Source of the DNA: Desulfonatronospira thiodismutans ASO3-1
GTDB lineage: Bacteria; Desulfobacterota; Desulfovibrionia; Desulfovibrionales; Desulfonatronovibrionaceae
DNA length: 64,000 nt
Direction of reading: 5' to 3'
NCBI RefSeq assembly: GCF_000174435.1
Contig: NZ_ACJN02000002.1
Location: 124,001 to 188,000, forward strand
The notes beneath the pieces are model-generated. The model did not search any database and was not told where the DNA came from. It was given only the letters and a program-made list of their open reading frames with translations. Below, one piece after another: positions 1-64,000 of this stretch. The translations under genes and the position numbers were made by a program. Positions within the stretch are counted from its first letter, which is position 1. Every line of letters begins with the position of its first letter.

Positions 1-1876
1 GACTGGTTCGGGCATATATGTCCACATCCAGAGAAACCTCCACCAGATCATGATCGCTTATCTTTTCCAGGTCCTGCCCGGTAAGGGCCTTTCTGCCCCG
101 GCCCATGCCCAGCTTCTCTCCGATGGCCGAGGCTGTCAGGGCATGGTCCCCGGTGATCATTTTGACCTGGATGCCCGCCCCGGCGTCCCCGGGATCAGAC
201 TCGCGGCCCTTGAGCCTGGCTGCGGCCTCTATGGCCTCCTCCCGGGGTGGATCCATGATCCCGAACAGGGACAGCATGGTAAAGCCCTGCTGGATATCCT
301 CATCCTCTATGGCCGTCTTCCCTGCAGGGGCCTTTTTCACGGCCACCGCCAGAAGCCTCTGGCCCATGGAGGCCATGTGATTGCCCTGCTCAACCCAGAA
401 ATCAGGATCAAGGGGGGCAGCGTCCTGCAGTGCCCCCTGGCTGCTGCACTTTTCCACGACCTTTTCCGGAGCCCCCTTGAGGATAAAAACACTGTCCCCG
501 GATTCATAGTGGTGCAGTGTAACCATGAATTTTTCTTCGGAGCTGAAGGGCAGGATATCCTTTCTGGGATTAACCCTGTTTTCCTGGTCCTGGTCCAGTC
601 CGGCCTTGAGAGAGGCTGTTAGAAGGGCGCCTTCCGTGGGTGCTCCCTCCAGCTTTGGCTGGCCGTTTTTTTCCTGGAAGCGGGCCTCGTTGCAAAGAAG
701 CACTGACCGCAAAGCCTGCATCAGTACCGGGTGTTCCCCTGGATGGACTTCTTTGTCCCCAAGCCTGAACCCGCCTTCCGGGGCATAACCCACCCCGGCA
801 ACCCAGAACAGCTCATCCGCTGTTTGAATATTCTGCACGGTCATTTCATTTCTGGTCAGGGTACCGGTCTTGTCCGAGCAGATGACGGTCACCGAGCCCA
901 GGGTCTCCACGGCGGGCAGGCGCCTTATGATGGCGTTTCGCCGGGCCATTTTCTGCACCCCGATGGCCAGGGTAATGGTCATGATGGCGGGCAGGCCCTC
1001 GGGAATGGCGGCCACAGCCAGGCCCACTGCGGCCAGAAACATATCCGCCGGTGCATATCCGCGCAAAAAAACCCCGAACATAAAGGCAGCTACTGCAAGG
1101 AGCAAGATGGCCACAGTGAGATGGCGGGCGAAAACGTTCATCTTGCGGATAAGCGGGGTGGCGATGCTTTCGGTCTCGGTGAGAAGTTCGCTTATGCGGC
1201 CCAGTTCCGTGTCGAGGCCTGTTGCGGCCACCAACCCGGTCCCTTGACCGTAAACCACCATAGTCCCGGAAAAAGCCATGCTTTTTCTGTCCCCCAGGGC
1301 CGCCCCGGACTCCACCTCATTGCCGGCCTTGCTCACGGGCATGGACTCCCCTGTAAGAGCGGCCTCTTCTATGCGCAGGCTTTTGCATTCAGTTATTCTC
1401 AGGTCAGCCGGTACTCGGTCCCCCGGCTTTAAATAAACCACGTCCCCGGGCACCAGGTCTTTGGCCTCAATCCTGATCCTTTGCCCGCCCCGAAGGACCA
1501 GTGCTTCCGGGGCCAGCATGGTCTTCAGGCTTTCCAGGGATTTTTCCGCCTTGCCCTCCTGGATAAAGCCTATCAGGGCATTGATCACGCATACCCCCAG
1601 GATGACCAGGGAGTCTATCCATTCCTGCAACAGGGCGGTGATCACCACCGCCGCCAAAAGGACATATATAAGCAGGTTGTGAAACTGCAGCAGAAATCGA
1701 AGAACCGGCCCTCTTTTCTTTTCAGTGGCCAGCATATTGGGGCCGAATGTCTCCAGCCTCTTGCCGGCTTCCTCAGGGTCCAGGCCCTCCGGTGAAGACT
1801 TCAAGGTCTGGAAGCACTTTTCCACCGGTTCCGCGTGCCAGGGGGTTTTATTCTGGATATCTTTCTTTTCAAGCAT
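1..1876 (-). CDS. P-type cation-transporting ATPase, type II (partial, 3' end outside window)
   Basis: ATP-driven cation pump of the inner membrane, SERCA/PMR1-like (type II). The frame runs from an ATG at 1876 off the left edge, giving about 625 residues of a family usually near 900. In order: N-terminal cation-ATPase domain; first membrane pair near residue 65-100; actuator domain with TGES at 175-178; PEGLP at 292-296 in the ion-binding helix, typical of Ca2+-type pumps; and the phosphorylation motif DKTGT with acceptor Asp335. The nucleotide-binding domain follows. The hinge and last membrane helices lie beyond the window. Ca2+ is the usual substrate for this signature, but Na+ or other cations occur in close relatives, so specificity is left open. 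Confidence 0.93.
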   Translation of the reverse strand, partial: MLEKKDIQNKTPWHAEPVEKCFQTLKSSPEGLDPEEAGKRLETFGPNMLATEKKRGPVLRFLLQFHNLLIYVLLAAVVITALLQEWIDSLVILGVCVINALIGFIQEGKAEKSLESLKTMLAPEALVLRGGQRIRIEAKDLVPGDVVYLKPGDRVPADLRITECKSLRIEEAALTGESMPVSKAGNEVESGAALGDRKSMAFSGTMVVYGQGTGLVAATGLDTELGRISELLTETESIATPLIRKMNVFARHLTVAILLLAVAAFMFGVFLRGYAPADMFLAAVGLAVAAIPEGLPAIMTITLAIGVQKMARRNAIIRRLPAVETLGSVTVICSDKTGTLTRNEMTVQNIQTADELFWVAGVGYAPEGGFRLGDKEVHPGEHPVLMQALRSVLLCNEARFQEKNGQPKLEGAPTEGALLTASLKAGLDQDQENRVNPRKDILPFSSEEKFMVTLHHYESGDSVFILKGAPEKVVEKCSSQGALQDAAPLDPDFWVEQGNHMASMGQRLLAVAVKKAPAGKTAIEDEDIQQGFTMLSLFGIMDPPREEAIEAAARLKGRESDPGDAGAGIQVKMITGDHALTASAIGEKLGMGRGRKALTGQDLEKISDHDLVEVSLDVDIYARTS

Positions 1877-2015
1877 AAGCAGATAATACAAGATGATCCT
1901 GGCAAAGTAAATGAGTTGTCATTTTTTTTTGCGCAGATCAGGCTTGCATACCTGACCTGTTTGCAGCTAAACAAAGCCAACAGGTCAAATACAAATCTCA
2001 AAAAGAGGTGCTTAA

Positions 2016-2381
2016 ATGCAGGAACGCAAACGTCACGGGTGTCTGACCATATGGTTGGTAGTGGTCATTGGAGCCAACTTTTTAGATGCTTTTCGACATT
2101 ATTTGATGCGTGACGAATTGATGGAGCAGTTTCCCGGCACGCCTGAATGGGTCATAACCGGGCTTTTCATTTTGGCCCTGGTGAACGTGGCTTGCGGCAT
2201 CGCCCTTTTCCGGTGGAAGAAATGGGGTTTCTGGGTACTTCTGTTGAGCAGCCTGGCCGGAGCCTACCTTTACTTACAGCTGAGTTTTGTGAATGCCCTG
2301 GTTCCTCTTCTGGTAGTGGCGGTGCTCTTCGGGGCCCTGCACATCGGAGGTGAACGCAAGGGCTGGCATCAGCTGGAATAG
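2016..2381 (+). CDS. Small integral membrane protein, function unknown
   Basis: A 121-residue protein not assigned to a family. It has an N-terminal hydrophobic segment (about 10-25), then three closely spaced hydrophobic helices (about 45-65, 70-90, 92-110), and ends in a short polar tail. An AGAGGTG ribosome-binding site lies about 7 bases before the ATG. The gene sits 52 bases upstream of the sensor kinase on the same strand, so the two are probably cotranscribed. It could be a membrane accessory to that kinase, but this is positional inference only. Confidence 0.65.
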   Translation: MQERKRHGCLTIWLVVVIGANFLDAFRHYLMRDELMEQFPGTPEWVITGLFILALVNVACGIALFRWKKWGFWVLLLSSLAGAYLYLQLSFVNALVPLLVVAVLFGALHIGGERKGWHQLE

Positions 2382-2433
2382 TGCAGGTCCATTGAGAATC
2401 AGACGATAAAGAACAGCCAGGAGCTATCCACAC

Positions 2434-4299
2434 ATGAATAAAAAGCTGCTTTTCCCCGGAGTCCTGCTCCTGGCAATACTTTATACAGCCATCGGCGGTC
2501 TGGCATACAATGCCGGTCAGGAACTGGAAGGAGTAGTTACACAGCAGTTCAACGATCAACAGCTGATACTGGCTGAAAAGATCGCCGACGACATCCGGGG
2601 CCATTTCCAGTTTCTGGAAACAGCCCTGGCCACCCTGAGCCGCCAGACAGTTAAAATCCTGCCTGAGCAGCCTTCACATGATTACCTTCATTCCACTCAC
2701 GATATTTTAAAGGACTGGCACGTCCTCAGCCTGGGCATTGCCGGCAACGCCCCGGACAACTCCCTGATGGCACCTGACGGAAGTGTTTCCTCCTGGAAAG
2801 ATATGGGGATTGACTTTCCCCGGGAAGAATTTCAGCTCTGGCTTGATTCAGACCCGGATGGACAGGTTTTTTTCAGCCGGACCTTCAGACCGGACCAGGG
2901 CCCCTATGCCGGGACCTGGATCATGGTCATGGTCAAGCCTCTCTCCAGGGACTTGGAGATGTCTTTTGAGTCCGGCAATTTTGAAGGTATGCCTCCAGCG
3001 GCCTTTTTTGTGGTGGACGCCATGAAGGTATCCAGAGATTATGCCCACGGAGTCATCTCCGGGCAGACCGGCTATCCCTGGGTAATCAACGAAGAGGGAT
3101 ACTTTCTGTATCACATTGAGGACGATTTTGACGGCCGGGACTCTTTTACAGTGCGCCATGAAAGAAATCCGGATATTTCCTATGAACGGATAAATACTAT
3201 CGTCTCCCAGAGACTTCTTGCAGGGGATGAGGGAACAGACTGGTATATTTCCGGCTGGCACCGGGAAGTCTACACGGAAATGAAAAAGCTGCTGGCCTTC
3301 AGCCCTGTCTTTTTCACCCATCAGGAAAAAAAACGGGATTCACACCTGTGGTCAGTGGGCGTGGCCGCTCCTGATGAAGAAGTCTGGGGGCTTATTCAGC
3401 CCATAGTTGTCAGGCAGTGGGTTGTGGCCGGACTTTTCCTGGTGGGGGCCACCCTGGGCCTCTTTGGCCTGTATTTCCTCTCCCTGCGCTGGAATCATGT
3501 CCTGACCCGCAAGGTGGAAGACAAGACCAGGCACTTGATGGAATCCCGGGAACAGTTGCGTGAGGAAAAAGAAAAGGTTGAGCAGAGTATGCAGAAGCTC
3601 AAGGATACCCAGCAAAGGCTGGTGCAGTCCGAGAGGTTCGCTGCCATCGGCGAAGCCGCCTCGCACATGTCTCATGAAATAAAAAACCCTCTTATGCTCA
3701 TGGCCGGTTTTGCCGGTCAGGTCCGGCGCAGGCTCTCTGAAGACAGCCCTGAAGCTGAGAAGCTCGACATCATAGTCAATGAAGCAAAACGCCTGGAAAA
3801 GATGCTCGTGGAAGTCCGGGACTTTACCCGCCCGCACAAGCTGAGTATCAAGCCCTGCCAGCCCAATGATTTAATCGCCGAGACAGTGAAAATCTTTCAG
3901 GACAGCCTGGAAAGCTCCGGGATTGTGTGCAGCCAGGAACTGTCAACTGATTTGACGCAGGTGAATATGGACCCGGACCAGGTCAAGCAGGTCCTGGTCA
4001 ACCTCATCAAAAACGCGGTGGAAGTCATGCCTGAGGGCGGGACACTCGGCATCAGCTCAAAGCGTCAAAATCAATGGGTGGTGGTTTCAGTGCAGGACAG
4101 TGGACCGGGCATCCCTGCGGAAAAACTGAAAAATATCTTCAGTCCCTTCTACACCACCAAGGACAAGGGCACCGGTCTTGGACTGGCGGTGAGCTACCGC
4201 ATCATCCAGGACCATGGCGGAGATATATTTGTAGACAGCCAGGAAGGGCATGGTGCCAGGTTCACCATTTACCTGCCTCTGGAGGAAGCTAATTTATGA
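2434..4299 (+). CDS. Membrane-bound sensor histidine kinase with extracytoplasmic Cache-type sensor
   Basis: Two-component sensor kinase of 621 residues. There is a membrane helix at about 5-25, then a roughly 300-residue periplasmic region of Cache type (inferred from size and position). A second membrane helix lies at about 328-352, followed by a charged coiled coil at about 360-400. The dimerisation domain has phospho-acceptor His414 in an SHEIKNP motif, and the HATPase domain shows the N box and the GTGLGL G2 box. No receiver domain is present and no response regulator gene is adjacent, so the partner must be encoded elsewhere. The fairly short DHp/HATPase arrangement resembles NtrB/ZraS-type kinases that often pair with sigma-54 regulators. 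The ligand is unknown. Confidence 0.9.
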   Translation: MNKKLLFPGVLLLAILYTAIGGLAYNAGQELEGVVTQQFNDQQLILAEKIADDIRGHFQFLETALATLSRQTVKILPEQPSHDYLHSTHDILKDWHVLSLGIAGNAPDNSLMAPDGSVSSWKDMGIDFPREEFQLWLDSDPDGQVFFSRTFRPDQGPYAGTWIMVMVKPLSRDLEMSFESGNFEGMPPAAFFVVDAMKVSRDYAHGVISGQTGYPWVINEEGYFLYHIEDDFDGRDSFTVRHERNPDISYERINTIVSQRLLAGDEGTDWYISGWHREVYTEMKKLLAFSPVFFTHQEKKRDSHLWSVGVAAPDEEVWGLIQPIVVRQWVVAGLFLVGATLGLFGLYFLSLRWNHVLTRKVEDKTRHLMESREQLREEKEKVEQSMQKLKDTQQRLVQSERFAAIGEAASHMSHEIKNPLMLMAGFAGQVRRRLSEDSPEAEKLDIIVNEAKRLEKMLVEVRDFTRPHKLSIKPCQPNDLIAETVKIFQDSLESSGIVCSQELSTDLTQVNMDPDQVKQVLVNLIKNAVEVMPEGGTLGISSKRQNQWVVVSVQDSGPGIPAEKLKNIFSPFYTTKDKGTGLGLAVSYRIIQDHGGDIFVDSQEGHGARFTIYLPLEEANL

Positions 4300-4535
4300 T
4301 TAAAGACAAAAGATCTGTCCACGAATTGACGCGAATGATCACGAATAAGAAAAACCTTAAATATCTGCTTGGCTAATCGCCAAGGCAGATAAGTTCATCA
4401 CCTGCTGCGAATCAAGTTTTCAATGCCGCCGACCTGCCCAGTGAAATCTTTTTCCATTTCACCAGGGTCAGCGGCATAAAAAATGGTGAAGATTCGTAAA
4501 GACCTGATCTCTGACGTCTGACCTCTGACTTCGGT

Positions 4536-4916
4536 CTACTCCGGCATGACCGAAGAGTGATGTTCGATTATGAGCCAGCGTTCTCCTGACCATTGGTAAA
4601 CGAAGGTATACCTGGCCTGAACTGAAAAAGGCGTCTCCCCTGGCGGGGACAGTTCAAAGGTATAGATCCCTGAGTTTATGGCGATATCCTCAAAAATCCT
4701 GATATTGCTCCAGTCAATGCTGCCTTTGGGTTTTCTGGCCAGAAACACCTGGAAATATTCTTTTATCTCCTGGCGGTTACGCCTCACCTGGTTGGACACC
4801 GTGGGCAGAAGCACAGCGTCCGGGGCATAAAGAGAGGCAACCTTTTCCGGGTCACCGCTTTGCAGGGCCTGGTTCCATTCTTCGAACAGCGCCTCGATTT
4901 CGCTTTTCTTTTTCAT
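4536..4916 (-). CDS. SnoaL/NTF2-like domain protein
   Basis: A 126-residue single-domain protein with the cone-shaped alpha+beta NTF2 fold signature: an N-terminal helix ending in WNQALQSGD, then YAPDAVLLPT, then C-terminal strands ending in WLIIEHHSS. This pattern matches the SnoaL_3/CaMKII-association-like family (SgcJ/EcaC type). The fold is used for many small-molecule binding or isomerase roles, so no reaction can be assigned. Its start is supported by an AGGTGGAGC-type site just upstream on the minus strand. It stands alone between the sensor kinase and the PRC-barrel paralogues. Confidence 0.8.
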   Translation of the reverse strand: MKKKSEIEALFEEWNQALQSGDPEKVASLYAPDAVLLPTVSNQVRRNRQEIKEYFQVFLARKPKGSIDWSNIRIFEDIAINSGIYTFELSPPGETPFSVQARYTFVYQWSGERWLIIEHHSSVMPE

Positions 4917-5131
4917 GCTCCACCTTTTTGCACGTACATTTCAACGGAGAAAAAGCCTTTCTATCCGAAAAGATTATTTACCCGAGGGAATGAGAGTTAT
5001 CAAGACCCTGGAGATATTTTTCCCCGGGAGTGAAACTGTGGCGGGCATTAAACACCCAGGCAGACTGTCTGGTTGAACCGGCAAAGAGGCTGTATTTCGG
5101 CGGATCATAGCCCTGACGGCGGGAGGTGCTG

Positions 5132-5178
5132 AAAAAAAAGAGGCGGCCGGTCTGCTCAATTACAGGCCGGCCGCCTCA
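5132..5178 (-). terminator. Rho-independent terminator of the downstream PRC-barrel paralogue
   Basis: On the minus strand an 11-bp G+C-rich stem (GAGGCGGCCGG / CCGGCCGCCTC) is followed directly by eight T. It lies 26 bases past the stop of the gene at 5204-5572. Confidence 0.88.
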
Positions 5179-5203
5179 AAGCAACAATGGTTGGGGTTGT
5201 CTA

Positions 5204-5572
5204 TTATGCCGCTTTCCGCTTTGCACCTTCCTGGACATGGCTCTTCTCCCTGGCTTCCTGCCTGCCTTTTTTGTCAAAGCGGCATACAGCCTGGCAAGGA
5301 TTTTCGGGATGTTTGCCTTCCTTGTACATATCCAGCAGGTCTCTGGGCGGGTCTACTGTCACATACTCATCCGGACTGCACTCCACTACGATGTCTTCAT
5401 AGATGGGAAACATGATCACCCTGTTCTCTTCAGTCCTGACCTCCCAGACCTCGCATCCCCCCTTGTGCCTTTTCACGCCCTCAATGTAGCCCAGTACCTC
5501 TCCGCCAGGCAGCCTGAGTGGACATCCGGCAACATTGTGCAGACAAAGTTCCTGTTCAAGATCGTAACTCAT
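5204..5572 (-). CDS. RimM/PRC-barrel-like small protein, paralogue A
   Basis: A 122-residue cytoplasmic protein. The N-terminal part carries LCLHNVAGCPL, followed by a PRC-barrel-like stretch: LGYIEGVKRHKGG, then VIMFPIYEDIV, then VTVDPPRDLLDMY. This order (G-x-V turn, basic loop, P-I anchor strand, V-D-P-P-x-x-L-L end) is that of the C-terminal barrel of RimM. The RimM N-terminal domain is absent, so it is not RimM. Three cysteines (near residues 10, 17 and 40) are shared with the paralogue at 6200-6568. The tail is basic. The gene has its own RBS (GGAGG) and terminator. Function unknown; a protein- or RNA-docking adaptor is possible. Confidence 0.75.
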   Translation of the reverse strand: MSYDLEQELCLHNVAGCPLRLPGGEVLGYIEGVKRHKGGCEVWEVRTEENRVIMFPIYEDIVVECSPDEYVTVDPPRDLLDMYKEGKHPENPCQAVCRFDKKGRQEAREKSHVQEGAKRKAA

Positions 5573-6027
5573 AACTCCTCCTCAATAGTTTATTATTATA
5601 CAGACAATGATGCTTAAGCAATTGTGCCCGGAACGTACTGTCTACAGGCCTCTTTTGCTCTAAGCTTTTTGCAGCCACATAAACTTGAACAATTTTTCAC
5701 AATTCTTGTCAGTATATATGCATAGAACATACCAACAAGCGCAGGTTACAAAGCACACTGTAACCACGCAATTTAAAGAGCTTTCACCTGGAGACACCAA
5801 CGTCCCGTTGCATTATTGCAACAGAAAGCACGGGCATGTGATTCTAAACCGCATCACCAGACATTTTCACCTTTTACTGAAACAACTAAACAATAAAATC
5901 AAGGCGTAAAGCGGCGATTCTAAATCGTAGCATCAGACTGTTTCAACTGCAGATTATTCTGGAAAAACGGGCTGCTTGCTGCCCTGGACGCCTCCTTAAA
6001 TGGTATGACCGCAAAAAAGTCATTTTT

Positions 6028-6065
6028 GTCACGCGAACCACGCGAAGCGCGTGGCAGGACGCGTG
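6028..6065 (+). repeat. 38-bp palindromic repeat, copy 1
   Basis: Contains the hairpin CCACGCG-AAG-CGCGTGG flanked by GTCACGCGAA and CAGGACGCGTG. The same 38 bases occur exactly, in reverse orientation, at 12628-12665. Related shorter versions occur at about 6828-6850 and 51715-51775. It is REP-like: short, intergenic and palindromic, with no coding capacity. Confidence 0.85.
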
Positions 6066-6134
6066 ATTGATTCCTGAATTAGTCAGTTCCCGACTTTTTG
6101 CAGGTGCATCTTACAGGTACGGTCCATGAAAAAC

Positions 6135-6177
6135 AAAAAGGCGGCTTCCCTGTTCCGGCTTCAGGGAGGCCGCCTTC
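6135..6177 (-). terminator. Rho-independent terminator of PRC-barrel paralogue B
   Basis: Minus-strand stem AAGGCGGC-C-TCCCTG pairs with CAGGGA-A-GCCGCCTT and is followed by a T-rich tract. It lies 23 bases past the stop of the gene at 6200-6568. Confidence 0.82.
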
Positions 6178-6199
6178 GGCTTAATTGCCTGCTTACGCA

Positions 6200-6568
6200 T
6201 CAAGCAGCGTGCTGCTGTACATTTTTCGAAGAATGGCCCGTTGCCATTGCTTCACGTCTGGCTTTGAGGTCGAAGCGGCAGATGGCCCGGCAGGGGTTCT
6301 CCGGATATTTTCCTTCCATGTACATCTGCAGAAGATCTGCAGGCGGGTCCACCACTACATGTTCATCCGGACTGCATTCCACTACGATCTCTTCGTAAAT
6401 GGGAAACATTATCTGCCTGTCTTCTTCGGTCCGGACCATCCAGACTTCGCAGCCGCCCTTATGCTTTTTTACGCCCTCCACTGTGCCTATGGCGGTTCCA
6501 TCGGGGAGCATAAGGGGACATCCCGCCACATTGTGCAGACACAACTCCTGATTAAGCTCGTAAGTCAT
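6200..6568 (-). CDS. RimM/PRC-barrel-like small protein, paralogue B
   Basis: Same length (122 residues) and layout as the protein at 5204-5572, with most positions conserved, including LCLHNVAGCPL, EGVKKHKGGCEVW, MFPIYEEIVVECSPDE and VVDPPADLL. The C-terminal 15 residues differ. A GGAGG site precedes the ATG. The pair arose by tandem duplication with about 630 bases between copies, each keeping a separate promoter region and terminator rather than forming an operon. Function is unknown. Conserved Cys and the PENPC-x3-CRFD element near the C terminus suggest metal binding or a disulfide, but this is inference. Confidence 0.75.
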   Translation of the reverse strand: MTYELNQELCLHNVAGCPLMLPDGTAIGTVEGVKKHKGGCEVWMVRTEEDRQIMFPIYEEIVVECSPDEHVVVDPPADLLQMYMEGKYPENPCRAICRFDLKARREAMATGHSSKNVQQHAA

Positions 6569-7368
6569 AATTCCTCCTGGTCAGGTATCATTTTTAGTTT
6601 TATCGGTTCAGCAAGCGGCCTGTCAGACCGGCTAAACTGTTGACCGGCATTTTCATCCCGCCTTAAAGTCTGATCGTATATCGAAATGTTCATTTTTTCA
6701 CAAGTGTTTTTTTAAGGCTTCCCCCGAAAAAATCCAAAAAAGTAGTCAGCAATTCAGGCTTCTAATCACTTGCAAAAAAAATGTGCCTGAAAAAATCATG
6801 TTGCAGGCGCAGAGGACAGAAGTCAGGTAGCCACGCTAAGATGCGTGGCAGGCAACGGTTAGAAAAATCAAAGAGTTCCAACACGCTTTTATTAAGATGG
6901 TCCGTTTGGGGACTTTTTGCAGTTAAGCCAAAAAATACAGGCTAAAAAAGAGTAGGGCGAGCGCACGTAGCAAATTTGCAACAAGGGTAAAGCGAAGGTG
7001 TTGCCGGCATGCAGTTCGAACTGCAGCTATGAAAAAGGTCTCCCGCCCAAGGCGGGAAGTTTGTTAGTTTTCATCCGGAAACGGTTCTTTTCCCTTTTGG
7101 CGGCGTCAATCTGCACAATTATTCGTCAACGTATTAAGATACGCCTCCTTATAATTGCTTGATTTCCTTGCCAAAAGAAAAAACTCCTTGTTTCCGTAAA
7201 GAAAACCATCAGTTTCAACATCCGGAAATAAAGAATTTCCGGATGGAAACTTGTTAGCCATGCCTCGGAAATTATAACCGCCGGCAACCGGCAAAAAAAA
7301 GACCGCAGAGCTTGAGCCCTGCGGTCTGATGGTGAAACTTTTCGGCTGAAGCCAATGGTCGTCGCCCA
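6569..7368. other. Long intergenic region rich in small hairpins
   Basis: No gene is supported. Visible are short inverted repeats at about 7040-7055 (CCCGCC/GGCGGG), at 7221-7248 (CATCCGGAAA / TTTCCGGATG), a 14-bp palindrome GCAGTTCGAACTGC at about 7012, and the usp terminator at 7293-7327. The stretch GTTAGTTTTCATCCGGAAAC near 7063 recurs almost unchanged at 15077-15096, beside the other TauE cassette. Confidence 0.5.
7293..7327 (-). terminator. Rho-independent terminator of the left TauE-orf-usp cassette
   Basis: Minus-strand stem AGACCGCAGGGCT / AGCTCTGCGGTCT with a two-base loop is followed by eight T. It closes the minus-strand transcript that ends with usp at 7369. Confidence 0.85.
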
Positions 7369-7809
7369 TCAGTCCGGATGGACGATGAGAACCGGGCAAT
7401 GGGCTCTTTTGGTAATTCTCTCAGCCACGGAACCCACGAACCACGCCTCGGGCCCTTTTCGGGTGTGAGTGGGAAGAACGATCATATTAATGTTGTTCTC
7501 CTTGGCGTACCTTAAGACCTCTTCTGCGGGCTGGCCCTTGAGGACCGCCTTGTTGCGCACATTCACCCCGGACAGGGACTTCTCGATAAAGGCGTCCATG
7601 AGTTTCTCGGCCACTTCCTTTTCATAGCCCACATGACTGGTATATACAGACTGCAGGATATCTTCACTGATGAAGTCAATTTGCGGGGTGACGTGGACCA
7701 GGTCCACCTCGGACCCGGCGCACATGGCGATCTGGCGGGCATAATCAGCAGCCAGCATATCGTTTTCGGAAAAGACCACCGGCAGCAGCATTCGTTTTAT
7801 TTCGGGCAT
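7369..7809 (-). CDS. Universal stress protein (UspA family), left cassette copy
   Basis: A 146-residue single Usp domain. It begins MPEIKRMLLPVVFSEND, has the central strand MIVLPTHTRKG, and ends with GSVAERITKRAHCPVLIVHP, the C-terminal nucleotide-binding loop of the family. The first glycine of the usual G-x2-G-x9-G(S/T) ATP motif is replaced by Thr, so ATP binding is uncertain. GGAGG precedes the ATG. It is the third gene of a minus-strand cassette with a TauE permease and a 3-TM protein. A close paralogue sits at 15243-15692 as third gene of the mirror cassette. In such settings Usp proteins often gate or regulate transporters; that role is inferred. Confidence 0.9.
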   Translation of the reverse strand: MPEIKRMLLPVVFSENDMLAADYARQIAMCAGSEVDLVHVTPQIDFISEDILQSVYTSHVGYEKEVAEKLMDAFIEKSLSGVNVRNKAVLKGQPAEEVLRYAKENNINMIVLPTHTRKGPEAWFVGSVAERITKRAHCPVLIVHPD

Positions 7810-7858
7810 GAATAACCTCCTGAACAGCGCGCTCTGATCGCGCGGTCAAAGTATGTGT

Positions 7859-7894
7859 TCTGCGTATTGCTGGTTGCGTCCAGCAATACGCAGA
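7859..7894. repeat. 15-bp perfect hairpin inside the left cassette
   Basis: Arms TCTGCGTATTGCTGG and CCAGCAATACGCAGA with a 6-base loop, between the 3-TM gene and usp. A second stem-loop follows at 7910-7949 (CATGCGCAG / CTGCGCATG). Neither has a T tract on the minus strand, so they look like mRNA-processing or stability elements rather than terminators. Confidence 0.75.
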
Positions 7895-7957
7895 GTCATG
7901 CTGACGCTTCATGCGCAGTCGCCCCGACAGGGCAGTACGTCTGCGCATGCAACCAGT

Positions 7958-8410
7958 CTATTCCACCGGCTCGGGCACGGGCACCTCGATCTGGACAGCG
8001 CCGGAAGCGGCAAAAAGAATCATGGCTATAATAAACACGGAAAAAAGGGCGTATCCGGTAAGCCCTTCCTTGACAAAGGCCACGATGGTGGGGATCAGGG
8101 CCCAGACAGCCACGGTGCAGCCGATGGCCATGGCGAACATGGTAAAGCCGTCCCCGGTAAAGAAGTTCTTGAACCAGACTGAATGCATGTAAGGCCATTC
8201 ACCGTAAAGGGCCGTCCATATCTCCGTGCCTGTCTTGCCTTCAAAAATAAGAGCATAGGTAAAATAGGGATCCATTGCGGTATTTCCCGGAAAGAGCACG
8301 GCCAGCGCAGGTCCCACCAGGCAGGCTATACACACGGCAAAGGTTATCCAGTAAACCGTATCCCCGTAAGTAGTATTGTAAAGCGGTACTTTTGGTCTAT
8401 CTTCGGTCAT
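7958..8410 (-). CDS. TauE-associated 3-TM membrane protein, left copy
   Basis: A 150-residue membrane protein of no family I can name. Hydrophobic helices lie at about 19-41, 88-113 and 118-140. Between the first two is a roughly 45-residue extramembrane loop rich in aromatics (YFTYALIFEG, ALYGEWP, WFKNFFTGDG). The paralogue at 14653-15081 keeps this loop nearly unchanged, which points to a functional surface. The gene begins 31 bases after the permease stop and has a GGAGG site, so it is translated with the permease and is likely its dedicated subunit. The acidic PVPEPVE tail is absent from the other copy. Confidence 0.78.
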   Translation of the reverse strand: MTEDRPKVPLYNTTYGDTVYWITFAVCIACLVGPALAVLFPGNTAMDPYFTYALIFEGKTGTEIWTALYGEWPYMHSVWFKNFFTGDGFTMFAMAIGCTVAVWALIPTIVAFVKEGLTGYALFSVFIIAMILFAASGAVQIEVPVPEPVE

Positions 8411-8441
8411 ATCAAGATGCCTCCTGATTAATTGGGTTGAA

Positions 8442-9536
8442 CTAATCCTTACGCTTCAGTTCCCTGGCTACGTTTACGATCACAAAGAGCATGAGGACTC
8501 CCAGGACGGTAAAGTTCAGCCAGTGCGGCGGGGGCTGGATGACCTCCCACATGGACAGGGCCCTGGTAATAAGACCCCAGCAGGAAAAGCCCATGAGCCC
8601 GATGAGCAGCCAGCGGACAAAGCCGGCCTTGATCTGGACCAGGACCAGGGCGCCGAAGAGACCGCCCACAACCTGCCCGGCCAGCCAGGGAGCGGCAAAC
8701 ATGGGAATGAGCGCACCCATTATGAAATAGGGCCAGACCGCAACACAGTCTCCCATGCCCAGCAGGACCACGCTGTTGGCCGCAGCCACCTTCATGGGTG
8801 TGCCGGCAACGACGTTCTGGAAGGGAACCATGGCCCAGCCTGCGCCCATGCCGAAAAACCCGGAGACAAGACCGACAATCAAAATGGCTGCGAAGAGCCA
8901 GCCCATATTGGTCAGGCCGTAGTCCACCACCTTTTTCAGGGAGGGCTCATAAAAAGGCTGGCGCAGATTCAGGGCCTCGGTGATCTTGTCCGATTTCTTC
9001 ACGTCCGGCCATTCAACCTTTTTTCCGCCCATAATAAAATAAACCACCAGGCCGCCTATGAGCAGGCCCAGCATCATGCGTACCAGGCCCTCACCGAAAT
9101 CCCCCAGGTGGGCGGCCACGATCACTGCTCCCTGGGCCCCGGAGAAAGCGGCGACGGCAAAAGCCACGCAGAGAAAGATGCACATCTTGAGGTTGGCCAG
9201 GCCGCTGCGCATTACAGGTCCTGTGGCCATTAGACCGCTGAACATGGCCACTATGAGCCCAGTCCCCCTGGCAATGACGCTGTCAACCGGGGTGAAGGCC
9301 ATGACCAGAGGAGTAAAGAGCACTCCTCCGCCGATTCCTCCGATGGTGGCCAGAATGGCGATAATGGTACTGGCGATGAAGAATCCCACCAGCCAGCCTA
9401 CCAGAACTCCACCGGGCATGCCCCCTTCGGGGACGGGCACGAAAGGGGCCGCCACTGCCAGCACACCGTAAGAAAGCACCGCCAGCGCTATCATGATGTT
9501 CAGCTCAAGCCAGGGCGACTTCAACCACTTGGACAT
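8442..9536 (-). CDS. TauE/SafE family permease, left copy
   Basis: Integral membrane permease of 364 residues with about eight hydrophobic helices in two repeats. It carries the family's glycine-rich elements GGIGGGVLFTP (first half) and GFFGMGAGWAMVP (second half). The TauE/SafE family exports or imports sulfite, sulfonates and related sulfur anions. The central cytoplasmic loop (GGKKVEWPDVKKSDKI) is conserved in the second copy at 13526-14620, and the two proteins appear roughly 80 percent identical by eye. A strong GAGGAGGGGAG site precedes the ATG. First gene of the minus-strand cassette. Sulfate, sulfite or thiosulfate transport is inferred from family and from the sat cluster 6.7 kb away. 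Confidence 0.9.
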   Translation of the reverse strand: MSKWLKSPWLELNIMIALAVLSYGVLAVAAPFVPVPEGGMPGGVLVGWLVGFFIASTIIAILATIGGIGGGVLFTPLVMAFTPVDSVIARGTGLIVAMFSGLMATGPVMRSGLANLKMCIFLCVAFAVAAFSGAQGAVIVAAHLGDFGEGLVRMMLGLLIGGLVVYFIMGGKKVEWPDVKKSDKITEALNLRQPFYEPSLKKVVDYGLTNMGWLFAAILIVGLVSGFFGMGAGWAMVPFQNVVAGTPMKVAAANSVVLLGMGDCVAVWPYFIMGALIPMFAAPWLAGQVVGGLFGALVLVQIKAGFVRWLLIGLMGFSCWGLITRALSMWEVIQPPPHWLNFTVLGVLMLFVIVNVARELKRKD

Positions 9537-9929
9537 AATCTCCCCTCCTCAGTGTGAAATTTTTCTCAATTTTGGACTAAGCCTTAACAACCCGTGCCTG
9601 CTTGTCTGGGGCAGGCAAGAGACCCTGAACCTGATCCAGGACGGCATCATCCAGAAACCTCAACCAGTTGGCCGGACATGCAAGGACAAACCTGTCCGGC
9701 AAAAAATACACCCGGATTGGTGTTAATAAAGTCTTATTCCACATAACTTGTTTCCAGCTTCCTTGCAACATAAAAAACATGCCTGTAGCAATTTGCAACC
9801 CTGGCCCCAGGATACGCAGGCTGAATCTCTTATTCGCTCGCGGTTGACACCCGTGAAAAAAAGAGCAAAAATATTGAATGTTTTTTTAAATAAAATCCCA
9901 TAAAACAGCCGACTTCGGAGAAGAACTTC
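9537..9929. other. Divergent intergenic region between the left TauE cassette and the CgeB-like gene
   Basis: Contains no supported gene. It holds a candidate sigma-54 promoter on the minus strand (9794-9809), an 8-bp inverted repeat GCCGGACA/TGTCCGGC at about 9671-9700, and a TTGACA box at 9844-9849 facing the CgeB-like gene without a good -10 partner. Confidence 0.55.
9794..9809 (-). promoter_or_regulatory. Candidate sigma-54 (-24/-12) promoter for the left TauE cassette
   Basis: Minus strand reads TGGGGC-CAGGG-TTGCA. The GG and GC dinucleotides have the required 12-base offset and the -12 element TTGCA is perfect; the -24 element matches at TGG and C. The implied start near 9783 would give a leader of about 245 bases to the TauE ATG at 9536. 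Confidence 0.45.
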
Positions 9930-11024
9930 ATGAAACGGGTATTTGAAGGCCCTGCCAAAACCTCGGGCAAGAAACAGGTCACCATAGAAGGCCCCATCGC
10001 CGGAAACAGATGGACATGGGTTGTGGAATCAGGGTTTTACTCCATGGGACTGGAGTCGGCCATCCATTTTCATGACTGCCCCGAGCCCATGTCCAGGATC
10101 TCCAATCGAATGCACCACCTCATGAGAAAGTTCGGACTGCCCGGCACATTCGTGGAATGGGAAACCATGTCCAACCATCGCCTGCGGGATATGGTCAAGA
10201 AAAACAAGACCCCCCTTGTTGTCAGCCTGCAGGGTCTAATTGACCGTCAGACCGTGGAGAATATCCGTGAACTAAACCCCATTATCCGCATCATTTACTG
10301 GTGGGGTCCGCCTGTTCGCCGGGAAGACCAGATAGACAGGATCATGGAAGTTGACGAGCTGGTGGATGTCGTGGCCCTGTCATTTAATAAAGACCTGGAA
10401 AATCTGCGCTCAATGGGAGCCCGGAATGTCGTGCACCTTCCCTTTGCAGCCTGTCCCTACCATCACAGGCTCAAGGTAAAAGTTACCTCGGGCTCCAGAC
10501 GCAAGTACGGCCGGGATGTGATGCTCATTTCGCCTTATGGCGAGTACGAAGAAGAGCTGGTGAGACGGGTCAGCGAAACCCTGGGACAGAAAGTGGACGT
10601 CTGGGGACCCGGATGGAGCGACAATGAATGGGTACGGGCCAATGGTCTGATATTTCCGCCGCGGAACCTGGAGGCCTACGCCTCGTCCACCATTGTAATA
10701 AATACCCACGGAGAGGACTTTGCCCGGCATGACGGACTGAACCCGGCCTTTTTCGAGATACCCGCCGCCGGGGGATTTCAGATAACAGAAAAACAGGCCG
10801 TGGTGGACCGCCAGGATTTCGGCAGGCACGTGGCCACCTTCCAGGATTCCAGGGAGCTTGCTGAGAAGGTCCGCTACTACCTGCACGACCAGGGAGCCCG
10901 CGAATCCATGCGCAGCGCATTGCAGGCCCATATACTGGAACACGAAACCTATGGCCGGCGGCTTTACAATCTGCTGGAATACATGGACAGTGTTCAGGCA
11001 CAAAGCCAGGCCGCTAAGGCTTAG
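9930..11024 (+). CDS. CgeB-like glycosyltransferase-fold protein
   Basis: A 364-residue cytoplasmic protein. The C-terminal third reads like the CgeB/spore-maturation glycosyltransferase group (GT-B fold): NTHGEDF near residue 250, an NPAFFEIPAAGGFQ block, then ARESMRSALQAHILEHETYG and a terminal helix. The N-terminal half carries a Rossmann-like VVSLQGL and IIYWWGPP. GGAGAAG lies 8 bases before the chosen ATG. It stands alone between the mirror TauE cassettes and is transcribed toward the sigma-54 activator. Donor and acceptor are unknown, and its presence beside transport genes is unexplained. Surface glycan or glycoprotein modification is the general expectation for the family. Confidence 0.72.
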   Translation: MKRVFEGPAKTSGKKQVTIEGPIAGNRWTWVVESGFYSMGLESAIHFHDCPEPMSRISNRMHHLMRKFGLPGTFVEWETMSNHRLRDMVKKNKTPLVVSLQGLIDRQTVENIRELNPIIRIIYWWGPPVRREDQIDRIMEVDELVDVVALSFNKDLENLRSMGARNVVHLPFAACPYHHRLKVKVTSGSRRKYGRDVMLISPYGEYEEELVRRVSETLGQKVDVWGPGWSDNEWVRANGLIFPPRNLEAYASSTIVINTHGEDFARHDGLNPAFFEIPAAGGFQITEKQAVVDRQDFGRHVATFQDSRELAEKVRYYLHDQGARESMRSALQAHILEHETYGRRLYNLLEYMDSVQAQSQAAKA

Positions 11025-11151
11025 CCAGAGCCAGCCAGACCGGAATGTTTTTCTGCCCTGAGGCCTGCTTTGCTTATGTCCGGCCCTTTGTCTCACAGAA
11101 AAAACATGGCAAAAGAGCTTAAATTTAACTTCTCATCATAGATAAAAATTT

Positions 11152-12504
11152 ATGCAGAGCCTGAAGCCACCTGAAAAGCCGTGCAACGGATTCAACTGCG
11201 ACATCCTGGAGAGCATCTCTGATGGTGTATTCACCGTGGACGACAAGTGGCTGATCACCTCCTTCAACCGGGCGGCGGAACAGATCACCGGGATCTCCAG
11301 GAACCAGGCCATGGGCCGGCCCTGCTGGGAAGTGTTTCATTCCAGCCTGTGCGAATCAGAGTGCGCCCTGCGCTATACCATGGAGTCAGGCAAGCCCGTT
11401 GTGGGCAAGACCTGCTATTTCGTAGATTCCAGGGGCAGGCGCATCACTGTCAGCGTATCCACATCCGTGCTGAGCAACGATCAGGGAGAAATTACCGGAG
11501 GCGTGGAGACCTTCAGGGATTTAAGCGCCCTGGAAAGTCTGCGCCTGCAGCTCAAGGGCGGCTTCGATATGGGGGAACTCATAAGCCACAGCCCGGCCAT
11601 GCAGAAAGTGCTGGAGCTTACTCCGGCAGTAGCCGAGACCTCCAGTACAGTGCTCATTCAGGGAGAAACCGGCACGGGCAAGGAACTTGTGGCCCGGGCC
11701 ATCCATTCCCTGCACCGGGGCCGCGAAGCTCCGTTTGTGGCGGTCAACTGCGCCGCCCTGCCGGACACCCTGCTGGAATCGGAGCTGTTCGGATACAAGG
11801 CAGGGGCTTTCACCGGGGCTGAGAAGAGCAAGCCGGGCAGATTCGCCCAGGCCAGGGGGGGGACCCTGTTTCTGGACGAAATCGGGGATATGAGCCTGAA
11901 CATGCAGACCAAGCTCCTGCGGGTGCTGCAGGATAGAAGCTTTGAGCCCCTGGGTGCTGTTCAGCCGGAAAAAACTGATGCCCGGATTATCGCCGCGTCC
12001 AACAAGGACCTGGAACAGCTTGTCGAAATGAAGGCCTTCCGCCAGGACCTTTTCTACCGCATCAATGTTGTCCGCATTGATCTGCCGCCCCTGAGAGAAC
12101 GCAAAGAGGACATACCTTTCCTGGTGGATCAGTTCATAGAACGATTCAACCGCCTGTACAACCGGGAGATCACCGGCGTGGACCCACAGGTTCTGTCCCT
12201 GTTTATGGCCCATGACTGGCCGGGAAATATCCGGGAACTGGAAAACGTAATCGAAAGAGCCTTTGTCCTTTGCCGCAGCGGCGAAATCCAGCGCAGCCAT
12301 CTTCCCCGGGAACTGATAATCAGGGAACGTAGAGAAAACGCTCCCACAGACCTGCATACCACTAAACAGGCCCTGGAAGCAGCCAATATATCCCGGGCCC
12401 TGAAACAGACACAGAACAGCATGACCCGGGCGGCCAGGCTCCTGGGAATGCACAGAAGCACCCTGTACCGCAAGATGAAACAACTGGGGCTGATAAAGAT
12501 GTGA
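11152..12504 (+). CDS. Sigma-54-dependent transcriptional activator with PAS sensor domain
   Basis: Enhancer-binding protein of 450 residues. It has an N-terminal PAS domain (about 12-125) with two cysteines in HSSLCESEC, then a sigma-54 AAA+ domain with Walker A GETGTGKE at 171-178. The sigma-54 contact loop GAFTGA is at 218-223, followed by a Walker B LFLDEIGD and the R-finger region. The C-terminal Fis-type helix-turn-helix ends the protein. There is no receiver domain, so it responds to a ligand or redox signal through PAS rather than to a kinase. It lies in the centre of the mirrored TauE cassettes. Candidate -24/-12 promoters at 12812-12827 and 9794-9809 are its obvious local targets. 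Confidence 0.92.
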   Translation: MQSLKPPEKPCNGFNCDILESISDGVFTVDDKWLITSFNRAAEQITGISRNQAMGRPCWEVFHSSLCESECALRYTMESGKPVVGKTCYFVDSRGRRITVSVSTSVLSNDQGEITGGVETFRDLSALESLRLQLKGGFDMGELISHSPAMQKVLELTPAVAETSSTVLIQGETGTGKELVARAIHSLHRGREAPFVAVNCAALPDTLLESELFGYKAGAFTGAEKSKPGRFAQARGGTLFLDEIGDMSLNMQTKLLRVLQDRSFEPLGAVQPEKTDARIIAASNKDLEQLVEMKAFRQDLFYRINVVRIDLPPLRERKEDIPFLVDQFIERFNRLYNREITGVDPQVLSLFMAHDWPGNIRELENVIERAFVLCRSGEIQRSHLPRELIIRERRENAPTDLHTTKQALEAANISRALKQTQNSMTRAARLLGMHRSTLYRKMKQLGLIKM

Positions 12505-12627
12505 ATGCCAATAGTTGTAACAAATCAACCCTTCAATCGATCTTTGTAACCCCCTGATTTTTCAGCCTGCACGGCACACAGGAATACTGAGTGCCGGTAC
12601 ATCTGTAATCTCACTTCTTTCCTCAGC

Positions 12628-12665
12628 CACGCGTCCTGCCACGCGCTTCGCGTGGTTCGCGTGAC
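12628..12665 (-). repeat. 38-bp palindromic repeat, copy 2
   Basis: Exact reverse complement of the 38 bases at 6028-6065. It lies in the 348-base spacer between the sigma-54 activator and the NifX-like gene, about 150 bases upstream of the -24/-12 promoter. Confidence 0.85.
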
Positions 12666-12687
12666 AAGAGCACCACTCCCCCCGCGC

Positions 12688-12727
12688 ATTGATGCATAAT
12701 TGCTACACACACACGCTCAATTGATGC
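12688..12727 (+). promoter_or_regulatory. Candidate upstream activator sites (ATTGATGC direct repeats)
   Basis: ATTGATGC occurs at 12688-12695 and 12720-12727, 32 bases apart (three helical turns) and about 85-125 bases upstream of the -24 element. This position suits enhancer sites of the neighbouring activator. No experimental or database support. Confidence 0.3.
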
Positions 12728-12811
12728 GCATACGCAACACTAATTTTGCCTTTCACCCACAATAAAAGAAAATCATCACGCCATCCCTATTAATTTTGCT
12801 GTACATCTTTC

Positions 12812-12827
12812 TGGTACATTGGATGCA
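12812..12827 (+). promoter_or_regulatory. Sigma-54 (-24/-12) promoter of the NifX-like gene
   Basis: TGGTAC-ATTGG-ATGCA: GG at 12813-12814 and GC at 12825-12826, exactly 12 bases apart. It matches the TGGCAC-N5-TTGCA consensus at all but two positions. The implied start near 12838 lies 15 bases before the ATG at 12853. The upstream gene encodes a sigma-54 activator. Confidence 0.75.
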
Positions 12828-12852
12828 TAGCTTTCGGCCATCGAGGTTAAAG

Positions 12853-13269
12853 ATGAAGCTGGCCGTAAGCATATGGAACGATCTTGTGGCTCCGGTATTT
12901 GATGTTTCAGGCAGAATCATGGTTGTCCAGGCAGCCTCAGGCAGAATCGAAACCCGGGAGCATCACGACCTGTCCGGCCTGGACGGCCTGGCCAGGATAC
13001 GAAGGATTGCCGCCCTGGACATAGAAGTTCTGGTTTGCGGGGCCGTTTCCAGACTATGCCATGACCTTCTTCTTGCCTGGGGCATCAGGGTCATTGCCTG
13101 TGTGTCCGGCAGAGTGGACAGTATATTATCAGCCCTGCTCTCGGGCCAAAGCGATATCCAGGATTTCTTCATGCCTGGCTGCCCTCAGAGCTATCAGACT
13201 CACAACACCAAGTTCCTGGCCTATCTGGCAAATGCCTTGATGCGGATAAATCCCCCGCGGCACGCTTGA
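12853..13269 (+). CDS. NifX/NafY-like (dinitrogenase iron-molybdenum cofactor family) protein
   Basis: A 138-residue single-domain protein starting MKLAVSIWNDLVAPVFDVSG, the typical opening of the NifX/NifB-C-terminal/MTH1175 family (RNase H-like fold that binds Fe-S or Fe-Mo clusters). The middle LVCGAVSR and GIRVIACVSG segments also fit. I chose the ATG at 12853 over an upstream ATG at 12796 because GAGG lies 7 bases before it and the promoter's start site falls between the two. Family members carry metal clusters in nitrogenase and in the orange-protein complex of desulfovibrios, but no nif or orange-protein partner is seen here. It may share a transcript with the right TauE cassette, 256 bases downstream. 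Confidence 0.85.
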   Translation: MKLAVSIWNDLVAPVFDVSGRIMVVQAASGRIETREHHDLSGLDGLARIRRIAALDIEVLVCGAVSRLCHDLLLAWGIRVIACVSGRVDSILSALLSGQSDIQDFFMPGCPQSYQTHNTKFLAYLANALMRINPPRHA

Positions 13270-13281
13270 ATCTGCCCTGGC

Positions 13282-13299
13282 TTGTGAAATATTGCACCA
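13282..13299 (+). promoter_or_regulatory. Candidate Rex operator upstream of right TauE cassette
   Basis: TTGTGAA-ATAT-TGCACCA resembles the Rex consensus TTGTGAA-N4-TTCACAA: left half perfect, right half five of seven. Rex is an NADH-sensing repressor known to control sulfate-reduction genes in Desulfovibrio. It sits 13 bases after the NifX-like stop. Confidence 0.35.
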
Positions 13300-13525
13300 G
13301 TCCGGACCTGCCTCTGTCTCACGCCGGGCTTAGGTGCTTCATCCTCAGGTCCAGCTGCAAAAGGCTTTACCTTGGAGTGCTTCTTCCTGCTTTCAGATGA
13401 CTCAAGATCAACCCGTAACCCCAGGGAGGTTCAAAGCAAAACCAGTAAATCAAAAAAATATACCCAAAGATGTTTTCCAGAGCATAATTGCCATCAAACA
13501 TGAACAATTCACAAAGGAGACAACC

Positions 13526-14620
13526 ATGTCCAAGATGTGGAAGCCGCCCTGGCTGGAACTGAACATAATGCTTGCCTTTGCTGTACTCACCTATATCGCC
13601 ATTCTGGTCAGCGTCACCATTGTACCCACCCCGGAAGGGGGAATGGGCGGAGGAGTCATATGGGGCTGGCTGGTAGGGTTCTTCATTGTCAGCTCCATAA
13701 TAGCTCTCGTGGCCACAGTTGGAGGGATAGGCGGGGGAGTACTTTTTACTCCTTTCATTATGGCCTTTACTCCCGTGGACAGCCTGATTGCCAGGGGCAC
13801 GGGACTCGTGGTGGCCATGTTCAGCGGACTAATGGCCACTGGGCCGGTAGCCAAAAGCGGCCTGGCCAACGTCAAGATGTGCATATTTTTGTGCGTGGCC
13901 TTCGGCATCGCCTGCTTTTCGGGAGCAGTCGGGGCAGTGCTGGTGGCCGAACACCTGGGAGAATGGGGCGAGGCTTTTATACGCCTTTTGCTGGGTCTGC
14001 TTATCGGTGGTCTGATCATTTATTTCATTTTCGGCGGGAAAAAAATCGAATGGCCGGATGTCAAGAAATCAGACAGAATCACACAGGCTCTTGGTCTGCG
14101 TCAGCCTTTCTATGAGCCTTCCCTGAAAAAGGTCGTGGATTACGGACTGACCAACATGGGCTGGCTTTTTGCCGGGATCCTGCTTGTGGGTGCCGGATCA
14201 GGCTTTTTCGGCATGGGCGCAGGCTGGGCCATTGTGCCCTTCCAGAACGTCATCGCCGGCACCCCGGTCAAGGTTGCCGCTGCCAACAGCGTGGTCCTGT
14301 TAGGCATGGGCGACTGCATAGCTGTATGGCCTTACTTTATGATGGGGGCGCTGATCCCCATGTTCGCCGCTCCATGGCTGGCAGGACAGGTAGTGGGAGG
14401 ACTGCTTGGGGCGCTGGTCCTGGTTCAGATCAAGGCCGGTTTCGTGCGCTGGCTGCTCATAGGGCTCATGGGCTTTTCCTGCTGGGGACTCATTACCAGG
14501 GCCCTGTCCATGTGGGATATAATCCAGCGTCCGCCGCACTGGCTGAACGGACTTGTCCTGCTGCTCCTTCTGAGCTTTGTAATGGTCAACATCATCAAGG
14601 AATCCAGGCTCAAGGATTAG
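13526..14620 (+). CDS. TauE/SafE family permease, right copy
   Basis: A 364-residue permease, the same length as the left copy and matching it along its whole length. Differences are mostly conservative and cluster in the first 60 residues and the last helix. It shows GGIGGGVLFTP and GFFGMGAGWAIVP plus the conserved cytoplasmic GGKKIEWPDVKKSD loop. I chose the ATG at 13526, preceded by AAGGAGA, rather than longer upstream openings. First gene of a plus-strand cassette that ends 530 bases before sat. Transport of a sulfur oxyanion is inferred from family and location; direction of transport is not predictable. Confidence 0.9.
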   Translation: MSKMWKPPWLELNIMLAFAVLTYIAILVSVTIVPTPEGGMGGGVIWGWLVGFFIVSSIIALVATVGGIGGGVLFTPFIMAFTPVDSLIARGTGLVVAMFSGLMATGPVAKSGLANVKMCIFLCVAFGIACFSGAVGAVLVAEHLGEWGEAFIRLLLGLLIGGLIIYFIFGGKKIEWPDVKKSDRITQALGLRQPFYEPSLKKVVDYGLTNMGWLFAGILLVGAGSGFFGMGAGWAIVPFQNVIAGTPVKVAAANSVVLLGMGDCIAVWPYFMMGALIPMFAAPWLAGQVVGGLLGALVLVQIKAGFVRWLLIGLMGFSCWGLITRALSMWDIIQRPPHWLNGLVLLLLLSFVMVNIIKESRLKD

Positions 14621-14652
14621 CCGGCCAAACTTAAATCACGGAGGAATACAAA

Positions 14653-15081
14653 ATGACCGAAGATAGACCCCTTGCTCCCCTGCACAACAGGGTTTACGGC
14701 AGTATAGTGTACTGGATCACTTTCACCAGTTGCCTCATCTGTTTTATCGGCCCCATGTTCGCCATGTTCATGCCCGACAATACAGCCATGAACCCCTATT
14801 TCACCTATGCTCTTATCTTTGAAGGCTTGTCCGGAGAGGAGATCTGGGTAGCCCTGTACGGGGAATGGCCCTGGTTTCACAGTGTATGGTGGAAAAACTT
14901 CTTTACCGGAGACGGCTTCACCATGTTCGGAGTCGCCCTGGGAACCACAGTTGCTCTCTGGGCGCTGATCCCTACGATGGTGGTATTCACCAGGGAAAAG
15001 CAGTTTCAGTACGTGATTTTAAGCGCTATTGTCTGCTTTATGGTCATACTGGCTGCTTCCGGGATTGTGAGAATTGGTTAG
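14653..15081 (+). CDS. TauE-associated 3-TM membrane protein, right copy
   Basis: A 142-residue paralogue of the protein at 7958-8410, with helices at about 19-41, 88-113 and 118-139 and the same aromatic loop (YFTYALIFEG, ALYGEWP, KNFFTGDGFTMF). It starts 32 bases after the permease stop, behind a GGAGG site. The C terminus stops right after the last helix and lacks the acidic tail of the other copy. Conservation of the partnership in both cassettes is the best evidence that it is a permease subunit. No named family recognised. Confidence 0.78.
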   Translation: MTEDRPLAPLHNRVYGSIVYWITFTSCLICFIGPMFAMFMPDNTAMNPYFTYALIFEGLSGEEIWVALYGEWPWFHSVWWKNFFTGDGFTMFGVALGTTVALWALIPTMVVFTREKQFQYVILSAIVCFMVILAASGIVRIG

Positions 15082-15090
15082 TCTTCACCC

Positions 15091-15118
15091 GGAAACGGTT
15101 CTTTCCACGTTTCCGGAA
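15091..15118 (+). repeat. 9-bp hairpin between the 3-TM gene and usp (right cassette)
   Basis: CCGGAAACG and CGTTTCCGG separated by ten bases, in the 161-base gap before usp. The left cassette has different hairpins in the equivalent gap. The sequence just before and into this stem recurs near 7063-7082. Confidence 0.6.
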
Positions 15119-15242
15119 AGAAAACAAACAGGTTCCACCAACCCGGCCTGCCGGCACCTGGAACCTGGTTGACGCAGATCATGTCCGCAAAAAAACAGTT
15201 TACCAGTATGCAGTTTGCGTGCTGGATGAAAGGAGATTTCTC

Positions 15243-15692
15243 ATGCCGGAAATAAAAAGAATACTCTTGCCGGTTGTTTTTTCAGACAACGACAACCTGG
15301 CCGCTGGCTATGCCCGCCAGATCGCCATGTGCGCCGGGTCCGAGGTGGACCTGGTCCACGTTACCCCGCACATAGATTTTATCAGCGAAGACATTCTCCA
15401 GTCTGTGTACACAAGTCATGTGGGCTATGAAAAAGAAGTGGCGGAAAAACTCATGGACACCTTTATTGAAAAGGCCCTTCCCGGGGTGAAGGTCCGCAAA
15501 AAGACTGTTCTCAAGGGGCAGCCCGCTGATGAGATCCTGAACTACGCCCGGGAGAACTCAGTCAACATGATTGTTCTGCCCACCCATACCCGTAAAGGAC
15601 CTGAAGCATGGTTTGTGGGCTCCGTGGCCGAGCGGGTGACCAAAAAGGCACACTGCCCGGTTCTGCTGGTACATCCGGACCGGCCTGCTTGA
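15243..15692 (+). CDS. Universal stress protein (UspA family), right cassette copy
   Basis: A 149-residue Usp domain, very close to the left copy at 7369-7809 (shared DLVHVTP, ISEDILQSVYTSHVGYEKE, PTHTRKGPEAWFVGS). An AGGAGA site lies 7 bases before the ATG at 15243; the reading frame is open further upstream but has no such site. Third gene of the right cassette, ending 530 bases before sat. As in the left copy the first glycine of the ATP loop is a threonine, so both copies share the same departure from the family rule. Confidence 0.9.
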   Translation: MPEIKRILLPVVFSDNDNLAAGYARQIAMCAGSEVDLVHVTPHIDFISEDILQSVYTSHVGYEKEVAEKLMDTFIEKALPGVKVRKKTVLKGQPADEILNYARENSVNMIVLPTHTRKGPEAWFVGSVAERVTKKAHCPVLLVHPDRPA

Positions 15693-16222
15693 TATATAGT
15701 TGAACATGATAATTGAGCCGGCTGTTGCTTGCCAGGCGTAGCCGGCTCGAAATAACTCCAAAAATTCGAAACTGCCGCAGCACCCCGGCAAGGGCAGAGC
15801 TTTGCCTCTGCGGAACCACTCGTCATGGCTGCTCCAGTACCAGGCGGTGCCGAGGGGTTGAGTGGCCAAGGCCAAAATGATTTAAAAAAAATCATCAGAT
15901 TTTTAAAAAAACTGGTTGCCTTTGAACATAAAATTTTGTATAGGCAGGGATATTTTAAAGCATGATGTCGGTGCGTCCTTGCTTATGATTTTTCGCACAA
16001 TCATTTCAAAGGGATAAGCCGAGCCTGTGAAATAACGCGCTCTGGAGCGTCCAAACAAAAAAAATTGGACCCAAAAGGGTTGCATCCTGTAGAAAATGAA
16101 ATTATTATGTTCATAAATTCACAAAGACGGTTTCGCCATCTATACAACCGTTTCTGTGTATATGCTATTTTTGTTCTTTGAGGCCTGTTTAGGATGTTGA
16201 ACTTAAAACCAAGGAGTTTGCA
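15693..16222. other. sat upstream region
   Basis: No gene is seen. Near its right end is an inverted repeat TATACA-N10-TGTATA (16141-16162) that could be an operator, and a TTCACAA half-site at about 16118. An AAGGAG ribosome-binding site precedes sat. No sigma-70 promoter stands out clearly. Confidence 0.45.
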
Positions 16223-17587
16223 ATGTCATTGAGAATGACTACGCCTCCCCCGCACGGAGGAAGACTTGAAGAGAGGGTCGTGAGGGATCCCCAGCTGGCC
16301 AAGAAGCTGGCCAAGGGCTGCCCGGTTTACGACATCAAGCCCACCCTGAGCGACAAAGGCGTTCCCGTCCGCAACGTATACCGGGAAATCATGTCCACCT
16401 GCTACGGCTTCTTCAGCCCGGTTGAAGGCTCCATGAAGGAAGCCGAAGTGGAAAAGGTCCTCAACGAAAGAAGACTTCTGAACAACTGGATCTTCCCCTA
16501 CCCCTTAGTATTCGACATCAGCGAGGAAGACTACAAGCAGCTGGGCGTAACCGCCGGTGACCGTGTCCTGCTGCGGCTCAAGGGCAAGCCCTTTGCCATC
16601 CTGGACGTTGAGGAAGTCTGGCGTATCAAGGACACCACCGAGCTGGCCAACAGGGTTTTCGGCTCACCGGAGAAAAATCCCGAAGTGGTCCAGGAAGCCT
16701 TCAACGAAAAACACCCCGGCTGGGTCATTTACAAGAGCCTCAATCCCGTGGTTCTGGCCGGTAAGTACACCATCATCAACGAGCCCAAATTCAGGGCTCC
16801 CTTCGACCGCTTCTGGTGCCCGCCGGTAAAGTCACGCGAAGAGTTCCAAAAGCGCGGCTGGCGCACGGTCATCAACCACCAGACCAGAAACGTCCCCCAC
16901 GTGGGCCATGAGCACCTCATGAAAAACGCCGCCTACACCGGCGACATCGAGCCCTGCCACGGCATCCTGGTCAACGCCATCATCGGCGTAAAGCGCAAGG
17001 GCGACTACCCCGACGAGTCCATTCTGGAAGGCCACGAAGCCGTAAACCAGGGCGGATACATCAAGCCGGAAAGGCACATGGTTACCTACTGCCTGTGGGA
17101 CATGCGCTACGGCAACCCCCTGGAATCCATGCTGCACGGCATCATCCGCCAGAACATGGGCTGCACCCATCACATGTTCGGCCGGGACCACGCCGCAGTG
17201 GGCGACTACTACGACCAGTTCGCCACCCAGACCCTGTGGGACAAGGGCATTCCCAGCTACGGCTTTGACAAGTCCATCTGCGAGGTGGAGTACGGCCTGC
17301 ATATCAAGCCCCAGAACATGAGAGAGTTCTGGTACTGCCCCGTGTGCCAGGAAATCGCCTACAGCGAGTCCTGCGGCCATACCAAGCAGAAGGAAAAATT
17401 CAGCGGCAGCTTTATCCGCGGCATGGTGGGCGAAGGCATCTTTCCGCCCCGGGTCATTTTCCGGCCCGAAGTGTACAAGGCAGTGGTCAAGTGGTGGAAG
17501 GAATTCAACTTCCCCTTCTGCAACCAGAACTACGTGGTTGCCCAGGAACAGAAACTGGAAGTTGATCTGCCGGATCTGGATGTCTAA
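16223..17587 (+). CDS. sat: Dissimilatory sulfate adenylyltransferase (ATP sulfurylase)
   Basis: Activates sulfate: ATP + sulfate gives APS + pyrophosphate, the first cytoplasmic step of sulfate respiration. It has 454 residues. The ATP-binding motif QTRN lies at 220-223 with the H226-x2-H229 histidines, and the second motif GRDH is at 320-323. A zinc-type cluster C372-x2-C375...C384-x-H386 is typical of the homo-oligomeric enzyme of sulfate reducers. No APS-kinase domain is fused. The ATG at 16223 has an AAGGAG site. It is followed after 37 bases by a small unknown gene, then aprBA and qmoABC. Confidence 0.97.
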   Translation: MSLRMTTPPPHGGRLEERVVRDPQLAKKLAKGCPVYDIKPTLSDKGVPVRNVYREIMSTCYGFFSPVEGSMKEAEVEKVLNERRLLNNWIFPYPLVFDISEEDYKQLGVTAGDRVLLRLKGKPFAILDVEEVWRIKDTTELANRVFGSPEKNPEVVQEAFNEKHPGWVIYKSLNPVVLAGKYTIINEPKFRAPFDRFWCPPVKSREEFQKRGWRTVINHQTRNVPHVGHEHLMKNAAYTGDIEPCHGILVNAIIGVKRKGDYPDESILEGHEAVNQGGYIKPERHMVTYCLWDMRYGNPLESMLHGIIRQNMGCTHHMFGRDHAAVGDYYDQFATQTLWDKGIPSYGFDKSICEVEYGLHIKPQNMREFWYCPVCQEIAYSESCGHTKQKEKFSGSFIRGMVGEGIFPPRVIFRPEVYKAVVKWWKEFNFPFCNQNYVVAQEQKLEVDLPDLDV

Positions 17588-17624
17588 GGTCCTGACCGCA
17601 AAATCTTTAAGGAGGAATTGATCT

Positions 17625-17975
17625 ATGTCCAAGCTATTCGTGGTTCTCCTGGACGACAAACGCATGGAAGCCCTCAAGGGCAGCGGCCTGGAGGACAAAG
17701 TCGAGTATATGTTCGGCGGCAACCTCAGGGCTTTTACCATGGAAATGCCCGATGAGAAGGCCAATGCCATAATGAAGGAGTTTGATACGGCCCGCACCGA
17801 TTCCAGGGGCTGCATCACTGACACCCCCCTGGCCTTCAACCGTACCCTGTTTGAAGAAATCGCCAAGGCCAAATCTCTTGGTCCCGAAGTGGTGGACAAC
17901 ACCCTGGCCCGGGCCGGAGAAATCAAGGAGCTGGCAGCCAAAGAGTCCGACTATCTGCCCGCACCGGAAATATAA
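17625..17975 (+). CDS. Conserved-looking small protein between sat and aprB, unknown function
   Basis: A 116-residue soluble protein that I do not recognise. It starts MSKLFVVLLDD, contains a short acidic central part and helical C-terminal half, and has a single cysteine (SRGCITD). GGAGG lies 7 bases before the ATG, and codon use matches sat and apr, so it is surely expressed. The gap to sat is 37 bases, which places it in the sat transcript, and a strong hairpin follows it. Position suggests a regulator or partner of Sat or APS reductase; the sequence itself gives no mechanism. Confidence 0.8.
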   Translation: MSKLFVVLLDDKRMEALKGSGLEDKVEYMFGGNLRAFTMEMPDEKANAIMKEFDTARTDSRGCITDTPLAFNRTLFEEIAKAKSLGPEVVDNTLARAGEIKELAAKESDYLPAPEI

Positions 17976-17994
17976 CTCCGGAGATCGTTACAAA

Positions 17995-18032
17995 ATCTCA
18001 TGCCGCAATGCAGCATCATTGCGGCATGAGAT
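17995..18032 (+). terminator. Strong hairpin ending the sat transcript (no clear T tract)
   Basis: Arms ATCTCATGCCGCAATG and CATTGCGGCATGAGAT around a six-base loop, 20 bases after the stop at 17975. The sequence after it is A/T-rich but has no run of T, so it may be a terminator or a 3' stability and processing element separating sat from aprBA. Confidence 0.65.
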
Positions 18033-18078
18033 GATAACCAAATAAAATTACGTTATTTTTATTACAAACATCTTTTTC

Positions 18079-18106
18079 TTGACAAATATCAAAGTTCAAT
18101 ATTAGA
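18079..18106 (+). promoter_or_regulatory. Possible aprBA promoter
   Basis: TTGACA at 18079-18084 is followed 15-16 bases later by a weak -10 (TATTAG/ATTAGA). It lies in the A+T-rich gap between the sat hairpin and aprB, giving a leader of roughly 140 bases. An inverted repeat CAATATT...AATATTG follows at about 18097-18127. Confidence 0.35.
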
Positions 18107-18253
18107 CAAATTGAATTTACAATATTGATGCAATGCAGTATTTGTCATGAAATATATGTAAAACGAGGACCTGGTGTTCTTGTTTGTTATGGCTTCCCCA
18201 CCCGGGGAATTTGGTAGTGGAAGTTTAAAACCTTATAGTTAAGGAGGACCGTT

Positions 18254-18748
18254 ATGCCAACCTTTGTAAATCCGGAGAAATGTGACGGCTGCAAGGGCGG
18301 AGAAAAGACCGCGTGCATGTACATCTGCCCCAACGACCTCATGATCCTGGACCCCGAGGCAATGCTTGCCTACAACCAGGAGCCGGACGCCTGCTGGGAG
18401 TGCTATTCCTGTGTCAAGATCTGCCCCCAGGGCGCCATTGAGGCCCGTCCCTATGCCGACTTCGCCCCCATGGGCGGTACCAGCATTCCCATGCGCAGCG
18501 GTACCGACATCATGTGGACCATCCAGTTCCGCAACGGCAACATCAAACGCTTCAAGTTCCCCATCAGGACCACTGAAGAAGGCTCCATCAAGCCTTACGA
18601 AGGCAAGCCCGAAGCAGGCGACCTGGAAAACGAGCTCCTGTTCAACGAGACAGAGCTCAAGAAGCCCACAAACGTCATCAACCAGAAGGTTGAAATCAAG
18701 AACGCCGACTACACAGAGACATGGAAGAACCCTGCCGTTATGAAGTAG
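18254..18748 (+). CDS. aprB: Adenylylsulfate (APS) reductase beta subunit
   Basis: Iron-sulfur subunit of APS reductase: two [4Fe-4S] clusters pass electrons to the FAD of AprA. It has 164 residues, the usual size. The N terminus CDGCKGGEKTACMYICP and the second set CWECYSCVKICP supply the eight cysteines. The C-terminal extension wraps around AprA in known structures. AAGGAGG lies 7 bases before the ATG. It is followed by aprA after a 50-base gap, in the standard order. Confidence 0.97.
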   Translation: MPTFVNPEKCDGCKGGEKTACMYICPNDLMILDPEAMLAYNQEPDACWECYSCVKICPQGAIEARPYADFAPMGGTSIPMRSGTDIMWTIQFRNGNIKRFKFPIRTTEEGSIKPYEGKPEAGDLENELLFNETELKKPTNVINQKVEIKNADYTETWKNPAVMK

Positions 18749-18798
18749 TCTGATCACGGCTGATTTTAATTCGTCACAAGCATTTTAAGGAGGTATTT

Positions 18799-20802
18799 AT
18801 GCCTGTTATTCCATCTAAGAGCCAGAATCTTGGTGTTCCCATCGGTGAGCCGGAAATCAAGGAAATTGATGTTGATTGCTTGCTGGTGGGCGGCGGCATG
18901 GGTTGCTGCGGCGCTGCTGTAGAGATCAAAAAGTGGGCCGACAAGCACGATGTCAGTTATCTCATGGTTGACAAGGCCTCCCTGGAGCGCTCCGGCGCAG
19001 TGGCCCAGGGCCTGTCCGCCATCAACACCTATCTGGGCGACAATACTCCTGAGGACTACGCCCGTATGGTCCAGAACGACCTCATGAAGGCCGTGCGCGA
19101 AGATCTGGTCTTCGACCTGGGCCGTCACGTGGATGATTCCGTACATCTGTTTGAGGAATGGGGACTGCCCATCTGGGTGACCACTGACGACGGCAAGCGC
19201 CTCGACGGTGCAGCCGCCAAGAAGAAGGGCCTGCAGGTACGCGAAGGTGCCAAGCCTGTTCGTTCCGGTCGCTGGCAGATCATGATCAATGGTGAGTCCT
19301 ACAAGGTCATCGTGGCCGAGGCAGCCAAAAACGCCATCGGCGAAGACAAGTACATGGAGCGCATCTTTGTGGTCAAGCTGCTCCTAGACGCCAATGAACC
19401 CAACCGCATAGCCGGGGCAGTGGGCTTTTCCACCCGTGAAAACAAGGTGTTCGTATTCAAGGCCAACGCCATCCTGGTGGCCTGCGGCGGCGCAGTAAAC
19501 GTATACCGCCCCCGCTCCACCGGTGAAGGTATGGGACGTGCCTGGTATCCCGTATGGAACGCCGGATCCACCTACACCATGTGCTCCGAGGTGGGCGCGG
19601 AAATGACCATGATGGAAAACAGGTTCACACCCGCCCGTTTCAAAGACGGTTACGGACCTGTGGGCGCATGGTTCCTGCTGTTTAAGGCCAAGGCCACCAA
19701 CGCCCAGGGCGAAGACTACATGGTCAAGAACGACCATCTGATTCAGCCCTACCGGGATAAAGGCTACGCCACAGGCAAGGTCATGCCTGCCTGTCTGCGC
19801 AACCACTGCACTCTGGAGGAAATGAGGCAGGGACGCGGTCCCATCTTCATGGATACAGCCACTGCTCTGCAGGACACCTTCAAGGAACTGTCCAAGAAGG
19901 AGCAGAAGCACCTGGAATCCGAAGCCTGGGAAGACTTCCTGGATATGTGTGTCGGCCAGGCCAACCTGTGGGCCTGCATGAACATCGAGCCTGAAAACAA
20001 GGGCTCCGAAATGATGCCCACAGAACCCTACCTGCTGGGCTCCCACTCCGGCTGCTGCGGCATCTGGGTATCCGGTCCCGACGAAGACTGGGTTCCGGAA
20101 GAGTACAAGGTACGCGCTGCCAACGGCAAGGCCTACAACCGCATGACCACGGTCATGGGCCTGTGGACCTGCGCTGACGGTGTCGGCGCTTCCGGGCACA
20201 AGTTCTCCTCCGGTGCTCACGCCGAGGGCCGCATCGCTGCCAAGCAGATGGTGCGCTGGTGCGTGGATCATAAGGACTTCAAGCCGACCCTGCAGGAATC
20301 CCCGCAGGATCTGGCCAAAATGGTCTATCTGCCCTGGTACAACTACGAAGAGCACAAGAACGTATCCACTGCTCCGGACATCAACCCCAAGTACATCACA
20401 CCGCGCAACTTCATGATGCGCCTGATCAAGTACTCTGACGAGTACGGCGGTGGTGTTGCAACCTACTACACCACTTCCGAGGCTCTGCTCGAGGTACTCA
20501 GTCAGCACCTGGATATGCTCCAGGAAGACTCCCTGAAGCTGTGCGCCAGGGATCTGCATGAACTCCTGCGCGCCTGGGAAAACTACCATCGCCTGTGGAC
20601 CGTGCGCCTGCATACCATGCACATCCGGTTCCGCAAGGAGACCAGGTACCCCGGCTTCTACTATCGCTCCGACTTCATGGGTCTGAACGAGGAAGAGTGG
20701 CTGTGCTTCACCAACTCCAAGTACGATCCTCAGAAGGGCGAAATGACCTTCTTCAAGAGGCCTTACATCCAGATCTTCGATCCCAAGTGGGACAAGGACT
20801 AA
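18799..20802 (+). CDS. aprA: Adenylylsulfate (APS) reductase alpha subunit
   Basis: Catalytic flavoprotein: APS + 2 electrons gives sulfite + AMP, in the cytoplasm. It has 667 residues, normal for the family. The N-terminal dinucleotide site GGGMGCCG (near 33-40) begins the FAD domain of the fumarate reductase/succinate dehydrogenase fold. Further conserved blocks include SGAVAQGLSAIN and the C-terminal RFRKETRYPGFYYR. AAGGAGG precedes the ATG. Codon use is strongly biased, as expected for a very highly expressed enzyme. A sharp rho-independent terminator follows. Confidence 0.98.
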   Translation: MPVIPSKSQNLGVPIGEPEIKEIDVDCLLVGGGMGCCGAAVEIKKWADKHDVSYLMVDKASLERSGAVAQGLSAINTYLGDNTPEDYARMVQNDLMKAVREDLVFDLGRHVDDSVHLFEEWGLPIWVTTDDGKRLDGAAAKKKGLQVREGAKPVRSGRWQIMINGESYKVIVAEAAKNAIGEDKYMERIFVVKLLLDANEPNRIAGAVGFSTRENKVFVFKANAILVACGGAVNVYRPRSTGEGMGRAWYPVWNAGSTYTMCSEVGAEMTMMENRFTPARFKDGYGPVGAWFLLFKAKATNAQGEDYMVKNDHLIQPYRDKGYATGKVMPACLRNHCTLEEMRQGRGPIFMDTATALQDTFKELSKKEQKHLESEAWEDFLDMCVGQANLWACMNIEPENKGSEMMPTEPYLLGSHSGCCGIWVSGPDEDWVPEEYKVRAANGKAYNRMTTVMGLWTCADGVGASGHKFSSGAHAEGRIAAKQMVRWCVDHKDFKPTLQESPQDLAKMVYLPWYNYEEHKNVSTAPDINPKYITPRNFMMRLIKYSDEYGGGVATYYTTSEALLEVLSQHLDMLQEDSLKLCARDLHELLRAWENYHRLWTVRLHTMHIRFRKETRYPGFYYRSDFMGLNEEEWLCFTNSKYDPQKGEMTFFKRPYIQIFDPKWDKD

Positions 20803-20810
20803 ATGAATCA

Positions 20811-20842
20811 GGCTGCGGGCCGCATGGCCCGCAGCCTTTTTA
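20811..20842 (+). terminator. Rho-independent terminator of aprBA
   Basis: GGCTGCGGGC-CGCATG-GCCCGCAGCC followed by five T, starting eight bases after the aprA stop. It would separate aprBA from qmoABC, allowing partial read-through. Confidence 0.9.
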
Positions 20843-20843
20843 A

Positions 20844-20894
20844 TGGTCTAAGTCCGAGCTGAACTAAACCCGGGTTTAGTTCGGCCTTAGGCCA
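20844..20894 (+). ncRNA. Extended hairpin in the qmo leader (perfect 22-bp palindrome core)
   Basis: The core GAACTAAACCC/GGGTTTAGTTC (20861-20882) is a perfect palindrome. Outside it, TGGTCTAAGTCC (20844-20855) pairs with GGCCTTAGGCCA (20883-20894); the two mismatches at DNA level are G-U pairs in RNA. The result is 12 + 11 stacked pairs with one 5-base bulge. There is no T tract. It lies 40 bases before qmoA. Confidence 0.75.
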
Positions 20895-20933
20895 TTTTCG
20901 TAAGATAAGGCATTAAATCAGGGAGGATTGAGA

Positions 20934-22181
20934 ATGTCCAATAACAGTATTCTGGTAATCGGCGGCGGTTTCAGCGGCTTGACAGCCGCGCTGGAGGCCG
21001 CTGAAGTCGGACACGAGGTGTACATCGTAGAGCAGGAGCCCTATCTTGGAGGACGAGTGGCCCAGCTTAAGCACTATTTCCCCAAACTATGTCCTCCGAC
21101 ATGCGGCCTGGAGATAAACTTTCAGCGCATCCGAAAAAACCCCAGGGTGAAGCAGTTCACCATGGCCCAGGTAACTCAGGTAACCGGAGGCCCGGGCAAC
21201 TACGAGGCCAAGATCAAGGTCAAGCCCAGATTCGTCAACAGCAACTGCACAGCATGCGACAAATGCGTGGAAGTCTGTCCTGTGGAAAGAGACAGTGACT
21301 ATGATTTTGGCATGGGCAAAACCAAGGCCATCTACCGCCCGCATCTTATGTCCTTTCCCATGCGCTACGTCATCGACGATCAGGTGTGCGAGGGGTCATC
21401 CTGTGCCAAGTGCGTTGATGCCTGTGAGTATCAGGCCATAGACCTGGATGAAAAAGAGCGCGAGTTCACCCTGAACGTAGGCTCCATTATAGTTGCTACC
21501 GGCTGGAAGCCCTACGACGTGAGCAAGCTTACCAACCTGGGCGGGGGACAAATACCCAACGTCATCAGCAACATGCAGCTGGAAAGGCTGGCCGCTCCGG
21601 CAGGACCGACAGACGGACAGGTTCTGCGGCCTTCCGACGGCAAGGAGCCCAAACGCATCGCCTTTGTGCAGTGCGCCGGATCCAGGGATCAGAATCACCT
21701 GGATTACTGCTCATACATCTGCTGCATGGCATCCCTAAAGCACTGTACATACATCCGGGAGCAGTATCCGGACGCTGAGGTGGTCATCTACTACATAGAT
21801 CTGCGCGCTCCGGGCAGGTACGAGAATTTCCTGAGCAAGATCCAGCAGGACGAAAAAGTGCAGATGGTCAAGGGCAAGGTTGCAAAAATCACCGAGGACA
21901 CCGCAACCGGAGATCTGGTGGTTACCGCCGAAGATATCATGGGCGGAGTCAAGAAAGAGGAAAAATTCGATCTCGTGGTCCTGGCCACGGGCATGCAGCC
22001 TTCCATTTCCATAGACGGCCTGGCGGTGGAAGTTCCCAGGGATGAGTCGGGTTTTATCACCGGCGGCGAGGAAAAGGGAATCTTCCCTGTTGGCTGCGCC
22101 AAAATGCCGCTGGATGTTATGACCTCGGCCGAAACAGCCACAGGCGGGGCACTGAATGCTATTCAAACGGTGAGGAGGTAA
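20934..22181 (+). CDS. qmoA: Quinone-interacting membrane-bound oxidoreductase subunit A
   Basis: Soluble HdrA-like flavoprotein of the Qmo complex, which passes electrons from menaquinol to APS reductase. It has 415 residues. The FAD site GGGFSGLTAALEAAEVG opens the protein. A ferredoxin-like region has CTACDKCVEVCPVE (about 105-118) and CEGSSCAKCVDAC, then IVATGWKPYD and the C-terminal FAD-contact GIFPVGCAKMPLDVMTS. GGGAGG lies 7 bases before the ATG at 20934, preferred over a TTG six bases earlier. The stop is six bases before qmoB. Confidence 0.96.
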   Translation: MSNNSILVIGGGFSGLTAALEAAEVGHEVYIVEQEPYLGGRVAQLKHYFPKLCPPTCGLEINFQRIRKNPRVKQFTMAQVTQVTGGPGNYEAKIKVKPRFVNSNCTACDKCVEVCPVERDSDYDFGMGKTKAIYRPHLMSFPMRYVIDDQVCEGSSCAKCVDACEYQAIDLDEKEREFTLNVGSIIVATGWKPYDVSKLTNLGGGQIPNVISNMQLERLAAPAGPTDGQVLRPSDGKEPKRIAFVQCAGSRDQNHLDYCSYICCMASLKHCTYIREQYPDAEVVIYYIDLRAPGRYENFLSKIQQDEKVQMVKGKVAKITEDTATGDLVVTAEDIMGGVKKEEKFDLVVLATGMQPSISIDGLAVEVPRDESGFITGGEEKGIFPVGCAKMPLDVMTSAETATGGALNAIQTVRR

Positions 22182-22187
22182 GTCACA

Positions 22188-24371
22188 ATGGCTGACAACA
22201 AGACAGGAGTATATATCTGTACCGGTTGCGAAATCGGGGACAACCTGAACAAGGAAGCGGTTCGGGAGTATATTGACGAAGAGTGCTCTCCAGCGGTGCT
22301 CAAGGAGCATGGATTTCTTTGCAGCAAGGAAGGAGTTGCGGAAATCCAGAATGATATCGACAATGAAGGGGTGAACAAGGTCTGCATAGGTGCCTGTTCT
22401 CCCAGGGTCATGTGGGACGTGTTTGATTTCGGACCAAGTGTCTTGGTGGAAAGGGCCAATATCCGCGAACTGGCTGTCTGGTCTTTCCGTGATCCGGAGC
22501 TTCCGGAGCCTGAAGATGACGAGATGTCCGATCCTTTGACCATGATGGTCCGGGATTATATCCGCATGGGCGTTGTCCGTCTGGAAAAGACCGATTACCC
22601 CGAGCGCGAACCCCTGGAGCCAAGCAACACCATCATGGTCCTGGGCGGCGGAGTGACCGGTCTCAACGCCGCCCTGGGCGCTGCCAATACCGGCTACGAC
22701 GTGGTCCTGGTGGAAAAGGAAGACAAGCTGGGTGGTTTCGCCGCCAAAATGTACAAGCAGACCCCCACCAAACACCCGTATACCGAGGCTGAACAACCCT
22801 CAGTGGACGAACTGATCCGCAAAGTGGAAGGAAACGACAAGATCAAGGTCCTGACCAAGGCTGAACTGCAGCTCATCAAGGGAGCCCCGGGCAAATACAC
22901 CGTTACGGTAAAGTCCGGAGGCGAAGAACACGAGCTCTTTATAGGCTCCGTTGTTCTGGCCACTGGCTGGAAGCCCTACGATGCCTCCAAGCTGGGACAC
23001 CTGGGTTACGGCAAGATCAAGAACGTGGTTACCAATGTGGAGCTGGAGACCATGGCCAAGGAAGGCAAACTGCAAAGGCCCTCCGACGGTCAGCCGGTTA
23101 AAAGTGCTGCATTTATCCAGTGCGCCGGACAAAGAGATCCCGAGCATCTTCCTTACTGCTCTTCGGTATGCTGCATGGGCTCTTTAAAGCAGGCCGGGTA
23201 TATCCGGGAAAAGGACGATGATGCCAAGGCCTTTATTTTCTACAAGGATATGCGCACACCTGGAGTATTTGAAAACTACTACCGGGCGGCCCAGGATGAT
23301 CCAGGGATATTTTTGACCAAGTCCGAGATTCAGGAAGTAAGCGAAGACGGCGATGGCAAGGTCGTGGTCAAGGTAACCGACACCCTGCTGGGTGAAGATG
23401 TGGAAGTTGCGGTGGACCTTCTGGTCCTGGCCACAGGCATGTTACCCACCATCGCAGAAGATGCCGTACTCAAACTTGGTTACCGCCAGGGCGAACAGAT
23501 CCCGGATCTGGAGCTTTTCAACGGCTTTGCCGATTCCAACTACATCTGCTTCCCCTATGAAACCAGACGTACAGGGATTTATGCAGCCGGATGCGTGCGC
23601 CAGCCCATGAGCATGGGTACTGCCAAGGACGACGCCGCCGGTGCAGCCCTCAAGTCCATCCAGTGTTTGGAGTCAGTCAATCACGGCGTGGCTGTGCATC
23701 CCCGTTCCGGGGACCCCACCTACCCCAAGTTCAACATGGTCCGCTGCACCCAGTGTAAGCGCTGCACCGAGGAATGCCCATTTGGAGCCCTGGACGACGA
23801 CGAGAAGGGAACTCCGGAGCCCAACACCACCAGGTGCCGCCGCTGCGGAACCTGCATGGGAGCATGCCCGGAGCGCGTCATCTCCTTTGACAACTACAGC
23901 GTTTCCATGCTCAATGAGGCCATCGGTGCAATTCAGGTCCCGGAGGACGAAGAGGAAGGCGGCTACCGCATCCTTTGCCTGGTCTGCGAAAACGACGCTT
24001 ACCCGGCCCTGGATATGGCGGCCATGCGCAAAAACAAGTGGTCGGCATCCATTCGCTTCATAGGCATCCGCTGCCTGGGCTCGGTGAACACCCAGTGGAT
24101 CGCTGAATCCATGAGTAAGGGCATTGACGGGGTACTGCTGCTTGGCTGCAAGTACGGCGACGACTACCAGTGCCACTTCATCAAGGGAAGCGAACTCTGC
24201 AATATGCGCATGGACAACATAGGTGAAACCCTGGAAAGACTGCAGGTTGAATCCGAAAGGGTTCAGCAGAAGCAGATATCCATAGATGAATATGACAAGA
24301 TCCCCAAGATAATCGATGATTTCATCGAAGAGATCGAGGGATACGGACCAAATCCATACAAGGGTTTCTAG
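22188..24371 (+). CDS. qmoB: Quinone-interacting membrane-bound oxidoreductase subunit B
   Basis: HdrA-like flavoprotein fused to an MvhD-type domain, 727 residues. An N-terminal roughly 140-residue extension begins VYICTGCEIGDNL. The FAD site GGGVTGLNAALGAANTG follows, then the HdrA core with IVLATGWKPYD-type and IQCAGQRDPEHLPYCS blocks. Two [4Fe-4S] motifs (CTQCKRCTEECP and CRRCGTCMGACP) lie near 520-570. The last 130 residues (LCLVCENDAYPALD, IRCLGSVN, LLLGCKYGDDYQC) are MvhD-like, an [Fe-S] domain that links hydrogenases to heterodisulfide reductases. It starts six bases after qmoA. Confidence 0.96.
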   Translation: MADNKTGVYICTGCEIGDNLNKEAVREYIDEECSPAVLKEHGFLCSKEGVAEIQNDIDNEGVNKVCIGACSPRVMWDVFDFGPSVLVERANIRELAVWSFRDPELPEPEDDEMSDPLTMMVRDYIRMGVVRLEKTDYPEREPLEPSNTIMVLGGGVTGLNAALGAANTGYDVVLVEKEDKLGGFAAKMYKQTPTKHPYTEAEQPSVDELIRKVEGNDKIKVLTKAELQLIKGAPGKYTVTVKSGGEEHELFIGSVVLATGWKPYDASKLGHLGYGKIKNVVTNVELETMAKEGKLQRPSDGQPVKSAAFIQCAGQRDPEHLPYCSSVCCMGSLKQAGYIREKDDDAKAFIFYKDMRTPGVFENYYRAAQDDPGIFLTKSEIQEVSEDGDGKVVVKVTDTLLGEDVEVAVDLLVLATGMLPTIAEDAVLKLGYRQGEQIPDLELFNGFADSNYICFPYETRRTGIYAAGCVRQPMSMGTAKDDAAGAALKSIQCLESVNHGVAVHPRSGDPTYPKFNMVRCTQCKRCTEECPFGALDDDEKGTPEPNTTRCRRCGTCMGACPERVISFDNYSVSMLNEAIGAIQVPEDEEEGGYRILCLVCENDAYPALDMAAMRKNKWSASIRFIGIRCLGSVNTQWIAESMSKGIDGVLLLGCKYGDDYQCHFIKGSELCNMRMDNIGETLERLQVESERVQQKQISIDEYDKIPKIIDDFIEEIEGYGPNPYKGF

Positions 24372-24381
24372 GAGGTTATAG

Positions 24382-25524
24382 ATGTCTACAAGAATCGACC
24401 CTGATGTACAGTTTATCCGGGAAATGCAGGCTGCCGGAGGCGAATCCCTGAAGAAATGCTATCAGTGCGCCACCTGCAGCGTGATATGCCCCCTGTCGCC
24501 GGAAGAAACCCCGTTTCCCCGCAAGGAAATGGTCTGGGCCCAGTGGGGCATGAAAGACAAGCTGGTCAATGATATCGACATCTGGCTGTGCCACAACTGC
24601 GGCGAGTGTTCCGACTACTGCCCCCGCGGGGCAAAGCCGGGTGACCTGCTGGCGGCTCTGCGCAATACAGCCTACAAATCCCTGGCCAGGCCGGCCATCC
24701 TGGGCGAGTGGATGAGTTCAGCCAAGTATCTGCCGGTACTCTTTGCCATTCCGGCTATACTTTTTCTCATTGTCTGGGCCATTACCACCGGACTGACCAT
24801 CCCGGACGGAGAAATCGTATTCAGCAAGGTGTTCCCCACACTTCAGGCCATTGACCCCATTTTCATCCTGACGGTCATTTTCGTGGTCTTCACCTTTATC
24901 TATTCGGTGGGGAGGATGCTGTCGTCGTTCAAGGAAGCGGGGTACGTGCCCCAGGAAGGCTCGCCCTCGCTGTTAAGGTCCCTTTATGACGTAATCAAGG
25001 AACAGATCCTGACCCACGTCAAGTTCAAGGACTGCGAAACCAACCAGGAGCGCTACACCGGCCACCTGCTGGTATTCTACGGATTTGTAGGGCTTTTCCT
25101 GGTAACCGCGTTTGTAGCCACAGCTTACTGGATGAACATATTCGGCATTGTCGATTTCGCCACACCCATGGCCATGTGGAACCCGGTGAAGATTTTCGCC
25201 AATATTGCCGGAATTGCGCTCATTGTGGGGCTTGTTTACATGACCCGCATGCGCCTGAACATTGACCCCAAAAAGACCGTCAATTCCTTTTATGACTGGT
25301 ACCTTCTGGGGGTAATCTGGGCAGTGGTCATCACCGGCTTCCTGGCCCAGATCTTCAGACTGGCTGATGCAGCTGCTCTGGCCTACATAGTCTATTATCT
25401 GCACCTGGTAACTGTCTTCATGCTCTTTGCATACCTGCCCTGGTCCAAGCTGGCCCACCTGGTATACAGGACAGTGGCCCTGGCCTATGCCAGACAGATA
25501 GGACGCAAGGGGCTTTCTGAATAG
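24382..25524 (+). CDS. qmoC: Quinone-interacting membrane-bound oxidoreductase subunit C
   Basis: Membrane anchor of Qmo, 380 residues, a fusion of HdrC-like and HdrE/NarI-like parts. The N-terminal domain has two [4Fe-4S] motifs, CYQCATCSVICP and CHNCGECSDYCP. Six hydrophobic helices follow from about residue 115 (first one PVLFAIPAILFLIVWAI) with histidines placed for haem b binding. It oxidises menaquinol and feeds QmoAB. GGAGG lies 7 bases before the ATG and the gap to qmoB is 10 bases. A terminator follows. No qmoD-like gene is seen directly downstream. Confidence 0.95.
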   Translation: MSTRIDPDVQFIREMQAAGGESLKKCYQCATCSVICPLSPEETPFPRKEMVWAQWGMKDKLVNDIDIWLCHNCGECSDYCPRGAKPGDLLAALRNTAYKSLARPAILGEWMSSAKYLPVLFAIPAILFLIVWAITTGLTIPDGEIVFSKVFPTLQAIDPIFILTVIFVVFTFIYSVGRMLSSFKEAGYVPQEGSPSLLRSLYDVIKEQILTHVKFKDCETNQERYTGHLLVFYGFVGLFLVTAFVATAYWMNIFGIVDFATPMAMWNPVKIFANIAGIALIVGLVYMTRMRLNIDPKKTVNSFYDWYLLGVIWAVVITGFLAQIFRLADAAALAYIVYYLHLVTVFMLFAYLPWSKLAHLVYRTVALAYARQIGRKGLSE

Positions 25525-25547
25525 TCAGAATAACAAACAGAACTTAT

Positions 25548-25581
25548 AAAAGCTCCTTCCCGCGGGAAGGAGCTTTTTTTT
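25548..25581 (+). terminator. Rho-independent terminator of qmoABC
   Basis: AAAGCTCCTTCCCG/CGGGAAGGAGCTTT is a near-perfect palindrome ending in a run of nine T, 23 bases after the qmoC stop. The A/T flanks on both sides could also make it bidirectional. Confidence 0.92.
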
Positions 25582-25717
25582 TAAAAAAAATCCTCCCATA
25601 ATTTATTTGCCGCGAGATCAAATCCGCGTTATAGGTGTTTTAAATTGAAAGGAAGGAGCTAAGCTTTTCCCGCGGCTCTGCGTTGAAAAAGAAGGCCCCT
25701 TGCGGGGCAAAAGAGAC

Positions 25718-25795
25718 TGCCCACGGAACACCCGGAAAAGCACGGAATAAATTCTCATTTCTTCTTTCCGTGTCCTTCCGTGTGTTCCGTGGGCA
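25718..25795. repeat. Imperfect inverted repeat element
   Basis: Outer arms TGCCCACGGAACAC (25718-25731) and GTGTTCCGTGGGCA (25782-25795) are perfect complements. Inner CGGAAAAGCACGGAA pairs loosely with TTCCGTGTCCTTCCG. Non-coding; it fills much of the 382-base gap between qmoC and the GltD-like gene. A smaller GCCCC-TTGC-GGGGC hairpin precedes it. Confidence 0.75.
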
Positions 25796-25906
25796 AAACC
25801 TCTTGGCTTCCTTTGAAGCTGAACAGCTACATGCGGACAAACTTAATCTTTCGCAGTACTGCTGATCCATAATCCTCAATCCAAAACCCAAAACGGAAAC
25901 AGTGCC

Positions 25907-27004
25907 ATGGATTTTACATTTCTTTGTTCAGGAAAGCCTGAGCCTAACGGCCGCAAGGTGGCTATAATCGGATCCGGGCCTTCGGGATTGTCCGCAACCG
26001 GCTACCTGGCCTGTGCCGGGTATAAAGTGGAAGTGTACGACAAGCTGCCCAAACCCGGAGGGCTTATGGTCTTCGGCATACCCGGACACCGGATTCAGCC
26101 GGAAAATATAGCCCGCGGCGCAGAGAAGCTGGAAAAGGAGTTTGGAGTCGAGTTCAAGCTGCGCACCAAGATCTGCGGATCAGAACCTATGCACGAAGAA
26201 ACCGGGGATGATATGGCCTACACCTACAAGAGCCTGGGAGGCCGGGTGGAGGACAATGACGCTGTTCTTATCTGCACCGGCACATGGAAGTCCAGGCGTA
26301 TGGAAATTCCTGGTCACGAGCTGCCTGGAGTCTACTCCGGGCTGGAGTTTCTGTTTCCGGTACGGGCCGCCAGCTACGAGATCACCAACATGGATGTGCC
26401 CGAAATAAAAGGCAAAAAAGTCGTGGTCATTGGAGCAGGATTTACTGCCGTGGATGTCGTCCATGCCGCTCTTACCGAGGGAGCTTCCCAGGTAAACCTG
26501 GTTTACCGCAGAAGCCGGGAGGAGGCCCCCTGCGGCAGCATGGAATTCAACATGCTGGAGAAACAGGGCGCTGCGTGCATGGAACATGCAGCTCCCCTGG
26601 AAATTGTGGGCACCGACAGGGTCGAGGGGGTCAGGTTTGCGCCCTGCGTCATGTCTGAACCAGACGAAGCAGGAAAGTGCCGCCTGACGGTCCAGAAGGA
26701 AGACAGCTTTATCATGGATGCGGACATAGTGGTTACGGCAGTTGGTGAAATGGGAACCCCTCCCTTTGCTCACGACCTGGGCCTGGACAACGTACGCAAG
26801 GGCGAGGTCAAATGGCTGCAGATGACCAGCCTGGATTCGGTTTTTGTAGCCGGAGATGTGCTTATGGGTCCCAGCAAGATCGGCAAGGCGGTATACAGCG
26901 GGCTCAAGGCAGCCAAGTCTCTTGATGAATGGATCACCCTCAAGGACCAGGGACGCCTTGATGAATTTCAGGATGAAGTCATACGCAGGGAGGATTTGCG
27001 CTAA
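25907..27004 (+). CDS. FAD/NAD(P)-dependent oxidoreductase, GltD/NfnB-like
   Basis: A 365-residue flavoprotein resembling the small subunit of glutamate synthase. It has an FAD site IIGSGPSGLSATGYLACAG, then PKPGGLMVFGIPGHR (the family's PGG-L-x-Y/F-GIP motif), a second Rossmann site VVVIGAGFTAVDVVHAA for NAD(P)H, and a C-terminal VFVAGDVLMGPSKIGKAVYSG. The usual N-terminal [4Fe-4S] domain is missing, and the cysteines are instead on the ferredoxin encoded two bases downstream. The pair likely forms a NAD(P)H:ferredoxin-type module. Its place right after qmoABC suggests a link to sulfate-reduction electron flow, but that is inference. Confidence 0.88.
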   Translation: MDFTFLCSGKPEPNGRKVAIIGSGPSGLSATGYLACAGYKVEVYDKLPKPGGLMVFGIPGHRIQPENIARGAEKLEKEFGVEFKLRTKICGSEPMHEETGDDMAYTYKSLGGRVEDNDAVLICTGTWKSRRMEIPGHELPGVYSGLEFLFPVRAASYEITNMDVPEIKGKKVVVIGAGFTAVDVVHAALTEGASQVNLVYRRSREEAPCGSMEFNMLEKQGAACMEHAAPLEIVGTDRVEGVRFAPCVMSEPDEAGKCRLTVQKEDSFIMDADIVVTAVGEMGTPPFAHDLGLDNVRKGEVKWLQMTSLDSVFVAGDVLMGPSKIGKAVYSGLKAAKSLDEWITLKDQGRLDEFQDEVIRREDLR

Positions 27005-27006
27005 CC

Positions 27007-27504
27007 ATGCAGACACTATATCTGGACTACAGCAAGTGCATTGGATGCGGGACATGCGAGTCGGTATGCAAGTTCGTACACACCTATCCCAGGATAATCA
27101 TGACCAGGACAACCGACGGCTGGTGGGTACCCCTTTACTGCCAGCACTGTGAAAATCCTAAATGTATGAAGGCCTGTACCAAAAAAGCCATTTACCGTGA
27201 TCCCGACACCGGGGCCATCCTTTTAAACCAGGAACTCTGCGCCGAGTGCCCGACGAAAAACTGCCTCATGGCCTGCCCCTACGTGGCCATGGTCTGCACC
27301 GGTGCTCAGAAGACCCCTATAACCAAGTGCAATCTCTGCCTGGACCGCGGAGGTCTGGGACCGGCCTGCGCTCCCATGTGCCCCTGTGATGCTTTGATGC
27401 TGGTTGATCATAAGGACCTGGACAAGGTTAAGACCCCGGAAGCGCAGAAAGCCTACGAACTTGTGCGCCAGCATATAATATGCCCGGAATGCCCCACCAC
27501 TTGA
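27007..27504 (+). CDS. Four-cluster ferredoxin subunit (HycB/CooF-like)
   Basis: A 165-residue iron-sulfur protein with sixteen-cysteine layout for four [4Fe-4S] clusters: CIGCGTCESVC, then CQHCENPKCMKAC, then CAECPTKNCLMACP, then CNLCLDRGGLGPACAPMCP. This matches the polyferredoxin electron-transfer subunits of the HycB/CooF/DmsB group. It starts two bases after the GltD-like gene, so translation is coupled. There is no Tat signal, so it acts in the cytoplasm. A further CPEC at the C terminus is unusual. Confidence 0.9.
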   Translation: MQTLYLDYSKCIGCGTCESVCKFVHTYPRIIMTRTTDGWWVPLYCQHCENPKCMKACTKKAIYRDPDTGAILLNQELCAECPTKNCLMACPYVAMVCTGAQKTPITKCNLCLDRGGLGPACAPMCPCDALMLVDHKDLDKVKTPEAQKAYELVRQHIICPECPTT

Positions 27505-27584
27505 TTAAGATGCCGGCATATCGTTGCATCATCCAGCCATAGGCCAGGGGACTCTCCCCCTGGCCGGTACTTGACCTCGCCTTT

Positions 27585-27620
27585 GATTTCGCTTCCGATC
27601 CCGATACCTATTCCGACCTC
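27585..27620 (+). repeat. Period-6 degenerate tandem array (GATNCC-type)
   Basis: Six exact-length hexamers: GATTTC, GCTTCC, GATCCC, GATACC, TATTCC, GACCTC. The same unit family forms two inverted arrays at 46141-46269. Confidence 0.7.
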
Positions 27621-27658
27621 GATTAAAAAAGACAATGCCCCCGTACAACCATCCCTGG

Positions 27659-27836
27659 GTAACCATTCAGGGGCATCAACGGTGGTAGCTACTGGCACCA
27701 GGCCTTGGGGACTGTCCACGCTAAGTAATATATGTGCAGGTTCACAAAAATTAGCGTTTGTAATTTTTTAATTTTGTAGGAAAAGGTGTCGCGGGGACTG
27801 TCCCCAGGACGATTGCGGCATCCCCTGAATGGTTAC
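27659..27836. repeat. REP-like inverted element with GGGGACTGTCC motifs
   Basis: GTAACCATTCAGGGG (27659-27673) and its exact complement CCCCTGAATGGTTAC (27822-27836) flank about 150 bases. These contain GGGGACTGTCC at 27707 and the palindromic GGGGACTGTCCCC at 27793. The rest of the 451-base gap 27505-27955 has no gene. No transposase lies nearby. Confidence 0.6.
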
Positions 27837-27955
27837 ATCCCTGGTCCGCATTTTGCTTGTTAATGACTGCCCGGCAAAAATTTGCCGCCCGGATCCGGCA
27901 CGGCCAGGATATATCATACAGATACAGGTAGTTATGCAAAATACGGGGAAAATTC

Positions 27956-28627
27956 ATGCATCAAAATAATGACGCCCATATCTCTCTTTTCAGCCTGCCC
28001 GGTGCAGAGGAAAACCAGGCCGGCAAAAGTTCCTGGGCTGTGCCCTGGTCGGATCTTATGCTGGTCATGTTCATACTCTTCCTGGTTCTTTTTGTCTTTC
28101 ATACCCGGGAGACACTGGTCCGGGTGCCGGTAAACCAGGACGGTCACTGGAACCAGGCAGTGCAGAATCAAAGCAGCAGCCTGCAGCTGCAGGGCCTTTA
28201 CACCCAGGCCAGGGAAAAGCTGAGTACGCCCGGAGCTCCGGTAAGCGTCAAAATGACCGAGCAGGGCAGCGTACTCATTTCCCTGTTCGGGGAGGTTTTT
28301 TTCAGCCCCGGCAGTGCAGACCTGAACCCTGAGTCTAATAAATATCTGCAGCAGATCGCCGAGATTGTTTCCCTGGCCCAGGGACAGGTCAAGGTGGCGG
28401 GTTTTACCGACAGCAGGGAAAACAGTGTACAGGGGGACCGCAGTATCTTTGAAATCTCGGCCATGCGCGCTGCTCGTATCGGGGAAGAACTTACCCGGTC
28501 CAGGGGACTCAGGCAGGAAAACCTGGTCATCCAGGGACACGGCACTCCGCGTCCCCAGGTACCTGAAAACTCACCCGTGGGCAGCGAAATGAACCGGCGG
28601 GTGGAAATAAGAATCGTGGACTCGTAA
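27956..28627 (+). CDS. MotB/OmpA-like stator protein
   Basis: A 223-residue protein with a short cytoplasmic N terminus and one membrane helix from about 31 to 50 carrying Asp33 in WSDLMLVMFILF. This is the position of the ion-binding aspartate of MotB. A linker follows, then a C-terminal OmpA-like peptidoglycan-binding domain (FFSPGSADLNPES, GFTDSRENS, NRRVEIRI). It is followed 78 bases later by a MotA-like gene, the reverse of the usual motA-motB order. No flagellar genes are in the window. It may be a flagellar stator or a stator-like energiser of another machine. Confidence 0.85.
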   Translation: MHQNNDAHISLFSLPGAEENQAGKSSWAVPWSDLMLVMFILFLVLFVFHTRETLVRVPVNQDGHWNQAVQNQSSSLQLQGLYTQAREKLSTPGAPVSVKMTEQGSVLISLFGEVFFSPGSADLNPESNKYLQQIAEIVSLAQGQVKVAGFTDSRENSVQGDRSIFEISAMRAARIGEELTRSRGLRQENLVIQGHGTPRPQVPENSPVGSEMNRRVEIRIVDS

Positions 28628-28705
28628 GAAGTCAGAGGTCAGAAGTCAGATGCCACAGAGGCATCTCGTAAACAAGCATATATTTTTTCGACCCGGGAGT
28701 ATGTC

Positions 28706-29530
28706 ATGATAAACAAAACCATAACCGCAGGCCTGATTTGCTTTACGCTCTTTGTGTCAGCCTTTTTCCTGGCCGGAGAGGCCTCAATATATTTCAACGC
28801 CACTGCCTTTCTGGTGGTCACTTCCGGCACCCTGGGCGCTGGACTTTTAAGCTCCGGACCAGGAAGGGTGAAAAAGGCCCTGGGATTCGCATCCAGGGCT
28901 TACACCGAAGAACAGGGGCGGGAAAAAAGACTCCTGGACGCCCTTATGAGCCTGGGGCATCTGCACCGCAGGCACGGTATCATCAGCCCGGAAAGCATCA
29001 GGGAGATAAACCCTGTAGCTGCCCACGGGCTGGAGCTTATAAAGGACGGCTACAGCGAGACCGAGATCCGGGAGATCATGGGATCTGATGCCCAGGCCCA
29101 CTGCCGTTTCCGGCAGGAACTGGAAAAGGTATTTCGCAACATGGCGGCCTACGCCCCCTCATTCGGGGTGGCCGGCAGTGTAATCGGGCTGGTGGGACTG
29201 CTCATGGGTATAGAGGAAACAAGCCTTATCCTGAAAAATGTGCCGGTCACCCTGGTCTCCACCCTTTATGGCATAGTTCTGGCCAATTTTCTGCTGCTGC
29301 CCGTAGCTGAAAAAATGCGCCAGGAAAAGGAAAAGGAAATCAGGGAACGGGAAATGGTTTTATGCGCTATGATCAACATGAGCAGGGGCGCTGACTTTTT
29401 GAAGATGCAGCGCATGCTCAACGCCATGGCCTCGGAACCGGAACTGCGGGTGGAGGACAGCGGTGCCTTCAGGCGCATCAATGCCGCCATAAAAAATCAG
29501 GGCGTCAAGGCCCGGGCGGAGGGTCAGTAA
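28706..29530 (+). CDS. MotA/TolQ/ExbB-like proton channel protein
   Basis: A 274-residue membrane protein with MotA topology: two N-terminal helices (about 5-25 and 30-50), a large cytoplasmic domain (about 60-150), then two helices. These are APSFGVAGSVIGLVGLL (with the conserved Pro of the ion path) and VTLVSTLYGIVLANFLLLP. A basic C-terminal tail of about 60 residues follows. It forms the stator channel with the MotB-like protein upstream. Cytoplasmic charged residues that touch FliG in MotA cannot be assigned with confidence by eye. Confidence 0.87.
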   Translation: MINKTITAGLICFTLFVSAFFLAGEASIYFNATAFLVVTSGTLGAGLLSSGPGRVKKALGFASRAYTEEQGREKRLLDALMSLGHLHRRHGIISPESIREINPVAAHGLELIKDGYSETEIREIMGSDAQAHCRFRQELEKVFRNMAAYAPSFGVAGSVIGLVGLLMGIEETSLILKNVPVTLVSTLYGIVLANFLLLPVAEKMRQEKEKEIREREMVLCAMINMSRGADFLKMQRMLNAMASEPELRVEDSGAFRRINAAIKNQGVKARAEGQ

Positions 29531-29603
29531 CCCGGCTGTGAAGTAAAGACCCTGAAATTCATCTCTTTACTTTTGGCGTCCTGCTGATTAATATGCACTT
29601 TGT

Positions 29604-29680
29604 GCGCCTGTAGCTCAGTAGGATAGAGCAGGAGCCTTCTAAGCTCTTGGCCGGGGGTTCGAATCCTCCCAGGCGCGCCA
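29604..29680 (+). tRNA. tRNA-Arg (anticodon TCT)
   Basis: Complete cloverleaf: acceptor GCGCCTG/CAGGCGC, D stem GCTC/GAGC, anticodon loop CTTCTAA with TCT, T loop TTCGAAT, and encoded CCA end at 29678-29680. It reads AGA codons. Confidence 0.97.
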
Positions 29681-29709
29681 CTTACCCCTTCCCCCCTTCT
29701 TCAGGTCTA

Positions 29710-31632
29710 TCAATACGGTATCGGCAGAGTCACAAAGAGGTGGGTGCCTTCTTCTTCCGAGGTGGTGAAGGTAATATCTCCGCCGTGCGCCCTGGCGATG
29801 AGCAGGGCACTGTAGGTGCCAAGGCCCGTGCCGTACTGCTTGCCATGGGTGACGTAGCGGTCAAAGAACCTGTCCCTGATGTTTGCGGGAACAGCCCCCT
29901 GGTTGTGGATATCCACCAGGCATGAATCCTTGCTGCGTTTAATGACAACCTGCACGCTTTCTCCAGTGGGAGAGGCCTCCAGGGCATTGTGCAGGAGATT
30001 GGCGAACAGGGATTCCAGAAGAATCCTCTCCCCTTTTGTCTCCACGCTGTCACTTCTGGTCATGGCCGCTCCGTTGAGATAGTATTCCAGCTTTACGCCC
30101 TTGTTTTCCGCCGAGGGCAAGAGCTCTTCATGCAGTGAACAGAAAACTTCAGCCAGGTTGACCCGTTCCTCCTTGAGGGTATAAGTGCCCTGTTCTATCC
30201 TGAGCAGGGACATGGTGTTGTTGAGCATGCGCAGGAGTTTTATCCCGCTCTGGTAGATGGTGACCACGAAATTGCGCTGCTTTTCGCTCAGGTCCTCTTT
30301 GAGCAGGTGCCGGCCCAGGCCGGCGATGCCAATGAGGGGAGACTTCATATCATGGCGCACTATGCGCTCCACTTCACTGCGCATTATTTCCAGCCTCTTT
30401 TCCTGGGTGATGTCTGTCAACACCCCGTTCCAGACAACGGCTCCGTCTTCCTCCCGCACCCTGCACAGGGCCCTGTTCTTGATCCAGACCTTTTCCCCGT
30501 CAGGTCCTCCGGGCATGGAAAATATGAATTCCTGGAGTTCATCCGATTCTCCCCCCGACTCCAGGGCCTGCAGAAAAGTGGCCCGGATGTCCTCGTCCAT
30601 ACTCTGGAAAAAAAGCTCCTGATCCTCCAGCACCTTGTATGGGTCCAGGCCGAACATCCAGCGCACACCGTCGCTGATAAAGGTAAACATCTTCGTGTCC
30701 CGGTCCTGGACATAATACTGATATACAACACCCGGTATGTTGGAGGTTATTTCCCGCAGGCGTCTTTCGCTGGATTTCAGGGCCCGCTCCACCCTGGTCC
30801 GGTCGCTTACGTCCTGAATGGTCTCAATGGCTCCAAGCACCCTGCCCTGCACGTCCTGGTAAGGAGCAGCCAGAAAATATATATCCCTGGCCTCGCCCTG
30901 AATGTTCAAGGTATCCCTGGCCTCGTAGGCATCAGGGATATAAAGGCAGGAGGCAAGGTTTTTATCTCCGTAAAGGGTGCACATCTTTTCCACGTTGCCT
31001 TCCAGTACCAGGTCAGCCAGTACCTGCCTGCCCGGACCGGGGTAGAAGATCCTGGAGTCCACGGCCCGGCCCAGGGTCTTATCCCTTAAGACCCCGGTAA
31101 AAGCTTCACAGGCCTTGTTCCAGATAACCACCTTGTGCTCATGGTCGATTACAAAGGTGGCGATGGGCACAGCGTCCAGGATGGCCTCAAGCTGCTTTCT
31201 CCTGATCCTGAGCCTGGATTCGTACTCCTTGTGTCTGGTGATGTCCCTGAGGGTGGTCAGGACGGCTTCCCTGCCCCTCCAGGCGATCTTCTTCATGTAC
31301 ACTTCCACGGAAAACTGCCTGCCCTCGCCTGGAATCCTGGCAGTAGAGGAAAAAAGAAGATTCCCTCCGGCATCTATCCTGGAGCAGAGCCTTGAGAGCT
31401 TGCGCATGGGGGCATGCGGCGCAAAAAAATCCCTGCCGAAATCAAGGTCAAGAGCCCTGTTTCTATCCACGCCGAACATCCGCATGGCTCTTTCATTAAG
31501 CTCCAGGATACCGCCTTTCGAGTCATGCACAAACAGGGCCTCGTTTACTCCGTGAAATACCTGGAGCAGGTCCTGTAGGCCGGCCCGGCCTGCATCATGG
31601 CCTGAAGGATTATTATCGTCCTTTGTTGTCAT
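29710..31632 (-). CDS. Soluble multi-PAS sensor histidine kinase
   Basis: A 640-residue kinase with no membrane helix. Three PAS domains lie at roughly 25-140, 145-275 and 290-410 (LFVHDSKGGILELN; ATFVIDHEHKVVIWNKACEAFTG; MFTFISDGVRWMFG). The HisKA helix has phospho-acceptor His427 in RHDMKSPL, and the HATPase has NLLHNALEA and GTGLGTYSA. The start is 5 bases after the ydbL-like stop, so it belongs to the ydbH-ynbE-ydbL transcript. No receiver is attached. The second PAS contains a cysteine-rich stretch (CTLYGDKNLASC) which might hold a cofactor. Confidence 0.9.
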   Translation of the reverse strand: MTTKDDNNPSGHDAGRAGLQDLLQVFHGVNEALFVHDSKGGILELNERAMRMFGVDRNRALDLDFGRDFFAPHAPMRKLSRLCSRIDAGGNLLFSSTARIPGEGRQFSVEVYMKKIAWRGREAVLTTLRDITRHKEYESRLRIRRKQLEAILDAVPIATFVIDHEHKVVIWNKACEAFTGVLRDKTLGRAVDSRIFYPGPGRQVLADLVLEGNVEKMCTLYGDKNLASCLYIPDAYEARDTLNIQGEARDIYFLAAPYQDVQGRVLGAIETIQDVSDRTRVERALKSSERRLREITSNIPGVVYQYYVQDRDTKMFTFISDGVRWMFGLDPYKVLEDQELFFQSMDEDIRATFLQALESGGESDELQEFIFSMPGGPDGEKVWIKNRALCRVREEDGAVVWNGVLTDITQEKRLEIMRSEVERIVRHDMKSPLIGIAGLGRHLLKEDLSEKQRNFVVTIYQSGIKLLRMLNNTMSLLRIEQGTYTLKEERVNLAEVFCSLHEELLPSAENKGVKLEYYLNGAAMTRSDSVETKGERILLESLFANLLHNALEASPTGESVQVVIKRSKDSCLVDIHNQGAVPANIRDRFFDRYVTHGKQYGTGLGTYSALLIARAHGGDITFTTSEEEGTHLFVTLPIPY

Positions 31633-31637
31633 AGGCC

Positions 31638-32042
31638 CTAATTTTCGAAATCCTTTTTACGCACCCAGTTGCGGTTCTGGTCCTGGACATAATGGTTGTC
31701 ATCAGCCAGGCGATACATGCGGATGCGGTTCTGCAGGGCCACTTCCTGCACTGATGTATCCGTATCCGCGGCGATTATCTGGTAAAGCTCTCTGCGGTCG
31801 TAATTTTCCGAGTCCACCAGGTCCTGCACCCGGGATGGAGCGCCCTGATCGACTAAAGCAACCATGCCGTTCCAGGCCTCGCCCACCAGGCCCTGGTCCT
31901 TGGCCTGTACCAGGCTGGAATGGCGGTCCTTCATGCTCTGCACCACTTCATCCTTGCTCCTGTTCTGGGCCCAGGCAGCAGAACTTCCCAGCATAAAAGA
32001 CAGCAGACATATCAAAAGCACCGTCCAGATTTTATTTTGCAT
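31638..32042 (-). CDS. ydbL: YdbL-like periplasmic protein (DUF1318)
   Basis: A 134-residue exported protein with signal peptide MQNKIWTVLLICLLSFMLGS ending near AWA. Mature features match the YdbL family: a repeated charge pattern and terminal IRMYRLADDNHYVQDQNRNW. I chose the ATG at 32042, with GAGG 9 bases upstream, over an ATG seven codons earlier. It is the last of ydbH-ynbE-ydbL, as in E. coli, where these genes support phospholipid traffic between the membranes. YdbL is thought to modulate the YdbH-YnbE bridge. Confidence 0.85.
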   Translation of the reverse strand: MQNKIWTVLLICLLSFMLGSSAAWAQNRSKDEVVQSMKDRHSSLVQAKDQGLVGEAWNGMVALVDQGAPSRVQDLVDSENYDRRELYQIIAADTDTSVQEVALQNRIRMYRLADDNHYVQDQNRNWVRKKDFEN

Positions 32043-32072
32043 GATCTTAACCTCGTGGTTCATGTTTTGAAA

Positions 32073-32297
32073 CTATTGCAACTGCTTCAGCTCTTCTTCG
32101 GAAAAAATATCCTCCATACCGCCCTGAAAAGCTAAGGCGTCATCCAGGGCCTTCTGCACCTTGAGGTTGATGTCCACTGTGACATGAATGGGGGCTATTT
32201 CTACCTTGTGGGTAGTGTCGGCGGTCACATGGTGCCTTGTGCACGATGCCAGCAAAAAAATAAGCACTGCCAGTAAACACAGAATCTTCTTGTCCAT
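32073..32297 (-). CDS. ynbE: YnbE-like lipoprotein
   Basis: A 74-residue lipoprotein with lipobox LLASC, Cys19 being the lipidated residue. The mature part has VEIAPIHVTVDINLKVQKALDD, matching YnbE. In E. coli YnbE sits in the outer membrane and joins the C terminus of YdbH by beta-strand stacking, completing the bridge. The C-terminal half here is longer (ending EEELKQLQ). It lies between the ydbH- and ydbL-like genes, 60 bases after the former. Confidence 0.85.
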   Translation of the reverse strand: MDKKILCLLAVLIFLLASCTRHHVTADTTHKVEIAPIHVTVDINLKVQKALDDALAFQGGMEDIFSEEELKQLQ

Positions 32298-32357
32298 GAT
32301 TCTCTCCGCTTCTTTGGTAACAGTTCAATGTACTGATAAACGGGTCAAAGGTCGGGG

Positions 32358-35213
32358 TCAAAAATCCAGCCAGTCGTCCAGCGCCCTCCTGGCGGCGTCT
32401 TCTCCGGTGATTCCCAGATCCAGGGCATGGTTCAAAGTGTCTTCCAGGCCACTGACATTGAGCACCAAGCTGCCCACGCGCTGGGGAGGATCGCCGTGCA
32501 CTCCCTCTCCGCGGATCTCTATGCGCGCCCGGACATCATCGGCCATGGGAATGATATTCAGAGTAAAATAATCATACTCGAAATCCCTGAGGGCCTCTTC
32601 CAGCCTTTCGCTCAGGATTGAGAGGTACTCCTGCCCGGCCAGGCTCTGGCGCACATACATAAGCAGGGTATCCATGAGCTCTTCATCTTTTATGCCCAGC
32701 CTGCCGGTTCCAGGAAGGGAATATATGTATCCGTCCCCAAGACTTATCCTATCAGAATCCAGGCCCAGGTGCACGTGCCCGTAAAAGAGGCCGCTGCCCT
32801 CTATCTTGTCCTGGAAGGCCCGTCCGGCATACTCAAGGAGATCCACGTCCTCAAAATACATATCCAGCCGGCCTTCCCCTGCTTCCAGGTCCCACCTGGA
32901 AGAATGTACTGCAATCCTGCCCTGTGGCACCAGCAGCCAGGAGCTTTTGTCCAGATGCAGTGTATCCCCCCGGACCCTGAAACTGGTCAGACCGTCCCGG
33001 GCGGAAAATATATCCGTGTCAAGCTCCTGGACATGCAGATAGCTGTCCCGGTCCCGGGCGGTGTACAAGGGATCGATGCTGTCCAGGGCCACAAGACCTG
33101 ATATGCCTCTGGCTGCAATCCCTGCTTCCCGGCCCTGCACATCCAGGTCCTCCAGCTCCAGCTGAAGGTACGGCTCCATGCCCCCTGCATCCAGGTCCGC
33201 CTGTATATCCAGCCTGGCCCGGCCCTGAATATCAAAATCCCTGATCCGGGGAAAAAAGTCCTGGAGCTGCTCCCGGGACGGTACATCAAACCAGTCAGTG
33301 CCGGCTGTTGCCCTGCCTTTCAGACCCTGGTCCCCGAAAAAAAGATCCAGTCCCAGATCAGCCTTGATTCCCGGGAAAGCCTCCCAGGCCCCGTAAGCTT
33401 GGAACCGGTAATCACTGACAGCAACGCCGCCTTCAGGCCCGGGGAACTTCTCGCCGTTATAATAAATATGTTCTATATTCCACCTGCCCCGGTCCTGTGC
33501 CTGGCTGTCCCAGCTCACGGGCAGGCCAAAGCTTATTCCTGCAAGTTCAAGGCCCATATCCTGAAGTTCTACCCCGCCCCCGGAAAGACTAACTGTAAGC
33601 CCGCCCCGGGGCAGGCCGTCCATGAACTCCAGGTCAGCCTGCAACCCCCCTGCGGCGAATGAGGCCCGTGCGTCACGGGATTTTACAACCAGCCCGCCCG
33701 GCAAGGAAGCATCCAGCATTATCCGGGGTGCTTCTCCCGCAGCCAGATCCAGCCCGGCCCAGTCGTCTCTGCCGGACAGGGTAATCCCCGGTATTTCCAG
33801 GTGCTCATCCTCCAGGTCCATGGACATGGAATCAAAACCAAGCCTGCTCTCCCGGCCCAGGCGCACAGTGGTCAAATCCGGCCCGGCAGAAATCCCGGGA
33901 AACAGTTCCAGAAAAATGCCCCTGACCTGCGCCTTCTGCTGCGGCAAATGCAGGTCCAGCGGTCCTGCTTCAGCACTGGCAGAATCTAAGGACACCCGCC
34001 AGTCCAGCCCGCCTTCATCACGGATGGCCCAGGCCTTGAGTCTACCTGCAGCCTGCAGGGGAAAGTCCCTCTGGACCAGGGCGTCTTTCGGCAGAAAAAC
34101 CCCGGCCAGCTCAGGGGATACAGATCCCGCCAGGTCCAGGTCCCACTCTCCGGACCAGGGCTCATCCCCGGACCACAGGGCAAATATGTCTTCATGTGTG
34201 CCCGTCAGGTCCAGATCCAGCCTGTCCGGCTTTTCCAGACGGGCCTGCATAGACGATACTCCCCTGTCCTTAAGCAGCATATCAATACCGGCAAACTGAA
34301 AATCACCCAGTTTAAGGCCTTCCAGCTGAACACCTGCCTGCAGACTGTCACGGGAAAAACCGTCAAAAGTACCCTGCAGGTTCAGCGCCGCCCTGTCCAG
34401 GCCGAACTTCGTACCAGCCAGTGTCAGGTGCTGTCGCCCAAGCTCTGCATAAAAATCAATACAGCCGTCTCCTGGATCATCCAGGCCGCCGGCCCAGGTT
34501 AGCGAAAGTTCCGCCTGCAGGGGCAGCCCCTGCCGGGGCAAGGACTCAAACCTCTCATCTTCCGGCCAGGAACTCTGGATCGAAACATCCGCCCTGCCTG
34601 ATTCCAGGTCAGCCAAACCCTTTATCTGCAGAGCTGAACCAAGGAGCCTGGTTTCAAATTCGGCCCTGATGTTTTTAACATCCCCGGCCTGGACAACACC
34701 GCTAAGGGGCACCCGCCAGCCGAGGCCTGCGTATTCCATAAGAAATGAAGACGACTGCAGCTCAAGCACATCAAAGGGAAGAGCAGGGACGGCCAACTCT
34801 CTTTCCCGGTCGTCCCCTTTAAAGGGCAATCCCAGGTCCAGTCCTTCCGGAGTGTATCCGGCCCGCCAGTTCAGGCCTGTGACCACAATTCTATCGGCCC
34901 TGCCCTGCATAAGGCTTGACCACCCAAGGCGCACAGCCACCCGGTCAACTTCCAGCCCCAGGTTTTCCCCCCGGATGTCACTCAGGTGAATCCCCCTGGG
35001 ACCCACGGAGTCCACCCGGATTTGAGCTTCTTGAATGCCCTGGTCTTGCATGTAGCTTACAAGAAACCTTTCCAGGATGAAGGGCAGGGATATATACAGC
35101 CCCAGGACCAGGACCGGCAGAAGCGCCAGCATTAACAGCAGTACTGAAACCACCTTGCCGTGCATGGACCGGGGCCGGTTCTTCCTGCTCCCGGCAGGAC
35201 TGTTACGGCTCAT
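32358..35213 (-). CDS. ydbH: YdbH-like intermembrane bridge protein (AsmA-like)
   Basis: A 951-residue protein with a basic N terminus and one membrane helix at about 20-42 (VSVLLLMLALLPVLVLGLYI). A long beta-strand-rich periplasmic region with repeated L-x-L/D-x-D patterns follows, as in AsmA/TamB/YhdP-type lipid conduits. The C-terminal DUF2993-like portion ends in LNVSGLEDTLNHALDLG. In E. coli YdbH is one of three redundant carriers of phospholipids to the outer membrane. Cotranscribed with the YnbE- and YdbL-like genes and flanked on the same strand by two sensor kinases, the upstream one ending 32 bases before this start. Confidence 0.87.
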   Translation of the reverse strand: MSRNSPAGSRKNRPRSMHGKVVSVLLLMLALLPVLVLGLYISLPFILERFLVSYMQDQGIQEAQIRVDSVGPRGIHLSDIRGENLGLEVDRVAVRLGWSSLMQGRADRIVVTGLNWRAGYTPEGLDLGLPFKGDDRERELAVPALPFDVLELQSSSFLMEYAGLGWRVPLSGVVQAGDVKNIRAEFETRLLGSALQIKGLADLESGRADVSIQSSWPEDERFESLPRQGLPLQAELSLTWAGGLDDPGDGCIDFYAELGRQHLTLAGTKFGLDRAALNLQGTFDGFSRDSLQAGVQLEGLKLGDFQFAGIDMLLKDRGVSSMQARLEKPDRLDLDLTGTHEDIFALWSGDEPWSGEWDLDLAGSVSPELAGVFLPKDALVQRDFPLQAAGRLKAWAIRDEGGLDWRVSLDSASAEAGPLDLHLPQQKAQVRGIFLELFPGISAGPDLTTVRLGRESRLGFDSMSMDLEDEHLEIPGITLSGRDDWAGLDLAAGEAPRIMLDASLPGGLVVKSRDARASFAAGGLQADLEFMDGLPRGGLTVSLSGGGVELQDMGLELAGISFGLPVSWDSQAQDRGRWNIEHIYYNGEKFPGPEGGVAVSDYRFQAYGAWEAFPGIKADLGLDLFFGDQGLKGRATAGTDWFDVPSREQLQDFFPRIRDFDIQGRARLDIQADLDAGGMEPYLQLELEDLDVQGREAGIAARGISGLVALDSIDPLYTARDRDSYLHVQELDTDIFSARDGLTSFRVRGDTLHLDKSSWLLVPQGRIAVHSSRWDLEAGEGRLDMYFEDVDLLEYAGRAFQDKIEGSGLFYGHVHLGLDSDRISLGDGYIYSLPGTGRLGIKDEELMDTLLMYVRQSLAGQEYLSILSERLEEALRDFEYDYFTLNIIPMADDVRARIEIRGEGVHGDPPQRVGSLVLNVSGLEDTLNHALDLGITGEDAARRALDDWLDF

Positions 35214-35245
35214 ATTTCCCGCAATTATGTTTTGATGAAGGACAG

Positions 35246-36652
35246 TTACTGGGCAGGGCAGTTGAGTCCCAGCTTCAAAGTAAAGTAAAAAGTGCTGCCC
35301 CGGCCTTCTTCAGTATCCAGGGCGATAGTGCCCCCCATGAGCTTGACCAGGTTCCGGGCTATGCTCAGCCCCAGGCCCAGGCCGCCGTGCCTGCGGGTAA
35401 AGCTGTTGTCCGCCTGGGAAAAAGGCTGAAAGACCTGGAATATGAGATCATCGGATATCCCGGGACCGGAGTCGCTCAACGCAAAGCCCGCAAGGATACT
35501 GTCCTCATAACTGCGCAGAAGGCTTACATCCAGATGAATCTCGCCATCCTGGGTAAACTTTACGGCATTGCTGAGCATATTGAAAAGGATCTGCCTGACT
35601 CTGGCCTGATCCCCGCAGACCTCTCCCGGCAGGTCCGCTGCAATGCTGAGCTTAATGCCGAGACCCTTTTGTCTCGCTGAAGCCTCCAGGCTTTGTATTG
35701 TCTGTTGCACAACGCTGCGCAGATCAAAAGGCCTGTTTTCCAGCCGGGGTTCTACCTGGTCAAGGCCGGCAAACTCCAGGATATCTGAGAGTATGGTCAA
35801 GATTCCCCGGCCGGAAGCCTTGGCTGTCTGCAAAAGCTCCTGCTGCTCCTCATCCAGGGAGGTATCTTCCATAAGCTGCAGCATGCCGAAGATACCGTTT
35901 AACGGGGTGCGGATCTCATGACTCATGTTGGCCAGGAATCCACTCTTGGCCTTTGTGGCCGCCTCAGCTGCATCCCTGCTCTCAATCAGCTCCTGCTCCA
36001 CCTTTTTTCTGGCCTCTATCTCCTGGCGCAGCATGTTGTTGGTGCCCTCCAGGGTCCTGTTCATCTCCAGGAGCTTTTCAGAATATTCCACCTGCCGGGT
36101 AATATCCTGCATGGCTGTAAAGCAGCGCAGGGCCTTTTGATCGCCGTGCTCAACGGCTATGCTTTTGATGCGCGCCCAGATCCCCCTGCTGTTTTGCACT
36201 TTGAGCTTGAGGCTTACGTCTTCCGCCACTGGCTTTTTGCTGAAAACACGGCGGCGGTGATCGGAAAAAGCCCTCTGGTATGTGGTGTCTAAGTAGAGCA
36301 TAAAGGGTTTGCCGTGCAGGGTACGCTGATCCATACCCAGCATTTCCGCCCCGTAGCGGTTCACATCTTCTATGATGCCGTTTTCGTCGAAAACGAAAAA
36401 CCCCACAGGTGCAAAATCAAAAAGCCGCCTGTACTCATTGCTGGTTCTTTCCAGCTGCTCCTGCTTGGCCTGAAGTTCCTCGTTCTGAATGGACAGCTCC
36501 ACCTGGTAGACGCTTAGCTCCTGCAGTACTTCCTGGACATCTTCAAACTCCGATGCAGGCCCGCTTAAATCGTCATACTCCTTAAGGCTTTTTTCCGCCT
36601 TTTCCCTGAGTTCCTGCAATCTGTCCCTGGTAGATTTTTCGTTGTCAGGCAT
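35246..36652 (-). CDS. Soluble PAS sensor histidine kinase
   Basis: A 468-residue kinase (478 if a TTG at 36682 is used; the ATG at 36652 has only a weak ribosome-binding site). An N-terminal coiled coil contains LSVYQVELSIQNEELQ, a motif common before PAS domains. One PAS domain follows at about 80-190, then a second coiled coil, the HisKA domain with His245 in SHEIRTP, and an HATPase with LSNAVKF and GLGLGLSIA. It lacks transmembrane helices and a receiver. First gene of the operon that continues into ydbH, so it may monitor the envelope indirectly. Its response regulator is not in the window. Confidence 0.88.
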   Translation of the reverse strand: MPDNEKSTRDRLQELREKAEKSLKEYDDLSGPASEFEDVQEVLQELSVYQVELSIQNEELQAKQEQLERTSNEYRRLFDFAPVGFFVFDENGIIEDVNRYGAEMLGMDQRTLHGKPFMLYLDTTYQRAFSDHRRRVFSKKPVAEDVSLKLKVQNSRGIWARIKSIAVEHGDQKALRCFTAMQDITRQVEYSEKLLEMNRTLEGTNNMLRQEIEARKKVEQELIESRDAAEAATKAKSGFLANMSHEIRTPLNGIFGMLQLMEDTSLDEEQQELLQTAKASGRGILTILSDILEFAGLDQVEPRLENRPFDLRSVVQQTIQSLEASARQKGLGIKLSIAADLPGEVCGDQARVRQILFNMLSNAVKFTQDGEIHLDVSLLRSYEDSILAGFALSDSGPGISDDLIFQVFQPFSQADNSFTRRHGGLGLGLSIARNLVKLMGGTIALDTEEGRGSTFYFTLKLGLNCPAQ

Positions 36653-36695
36653 AAATTGTGATCCAATAAAGTTTGACTGCAATCATCTCTGCAAA

Positions 36696-36778
36696 GGCAC
36701 TTGTCCGTGCCTGAGAGCACCCGTTTCCCAGGGTATGCTGCAGGAATATCCGCCTGCTCAGAGCACCTGGTCCCTGGA
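36696..36778 (-). ncRNA. Possible structured leader upstream of the PAS kinase
   Basis: Nested stems are visible: CCAGGG (36728-36733) with CCCTGG (36772-36777), an internal GCAGG/CCTGC hairpin, and GGCAC/GTGCC (36696-36711). On the minus strand, CTCTCAGG-CAC-GGACA resembles the 3' core of glycine riboswitches, but the matching 5' half is not recognisable, so no class is assigned. The remaining gap up to thiE is featureless. Confidence 0.3.
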
Positions 36779-36965
36779 TTATACCAACCATTTCTGATGT
36801 TTTTTTGCATGAATTTAGATTAATTGTCCAGTCTTTATTAATGCCTCAGGTCTTTATTCTGAAAATACGCCGCCAGAGCACAAGGGCTTTTAAATAACTG
36901 TTCCTGTCACATCTTTTCCGCCCGGCATCTTGCTTTTGGGGGCTGCATGTTTTAGAGTTTAGTTT

Positions 36966-37610
36966 ATGACCAAAGAAATTGACTACTCCCTTTATCTGGT
37001 AACGGACAACGGCCTGTGCATGGGCCGGGATCTAACCCGTGTTGTGCTGGATGCAGTACAGGGCGGGGTAAGTATGGTGCAGATCCGGGAAAAAAACAGC
37101 ACAGCCGGAGAGTTTTTAAATACCGCCAGGGCATTGCAGCAAAGGCTTTCTGATTCCGGCGTGCCACTTATAATCAACGACCGGGTGGACGTGGCCATGG
37201 CCGCCGGGGCCCACGGGGTGCACATAGGCCAGGAAGACCTGCCCTACCAGGTGGTCCGGGAGATGCTCGGCCCGGACAAAATCATAGGAGTGTCCATCAA
37301 TACCTATGACCAGCTCTGGCAGGCATCTCTTACTGACGTGGATTACCTGAGCCTGAGCCCGGTATTTCCCACTCAGACCAAAACCGACACCAAGGAGCCC
37401 TTCGGGCTGGAAGGCCTGAAAAAGGCCCGGGCCATGACCGGCAAACCCCTTATAACCATAGGCGGAATCAACAGGGACAACCTGGCGGATATAATGGCCA
37501 CCGGAGTGGACGGCGTGGCCCTGGTATCTGCTGTCTGCTCCGCTGATTCTCCCGCTGATGCAGCCAGGGAGCTTGTCCGGATAATCAGGGACAATAAGAT
37601 GCGGATTTAG
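36966..37610 (+). CDS. thiE: Thiamine-phosphate synthase
   Basis: Joins HMP pyrophosphate and thiazole phosphate to thiamine phosphate. It has 214 residues with a TIM-barrel. Motifs are YLVTDNG at the start, MVQIREKN (the family's Q-x-R-x-K), LIINDRVDVA, GVHIGQED, and the phosphate loop ITIGGINRDN with GVALVSAV. It is a stand-alone gene with no other thiamine genes beside it and no TPP riboswitch visible upstream. A period-8 repeat array begins immediately after the stop. Confidence 0.93.
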   Translation: MTKEIDYSLYLVTDNGLCMGRDLTRVVLDAVQGGVSMVQIREKNSTAGEFLNTARALQQRLSDSGVPLIINDRVDVAMAAGAHGVHIGQEDLPYQVVREMLGPDKIIGVSINTYDQLWQASLTDVDYLSLSPVFPTQTKTDTKEPFGLEGLKKARAMTGKPLITIGGINRDNLADIMATGVDGVALVSAVCSADSPADAARELVRIIRDNKMRI

Positions 37611-37611
37611 A

Positions 37612-37699
37612 ATTTTGGGATTTTGGGATTTTGGGATTTTGGGATCGGGGAATTGGGGGATTGAGGGATTGGGGGATTCGAGGATTTTGGGATTGAAGG
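37612..37699 (+). repeat. Period-8 tandem array ATTNNGGG (11 units)
   Basis: Eleven consecutive octamers in exact register: ATTTTGGG four times, then ATCGGGGA, ATTGGGGG, ATTGAGGG, ATTGGGGG, ATTCGAGG, ATTTTGGG, ATTGAAGG. It starts one base after the thiE stop codon. Regular GGG runs every 8 bases on the coding strand give G-quadruplex potential. Confidence 0.9.
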
Positions 37700-37737
37700 A
37701 ATTATTGATCAGGAACCCATAACCTAAGGAGGTACAT

Positions 37738-38022
37738 ATGCCTGAGTATGTCGTTTTGAGCAAACTTACTGATGAAGGACGCAAGACCCTGAAAAAGAAG
37801 CCGGAACGTATCATGGAGGTAAACAAGGAGCTCGAGGATATGGGGGTAAAGGTCAAGCAGCAGTATGCCCTGCTTGGCAACTATGACTTCCTGAACATCG
37901 TGGAGGCTCCGGATAACGAAGCCATGATGAAGATGTCCGTGGAACTGGGATCCAGGGGATCTGTAGAGCTCTTGACCTTGCCGGCCTTAGAGATTGATGC
38001 TTTTGTCAAACAGGCTACCTGA
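37738..38022 (+). CDS. GYD domain protein
   Basis: A 94-residue protein of the GYD family (ferredoxin-like alpha/beta barrel fold). It starts YVVLSKLTDEGRKTLKKKPER and has the signature LLGNYDFLNIVEAPDNEAMMKM (here GNYD in place of GYD). The end is LTLPALEIDAF. AGGAGG lies 6 bases before the ATG. The family's function is unknown. It sits between the octamer array and a hairpin that separates it from the convergent hybrid kinase. Confidence 0.88.
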   Translation: MPEYVVLSKLTDEGRKTLKKKPERIMEVNKELEDMGVKVKQQYALLGNYDFLNIVEAPDNEAMMKMSVELGSRGSVELLTLPALEIDAFVKQAT

Positions 38023-38042
38023 TCATCAGCCTGCAGGCAGCT

Positions 38043-38077
38043 GTTCAGGGGCATGGACGCCGTCCACGCCCCTGAAC
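38043..38077. terminator. Hairpin between convergent genes
   Basis: GTTCAGGGGCATGGAC and GTCCACGCCCCTGAAC with a 3-base loop and one mismatch. It lies between the stops of the GYD gene (+) and the hybrid kinase (-). It is a likely transcript end for both strands, although neither side has a long T tract. Confidence 0.6.
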
Positions 38078-38088
38078 GATTTCAAATA

Positions 38089-41000
38089 TTACTTTGTTTT
38101 GAGTTCCCTTGTCACCTCTTCAACTTCCCTTTCAAGCTCTGTCAGCAGATCCTCAACTCCCTGCATATCCTGACTGCGGCCCTTATGCTCCAGCTTTCTG
38201 GCTGTTTCCCAGGCCACGTCCGCCACAAAGATACCCAGCATCCCCTTGAGGGTATGGGCGCTGTGAGTCAGGGAACCCGGATCATTGTCCTCCACAGCCT
38301 TGCGGATGCGCTGCATGTAGCCTTCGTAGGTCTGGAGAAAATTTTCGGACAGTTCCGCAAGAAGCTCCTGGTCATCTCCCATGCGGGCCAGGGCAGTCTC
38401 CAGATCAGCAGCTGCCGGCGACTGAAGACCTGGATCTTTTGACATGTTTTCACCGGCTTCTTCCATTTCTTCCTGGCTCCGGCCAGAGTGTTCTCCCAGC
38501 ACTGCTTTTATCTCCTTGAACAGATCGGCCTTGCGGATGGGTTTTTGCACATAGCTGTCCATGCCCGCTTCCAGACATTTTTCCCGGTCGCCTTTCAGGG
38601 CATGGGCGGTAATGGCGATAACAGGTGTCCTTAAAAGACCCTCTTCCTGCTCCCGGGCCCGGATAAGCCTTGTGGCTTCCAGGCCGTCCATAACCGGCAT
38701 CTGCACGTCCATGAGCACCAGGTCAAAATTCTCCCGGGCCAGAGCATCCACAGCCTCCCGGCCGTCATGGACCCCGCGGACCTGATGCCCCTCCTGGCTG
38801 AGTATCCTGACGGCCAGGAGCTGATTCACCTCGTTGTCTTCGGCCAGCAGTATCTTCAAGGGCCTTAAACCGTCAATTTCCTCCCCTTTGCCCTCTTGCG
38901 CCTGCTCCTGTTCATGGTCCATGCCCCCTGATACGGCATCCAGGATGGCCCCCAGAAGCTTAGACTGCTTTACCGGCTTGAACAGGTAGGCCTTGACCCC
39001 GTAGGTTCGCAGTTTCCGGGAGTCTCCCAGCTGCGCCCCGGAGGTAAGTACAAGTATGACCGGCTTTACAGAAGGGTCCATGTCCTGCATGGCCTCCAGC
39101 ACGTCCAGGCCGTTCATCTCCGGCATGTGCATGTCCAGGAGCATGACCTGAAAAGGATCATTTGCGCTGGCGGCATGTTCCAGCATCTTCAGGCCCTGGC
39201 CGCCGCTCTGGGCGATGGCCGGCTGCATCCACCAGTACCTGAGGCTTTCTTCGAGTATACCGGCGTTGTTGGCATTGTCGTCAACAATGAGCACCTTGAG
39301 CCCCTGCAGCTGGCTTACATCCCCCAGGACCTGCTCTTTTTGCGCATCCTCTCCAGGCTCCAGGGGCAGCACAAAGCTGAAAGTGCTGCCTCTGCCGGGC
39401 TCGCTTTGCATCCAGATACGGCCTTTCATCATTTCTACCAGGCGGCTGCTTATGGACAGCCCGAGCCCTGTGCCCCCGTACTTACGGCGGGAGCTGCCGT
39501 CCGCCTGAACAAAGGCCTCAAAAATACCTTCCTGTTTGTCCCAGGCAATGCCGCTGCCGGTATCCACAACTCTGAAGAGTATCTGCAGTTTTGAGAGGTA
39601 ACCCTCGTCCCGGGCTGCATGCTGGAGCATTTCTTCTGCTGCCGCCAGGCGGACTTCCACCTGCACCTCACCCTGCTGGGTAAACTTGATGGCGTTGCCC
39701 ACCAGATTGACCAGTACCTGGCGCAGGCGGTCAGGATCTCCTTTGAACCCGTCCTCCATATCCGGCTCCACACGCACTACCAGCTCCACCCCCTTTTGAT
39801 GGGCCAGCATGGCCACGGAGTAGACAGCGTTGTGCACGGTTTCGCGCAGGCTGAAGTCTATGTACTCCAGATCCAGCTTGCCGGCCTCGATCTTGGAGAA
39901 ATCCAGGATATCGTTTAAAAGGGCCAGCAGGGACTCAGAGGAATTCTGAATAATGGACAGATATTCCTTCTGCTCGGGAGTCAGCTCGGTGTTGCCGGCC
40001 AGCTCGGTCATGCCCATTATGGCATTCATAGGAGTGCGGATCTCATGGCTCATATTGGCCAGGAATTCGCTCTTGGCCCGGCTGGCCTCCCTGGCCTGCC
40101 TGGCTGCTTCCTGGTATTTTTCGTTGAGTACCATCAGCTCCTGGTTTTTTTGCTCCAGGTCCTGCTCTTTTTCCATGAGGGCGGTCACATCCTGAGCCAG
40201 TTCCAGGTAGCCGGCGATGTTGCCCTCACGGTCTCGCAGCACCTTGGCCCTGGGCCGGATATACATGACCCGGCCTTCACCCCGGTCCCAGCGGATAATC
40301 TGTCTGGTATCCACATCTTCGCCTCTTTGCAGGGTAGCTATGGGACATTCGGGCAGACCGCAGCAGTCGGCGTTGAATATCTGCCGGCATGTATAATATC
40401 TCAATTCTTCCGGGTCGTGCTCTTCTGCCAGGTCCATTGTGGCCCGGTTGGCGTGCATGATGTGCATATTGCTGTCCACCACGAACACCGGGTCCGGGAT
40501 AGCGTCCAGGACCATGGTGTTGAAAGTGAGCATCTCATGGTATCTGTCCATGAGCCGGTTGAAGTCCGAGGTCAATTGGCCCAGTTCGTCCCTGGACCCG
40601 GGATCCAGCCGCCGGCCCAGGCTTTCTTTATTTTCCTGGATACCTTGTATCTGCTCCCGGATACGGCTGATGGGTTCTATAACGCTTTGCTGGACCACTT
40701 TGCGCCCCACCAGGAGAAAAACCAGCATAATGGCCAGAGGAGTGCCCCACAGAAGGCGGTTCATCCAGGCCAGCCTGAACTGCTGCTGGCTTACATCCAG
40801 ATACTGGGCGGAGACCCCGACTGCATTGCCTGCATAGTCCAGTATGGGAAAGGCAGCAACGGCATACCCCTTTTCAATGCGCACCTGCAGACCCTGCTCT
40901 CCCTGCTCCAGATCCTGGACATTGAGGGCCTGCATTATCTCTTCCTCGCCCTCGCCTGCAGCCAGTATATAGTTCTCATTCAGGCGTGGATAAGTATCCC

Positions 41001-41718
41001 GGTCCTGCATCTCCGGGGCCAGGTGCAGCCATTCTTTTTTCATGAACATGTTCAGGTGACTGACATGTTTGAGTTCCAGGTCCTCCCAGACATCACTGAA
41101 CCGGGACAGGGACTCCACTGAACCCAGGTATTCTCCGTTTTCGGAAAAAACAGGCAGAACAGCCCGGACCACCAGTCCTCCCCTGCCCACCTCGATGCCG
41201 GAAACCGGCTCACGGGTTTCCATTACCCGGTTCACCGTGCCTCGAAACTGAGTCAGGTCATCGGACCTGTCCTCCTGCAGACCGTTTAAGAGTACGTTCT
41301 TGTCCCGCCAGCTGCGCAGGAGGCTGCGGCCGTTGGGCAGATGAAAGTGCAGGCGCAGAGGCTTGTCTTCTCCCAGCATCCGGCTGTACCCCTGCATAAA
41401 ATCCTGCAGGCCATGCCTCAAAAATTCCCTGGCCTCCTGTACGCGCAGATCGTAAGGATCATCCATGTCTCCTTCTGCGGCCGTTTCCAGAGACTCTCTC
41501 ACCAGGGGGTGAGCCGAGAACATGGCTGCCTGCTCCCTGGCGCTCAGCTCCATTATGCTGACGACCTGGTCAATTTTGTCCTGATTCTCCAGGGCCAGCC
41601 TCTCAGCCCCGGACTTTTCCATATGACCGCGCTGCAGGGTGGAGGCATAAAAGGCCACCGAGGTGAAAAAAAGCACCAGGAGGATCAAGGGGATAAAAAT
41701 CTTGCTTTGAATGCGCAT
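38089..41718 (-). CDS. Hybrid sensor histidine kinase with two receivers and HPt domain
   Basis: A large membrane-bound phosphorelay kinase of 1209 residues. First helix at about 5-27, periplasmic sensor region to about 320, second helix ([17 protein letters not shown]), HAMP, and PAS (about 405-510) with several cysteines ([15 protein letters not shown]) as in redox- or metal-sensing PAS variants. HisKA with His558, HATPase ([17 protein letters not shown]), first receiver with Asp862, second receiver with Asp1004, and a C-terminal HPt with His1155 in HTLKGM. The entire relay is in one chain. It lies 45 bases after the kinase at 41764-43173 in the same direction. The final output regulator is not seen. 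Confidence 0.92.
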
Positions 41719-41763
41719 AAAATTGTCTGAAATAAATAATGCAGCTGTTTTAGCAGGCTAAAG

Positions 41764-43173
41764 TCAGTAGTCCGCGGATTCGGTAAGGGGAAGGATAAAA
41801 AAGAAATTGTTGCCAAGCGGGGTTGGTTCATATCCCACTTCGCCGCCGTGCATTTCCACGATTTCCTTGATAAAAAACAGGCCGTGCCCTGTTCCCTGTT
41901 CTTTGCCCACATTGCCGGCCCGGAAGCCCTCCCGGAAAAGGCTGGCCTGCTCTTCAGGGCTCAAGTGCGGTCCGCTACTGAATACGTTGAGCTTGATGCC
42001 CGGCTTTTCCGGCCCGAAATAGTCAGGCTTGTATTCCCAGCCGTAAGAGATGAACTTGGCCTTGTGGCCGGAAAAATCAGTTACTTCCCGGGTATATTTG
42101 ACAGCGTTGGAAAAAAGGTTGGCATAGACCTGGCTGATAAGCCCCTTGTCCACCACCACCTCGATTTCCTGGTCCGGCACTCCGGCCAGGGCGATGTCAA
42201 TGCCCTTTTCCCTGAACTGGGGCGTAAAACGCTCCACTTGGGGATCTATTATCTGGCTTTTGAAATTGCAAACCTTTTTTTCCAGGACATACTTGCCCTG
42301 TTCGAAATGACTGCGCCTGAGAAGCGTTTCCAGAAAAAGGCTGGTCTGCTCGTAATGATTGAGTATCTCGCTGTACTGCTCCCGCAGGCCGTTGTGGATA
42401 TATTCCAGGCGGGGGAGAAGTTCCCGGGAATCGACCAGGCCTTTATCCGGGTCGTCCCCGGCTGCCCGCGCAATGGCGGCCATATCATCTTTGAGGTTTC
42501 CCAGGGCGTTTATTTGCGCTTCCAGGCGGCGGTAAAAAATCTTGAAAAACATGTTGGGCACTATAACATTGTGACCAATATCCTTGACCAGGGAGTTGAT
42601 GAACTGCAGGTGCTCCTCGTTTTTCCAGCTGATCATGCGCATGTGCAGCTGAAAACCCACTCTGTTGGCGTATTTCTGAAAAAAGAACCGGCCGTGTTCG
42701 TTTATCTTGCGGGCAGGGTATACCTCCAGCATCCCGATAAGCCCCTGGGGCAGACTGAAGGGAAGCTGGTCCAGCATGTCCCTGTTGGCCTTGATGGGCA
42801 GGTACAGACAATCTTTTATTACCTGGGGCTCAGGGCATATCTGCAGATTGTCCATTCTGCCCTCGGTGACCTCCGGGCAGTTGCCCTTGCAGGTGGCCAC
42901 CATTTCCACCCGGTTCTCCCGCAAAAGAAAAAGGTTGCACTCCAGGTTGAAAAAGACCTTGGGCACCAGGACGCACACGGCCAGGAGATCGTGAAAGGAT
43001 TCATACTCCTGGGAGAGATCAAAAAAAACATTGAGCGCGGAACTCTGGATGGGGCTGAAGGCATAATCTGCATAATCATCGATTTTTTCCAGCAGCCTCT
43101 TCTGGACCTTGAAAGCCCGGGACTCCTCCAGGCACCTGTTGGTAATTTCCTTAATACTTATTTCTTCTGACAT
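41764..43173 (-). CDS. Divergent soluble sensor histidine kinase
   Basis: A 469-residue kinase-like protein. The N-terminal half is GAF-like in layout (FHDLLAVCVLVPKVFFNLECNLFLL, then a cysteine cluster CKGNCPEV and CPEP). The putative acceptor is His201 in DIGHNVIVPN, an unusual DHp motif with an extended helix of about 110 residues before the ATPase. The HATPase has NLFSNAVKYT and GTGHGLFFIKEI, so ATP binding is plausible. It begins a minus-strand pair with the hybrid kinase and may form a signalling pair with it. CxxxC-type cysteines suggest redox or metal sensing (inference). Confidence 0.82.
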   Translation of the reverse strand: MSEEISIKEITNRCLEESRAFKVQKRLLEKIDDYADYAFSPIQSSALNVFFDLSQEYESFHDLLAVCVLVPKVFFNLECNLFLLRENRVEMVATCKGNCPEVTEGRMDNLQICPEPQVIKDCLYLPIKANRDMLDQLPFSLPQGLIGMLEVYPARKINEHGRFFFQKYANRVGFQLHMRMISWKNEEHLQFINSLVKDIGHNVIVPNMFFKIFYRRLEAQINALGNLKDDMAAIARAAGDDPDKGLVDSRELLPRLEYIHNGLREQYSEILNHYEQTSLFLETLLRRSHFEQGKYVLEKKVCNFKSQIIDPQVERFTPQFREKGIDIALAGVPDQEIEVVVDKGLISQVYANLFSNAVKYTREVTDFSGHKAKFISYGWEYKPDYFGPEKPGIKLNVFSSGPHLSPEEQASLFREGFRAGNVGKEQGTGHGLFFIKEIVEMHGGEVGYEPTPLGNNFFFILPLTESADY

Positions 43174-43704
43174 ATAATTTTCCGGGGATAGATAAATGCA
43201 CAGTCTTTCTATAGTTATCTTCCTGCCTGAATCAGTGAAAATGGACCGGTCCAGAAGAACTTCACGGGTTCAGGTTTTTGCATTTCATATAAATACAGCC
43301 GTACCCCGGCCCAGTTTACAGGCAAGCTGTTCGTATCTGTTCAGACAGCGCTTTGGGTGTGGCATGGGGGCCTCAACCCTGCTTTCCTGGAAAGGTAAAC
43401 AGATACAGCTGCACAAATCCGGCTGTGCGGGGGTAAAGTGTATCCTGAGCGTAAACTTACTGAAGATATTATTACACGGCATGTTTAAGCAAGTCAAAAG
43501 AAAACTCAAATAAAAAATAAATAATTTCAGCATGTTATATGCAGTAGACACGGAGCGCAATTACAGGTAAGAGCAAAAAGCTTTTAAATCGGCAGGAAGG
43601 GCCCGGCAAAAGCCGGAACCCCTGGAAGCACGTTCAAAAATTGCAGGAAGAGACCGTTCTTATCCCGGGACGTCCTGCAGTCAAATATTTGTAAAGGAAA
43701 CGGC
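43174..43704. other. Intergenic region between kinase and YdjM-like gene
   Basis: A 105-codon open frame (43196-43513) overlaps here but has low-complexity, unlikely codon use and no ribosome-binding site, so I do not call it. The region is A+T-rich toward its right end. No hairpin or promoter is convincing. Confidence 0.5.
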
Positions 43705-44157
43705 ATGCCCGGATATAAGGGCCATATAGCTGGTGCTGTCATTCTGGGGGCAGGGGCCCTGGCCGCGGTGAACTGGCTGGCCTGGTTTCGCCCCGAGCCC
43801 TGGCAGGCCCTGGTGCTCATGGGCTGCGTGGTCCTGGGGGCGCTGTTTCCGGATGTGGACACCGACTCCAGGGGGCAGAAGTTTTTTTACTCCCTGCTGC
43901 TGATAATCAACCTGACCCTGATGGTTCTTGGATACTACCGCTGGGCGGCCATCCTGGGTTTTCTGGCCATGCTCCCGGTGGTGGCCAGGCACAGGGGATT
44001 CATCCATACCTGGTGGGCCATGCTGGCCATCCCCCTGGCTGTCTTCCTGTTGCCGGTCATATTTTACAGCGTGGCCTGGCAGGTCCTCCTGCCATACTAT
44101 CTGGCCTCGGTATTCGGTTATTTCACTCATCTTGTACTGGACCGGCAACTGGCCTGA
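43705..44157 (+). CDS. YdjM-like inner-membrane metal-dependent hydrolase family protein
   Basis: A 150-residue protein with four to five hydrophobic helices. Its motifs are typical of the YdjM/DUF457 family: an early GHIAGA, then GALFPDVDTDS, ARHRGFIHTWW, and a terminal YFTHLVLD, supplying conserved His and Asp residues for metal binding within the membrane. Family members are membrane-bound hydrolases of unknown substrate; YdjM itself is LexA-regulated in E. coli. It stands alone. A GGCCGGCC inverted repeat follows the stop, without a T tract. Confidence 0.85.
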   Translation: MPGYKGHIAGAVILGAGALAAVNWLAWFRPEPWQALVLMGCVVLGALFPDVDTDSRGQKFFYSLLLIINLTLMVLGYYRWAAILGFLAMLPVVARHRGFIHTWWAMLAIPLAVFLLPVIFYSVAWQVLLPYYLASVFGYFTHLVLDRQLA

Positions 44158-44207
44158 TTGCTTACAGGCAGGCCGGCCCGCTACAGGCCGGCCTAAAAAA
44201 CGAGCCC

Positions 44208-45914
44208 TTAGATATCCACGCCCCATTTCTTGATCATGGACATGCCTCCGTGCACGTTCAGGGTATTGGTGATTCCATGCCTGGCCAGCTTGAGCCTGGC
44301 TTCATAGGAGCGCGCCCCGTTGTTGCACAGAAGAACCACTGTTTCGGCCTGGGGCACCTTGTCCAGGTTCAAGTCCAGGGTTTCGGCCTTAACGTTCTTC
44401 CATTTTTCAGGATATTTATCCATAAACGGCCTGGCATTGTCCTCGTCCCGGCAATCCAGGAAAACCACGTCTTTGTCCTGCCGTTTTTCCCACAGCTCAG
44501 CAAATTCTGCAGGCCTTAACCCCTTGTTGAAGCCCTGCAGTATATTTTCAGCCACATTGCCCAGGCTGTTCAGGGCATCCATGGCAGAGCCGAAGGGAGG
44601 GGAGTAAGAAACCTCCAGATTGCTCAAATCCTTTGTAGTGGGCTTACCGGGCAGAAGGGCGGCAACACAGTCTATGCGGCCCTTGAGGCTGTCGCCGCCG
44701 GTACTCAGCCCCTGCAGGCCCAGGATACGCCCCGTGCCCCTCTCCACTACCAGTTCCAGGTACAACAGGTCCTTTTCCGGATAGAAGTGGGATTTGTCGA
44801 ACTGGGTCACAAAAGCACTGACTGCATCAAAGCCCTGTCTGGATGCAGTTTCAATACTGAGTCCCGTACCGGATACAGCGTGATCGAACAGCTTGACCAC
44901 AAAAGAGCCCACTGCTCCGGGGAACTCGTCATTGCCTCCGGCCAGGTTGGTGCCGATGACCCGGCCCTGACGGTTGGCCATGGAGCCCATGGGGTAATAG
45001 CCCGGTTTGCCGGTGACCAGGTTCTGCAGCTGTACGCAGTCTCCGCCGGCGAAAATATGCTCATCCGAAGTACGCATGTGTCTGTCCACTACCACTGCAC
45101 CCTGGGGTGAGACTTCCAGACCGGCCTCCCGGGCCAGGTCCGAATTGGGGATGACCCCTGCGGCCAAAATCACCATATCGGCTTCCAGCTCTCTTTGATC
45201 TGTTCTGACGCCTTTGACTCTGTCCTCGCCGAAAATTTCCTTGACCTGTTCCCCGGTATAAACGGAGATATCGTTTTCTTCCAGCACGTTTCTTACCATC
45301 CGGGCAATGTCCGGGCTGATAAAGCCGGGCAGGACCTGAGGGGCGATCTCCACGACGCTGGTCTCGATGCCCCACAAATCAGCCAGGGCTTCAGCCATCT
45401 CCAGGCCAATAAGCCCGGCCCCCACTACAACAGCCTTCTCCACGCCGCTCTGGCTTATCTGTCCCTTGAGCCTGATGGCTTCTTCCAGTCCGGAAACGGT
45501 ATAGACGCCGGGCAGATCCACCCCGGGCAGGGGCAGTTTCCTGGGGCTGCTGCCAGTGGACAGAACCAGCTTGTCATAATCCAGATGGTATTTTTCATCC
45601 TTTTCCAGATCGTGTACATGCACCTGTCTGGCCATACGGTCAATGCTCAGGGCCCTGGTCCGGGTGCGCACCTCCACATCCTTGGCTTCCCGGAAAAAAC
45701 TTACATCCCTGACCATATGAAAGGTAGTGGACTGCAATTCCTGGGCATCGCTTATATCCCCGGACACATAATAGGGTATGCCGCAGCCTCCATAGGAAAT
45801 TATCTCATTTTCATCGATCATGATCACCCTGGAATCCGGTTCCAGGCGCTTCAGCCTGCAGGCGGCCTTGGGTCCCAGGGCCACCGCTCCAATAATCACT
45901 ACCTGCTGACTCAT
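44208..45914 (-). CDS. CoA-disulfide/persulfide reductase with C-terminal rhodanese domain
   Basis: A 568-residue NAD(P)H flavoprotein fused to a rhodanese. The N-terminal FAD site is an unusual VVIIGAVALGPKAA. The redox-active cysteine is Cys44 in YGGCGIPYYVSG. An NAD(P)H site (VVVGAGLIGLEMAEAL), a dimerisation domain, and a rhodanese (about 465-568) with active Cys530 in CNNGARS follow. This layout is that of NADH-dependent persulfide reductase (Npsr) and CoADR-rhodanese fusions, which reduce CoA-persulfide and polysulfide. A sulfur metabolism role fits the organism. Monocistronic. Confidence 0.9.
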   Translation of the reverse strand: MSQQVVIIGAVALGPKAACRLKRLEPDSRVIMIDENEIISYGGCGIPYYVSGDISDAQELQSTTFHMVRDVSFFREAKDVEVRTRTRALSIDRMARQVHVHDLEKDEKYHLDYDKLVLSTGSSPRKLPLPGVDLPGVYTVSGLEEAIRLKGQISQSGVEKAVVVGAGLIGLEMAEALADLWGIETSVVEIAPQVLPGFISPDIARMVRNVLEENDISVYTGEQVKEIFGEDRVKGVRTDQRELEADMVILAAGVIPNSDLAREAGLEVSPQGAVVVDRHMRTSDEHIFAGGDCVQLQNLVTGKPGYYPMGSMANRQGRVIGTNLAGGNDEFPGAVGSFVVKLFDHAVSGTGLSIETASRQGFDAVSAFVTQFDKSHFYPEKDLLYLELVVERGTGRILGLQGLSTGGDSLKGRIDCVAALLPGKPTTKDLSNLEVSYSPPFGSAMDALNSLGNVAENILQGFNKGLRPAEFAELWEKRQDKDVVFLDCRDEDNARPFMDKYPEKWKNVKAETLDLNLDKVPQAETVVLLCNNGARSYEARLKLARHGITNTLNVHGGMSMIKKWGVDI

Positions 45915-46140
45915 ATCTGCTCCTTAATTTTCAAGGTTTTCCAATGCATTACGGCCCTTGAAGCACTTCTCAGCCTATATAACATACCTGACTGAAGATC
46001 AGATAGTTAAACATCACTATACCTAATTTATACACAAAAATAAAGGTCTATTCTTGAAGGGTTGAGCCTGCTGCCCCCTGTGCTGCCTTCTTCCTGTTTT
46101 TCTATTATTGTAACTGTTCACCATAATAGTTGATTTTGTC

Positions 46141-46269
46141 GGGGTCGGTATCGGAATCGGGATCGGAATCGAAGCTGTTGGGGAACGCCCCATGCAACTT
46201 TGGTTTTCGGTTTTCTATCGAACCTCTCCGAGCCGGAAGCCGATACCGACACCGACACCGACACCGATG
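46141..46269. repeat. Paired inverted period-6 arrays
   Basis: Five hexamers GGNATC at 46141-46170 and four GAYACC hexamers at 46242-46265 are roughly complementary, separated by about 70 bases. They could form a long imperfect hairpin. They fill the 522-base gap 45915-46436, which shows no gene. Confidence 0.7.
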
Positions 46270-46436
46270 GCCAGAACAAGAGTACACACAAAATGTGCTG
46301 AACAGTTACCTATTTTTTTCTTTTGCGCGAAATTCTCTACTATACGCCTGCAAAGAGACTTTTTGCAGATGCATTCCCTGGCTGCCCTTGTCAGTTTTTC
46401 CTTGCACCTTTTTCCCTTCAGCTTTAACCTTACACC

Positions 46437-46907
46437 ATGCAGGAATTTTTGATCCACCCGGAATTCACCCTGACTCTTATCTGGAAAAACAACCTGATAG
46501 AAAAGACGCTTCTACAGCCGGCGGACTCAGGGACCACAAGTTGCATGAAAACATCACCAAGGCCCTCCAGGGCTCTTGGAAACCTCTACAGACACTACCT
46601 GAACCGGGAGCCTTTGCATCCGGAGATTCCACTGGCCTGGAAAAATATGCCCCCTTTCAGGGCCAGGGTGCTAAGGACACTTTTCTGGCTTGTTCCCTGG
46701 GGCAGGATCATGACTTATTCCGGGCTGGCCGCCATGGCCGGCAACCCCGGGGCGGCCCGGGCAGTGGGAACGGCCATGGCCTGCAACCCCTGGCCGGTCA
46801 TCATTCCCTGTCACCGGGTAATCAGGGCTGACAGGGGCCTTGGAGGTTTTTCCTGCGGAACTGAACTAAAGAAAAAGCTGCTGGCCCTGGAGGACATTAT
46901 TCTATGA
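46437..46907 (+). CDS. ogt: Methylated-DNA--protein-cysteine methyltransferase
   Basis: Suicide DNA-repair enzyme removing alkyl groups from O6-alkylguanine. It has 156 residues. The conserved domain begins at PFRARVLRTLFWLVPWGRIMTY and contains the helix-turn-helix ARAVGTAMACNP and the acceptor Cys125 in IPCHRV. The N-terminal domain is shortened relative to Ogt/MGMT (about 165-180 residues), though complete-looking. The symbol ogt is used loosely, since MGMT-type and Ogt-type cannot be separated by eye. Single gene upstream of lon. Confidence 0.9.
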   Translation: MQEFLIHPEFTLTLIWKNNLIEKTLLQPADSGTTSCMKTSPRPSRALGNLYRHYLNREPLHPEIPLAWKNMPPFRARVLRTLFWLVPWGRIMTYSGLAAMAGNPGAARAVGTAMACNPWPVIIPCHRVIRADRGLGGFSCGTELKKKLLALEDIIL

Positions 46908-47044
46908 AAAACCCAGGGTTAAAACAAAGGCCTCTTTCATGTTGCCAAAACCAGGACCAGTGATTAGTATTGAAACTGTCTGAATATAACATCCATGCAA
47001 GGGGGAACTTAACCCCCTTGAAAACTCAATAAAGAGGTGCCTTA

Positions 47045-49492
47045 ATGACAAAAAAGACCAATGCCGGAAAAGCAACCCCCAAAGGTGAAAAACTGCCCCT
47101 GATGACCCTGCGCGAAGTGGTCATGTTTCCCAAGGCCATTATTCCCCTTCTGGTGGGACGCGATTCATCTATCAAGGCCATTGAACACGCGTTGAACAAC
47201 TACAACAAAAAAATATTCCTGGTGACCCAGAATGACCCCAAGACGGAAAAGCCTGGCCCCGAAGACATCTATGCCTGCGGATGCGTAAGCAGGATCCTGC
47301 AGATGTTTCGTCTGCCCGACGGCACGGTCAAGGTTCTCTTTGAGGGCCTGCACCGGGCGGCGGTAAACCCGGAAAAGGTCGATTTCGAGGAAGAGGTCCC
47401 TGAAGTGGAGACCCATTTCCTGCCGGAAGAGGAAAACGACCATTCCGAAACAGAGGCCCTGGTCCGGGCCACCAAGGAGTCCCTGGAAGAATACTCCAAG
47501 GCCAACACCAAAATCGCCAAGGAATCCGTACAGTCCATCCAGAACATGGATGACCCCGGGGCCATAGCTGACGCCATTATGCCCCATCTCAAGGTGGAAT
47601 TTAACGAAAAGCAGGAGGTCCTGGAGGAATTCGATCCTTTCAAGCGCCTGCAGATGGCTTATGCCCACCTGCAGGGCGAAATCGAAGTCTTCTCCCTGGA
47701 AAAAAAGATCAAGTCCAGGGTCAAGAACCAGATGGAAAAGAACCAGAGGGAATATTATCTTTCCGAGCAGCTCAAGGCCATCCACAAGGAAATGGGCCGC
47801 GACCACGATCCCAAGGCCGAACTGGATGTACTCCAGGAAAAGGTGGACCAGAAAAACATGCCCCAGCAGGCCAAGGACAAGGCCTCGGAAGAAATCAAGA
47901 AACTGCGCAGCATGCCCCCCAACGCCGGGGAGTACAGCGTGCTCATGAACTACGTGGACTGGGTCCTGGCCCTGCCCTGGAACGAGCTCAGGGAGACAGA
48001 CACTGACATTACCAAGGCGGAAAAGATTCTGGATGAAGACCATTACGGTCTGGAAAAGCCCAAGCAGAGAATCCTGGAATACCTGGCCGTGCAGAGCCTG
48101 GTGGAAAAAATGCGCGGGCCCATCCTGTGCCTGGTGGGACCTCCAGGCGTGGGCAAGACATCCCTGGCCAAATCAGTGGCCCGGGCCACCCAGCGTGAGT
48201 TCATCAGGCTTTCTCTGGGAGGTGTGCGCGACGAGGCCGAGATCCGGGGTCACAGGCGCACCTATGTCGGGGCCATGCCCGGCAAGATCCTGCAGAGCCT
48301 GAAACGGGTGGATACCAACAACCCGGTTTTCTGCCTGGACGAGGTGGACAAGATGAGCATGGATTTCCGGGGGGATCCTTCTGCAGCGCTGCTGGAGGTG
48401 CTGGACCCGGAACAGAACTCCGCCTTCAGCGACCATTACCTGGACTTGGATTACGACCTGTCCAACATCTTCTTCATCACCACGGCCAACTACCTGCAGG
48501 CCATCCCAGCGCCCCTGCAGGACCGTATGGAAATAATCAAGCTGCCAGGCTATCTGGAAACCGAGAAAAACCGCATTGCCAGGCACTTTATCTGGCCCAA
48601 GCAGCTCAACTATCACGGCCTGGAAGACAGTAAGGTCTCCATTTCCGAGGGGGCCATAAATGAAATAATCCGTCAGTACACCCGGGAGGCCGGGGTACGC
48701 AACCTGGAGCGTGAAATCGCCTCCATCTGCCGCAAGGTGGCCAAGAAAAAAGTCGAAGAAAAGGACAGAAAGGACAAAAAGGTCCGGGTAACAGCCAAGA
48801 GTGTGCCCTCTTACCTGGGCGTATCCAAGATCCGCCACGGTGAGCGCGAGGACAAGCCTTTGGTTGGTGTAACCAACGGTGTGGCCTGGACCGAAGTAGG
48901 GGGCGAAATCCTCCTGGTGGAAGTGGCCCTCATGCCCGGCACGGGCAAGGTGGAGATCACCGGCAAGCTTGGCGACGTAATGAAGGAAAGCGCCAAGGCG
49001 GCCCTTAGCTATGTACGCTCCCGCTCGGACGTATTCGGCCTCAAGTCGGACTTCTACAAGGAAATAGACGTACACGTGCATGTCCCGGAAGGAGCAACCC
49101 CCAAGGACGGACCTTCAGCCGGCATCACCCTGACCACCAGCCTGGTTTCGTCGCTACTCAACCTGCCGGTGCGTAACGACCTGGCCATGACCGGGGAAAT
49201 CACCCTGCGCGGCAGGGTTCTGCCCATAGGCGGTCTCAGGGAAAAGCTCCTGGCTGCCAGGCGCGGTGATATAAACAAGGTCATCATCCCCGAAGCCAAC
49301 CAGAAAGATCTGCAGGAAGTCCCGGACAATGTGCTCAAGGGCCTGGAGGTCATGCCGGTACAGCACATGGATGATGTCCTGGCCGAGGCCCTCATGGGCA
49401 CCACCAGGGAAGACCTGTTCTGCGGGGATGCAAACATCACTCCCATTTCCTCCAAGCTCATGAAGGAAGAATACCAGGAACAGGCCCAGTAA
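47045..49492 (+). CDS. lon: ATP-dependent protease Lon
   Basis: Cytoplasmic AAA+ serine protease, 815 residues. N-terminal LAN domain (about 15-205, starts [13 protein letters not shown]), coiled-coil linker, AAA+ domain with Walker A GPPGVGKT at 365-372 and [10 protein letters not shown]. The protease domain has catalytic Ser691 in KDGPSAG and Lys734. AGAGGTG precedes the ATG. Degrades damaged and regulatory proteins. A perfect terminator follows. No heat-shock promoter was recognisable upstream. Confidence 0.97.
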
Positions 49493-49510
49493 AAAGAAAA
49501 CAAAAAACCT

Positions 49511-49545
49511 AAAAAAGCCCGGGAGAATCTCCCGGGCTTTTTTTT
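49511..49545 (+). terminator. Rho-independent terminator of lon
   Basis: AAAAAAGCCCGGGAG-AAT-CTCCCGGGC followed by eight T, 18 bases after the stop. The A run on the left makes it potentially bidirectional. Confidence 0.95.
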
Positions 49546-49638
49546 AGGCCTGCGTATTGATATTTTCAATAGCAATCCAGGCTTTCTATTGATATTTTAA
49601 ATTGGACTGCCGGGTTCTTCTCAGGTTACACACAGGAT

Positions 49639-50697
49639 ATGAACATATCAAACTTAGAGACAAAAAAACGCCTCACGGAAACCGTCAAAGGCGCCGGCTG
49701 AGCTTCCAAGCTGCCTCCAGGGGACCTGGACAAAGCTTTGCAGGGGCTGGAGTTCCCCAAGGATTCCAACCTCATAGTGGGCCTGGACCGGGCCGACGAC
49801 GCCGGGGTGTACAAGGTCTCGGATGACCTGGCCCTTATACAGACCGTGGATTTTTTTACCCCCATCGTGGACGATCCCTACTGGTTCGGCCAGATCGCCG
49901 CAGCCAATGCCTTAAGCGACGTCTATGCCATGGGCGGAGAGCCCAAAACCGCCATGAACCTGGTAGGCTTTCCCCTGGGTAAAATGGACCTGGAAGTTCT
50001 GCGTCAGATCCTCATGGGAGGTCTGGACAAGATGCGCGAGGCAGGTACCGTCCTGGTGGGAGGACACAGTGTAGAAGATGCAGAGCTTAAATACGGTCTT
50101 TCCGTAACCGGGTTTGTGCATCCGGACAAGATCCTGACCAAGAAAAACCTCCAGGCCGGGGACAGGCTCATCCTGACCAAGCCCCTGGGCACTGGCATTG
50201 TCAACACCGCCATCAAGGGCGGAGCAGCCTCCCAGGAACATATCCAAAAGGTCACCAGGCTCATGGCCGAACTCAACAAAGCCGCAGCCGAAGTTATGCG
50301 CCAATACGATGTTCATGCCTGCACCGATATAACCGGATTCGGCCTGCTGGGACACATGGCCGAAATGCTCTGCGGCTCAAAAGTCAGCCTGAAAATTGAT
50401 TTCGGCAGCCTCCCGGTGCTGCCCGAAGCCTTAGAATTCGCCTCCATGGGCATGGTCCCGGCCGGGGCGCACAAAAACCGGCATTTCCGGGAAAATATCG
50501 TGGAATACTCAGACGGGATCACTCCGGCCAAGCGCGATATCCTGTTCGACCCCCAGACTTCCGGGGGCCTTCTCATCTGCTGCCCCCCGGACCAGGCCCG
50601 GGACATGCTCCGGAACCTGCACTCCAGGGGCCTAAGTGAAGCCGCCATCATGGGCGAGGTTGACTCATCTTCCGCAGAGAAGATCCTTGTAGAGTAA
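49639..50697 (+). CDS. selD: Selenide, water dikinase, selenoprotein form (in-frame UGA)
   Basis: Makes selenophosphate from selenide and ATP. The frame from ATG 49639 to 50697 has one internal TGA at 49699-49701 (residue 21). Upstream of it reads LTETVKGAG and downstream ASKLPPGDLDKAL, which places Sec21 exactly at the catalytic Cys17 of E. coli SelD with Lys24 at the Lys20 position. Further conserved blocks follow without interruption: DDAGVY, TVDFFTPIVDDPYWFGQIAAANALSD, GGHSVED, TDITGFGLLGH and DPQTSGGLL. An annotator treating TGA as stop would start at 49738 and lose the active site. GGAT is a weak ribosome-binding site. 352 residues. Confidence 0.94.
49708..49738 (+). promoter_or_regulatory. 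SECIS-like hairpin for Sec insertion in selD
   Basis: Immediately after the UGA, AAGCT (49708-49712) pairs with AGCTT (49734-49738), and inside it TCCAGG (49716-49721) pairs with CCTGGA (49725-49730) around a GGA loop. The loop is about 21 bases past the UGA, the distance seen for bacterial SECIS elements read by SelB. Confidence 0.75.
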
Positions 50698-50709
50698 GGA
50701 TACGGACGG

Positions 50710-51651
50710 CTATAATTTTACCCCGTTCTCCTCCAAATCCCGCACCAGGAGCTCGCGCATCCGTTTGCTCACCGGGCCGGGGCGGACGTCGTGTATGGGC
50801 TTGCCGTTGTAGCGGACAATGCTCATGGCATCCAGGGTGGTGCCCAGGAGGATGACCTCCCGGGCCTCGTAGATTTCTTCCTCGCTTATGGGCCGGAATA
50901 CAAAGGTCATCTCGTCCTTGATGAGTTCCAGGGCGCGCATGAGGGTGGTGCCCGGCAGGGCGTTGTTCAGCTCCGGCACCAGGATGCGCCCCTTCTGATC
51001 CACCACCACCACGTTTTCTATGCAGCCCTCGGCCAGAAATCCATGCTGATCAAAGCACAGGACAAAATCGCAGCCTTTGTCCACGGCCTCCTTTTTCATG
51101 AGTACATTGGGCAGGTAGTTGACCGACTTGATCCTGGCCATGAAGGACGGCTTGGCCGGGTGCTCGGACTTGCAGGCCCGTACACCCTTTTCCCACATGC
51201 TCTCGGGCAGATAGTTGAACCTCCTGGCTACAATATACAGGCTGGGCCAGGGGCATTCCCGGTAGTCAATGGCAAACCCGCCAGGGCCGCGGCCGATGAA
51301 CAGGCTTAGGTATCCGTCATCCTGCCCCCCGGCTCTGGCCGTTTCCAGGACCATCTCCCGGATGTGCTCCCAGCTCAGAGGAGGCCTGATAAATATGGCC
51401 CGGCAGTTCTTTTCCATGCGCTCCAGGTGCGCTTCCAGCTGATACACCCTGCGGCCCAGGTATTTTACTGTCTCAAATACGCCGTCCCCGCGGTGGATCA
51501 TGTGATCATCCAGGGGAATGAGCATCATCCTGGGATCCTTGCAGATCATCTCCAGGCGGTGATCATAGAAGGCGAAAATATTCTCCTCACCCGGCCGGGG
51601 CAGGGAGACAAGCTTGTCCAGATATTCCCGGGTGCCTGCAACGTGAGCCAC
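50710..51651 (-). CDS. Class IV PLP-dependent aminotransferase (branched-chain/D-amino-acid type)
   Basis: A 313-residue fold-type IV aminotransferase. The catalytic lysine is Lys175 in ARIKSVNYLPNVL, and the phosphate-cup motif LAEGCIENVVVV and C-terminal LPGTTLMRALELI fit IlvE/Dat/PabC-like enzymes. DDHMIHRGDGVFETVKYLGRRVYQLEAHLERM near the N terminus is typical of the group. Substrate choice (branched-chain amino acid, D-alanine or aminodeoxychorismate) cannot be fixed without key loop residues. It lies downstream of asd on the same strand, separated by a repeat array. It is convergent with selD. Confidence 0.88.
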   Translation of the reverse strand: MAHVAGTREYLDKLVSLPRPGEENIFAFYDHRLEMICKDPRMMLIPLDDHMIHRGDGVFETVKYLGRRVYQLEAHLERMEKNCRAIFIRPPLSWEHIREMVLETARAGGQDDGYLSLFIGRGPGGFAIDYRECPWPSLYIVARRFNYLPESMWEKGVRACKSEHPAKPSFMARIKSVNYLPNVLMKKEAVDKGCDFVLCFDQHGFLAEGCIENVVVVDQKGRILVPELNNALPGTTLMRALELIKDEMTFVFRPISEEEIYEAREVILLGTTLDAMSIVRYNGKPIHDVRPGPVSKRMRELLVRDLEENGVKL

Positions 51652-51802
51652 TTGGTTTACTCCTGCATGAAATCAACAAATTATAAAACGAAAAGACCTG
51701 CTACTCATGTGCCTGCCACGCGCGCTGCCACGCACTTCGCGTGGTTAGCGTGACCAGCCACGCGCCTCGCGTGGTCAGCGCAGCCAGCATGATCCTCTGA
51801 AC

Positions 51803-51872
51803 TCTGTCTTCTGGCCTCTATCTTCTGACCTCTGACCACTGACTTCTGATCTCTGATCTCTGACCTCTGTTA
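51803..51872. repeat. Period-7 tandem array TCTGAYC (10 units)
   Basis: Ten heptamers in strict register, from TCTGTCT to TCTGTTA, with most being TCTGACC, TCTGATC or close variants. It ends at the asd stop codon (51870-51872). Shorter copies of the same unit occur at about 4505-4530 and, reversed, 28629-28652. Just left, 51715-51775, lie degenerate copies of the CCACGCG-type palindrome. Confidence 0.9.
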
Positions 51873-52895
51873 CGGTACCCGCACCAGATCCTTGACCAGC
51901 AGAAACTCTGCAATCTGCACTGCATTCAGGGCTGCACCCTTGCGGATATTGTCCGCCACAACCCACATGTCCAGGGCGTTTTCGGTGCTCTGGTCCTCGC
52001 GGATGCGGCCCACAAAGGTCTCATCCTTGCCTGCTGCAAAAAGAGGCATGGGGTATATCTTTTCCTCGGGATTGTCCATGACCCTGATCCCCGGGGCCTG
52101 TGTGAGAATGGCCCTGGCATCCTCCCGGCTTATCCTGGACTCGGTCTGGACATTCAAGGATTCGCTGTGCCCGAAAAACACCGGCACCCTTACCGTGGTG
52201 GCGGTAACCTTTACGCTTTCATCACCCATGATCTTCACGGTCTCATTGACCATTTTCATCTCTTCCTTGGTGTAGCCGTTGTCCAGGAAGGCATCCAGGT
52301 GCGGGATGCAGTTGAAGGCTATCTGGTAGGGATAGACGCTGGGGGTGACTTCTTCCATGTTGAAGAGCTGCTTGACCTGGGTTTCCAGCTCGTGCACCGC
52401 CTTCTGGCCGGACCCGGACACAGCCTGGTAGGTGGAAACCACCACCCTTTTTATCCTGCTTACGTCGTGCAGAGGCTTTAACACCACCACCATCTGGATG
52501 GTGGAGCAGTTGGGATTGGCAATGATACCCTGGTGCTTTTCCAGGTCTTCCGGATTCACCTCGGGCACCACTAAGGGCACATCGGGATCCATTCGCCAGA
52601 AGCTGGAGTTGTCCACCACCACGCAGCCGCTCTTTGCGGCAATGGGGGCATACTTTTCAGAGGTACCCCCACCTGCGGAAAATATGGCCAGGTCCACTCC
52701 CTTGAAGGAATCTTCTGTGAGTTCCTGTACGATGAGCTTGCTGTCCTTGTATTCTATCTTGCTGCCGGCGGACCTGGACGAGGCCAGGGGAATAATCTCT
52801 TTGGCCGGAAAATCCCTCTCGGCCAGGATCCTGAGCATCTCTCTTCCAACTGCACCGGTGGCCCCTGCTACGGCCACTACCGGGTCTTTAGTCAT
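51870..52895 (-). CDS. asd: Aspartate-semialdehyde dehydrogenase
   Basis: Reduces aspartyl phosphate to aspartate semialdehyde for lysine, threonine, methionine and peptidoglycan precursors. It has 341 residues. NADP site VAGATGAVGREMLRIL at the N terminus, active Cys130 in ANPNCSTIQ, and a conserved QAVSGSGQKAVHEL. The catalytic His falls in the VRVPVFFGHSE block. GGAGG precedes the ATG. Transcribed in the same direction as pilC upstream, with a 16-bp hairpin in the gap. Confidence 0.96.
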   Translation of the reverse strand: MTKDPVVAVAGATGAVGREMLRILAERDFPAKEIIPLASSRSAGSKIEYKDSKLIVQELTEDSFKGVDLAIFSAGGGTSEKYAPIAAKSGCVVVDNSSFWRMDPDVPLVVPEVNPEDLEKHQGIIANPNCSTIQMVVVLKPLHDVSRIKRVVVSTYQAVSGSGQKAVHELETQVKQLFNMEEVTPSVYPYQIAFNCIPHLDAFLDNGYTKEEMKMVNETVKIMGDESVKVTATTVRVPVFFGHSESLNVQTESRISREDARAILTQAPGIRVMDNPEEKIYPMPLFAAGKDETFVGRIREDQSTENALDMWVVADNIRKGAALNAVQIAEFLLVKDLVRVP

Positions 52896-52930
52896 TGTGT
52901 CCTCCTTTTGTAATTTATTGCTTCTGTGTT

Positions 52931-52973
52931 GTCGGACCTGTCGGACCTGTCTGACGTGTCCGACAGGTCCGAC
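52931..52973. repeat. 16-bp perfect inverted repeat upstream of asd
   Basis: GTCGGACCTGTCGGAC (52931-52946) and its exact complement (52958-52973) with an 11-base loop; the arms themselves are a period-9 repeat of GTCGGACCT. It lies in the 101-base gap between pilC and asd. No T tract, so it is more likely a repeat element or processing site than a terminator. Confidence 0.8.
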
Positions 52974-52996
52974 CCATCAGAATGTGTCCTGCCTCA

Positions 52997-54202
52997 TCAC
53001 GCCACCACGTCCGCAATCTGAAAAATGGGCAGGTACATGCTGATGACCAGACCGCCCACCACTACGCCCAGAAAAACGATCATAATGGGTTCCAGAAGCG
53101 AGGTCAAAGTGTCTACGGCCACATCCACCTCGTCGTCGTAGAAGTCAGCTATCTTTTCCAGCATGCCGTCCAGGGCCCCGGTGGTCTCCCCGATGGAGAT
53201 CATCTGGGTGACCATGGGCGGAAAGATACCTGTCTCGGACAAGGGCTCGGCCAGGCTCTGGCCCTCGGTGATGCTCTGCTTGGCCTCCTGCACCGCATGC
53301 TCCACGCTCTTGTTTCCGGCGGTGCGCGAGACAATGTCCAGGGCACTTAGTATCGGCACCCCCGAAGAAATCATGGTGCTCATGGTCCGGCTGAACCTGG
53401 CCACAGCCACCTTGCGCAAAAGCGGCCCGAAAACCGGGGCATGCAGAATCCATTCGTCAATCAGGGTCCTGCCCCTTTCCGTGCGGTAAATAAGCCTTAT
53501 GCCCAGGACAGTCGCGATCAGCCCCCCCAGGATCCACAATACGTTCTGGGATACAAACCGGCTAAGGCCGATGACGAACTGGGTGGGTGCGGGCAGGGCC
53601 CCGCCGAAGTCGGCGAACATATCCTCGAAAGTGGGTATGACGAATATGAGGATGATGGCTATCACCGCCACGGCCACGGTGATGATCACCCCCGGATAAA
53701 TAAGTGCGCTCTTGACCCTGGCCTTGAGCCTGGCCGCCTTTTCAATGTAGCGGGCCAGGCGGTCCAGGACCAGGTCCAGGACTCCCCCGGCCTCTCCGGC
53801 GTCCACCATGTTGGTGTACAGGTCGTCGAATACGTCCGGGTGCTTTTTGAGGCTGTCGTAAAGTGATGACCCGCCCTCGATATCGTTTTTGACCTCGTAG
53901 AGCTTGCGCCGCAGGATCTTGTTTTCGGTCTGATCGCACATGACCTGCAGGGCCTGCAGGATGGGCACTCCGGCATTTATCAGGGTGGCGAACTGCCGGC
54001 TGAAAACCACCATGTCCCTGGAAGTGACCCGTCCCTCCAGAAAGGTTCCCTCCAGGATATCCTTGGGCTTGGGCTTGACCTGGATGTCTTTTAGCCCTTT
54101 ACGCTTGAGGGTTGCCTTGGCCATGTCCAGGCTGGGGGCATCCAGGTCGCCTTTGAGCTTTTTTCCGGACTTGCTGGTGGCCTTGTAAAGAAATATGGGC
54201 AT
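52997..54202 (-). CDS. pilC: Type IV pilus/type II secretion inner-membrane platform protein PilC
   Basis: A 401-residue platform protein with two T2SF domains: about 65-190 (RQFATLINAGVPILQALQV) and about 270-390 (RFSRTMSTMISSGVPILSALDIV). Each is followed by membrane helices, with a third hydrophobic segment near 365-395. The N terminus MPIFLYKATSKSGKKLKG is the standard PilC start, which fixes the start at 54202 despite a longer open frame. It begins 11 bases after the PilB stop, so pilB-pilC is an operon. No pilin or pilD is in the window. Confidence 0.94.
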   Translation of the reverse strand: MPIFLYKATSKSGKKLKGDLDAPSLDMAKATLKRKGLKDIQVKPKPKDILEGTFLEGRVTSRDMVVFSRQFATLINAGVPILQALQVMCDQTENKILRRKLYEVKNDIEGGSSLYDSLKKHPDVFDDLYTNMVDAGEAGGVLDLVLDRLARYIEKAARLKARVKSALIYPGVIITVAVAVIAIILIFVIPTFEDMFADFGGALPAPTQFVIGLSRFVSQNVLWILGGLIATVLGIRLIYRTERGRTLIDEWILHAPVFGPLLRKVAVARFSRTMSTMISSGVPILSALDIVSRTAGNKSVEHAVQEAKQSITEGQSLAEPLSETGIFPPMVTQMISIGETTGALDGMLEKIADFYDDEVDVAVDTLTSLLEPIMIVFLGVVVGGLVISMYLPIFQIADVVA

Positions 54203-54213
54203 ACTTATCTGCT

Positions 54214-55893
54214 TTAGTTTACAGTTACCCGCAGGACTTCCTGGGCCGAGGTCATGCCCTGGGACATCTTTATAAGCCCGCTCTTGCGCATGGTGATCAT
54301 GCCCTCTTCCACAGCGGCCCGGCGCAGATCCAGGTCGCTTTTCCCGGCCAGGACCATTTCCTGGATCTGATGGGTCACCGGCATGACCTCGTACACTCCG
54401 GTACGTCCTTTGTATCCAGTGTTGTTGCACTCTTCACAGCCCGCGGCCCGGAAAATCCCGTCCTGACCGGATTCCTGTGAACTCATGCCCATGGCCTTCA
54501 AAAGCTCCTGGTCCGTTTCCGGCACCCTGCAGGAGGGGCAGAGCCTGCGCACCAGGCGCTGGGACATGATGGCGTTTATGGAAGAAGCCACCAGAAATGA
54601 ATCCACCCCCATGTTTAAAAGCCTGGTCAGGGTACTGGGTGCGTCATTGGTGTGCAGAGTGGCCAGGACCAGGTGTCCCGTGAGGGCGGCCTTGACTGCA
54701 ATTTCTGCTGTTTCCAGGTCCCGGATCTCCCCCACCAGAATGACGTCCGGGTCCTGGCGCAGAAAAGAGCGCAGCACCGAGGCAAAATTAAGCCCTACCG
54801 TCTCCTGCACCTGCACCTGGTTTACACCATGCAGGCTGAATTCCACCGGGTCCTCGGCAGTGGAGATGTTCACCCCTTCCTGGTTGAGTTCCATGATGGC
54901 CGAATAAAGGGTGGTGGTCTTGCCCGATCCGGTAGGCCCGGTAACCAGGACCATGCCGTAAGGCCTCTTGATGGCTTCTTCAAAAACTTTCAGGGAATGG
55001 TCTTCCAGACCCAGGTCATGCATATCCACCTGGAGCATGGACTTGTCCAGGATACGCATGACCACCTTTTCCCCGAACAGTGTGGGCAGGATGGAGACCC
55101 TGAACTCAATAGGAGTGCCTTCTTGAGAGCGTACCTTGATACGGCCGTCCTGGGGCAGGCGTTTTTCCGCAATATTTAAGTGGGACATGATCTTGAGCCT
55201 GGAGATAAGGGCGTTTTTCATGCGGATGGGCGGGCGCATGACCTCGGTGAGCATGCCGTCCAGGCGCAGCCTGACCCGGAAATCCTTTTCATAGGGCTCT
55301 ATGTGGATATCCGAGGCCTTCTTGCGGATGGCCTCCTGGATAATCAGGTTGACCATCTTGACCACAGGCGCCTGGGAGGCAGCCTCCATGGTGGAAGCCT
55401 CTTCCTTTTCCGGACCCTCCCCGGCATCCGGTCCCTCCTCTGCTTCCATCTGGGCCAGGATGTCGTCCATCCTGCCGGAATCTTTATCCGCCAGCCTGTC
55501 CAGGACCAGCTGAATAGAGGAAAGGGTGGCTAAGTGCGGCAGGGCCTGCATCCCGGTCATGAACTGGATATCGTCCAGGGCGGTTATATTATCCGGCTCA
55601 AAACAGGCCAGGTAAAGCCTGTCCTGGTGCACAAAAAAAGGCACGGCCTGGTACCTGGCCCAGGCCGACCTGTCCAGTTGTCCCAGGGTTTCCCGGCAGA
55701 CCTGCATACGGGAAGGGTCCACCACAGGCAGGCCCAGGTGTGCGGCCATAAAGTCGCGGTACTGTTCTTCGCTGATGACCCCGGCCGCAAGGCAGGCCCG
55801 GGGGAAGTCGATTCTTTTTTCGCCCTGAACGCTCCGGGCCTTGTGGACCTGTTCCGATTCCAGGCCCGCCCAGCTGATAAGTTCGTCGACCAT
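54214..55893 (-). CDS. pilB: Type IV pilus assembly ATPase PilB (GspE family)
   Basis: Hexameric ATPase driving pilus extension. About 559 residues from the ATG at 55893; the frame is open to 56004 but without a good start, and a GGGAGGG site near 55943-55949 leaves the true start uncertain. N-terminal MshEN domain (about 1-120), Walker A GPTGSGKTTT from residue 319, Asp box, Walker B ILVGEIRD, His box, and a tetracysteine CPSC...CEECNNTGYKGR near 460-500. Paired with pilC. Confidence 0.94.
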   Translation of the reverse strand: MVDELISWAGLESEQVHKARSVQGEKRIDFPRACLAAGVISEEQYRDFMAAHLGLPVVDPSRMQVCRETLGQLDRSAWARYQAVPFFVHQDRLYLACFEPDNITALDDIQFMTGMQALPHLATLSSIQLVLDRLADKDSGRMDDILAQMEAEEGPDAGEGPEKEEASTMEAASQAPVVKMVNLIIQEAIRKKASDIHIEPYEKDFRVRLRLDGMLTEVMRPPIRMKNALISRLKIMSHLNIAEKRLPQDGRIKVRSQEGTPIEFRVSILPTLFGEKVVMRILDKSMLQVDMHDLGLEDHSLKVFEEAIKRPYGMVLVTGPTGSGKTTTLYSAIMELNQEGVNISTAEDPVEFSLHGVNQVQVQETVGLNFASVLRSFLRQDPDVILVGEIRDLETAEIAVKAALTGHLVLATLHTNDAPSTLTRLLNMGVDSFLVASSINAIMSQRLVRRLCPSCRVPETDQELLKAMGMSSQESGQDGIFRAAGCEECNNTGYKGRTGVYEVMPVTHQIQEMVLAGKSDLDLRRAAVEEGMITMRKSGLIKMSQGMTSAQEVLRVTVN

Positions 55894-56111
55894 GGCTGCT
55901 GGCTGCCCCTTGAAGGTTGTTTGCAAATATGTCTTACTGAATACTACCCTCCCTGATAACCCAACATTGCGGCAAAGGCAATCAGTTCCATGGGCAGCCT
56001 CCACGCTTTTTGCCCGAGCTTCCTGGGTCCTTTTGCCCCAGGGTCAGGGTTGACTAAATCTGCGCCAGAGGTTATGCATCTCTTTTAATTTTTTGCAAGG
56101 AGACCGCACAA

Positions 56112-56246
56112 ATGAAAAGGACCTATCAACCAAGCAGAATCAAACGCAAAAGAACCCACGGGTTTCGTGTGCGCATGCGCACCAAGAACGGCAGGGCCAT
56201 TATCAACAGAAGAAGGGCCAAGGGCAGAAAAAGATTGGCAGTCTAA
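56112..56246 (+). CDS. rpmH: Ribosomal protein L34
   Basis: A 44-residue basic protein beginning [18 protein letters not shown] and ending RKRLAV, a textbook L34. AAGGAG lies 8 bases before the ATG. First gene of the rpmH-rnpA-yidD-yidC-jag-mnmE block. The rnpA frame overlaps it completely or in part (see rnpA). Confidence 0.97.
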
Positions 56247-56620
56247 ATTTTCCCAGGCACCTGAGGCTGGTCAGAAGACCCCAGTTCCAGGCCTGCTACG
56301 CGGGTGGCAGGCGTTATCAGACAAAACACTTTATTATCTTTGTCCGGCCAAACGGCCGGGATTACTGGCGACTGGGCATCACGGCCAGCAGAAAAATCGG
56401 TCCGGCAGTACTTCGCAACAGGATAAAGCGCCTGGTCCGGGAAGCATTCAGGCTGAATCAGCATCTGGTGCCTCCAGGCCTTGACTATGTCGTGGTCAGC
56501 AAAAAACGTACAGACCTGCCAGGGTTGAACCTGGACATGGTCCAGAAACAATTAATGCAACTGTTTCAGCAGATCGCCCCCCGGACGGAAAAAGACCTGG
56601 AACAAGACCCAAGGGCTTAA
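56234..56620 (+). CDS. rnpA: Ribonuclease P protein component
   Basis: Protein cofactor of RNase P for tRNA 5' maturation. The conserved core begins at [20 protein letters not shown] and includes [11 protein letters not shown] and the RNR signature [12 protein letters not shown]. The frame contains no ATG or GTG, and its only TTG is at 56093, upstream of rpmH. I place the start at an ATT (56234), inside the last codons of rpmH, giving 128 residues, near the normal 110-130. The alternative is the TTG at 56093 with a 47-residue extension spanning rpmH. Gene identity is firm; the start is not. Confidence 0.88.
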
Positions 56621-56635
56621 ATTTACAAGTTGCTG

Positions 56636-56899
56636 ATGCGTAATATACTCATAGGGCTCATCAGGGTTTACCAGCGGATTCTGTCTCCGCTGTTTCCCCC
56701 TGCATGCCGCTTTTTACCCTCATGCTCCGAATACGCCAGGGAGTCGATTGTCATGCATGGTCCCGGCAAGGGGACAGTTCTGACCTTTTTCCGCCTGCTC
56801 AGGTGCAATCCCTTCTTTGCAGCGGGACTTGATCCCGTGCCTGAAAAATTCTCTCTGAAATCCATCCTGGGAGCAACAAAAGAACATGGAAATACATAG
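56636..56899 (+). CDS. yidD: Membrane protein insertion efficiency factor YidD
   Basis: An 87-residue protein with an amphipathic N terminus (MRNILIGLIRVYQRILSPLF) and the family signature PPACRFLPSCSEYARESI, then LRCNPFFAAGLDPVP. It assists YidC-mediated insertion. I used the ATG at 56636; a TTG six bases earlier is possible. Its end overlaps the yidC start by 14 bases, a translational coupling. Confidence 0.95.
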   Translation: MRNILIGLIRVYQRILSPLFPPACRFLPSCSEYARESIVMHGPGKGTVLTFFRLLRCNPFFAAGLDPVPEKFSLKSILGATKEHGNT

Positions 56900-58682
56900 A
56901 GTACTCATTGCCGTCGTTTTATCCCTGGCGGTTCTGGTAGTCTGGAACCTTCTTTTTCCGCCGCAAACACCTGATCGTGAAGAGGTCCGGGAAGAAGAGC
57001 GACTGGAAGAAACCGTGCCCGAAGAAAGGGACCTGGCACCTGAGCCGGACCCCCGGGAAGAAGCAGAAGACACCTGGGATCCACACGAAGCACAGATACC
57101 CGGATTTGAGCCTGAAGAAGGCGAACAGATCAAGGTGGACACCCCCCTTTACCAGGCCACTTTCAATAGTGCAGGAGGCATCCTGGAGCACTTCGTGCTC
57201 AAGGAATACAAGCAGGATATAGAGCCCGACGCCCCAATGGTCGACCTGGTTACGCCCCGTTCCCTGGCCCGCGGCCCCATGGGCATAACCTGGAACCGTG
57301 CGCCCACCTGGATCGAGGGTGAATGGGCCTTGAACGGCGAAGATCTTGACCTGGAGCCCGGCGACGAAAAGACGCTGACCTTTACCGGGCGTATGGGCGG
57401 GGTCAAATTCATCCGGGAAATGACCTTTGTGGCCGATACCTACAAGATCCAGGAAAACCTTCAGGTTGTAAACACCACCGAGGCCCAGGCATCGGGGGAG
57501 ATTGCCAACATCCTGGCCGGCCCGGCCTTTTCCGACAGCCGCTTGAACCCCACCCGTCTGGGCTACTATGATCAGGACGGCCTGAGCCACGAAAGAGAGG
57601 GCAACCTGAGCGACGGGATCAGCAGAAACACCGGGATCCAGTGGGCCGGAATCGTGGACCACTACTTCATGCTTACCCTGGTGCCTGCATCACCCGATGT
57701 GCAGCTGCAGGCCCATCACGGGGACGATCTTTTCCAGATTTCCCTGAGCAAGTCCATGTACCTGGAGCCAGAGACTTCCCAGACCATGGATCAGATTTAT
57801 TATCTGGGACCCAAAGACCGGGAATACCTGGAGGGAGCCCCCAACCACCTGGAAGAGTCCATCTACTACGGCTGGTTCAATCTTCTGGCCCAGCCACTGA
57901 TGAAGGTGCTGCATTTCTTTTACCAGTACACCGCCAATTACGGGGTGGCCATCCTGCTTCTGACCCTGGTCATCAAGATCATCTTCTGGCCTTTGTCGCA
58001 CAAGAGCTACAAGTCCATGAACCAGATGAAAAAGCTGCAACCCATGATGACCAAGATCCGGGAAAAGCACAAGGATGACCGCAAGGCCATGAACGAGGAG
58101 ATCATGCGCCTGTACAAGACCTACAAGGTCAACCCCCTGGGCGGATGTCTGCCCATTCTGGTACAGATACCGGTGTTCATCGCCCTGTACCAGGGTTTGC
58201 TTGGCTCAGTGGAACTGCGTCACGCGCCCTTTATAAGCCACATACCCTTTACGGACATTGTCTGGCTTGCGGACCTTTCGGCCAGGGATCCATTCTACAT
58301 CACTCCGCTTCTCATGGGTGCCACCATGTTTCTGCAGCAGCGCATGGCCCCGGCCCCGGGTGATCCCCTGCAGGCCAGGATAATGCAGTTTCTGCCCTTA
58401 GTGTTCATCTTCATCTTTATCACCTTCCCATCAGGGCTGGTCATCTACTGGCTGGCCAACAACGTATTGTCCATCGGGCAGCAGTGGTACATGCTGCGCT
58501 CGGCTGACGTGCCTCTGCAGAAGGCGGAACAGAAGGCCGCGGAAAAGGCCGGAAAGAGTTCCAGGGACAAAGAGGACCAGGGGGATTCCCAGGAAGAAAG
58601 CCAGGAAAAACCAGGCGAACAGCAGCAGAAGTCCCCTCAGCAGAAGTCCGCCGCAAGCAAGAAAAAGAAAAAAAAGAAGTAG
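56886..58682 (+). CDS. yidC: Membrane protein insertase YidC
   Basis: Sec-dependent and independent insertase, 598 residues. First helix at about 5-25, an acidic linker (residues 28-75), the large periplasmic beta domain (about 80-340), and five C-terminal helices starting near 355 (YGVAILLLTLVIKIIFWPL). These include the conserved Arg of the hydrophilic groove region and GGCLPILVQIPVFIALY. The last 55 residues are a Lys/Gln-rich tail ending in a run of lysines, consistent with ribosome binding. Confidence 0.97.
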   Translation: MEIHRVLIAVVLSLAVLVVWNLLFPPQTPDREEVREEERLEETVPEERDLAPEPDPREEAEDTWDPHEAQIPGFEPEEGEQIKVDTPLYQATFNSAGGILEHFVLKEYKQDIEPDAPMVDLVTPRSLARGPMGITWNRAPTWIEGEWALNGEDLDLEPGDEKTLTFTGRMGGVKFIREMTFVADTYKIQENLQVVNTTEAQASGEIANILAGPAFSDSRLNPTRLGYYDQDGLSHEREGNLSDGISRNTGIQWAGIVDHYFMLTLVPASPDVQLQAHHGDDLFQISLSKSMYLEPETSQTMDQIYYLGPKDREYLEGAPNHLEESIYYGWFNLLAQPLMKVLHFFYQYTANYGVAILLLTLVIKIIFWPLSHKSYKSMNQMKKLQPMMTKIREKHKDDRKAMNEEIMRLYKTYKVNPLGGCLPILVQIPVFIALYQGLLGSVELRHAPFISHIPFTDIVWLADLSARDPFYITPLLMGATMFLQQRMAPAPGDPLQARIMQFLPLVFIFIFITFPSGLVIYWLANNVLSIGQQWYMLRSADVPLQKAEQKAAEKAGKSSRDKEDQGDSQEESQEKPGEQQQKSPQQKSAASKKKKKKK

Positions 58683-59096
58683 TTTGTAAAAATTATTTTT
58701 GCAGTCACATCCATTGAAGCTGACCCCGCAGGGACCAATAACTTCAGGAGCCGGCTGATGAGTTGTCAGCCGGCCCTGCATCACCGCCAGCTAAAGCGGA
58801 AAACCAGAAGTTATCAACAACAGGGCGGGACAGAGATCCCATGAAGCTTAAATAACAATTTTTTAAATAACCTGCTCTTTGAAAACCGATCCGGACCTTA
58901 CTGCCTGCTGCCTGCAACCAGGCTGCCGGACAAATCCAGAATAAACGGGCTGTTTTATTCTCTAACCGGGTACATCCTTCTTAACTACGGCAAGTCGCTG
59001 ATCTAAAGGTTTGATCAGTGCGGTGGTACCCTCAGCCAGGCCGGGGGTGATTTCGGATCGGACCATGACATGGTTATTTACGCGTAAGGAGACCAT
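58683..59096. other. Spacer between yidC and jag
   Basis: No gene is supported. One DnaA-box-like TTATCAACA lies near 58811; a single near-match does not make an origin. A ribosome-binding AAGGAG precedes jag. The 414-base size is unusual for this otherwise tight gene block. Confidence 0.5.
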
Positions 59097-59957
59097 ATGG
59101 ACAATTATATTGAATTCTCCGGCAAGAATGTTGACGAAGCCATACAAAGCGCATGTAAATATTTTCATATCAATCGAGATCAACTGGAAGTAGAAATTGT
59201 AAGCGGTGGTTCCTCAGGCATTTTCGGCCTGGTGGGAGTCAAAAAGGCCACCATCAAGGCCAAGAGAAGGCCCAGAAAGCAGGAACAGGAACAAAAAGAA
59301 GAGGCTTCCGCGGCAGCGCAGCAGGAGGAGCCTTTGATTTCTGCGCAGGAAGAATCTGAAGAAGATTCTCCGGTCGGGCCCATATTTGAGGATGACCCCG
59401 AGGGGGATATGGAAGAAGATATGGAGGACCAGGAATCCGACGCCCTGAAACCTCCCCCGGCCCGGTTTCTCCAGGAGCTCATCCAGCGCCTCACTACACC
59501 CCTGGCCCCGGAAGTGGATATCAAAATCCGTGAGGACACTTCGCCCATTACAGTAGTAGTTCAGGATACACATAATTCCGGCATCCTGCTGGGCCGGGAC
59601 GGGCAGACCCTGAGCGCACTGCAGTATATAACCAATCGCATCATTGCCAAAAAATATCCGGGCACAGCCAGAATACAGCTGGATACGGAAAACTTCCTGG
59701 AAAAACAGACTGAAAAGCTGGAAAAAAATGCCCAGCAACTGGCCCAGAGAGCAATCAAAGCCGGCAAGACCATGAGTACCAGGCCCCTTAGTTCCTATCA
59801 CCGCCGCATTGTGCACCTGGCCCTGCAGGGTGAAAACAAAATCCGCACCAAAAGTAAAGGTGACGGCCCCATGAAGAGGGTTCTGATCATGCCCAAGTCC
59901 TCCGGGCGCAGGAAAAATAAATCCCAGCAACAGCAGCAAGAGCAGCAGCAGAACTGA
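59097..59957 (+). CDS. jag: Jag/KhpB RNA-binding protein
   Basis: A 286-residue protein: Jag-N domain (about 1-50, with VEIVSGGSSGIFGLVGVKKA), an acidic Glu/Gln-rich linker (about 60-120), a KH domain (about 140-205, GILLGRDGQTLSALQYITNRI), R3H domain (about 210-265, ending SYHRRIVHLAL), and a Gln-rich basic tail. RNA-binding partner in envelope and division control. AAGGAG precedes the ATG. It stops one base before mnmE. Confidence 0.95.
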   Translation: MDNYIEFSGKNVDEAIQSACKYFHINRDQLEVEIVSGGSSGIFGLVGVKKATIKAKRRPRKQEQEQKEEASAAAQQEEPLISAQEESEEDSPVGPIFEDDPEGDMEEDMEDQESDALKPPPARFLQELIQRLTTPLAPEVDIKIREDTSPITVVVQDTHNSGILLGRDGQTLSALQYITNRIIAKKYPGTARIQLDTENFLEKQTEKLEKNAQQLAQRAIKAGKTMSTRPLSSYHRRIVHLALQGENKIRTKSKGDGPMKRVLIMPKSSGRRKNKSQQQQQEQQQN

Positions 59958-59958
59958 C

Positions 59959-61359
59959 ATGCCTGCTCAATGGGAAGCCCACCGGACTTCCGGCTCCACC
60001 ATAGCAGCCATAGCTACACCCATGGGCCAGGGAGGGGTGGGTATCGTCCGCCTGAGCGGACCCCAAAGCCTGGACATCGCGGAAAAGCTTTTTGTACCCG
60101 GCCCGAGATTCAAGGGCTTCAAGGCCTACAAGCTGCATTACGGTTGGATCAAAAACAGAAATCAGCAGATACTGGACGAGGTATTGCTGGCCTACATGCC
60201 TGCCCCGTATTCCTATACCCGGGAGGATGTGGTGGAGATAAACTGCCACGGGGGACCGGCAGTACTGGAAGGAGTACTGGAGGCCCTTTATCACCTGGGT
60301 GCAGAACCCGCAGCTCCGGGAGAATTCACCAAACGGGCCTTCCTGAACAACCGCATGGACCTTACCCAGGCTGAAGCAGCTCTGGAAATGATAAACGCCC
60401 CCACCCAGGACGGAGCACTTCTGGCCCGGGACAAGCTCCAGGGACACCTCAAAGAACGTGTGGACTCCCTGCGGGACAGTCTGGAAAAACTGAAACAAGA
60501 GCTCTGCCTGGCGGTGGATTTCCCCGAAGAAGACTTAGAATGCCTGCCTCTTGCAGATCTGGCCCAGAGAACAAATTCCGCTGTCCGGGAAATAGACCAG
60601 TTGCTCAAGGCCTTTGAGCAAAACAGGGTCTTCAGGGAGGGTGCCCTGGTGGTCCTGGCCGGCCGGGTCAATGCGGGCAAATCCAGCCTCATGAACGCCC
60701 TGCTGGGCAGGGAGCGGGCCATAGTCACCTCCATTCCCGGTACCACCAGGGACTACCTGGAAGAAGCCATCAACCTGGATGGACTTCCGGTGCGCCTCGT
60801 GGACACCGCCGGGCGCAGGCCCACCCGGGACAAGATCGAGATGATGGGCCTGGAAACCGGCCGACAGCTCATAAGCCGCTCCGATCTGTGCATCCTGGTC
60901 CTGGATGCCGGGCAGGAGCCTGCTCCGGAAGATCTGGACATCCTGGAAGAGATAAGCCCCGGCAAACTTGTCCTGGCCGTGAACAAACAGGACCTGGTTT
61001 CCGGGACTCCCGGCTGGGTACAGGACTTAAAAGACAAGGGCCTGGACCTGGTGCACACCTCAGCTACACTGGGCCATGGCCTGGAAAATCTCACCAGGGC
61101 CATCAGGTCCAGGATCCTGGGGGAAAAAAGGCCCCAGGCCACGTCTTCACTGGCCCCCAATCTGAGGCAGAAAACAGCTCTGGATAAAGCCCGCCAGGAG
61201 CTTTTGCTTCTGGCTGATGAAGCCCGCCAGGAAATGCCGTACGATGTGCTGGGGGTCAGGTTAGATTATGCCTGTACCTTCCTGGACGAGATCACCGGGC
61301 GTATTGTCACTGATGACATTTTAAATTCCATCTTCGAGAATTTCTGCATTGGTAAATGA
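59959..61359 (+). CDS. mnmE: tRNA modification GTPase MnmE
   Basis: With MnmG it makes the cmnm5 group at U34 of tRNAs. It has 466 residues. N-terminal folate-binding domain (about 1-125), helical domain interrupted by the G domain: G1 GRVNAGKSS from residue 235, G2/G3 with DTAGRR, G4 NKQD. The C terminus FCIGK has the family's catalytic cysteine. Starts one base after jag; lpxB begins right after its stop. Confidence 0.97.
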   Translation: MPAQWEAHRTSGSTIAAIATPMGQGGVGIVRLSGPQSLDIAEKLFVPGPRFKGFKAYKLHYGWIKNRNQQILDEVLLAYMPAPYSYTREDVVEINCHGGPAVLEGVLEALYHLGAEPAAPGEFTKRAFLNNRMDLTQAEAALEMINAPTQDGALLARDKLQGHLKERVDSLRDSLEKLKQELCLAVDFPEEDLECLPLADLAQRTNSAVREIDQLLKAFEQNRVFREGALVVLAGRVNAGKSSLMNALLGRERAIVTSIPGTTRDYLEEAINLDGLPVRLVDTAGRRPTRDKIEMMGLETGRQLISRSDLCILVLDAGQEPAPEDLDILEEISPGKLVLAVNKQDLVSGTPGWVQDLKDKGLDLVHTSATLGHGLENLTRAIRSRILGEKRPQATSSLAPNLRQKTALDKARQELLLLADEARQEMPYDVLGVRLDYACTFLDEITGRIVTDDILNSIFENFCIGK

Positions 61360-61363
61360 GCGC

Positions 61364-62482
61364 ATGCGCAAATCTATCTGGATCAATGTCTGCGAGTCCT
61401 CGGCAGACGCTTACGGGGCGCTTCTCATGCAGGAGCTGCAGCAGATGTGCCCGGGCATGCGCATCATGGGCATGGGCGGCCGGGCCATGCGCCGGCAGGG
61501 GCTGGAGACGGTTTACCGGGCCGAAGACCTGTCCCTGGTGGGTCTTACCGAGGTGGTCACCGCCCTGCCCAGAATCGCCGGGTATCTAAGCGAGATCAAA
61601 AAAAGGCTGCGCCGGGAACGACCCGGGGTCCTGGTGCTCATGGACGCTCCGGATTTCAATTTCAGGCTGGCCCGGGAAGCCTGCAGGCTTGGCATCCCGG
61701 TCATCTACTACATTGCCCCCCAAGTGTGGGCCTGGCGCAGATCCAGGATAAAATTTCTCAAGGAGTTCGTGCACCGGGTGGCCTGCATCTTTCCCTTTGA
61801 GCAGGATTTTTTTCTGAGCCGGGGCATAGTGGCCCGCTACGTGGGACATCCTCTGCTGGACCTGATCCATCTGCCGGAGCTAAATCTTATTGCACCGCAG
61901 GAAAACAGGATAGCCCTGCTGCCTGGCAGCCGCAAAAAAGAAATCGCCTCCCTGCTGCCGGTTTTTACCGACGTAGCTTATAAGCTGAGCCTCAAACGCC
62001 CGGATCTGTCCATAGGCATAGTCCAGGCACCGGGAGTAGACCGCGATTTTATTAAGCGCCACACTAAGGACCTGCCCTGCCTGGAGTTCGTCTCCCCGGA
62101 AGAGCGCCACAGCTATCTTAAATCATGCAGCATGGCCCTGGCCGTATCCGGGACCATTACCCTGGAATGCGCCATCCTTGATGTTCCGGCCATTGTAGCT
62201 TATAAAGTCTCCTGGCCCAGCTACCTGGCAGGGAGAATGCTCATAGACGTGCCATACATCAGCATGCCCAATCTTATACTGGACAGGGGGGTTTTCCCGG
62301 AATTCATACAGAGCCGGGCCAGCAGCCAAGAACTGCTGCAGGCCGCCGGCAGCTGGCTGGACCACCCCCGCAGACTGGCTGATGTCCGCCGTGAACTTGC
62401 GCAGGTAAAGGACCTGCTGGGCAAAAGAAAAGCCACGCGCAACACTGCGGAAATGATAATGCAGGCCATGTACGCCAGCTGA
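61364..62482 (+). CDS. lpxB: Lipid-A-disaccharide synthase
   Basis: GT-B (GT19) enzyme joining UDP-diacylglucosamine and lipid X. It has 372 residues. The core blocks DAPDFNFRLAREACRLGIPVIYYIAPQVWAWR, ARYVGHPLLD, LLPGSRKKEI, AVSGTITLECAILDVPAIVAYKV and YISMPNLI are all present. The N-terminal GEASGD motif is altered to CESSADAYGA. The ATG at 61364 lies four bases after the mnmE stop, within its end, so translation is coupled. A TTG at 61349 is an alternative. Confidence 0.94.
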   Translation: MRKSIWINVCESSADAYGALLMQELQQMCPGMRIMGMGGRAMRRQGLETVYRAEDLSLVGLTEVVTALPRIAGYLSEIKKRLRRERPGVLVLMDAPDFNFRLAREACRLGIPVIYYIAPQVWAWRRSRIKFLKEFVHRVACIFPFEQDFFLSRGIVARYVGHPLLDLIHLPELNLIAPQENRIALLPGSRKKEIASLLPVFTDVAYKLSLKRPDLSIGIVQAPGVDRDFIKRHTKDLPCLEFVSPEERHSYLKSCSMALAVSGTITLECAILDVPAIVAYKVSWPSYLAGRMLIDVPYISMPNLILDRGVFPEFIQSRASSQELLQAAGSWLDHPRRLADVRRELAQVKDLLGKRKATRNTAEMIMQAMYAS

Positions 62483-62529
62483 CCAGGACGTTGCCTGCAA
62501 CCAGGACAGGAAAGGAAGGGAGCTCATAC

Positions 62530-62719
62530 AACCACCCCCGGCCCCTCCTTGGCAAGGAGGGGAGTTTACGCCGTGCACATAAACATGATCGGCATTAAAT
62601 TTTTACATTAAACTTTTAAGCATCTATTTTTGGGTTCCTGGTTCGTGGCTTACATTCAAAAAATCAGGGCTTCAGCACGGTCTACTCCCCTCCTTGGTTA
62701 AGGAGGGGCGGGGGTGGTT
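62530..62719. repeat. MITE-like element with 36-bp terminal inverted repeats
   Basis: The left arm (62530-62565) begins AACCACCCCCGGCCCCTCC and ends GGGGAGT. The right arm (62684-62719) is its reverse complement with a one-base indel and two to four mismatches. Each arm also holds its own CCTCCTTGG/CCAAGGAGG palindrome. The 118-base interior is A+T-rich and non-coding. No clear target duplication is seen. It lies between lpxB and the oxidoreductase. Confidence 0.75.
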
Positions 62720-62816
62720 CGATATATATGATCACTTCCTTGTCCAGTTACTCGCTGCTCAGATTCCGGACCGCCAGGATAAAGCGCTTTTAATCTCAAA
62801 AAACCGTCAAAACAAC

Positions 62817-63803
62817 ATGAATAAACTGGACCTTGGAATTATCGGAGTGGGCCACCTGGGCAGCATTCACGCCAGGCTGGCCGCTGAATCGGAAAAGATA
62901 AACTTAGTGGGGGTCTTTGACCTGGACCGGGAGCGCGCGGAAAAAGCGGCCCGGGACAGCAGCACTGAATGTTTCCGGGACATGCACGCCCTTCTGGAAA
63001 AGGTCCAGGGTGTAAGCATAGTAGTCCCCACCAGTGAGCACCACAGTGTTGCCCTTAAGGCCCTGGATTACGGCTGCCATCTCTTTCTGGAAAAGCCCAT
63101 AGCCTCCAGCGTGGATCAGGCCCGGGACATAGTGCAGAAGGCCAGGGAGAAAAACAGGAAAATCCAGGTGGGCCATATCGAGCGCTTCAACCCGGCCATA
63201 CTGGCCATAAAGGATCATCCCCTGAAGCCCATGTTCATCGAGGCCCACCGCCTGAGCACATTCAACCCCAGGGGGTGCGATGTGAGCGTGGTCCTGGACC
63301 TCATGATTCACGACCTGGACCTGATCCTGTACCTGGTCAAAAGCCCGGTGACCCATGTGGACGCCTGCGGAGTGGCAGTAGTTTCCCGGGAGGAGGACAT
63401 AGCCAATGTCCGGCTCAAATTCGCCAGCGGATGCGTGGCCAATATAACCAGCAGCCGCATAGCTTTAAGTCCCATGCGCAGGATGCGCCTTTTCCAGCAG
63501 AACCAGTACATCGCCCTGGATTTCCAGGAAAAAAAAGCTGACATATTCAAGCTGACAGACCAGGATACCATCCCGGACCCCGGCTGCAAGCCTGCAGTGG
63601 TCTCCCGCATAGGAGTGGGTGACAATGCAAGGGACGTAATATACGAAAAGCCTTCTCCGCCTGAAGTCAACTCCCTGCAGATGGAACTCGAGGAGTTCGC
63701 AAAAGCCGTGGTACATGACCTGGAGCCCGAGGTGCCGGGTGAGCAGGGACTTATGGCCCTGGAAACAGCCGCAAACATCCTGGAGCAGATAGCCAGGCCA
63801 TAA
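62817..63803 (+). CDS. Gfo/Idh/MocA family oxidoreductase
   Basis: An NAD(P)-dependent sugar oxidoreductase of 328 residues. N-terminal Rossmann site GIIGVGHLGSIHARLAAE, the family's EKPIASSVDQA (Lys of the EKP motif), then GHIERFNPAI and MIHDLDLILYLV with the catalytic-site His/Asp. I chose the ATG at 62817, where homology begins, over an in-frame opening at 62694 inside the repeat element. In some relatives such a gene lies by lpx genes, where it may oxidise a UDP-sugar for lipid A variants (GnnA-like); that role is possible here. Confidence 0.88.
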   Translation: MNKLDLGIIGVGHLGSIHARLAAESEKINLVGVFDLDRERAEKAARDSSTECFRDMHALLEKVQGVSIVVPTSEHHSVALKALDYGCHLFLEKPIASSVDQARDIVQKAREKNRKIQVGHIERFNPAILAIKDHPLKPMFIEAHRLSTFNPRGCDVSVVLDLMIHDLDLILYLVKSPVTHVDACGVAVVSREEDIANVRLKFASGCVANITSSRIALSPMRRMRLFQQNQYIALDFQEKKADIFKLTDQDTIPDPGCKPAVVSRIGVGDNARDVIYEKPSPPEVNSLQMELEEFAKAVVHDLEPEVPGEQGLMALETAANILEQIARP

Positions 63804-64000
63804 GGTAAATTCACCATCTGCTTCATCTGGAAAAACTAAGCGTCTTGTAGCGGATTCATGGTCCGGGGGCTTTGCAAACTGGGCGTAAACTGTCTGAACG
63901 ACGTAGGAAGCGTTAATCAAAACCGTAACAACACCGAACCTGATTCAAAGCATTTTACAGAATATATCCTGGTTATCAAACCAGTGTATAGGTTTTGATT

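Follow-up and report, generated by a model that had tools for sequence, protein, structure and literature searches.

It is probable that two unrelated orphan histidine kinases, here named K1 and K2, became neighbours of an ordinary ydbH-ynbE-ydbL (ydbHEL) locus in Desulfonatronospira thiodismutans ASO3-1, and that they did so at different times. The arrangement is lineage-limited: K1 follows ydbL in most Desulfonatronospira loci, and K2 is absent from the corresponding site in the congeners that show it.

The five-gene run and its ydbHEL core

The locus was analysed within a stretch of 64,000 nucleotides of contig NZ_ACJN02000002.1 (hereafter the window), from a 4.1 Mb genome in 5 contigs. In transcription order the run consists of K2, ydbH, ynbE, ydbL and K1, all on the minus strand, with gaps of 32, 60, 9 and 5 nt; the five genes and the gaps of 5-60 bases described in the initial annotation are thus all present where it placed them. 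The K2 start that it gave, an ATG at 36652, is a possible start, but is an internal ATG if the first TTG, at 36682, is used. The features are as follows:

K2, 35246-36682 (-): soluble PAS histidine kinase without a receiver domain (Pfam PAS, HisKA, HATPase_c)
ydbH, 32358-35213 (-): AsmA-like, presumed intermembrane lipid-bridge protein, 951 aa (PF11739)
ynbE, 32073-32297 (-): presumed outer-membrane lipoprotein, 74 aa, lipobox LASC (position, Cys19, size)
ydbL, 31638-32063 (-): presumed secreted DUF1318 protein, 141 aa (PF07027)
K1, 29710-31632 (-): soluble multi-PAS histidine kinase without a receiver domain (Pfam PAS, HisKA, HATPase_c)
tRNA-Arg (tct), 29604-29680 (+): ARAGORN prediction just past the K1 3' end, marking the end of the run
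thiE-K2 intergenic region, 36653-36965: may preserve part of the former promoter region between thiE and ydbH

No match was found among plasmid records. By Pfam, no gene encoding a receiver domain adjoins the run, the nearest receiver domains found being those of a hybrid kinase at 38089-41718; orphan kinases do not require a linked regulator. Beyond the tRNA-Arg lie a MotB-like and then a MotA-like gene (window 27956-29530, +). Further away, window 22188-25524 encodes a FlpD-FAD-iron-sulfur protein followed by an iron-sulfur protein weakly matching a membrane subunit family, a pair that I take to resemble qmoB-qmoC of sulfate reducers.

YdbH and YnbE are reportedly the subject of a 2024 PNAS paper. 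The identification of the trio in the window holds, through Pfam for two of its members and through position, lipobox and size for the third. YdbH matches PF11739 (49.1 bits, cut-off 26.3), YdbL matches PF07027 (DUF1318; 82.5 bits, cut-off 27), and a profile comparison of E. coli YdbL with the window YdbL gave an E-value of 3.1e-14. YnbE has no Pfam match, PF13617 included, whereas E. coli YnbE matches PF13617 at 59.3 bits, and the profile match between the two proteins is weak (probability 55%, E 1.2e-4). It does align with the proteins encoded at the same position in relatives, and Cys19 is conserved among these. The name ynbE is to be taken with caution, as it rests on position, lipobox and size rather than on a Pfam match. 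YdbH possesses an N-terminal hydrophobic segment, and its AlphaFold model (mean pLDDT 75) consists of an N-terminal helix followed by a long beta structure. A Foldseek search with this model returned low TM-scores to large beta proteins, nothing meaningful, and was not used as evidence; a search by sequence found no solved relative.

The likeness to the E. coli trio lies in the gene order on one strand, the presence of PF11739 and PF07027, the lipoprotein-like middle gene and the short spacing. In contrast, the YdbH described here has diverged so far that its profile does not align with that of E. coli YdbH by itself (probability 1.1%), and YnbE is below Pfam detection. The surroundings also differ, since in E. 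coli K-12 ldhA lies before ydbH and feaR after ydbL with no kinase neighbour, which bears out the earlier statement that the E. coli trio is not linked to kinases. Overall, this would be an ordinary ydbHEL lipid-bridge locus, with movement of phospholipid between the membranes by the trio extrapolated from E. coli genetics. There, YdbH is described as redundant with YhdP and TamB (PMC8593681), and as interacting with the lipoprotein YnbE (PMC12977461).

Related genes were also seen in other settings. At L110:9387-9986, a 199-aa DUF1318 lipoprotein, seemingly joining a YnbE-like motif to DUF1318, is encoded beside a 702-aa partner; this setting belongs to another family of the order, and differs from ydbHEL. 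A protein of the zinc-dependent phospholipase C family (PF00882, 65 bits) is encoded divergently from ydbH at L039:8522-9253, and apparently similar genes occupy that place in L037 and L038.

Probable separate histories of the two kinases

In K2, Pfam identifies PAS, HisKA (70 bits) and HATPase_c (91 bits), with an H-box HEIRTP at residue 255; in K1, it identifies PAS matches, HisKA (33.6 bits) and HATPase_c (55 bits), with an H-box HDMKSP at residue 427. No membrane segment was found in either protein, so they cannot see the periplasm directly. In their combination of PAS, HisKA, HATPase_c and H-box, and in having no linked regulator, they resemble orphan PAS histidine kinases without a receiver domain, from which K1 differs in closing an envelope operon in each of two settings.

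The site occupied by K2 is empty wherever it is visible in the congeners. In G002 and G005, ydbH directly adjoins a divergent thiE, without an intervening gene, and the ydbH of G003, cut by a contig end, likewise adjoins thiE; K2 is thus absent in all three congeners showing the site. No full-length K2 match was found in the congeners, the matches in G002 and G006 covering mainly the kinase core, and at E 1e-60 there is none in G001, G003, G004 and G005. The best relative of K2, at 48% identity, is a kinase of G010 that is not encoded near ydbHEL there. As K2 is missing between thiE and ydbH in these three congeners, it either came into the locus in this lineage or disappeared from several others. 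The thiE-K2 intergenic region shares one weak 40-nt match with G002, at a local-alignment score reached by ~1% of shuffles and not reproduced with G005, and promoter retention upstream of K2 is therefore possible.

K1 has a longer association with ydbL. It lies behind ydbL in four of the five Desulfonatronospira loci, at 5 nt in G000, 4 in G001, 5 in G002 and 19 in G005. This tight spacing is kept down to the 65% protein identity of the G005 orthologue, a sign that the cell at least tolerates co-expression, and perhaps benefits from it. In the fifth locus (G006), ydbL and K1 are on two contigs whose ends have 75 identical bases in common. Across the contig break, this suggests that the contigs adjoin and that ydbL is separated from K1 by ~0.75 kb of repeats, apparently without coding function; the same tRNA-Arg follows K1 there and in the window. 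Dense repeats are found at these contig ends, at L004:3739-4387 and L074:1-185.

At E 1e-90, K1 was found in 13 of the 348 genomes of the class, namely 5 Desulfonatronospira (its own genome included), 1 Desulfonatronovibrio and 7 of another family of the order, f4. In the Desulfonatronovibrio genome (G015), K1 occupies a 3.2-kb contig by itself, away from ydbHEL. The seven f4 orthologues are 45-50% identical, and cover query residues 13-640 in six cases and 14-569 in G049. All seven lie directly behind dacA, encoding a D-alanyl-D-alanine carboxypeptidase, on the same strand and at 4-30 nt, in a run ordered ABC-F gene, dacA, K1. The orthologous tail gene and its short gap are common to both settings, but in f4 the partner is dacA rather than a lipid bridge, and ydbHEL was not found: within genus g7 of this family PF07027 is matched in 0 of 8 genomes (against 59 of 150 relatives overall), and the YdbH profile retrieved nothing in 8/8, in a search whose positive control was a single YdbH query in f1 genomes, and not the exact profile run used on g7. 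Because its f4 orthologues follow dacA where ydbHEL was not found, K1 is not dedicated to the trio.

Kinase linkage across relatives

I then surveyed ydbHEL loci for a same-strand kinase within ~250 nt, scoring visible sides only. In Desulfonatronospira a kinase is present on 1 of 3 upstream and 4 of 5 downstream sides, and in the sister genus Desulfonatronovibrio on 1 of 5 and 1 of 4. None was found in the rest of the order (0/34 upstream, 0/39 downstream), nor in other named genomes (0/57 and 0/72), where the 72 loci are those left from 80 after removal of 8 duplicates. Among named contigs, those of Desulfonatronospira MAGs are nearest, followed by Desulfonatronovibrio.

Beyond the genus and its sister, 49 genomes of the order are PF07027-positive, and 41 of these entered the counts, some of them with a different DUF1318 lipoprotein setting (e.g. 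L110) that may not be true ydbHEL; loci of 48 of the 49 were analysed at length (all but G080), and 7 were dropped because the YdbL profile built here found no YdbL in them. Two further loci were left out of the counts, L038 of G015 (Desulfonatronovibrio), where ydbL is cut by the contig end, and L042 of G003 (Desulfonatronospira), where ydbH is cut. With K1 counted once, the family has a kinase on 4 of 13 sides, whereas the remainder of the order has one on 0 of 73 (Fisher p 3e-4), and without the discovery genus the comparison is 2 of 9 with 0 of 73 (p 0.011); these tests are post hoc, on related genomes, and are a lead only. The two sister-genus genomes involved, G007 and G010, belong to one genus, and the events are perhaps not fully independent.

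The sister-genus neighbours of ydbHEL are a REC-kinase upstream in G010, a kinase downstream in G007 and a methyl-accepting chemotaxis protein (MCP) upstream in both, with a solute-binding PAS kinase among the signalling genes. In two genomes of Desulfonatronovibrio type, MCPs with Cache, HAMP and PAS domains are encoded upstream of ydbHEL, at L041:6014-8395 and L040:12381-14771, and in one of these a REC-kinase lies between the MCP and ydbH.

The expectation that linkage would extend to close relatives is therefore borne out for one kinase only: K1 is linked to ydbL in 4/5 loci of the genus, so this half of the linkage survives the comparison, and K2 is missing at its site in G002, G003 and G005.

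Interpretation and meaning of the locus

The initial annotation had also suggested a coupling of phospholipid transport to a signalling output at this locus. This is unsupported, as K1 lies behind dacA in f4, neither kinase has a membrane segment and no regulator is linked; nothing points to a dedicated circuit sensing or controlling phospholipid transport. A literature search found no paper that links a histidine kinase to ydbH; three papers contain both terms, and in one of these ydbH occurs in the references only. In the reading that I favour, of separate arrivals beside an ordinary locus, K1 would have been the last gene of the operon since before, or early in, the genus, and its 4-19 nt gaps indicate that it is probably co-transcribed with ydbL. 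K2 would have entered the locus on the thiE side of ydbH in this lineage, or other lineages would have lost it. Both soluble PAS kinases would respond to signals in the cytoplasm and phosphorylate regulators whose genes lie elsewhere, and a shared transcript would set the amount of kinase together with that of ydbHEL. In a genome where kinases cluster (see below), a pair enclosing a short operon is itself ordinary. Against this reading stand the tight spacing kept by K1 and the signalling genes beside ydbHEL in the sister genus.

K1 may instead be dedicated to monitoring the state of the envelope, acting on ydbHEL through its regulator in a feedback loop created by co-transcription, with the dacA-linked orthologues acting likewise for peptidoglycan trimming. 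That the same orthologous kinase ends two unrelated envelope operons at very short gaps speaks for this, but K1 has no membrane-spanning or periplasmic part and no linked regulator, it has different neighbours in the two families, its link to ydbL seems to be interrupted by repeats in G006, and in G015 it stands apart from ydbHEL; I consider this unlikely. A role of K1 and K2 as a joint two-kinase input enclosing the operon is very unlikely. They do flank the same operon, and terminator-like sites across the region are not above chance (6 found, 10.4 expected), but congeners that have retained K1 lack K2, and the similarity between the two (25%) is confined to the kinase core. The two were rejected as a matched pair on this similarity and on the lack of conservation of K2.

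The kinases could also be mere passengers, transcribed separately, of a run that is no functional unit. The genome contains 81 HATPase_c matches, and among the 76 kept there are 11 consecutive same-strand kinase pairs 4-8 kb apart, the K1-K2 pair included, where uniform placement would give ~2.5. Kinases therefore cluster, and two of them around a short operon are not rare in this genome; the repeats between ydbL and K1 in G006 are also consistent with such passengers. However, with a gap of 5 nt, a K1 promoter of its own would have to lie within ydbL, and promoter-like sites are not above chance in a crude scan (3 found, 5.1 expected). The passenger reading as a whole is improbable.

More broadly, this lineage of sulfate reducers may have set His-Asp signalling genes beside envelope-maintenance operons several times, wiring outer-envelope upkeep to cytoplasmic sensing. 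The cases behind such a habit are K1 at ydbHEL and at dacA, K2 before ydbH, and the REC-kinase, solute-binding PAS kinase and MCP of the sister genus; as a general habit this is doubtful, and the repeated placement of kinase genes beside envelope operons is a weak lead. A kinase within the operon would offer a way into the regulation of anterograde phospholipid transport; that the linkage is lineage-limited and one of the kinases not conserved lowers its value as evidence. The most useful residue of this analysis, and the only part worth a bench test, is K1 with its two envelope settings.
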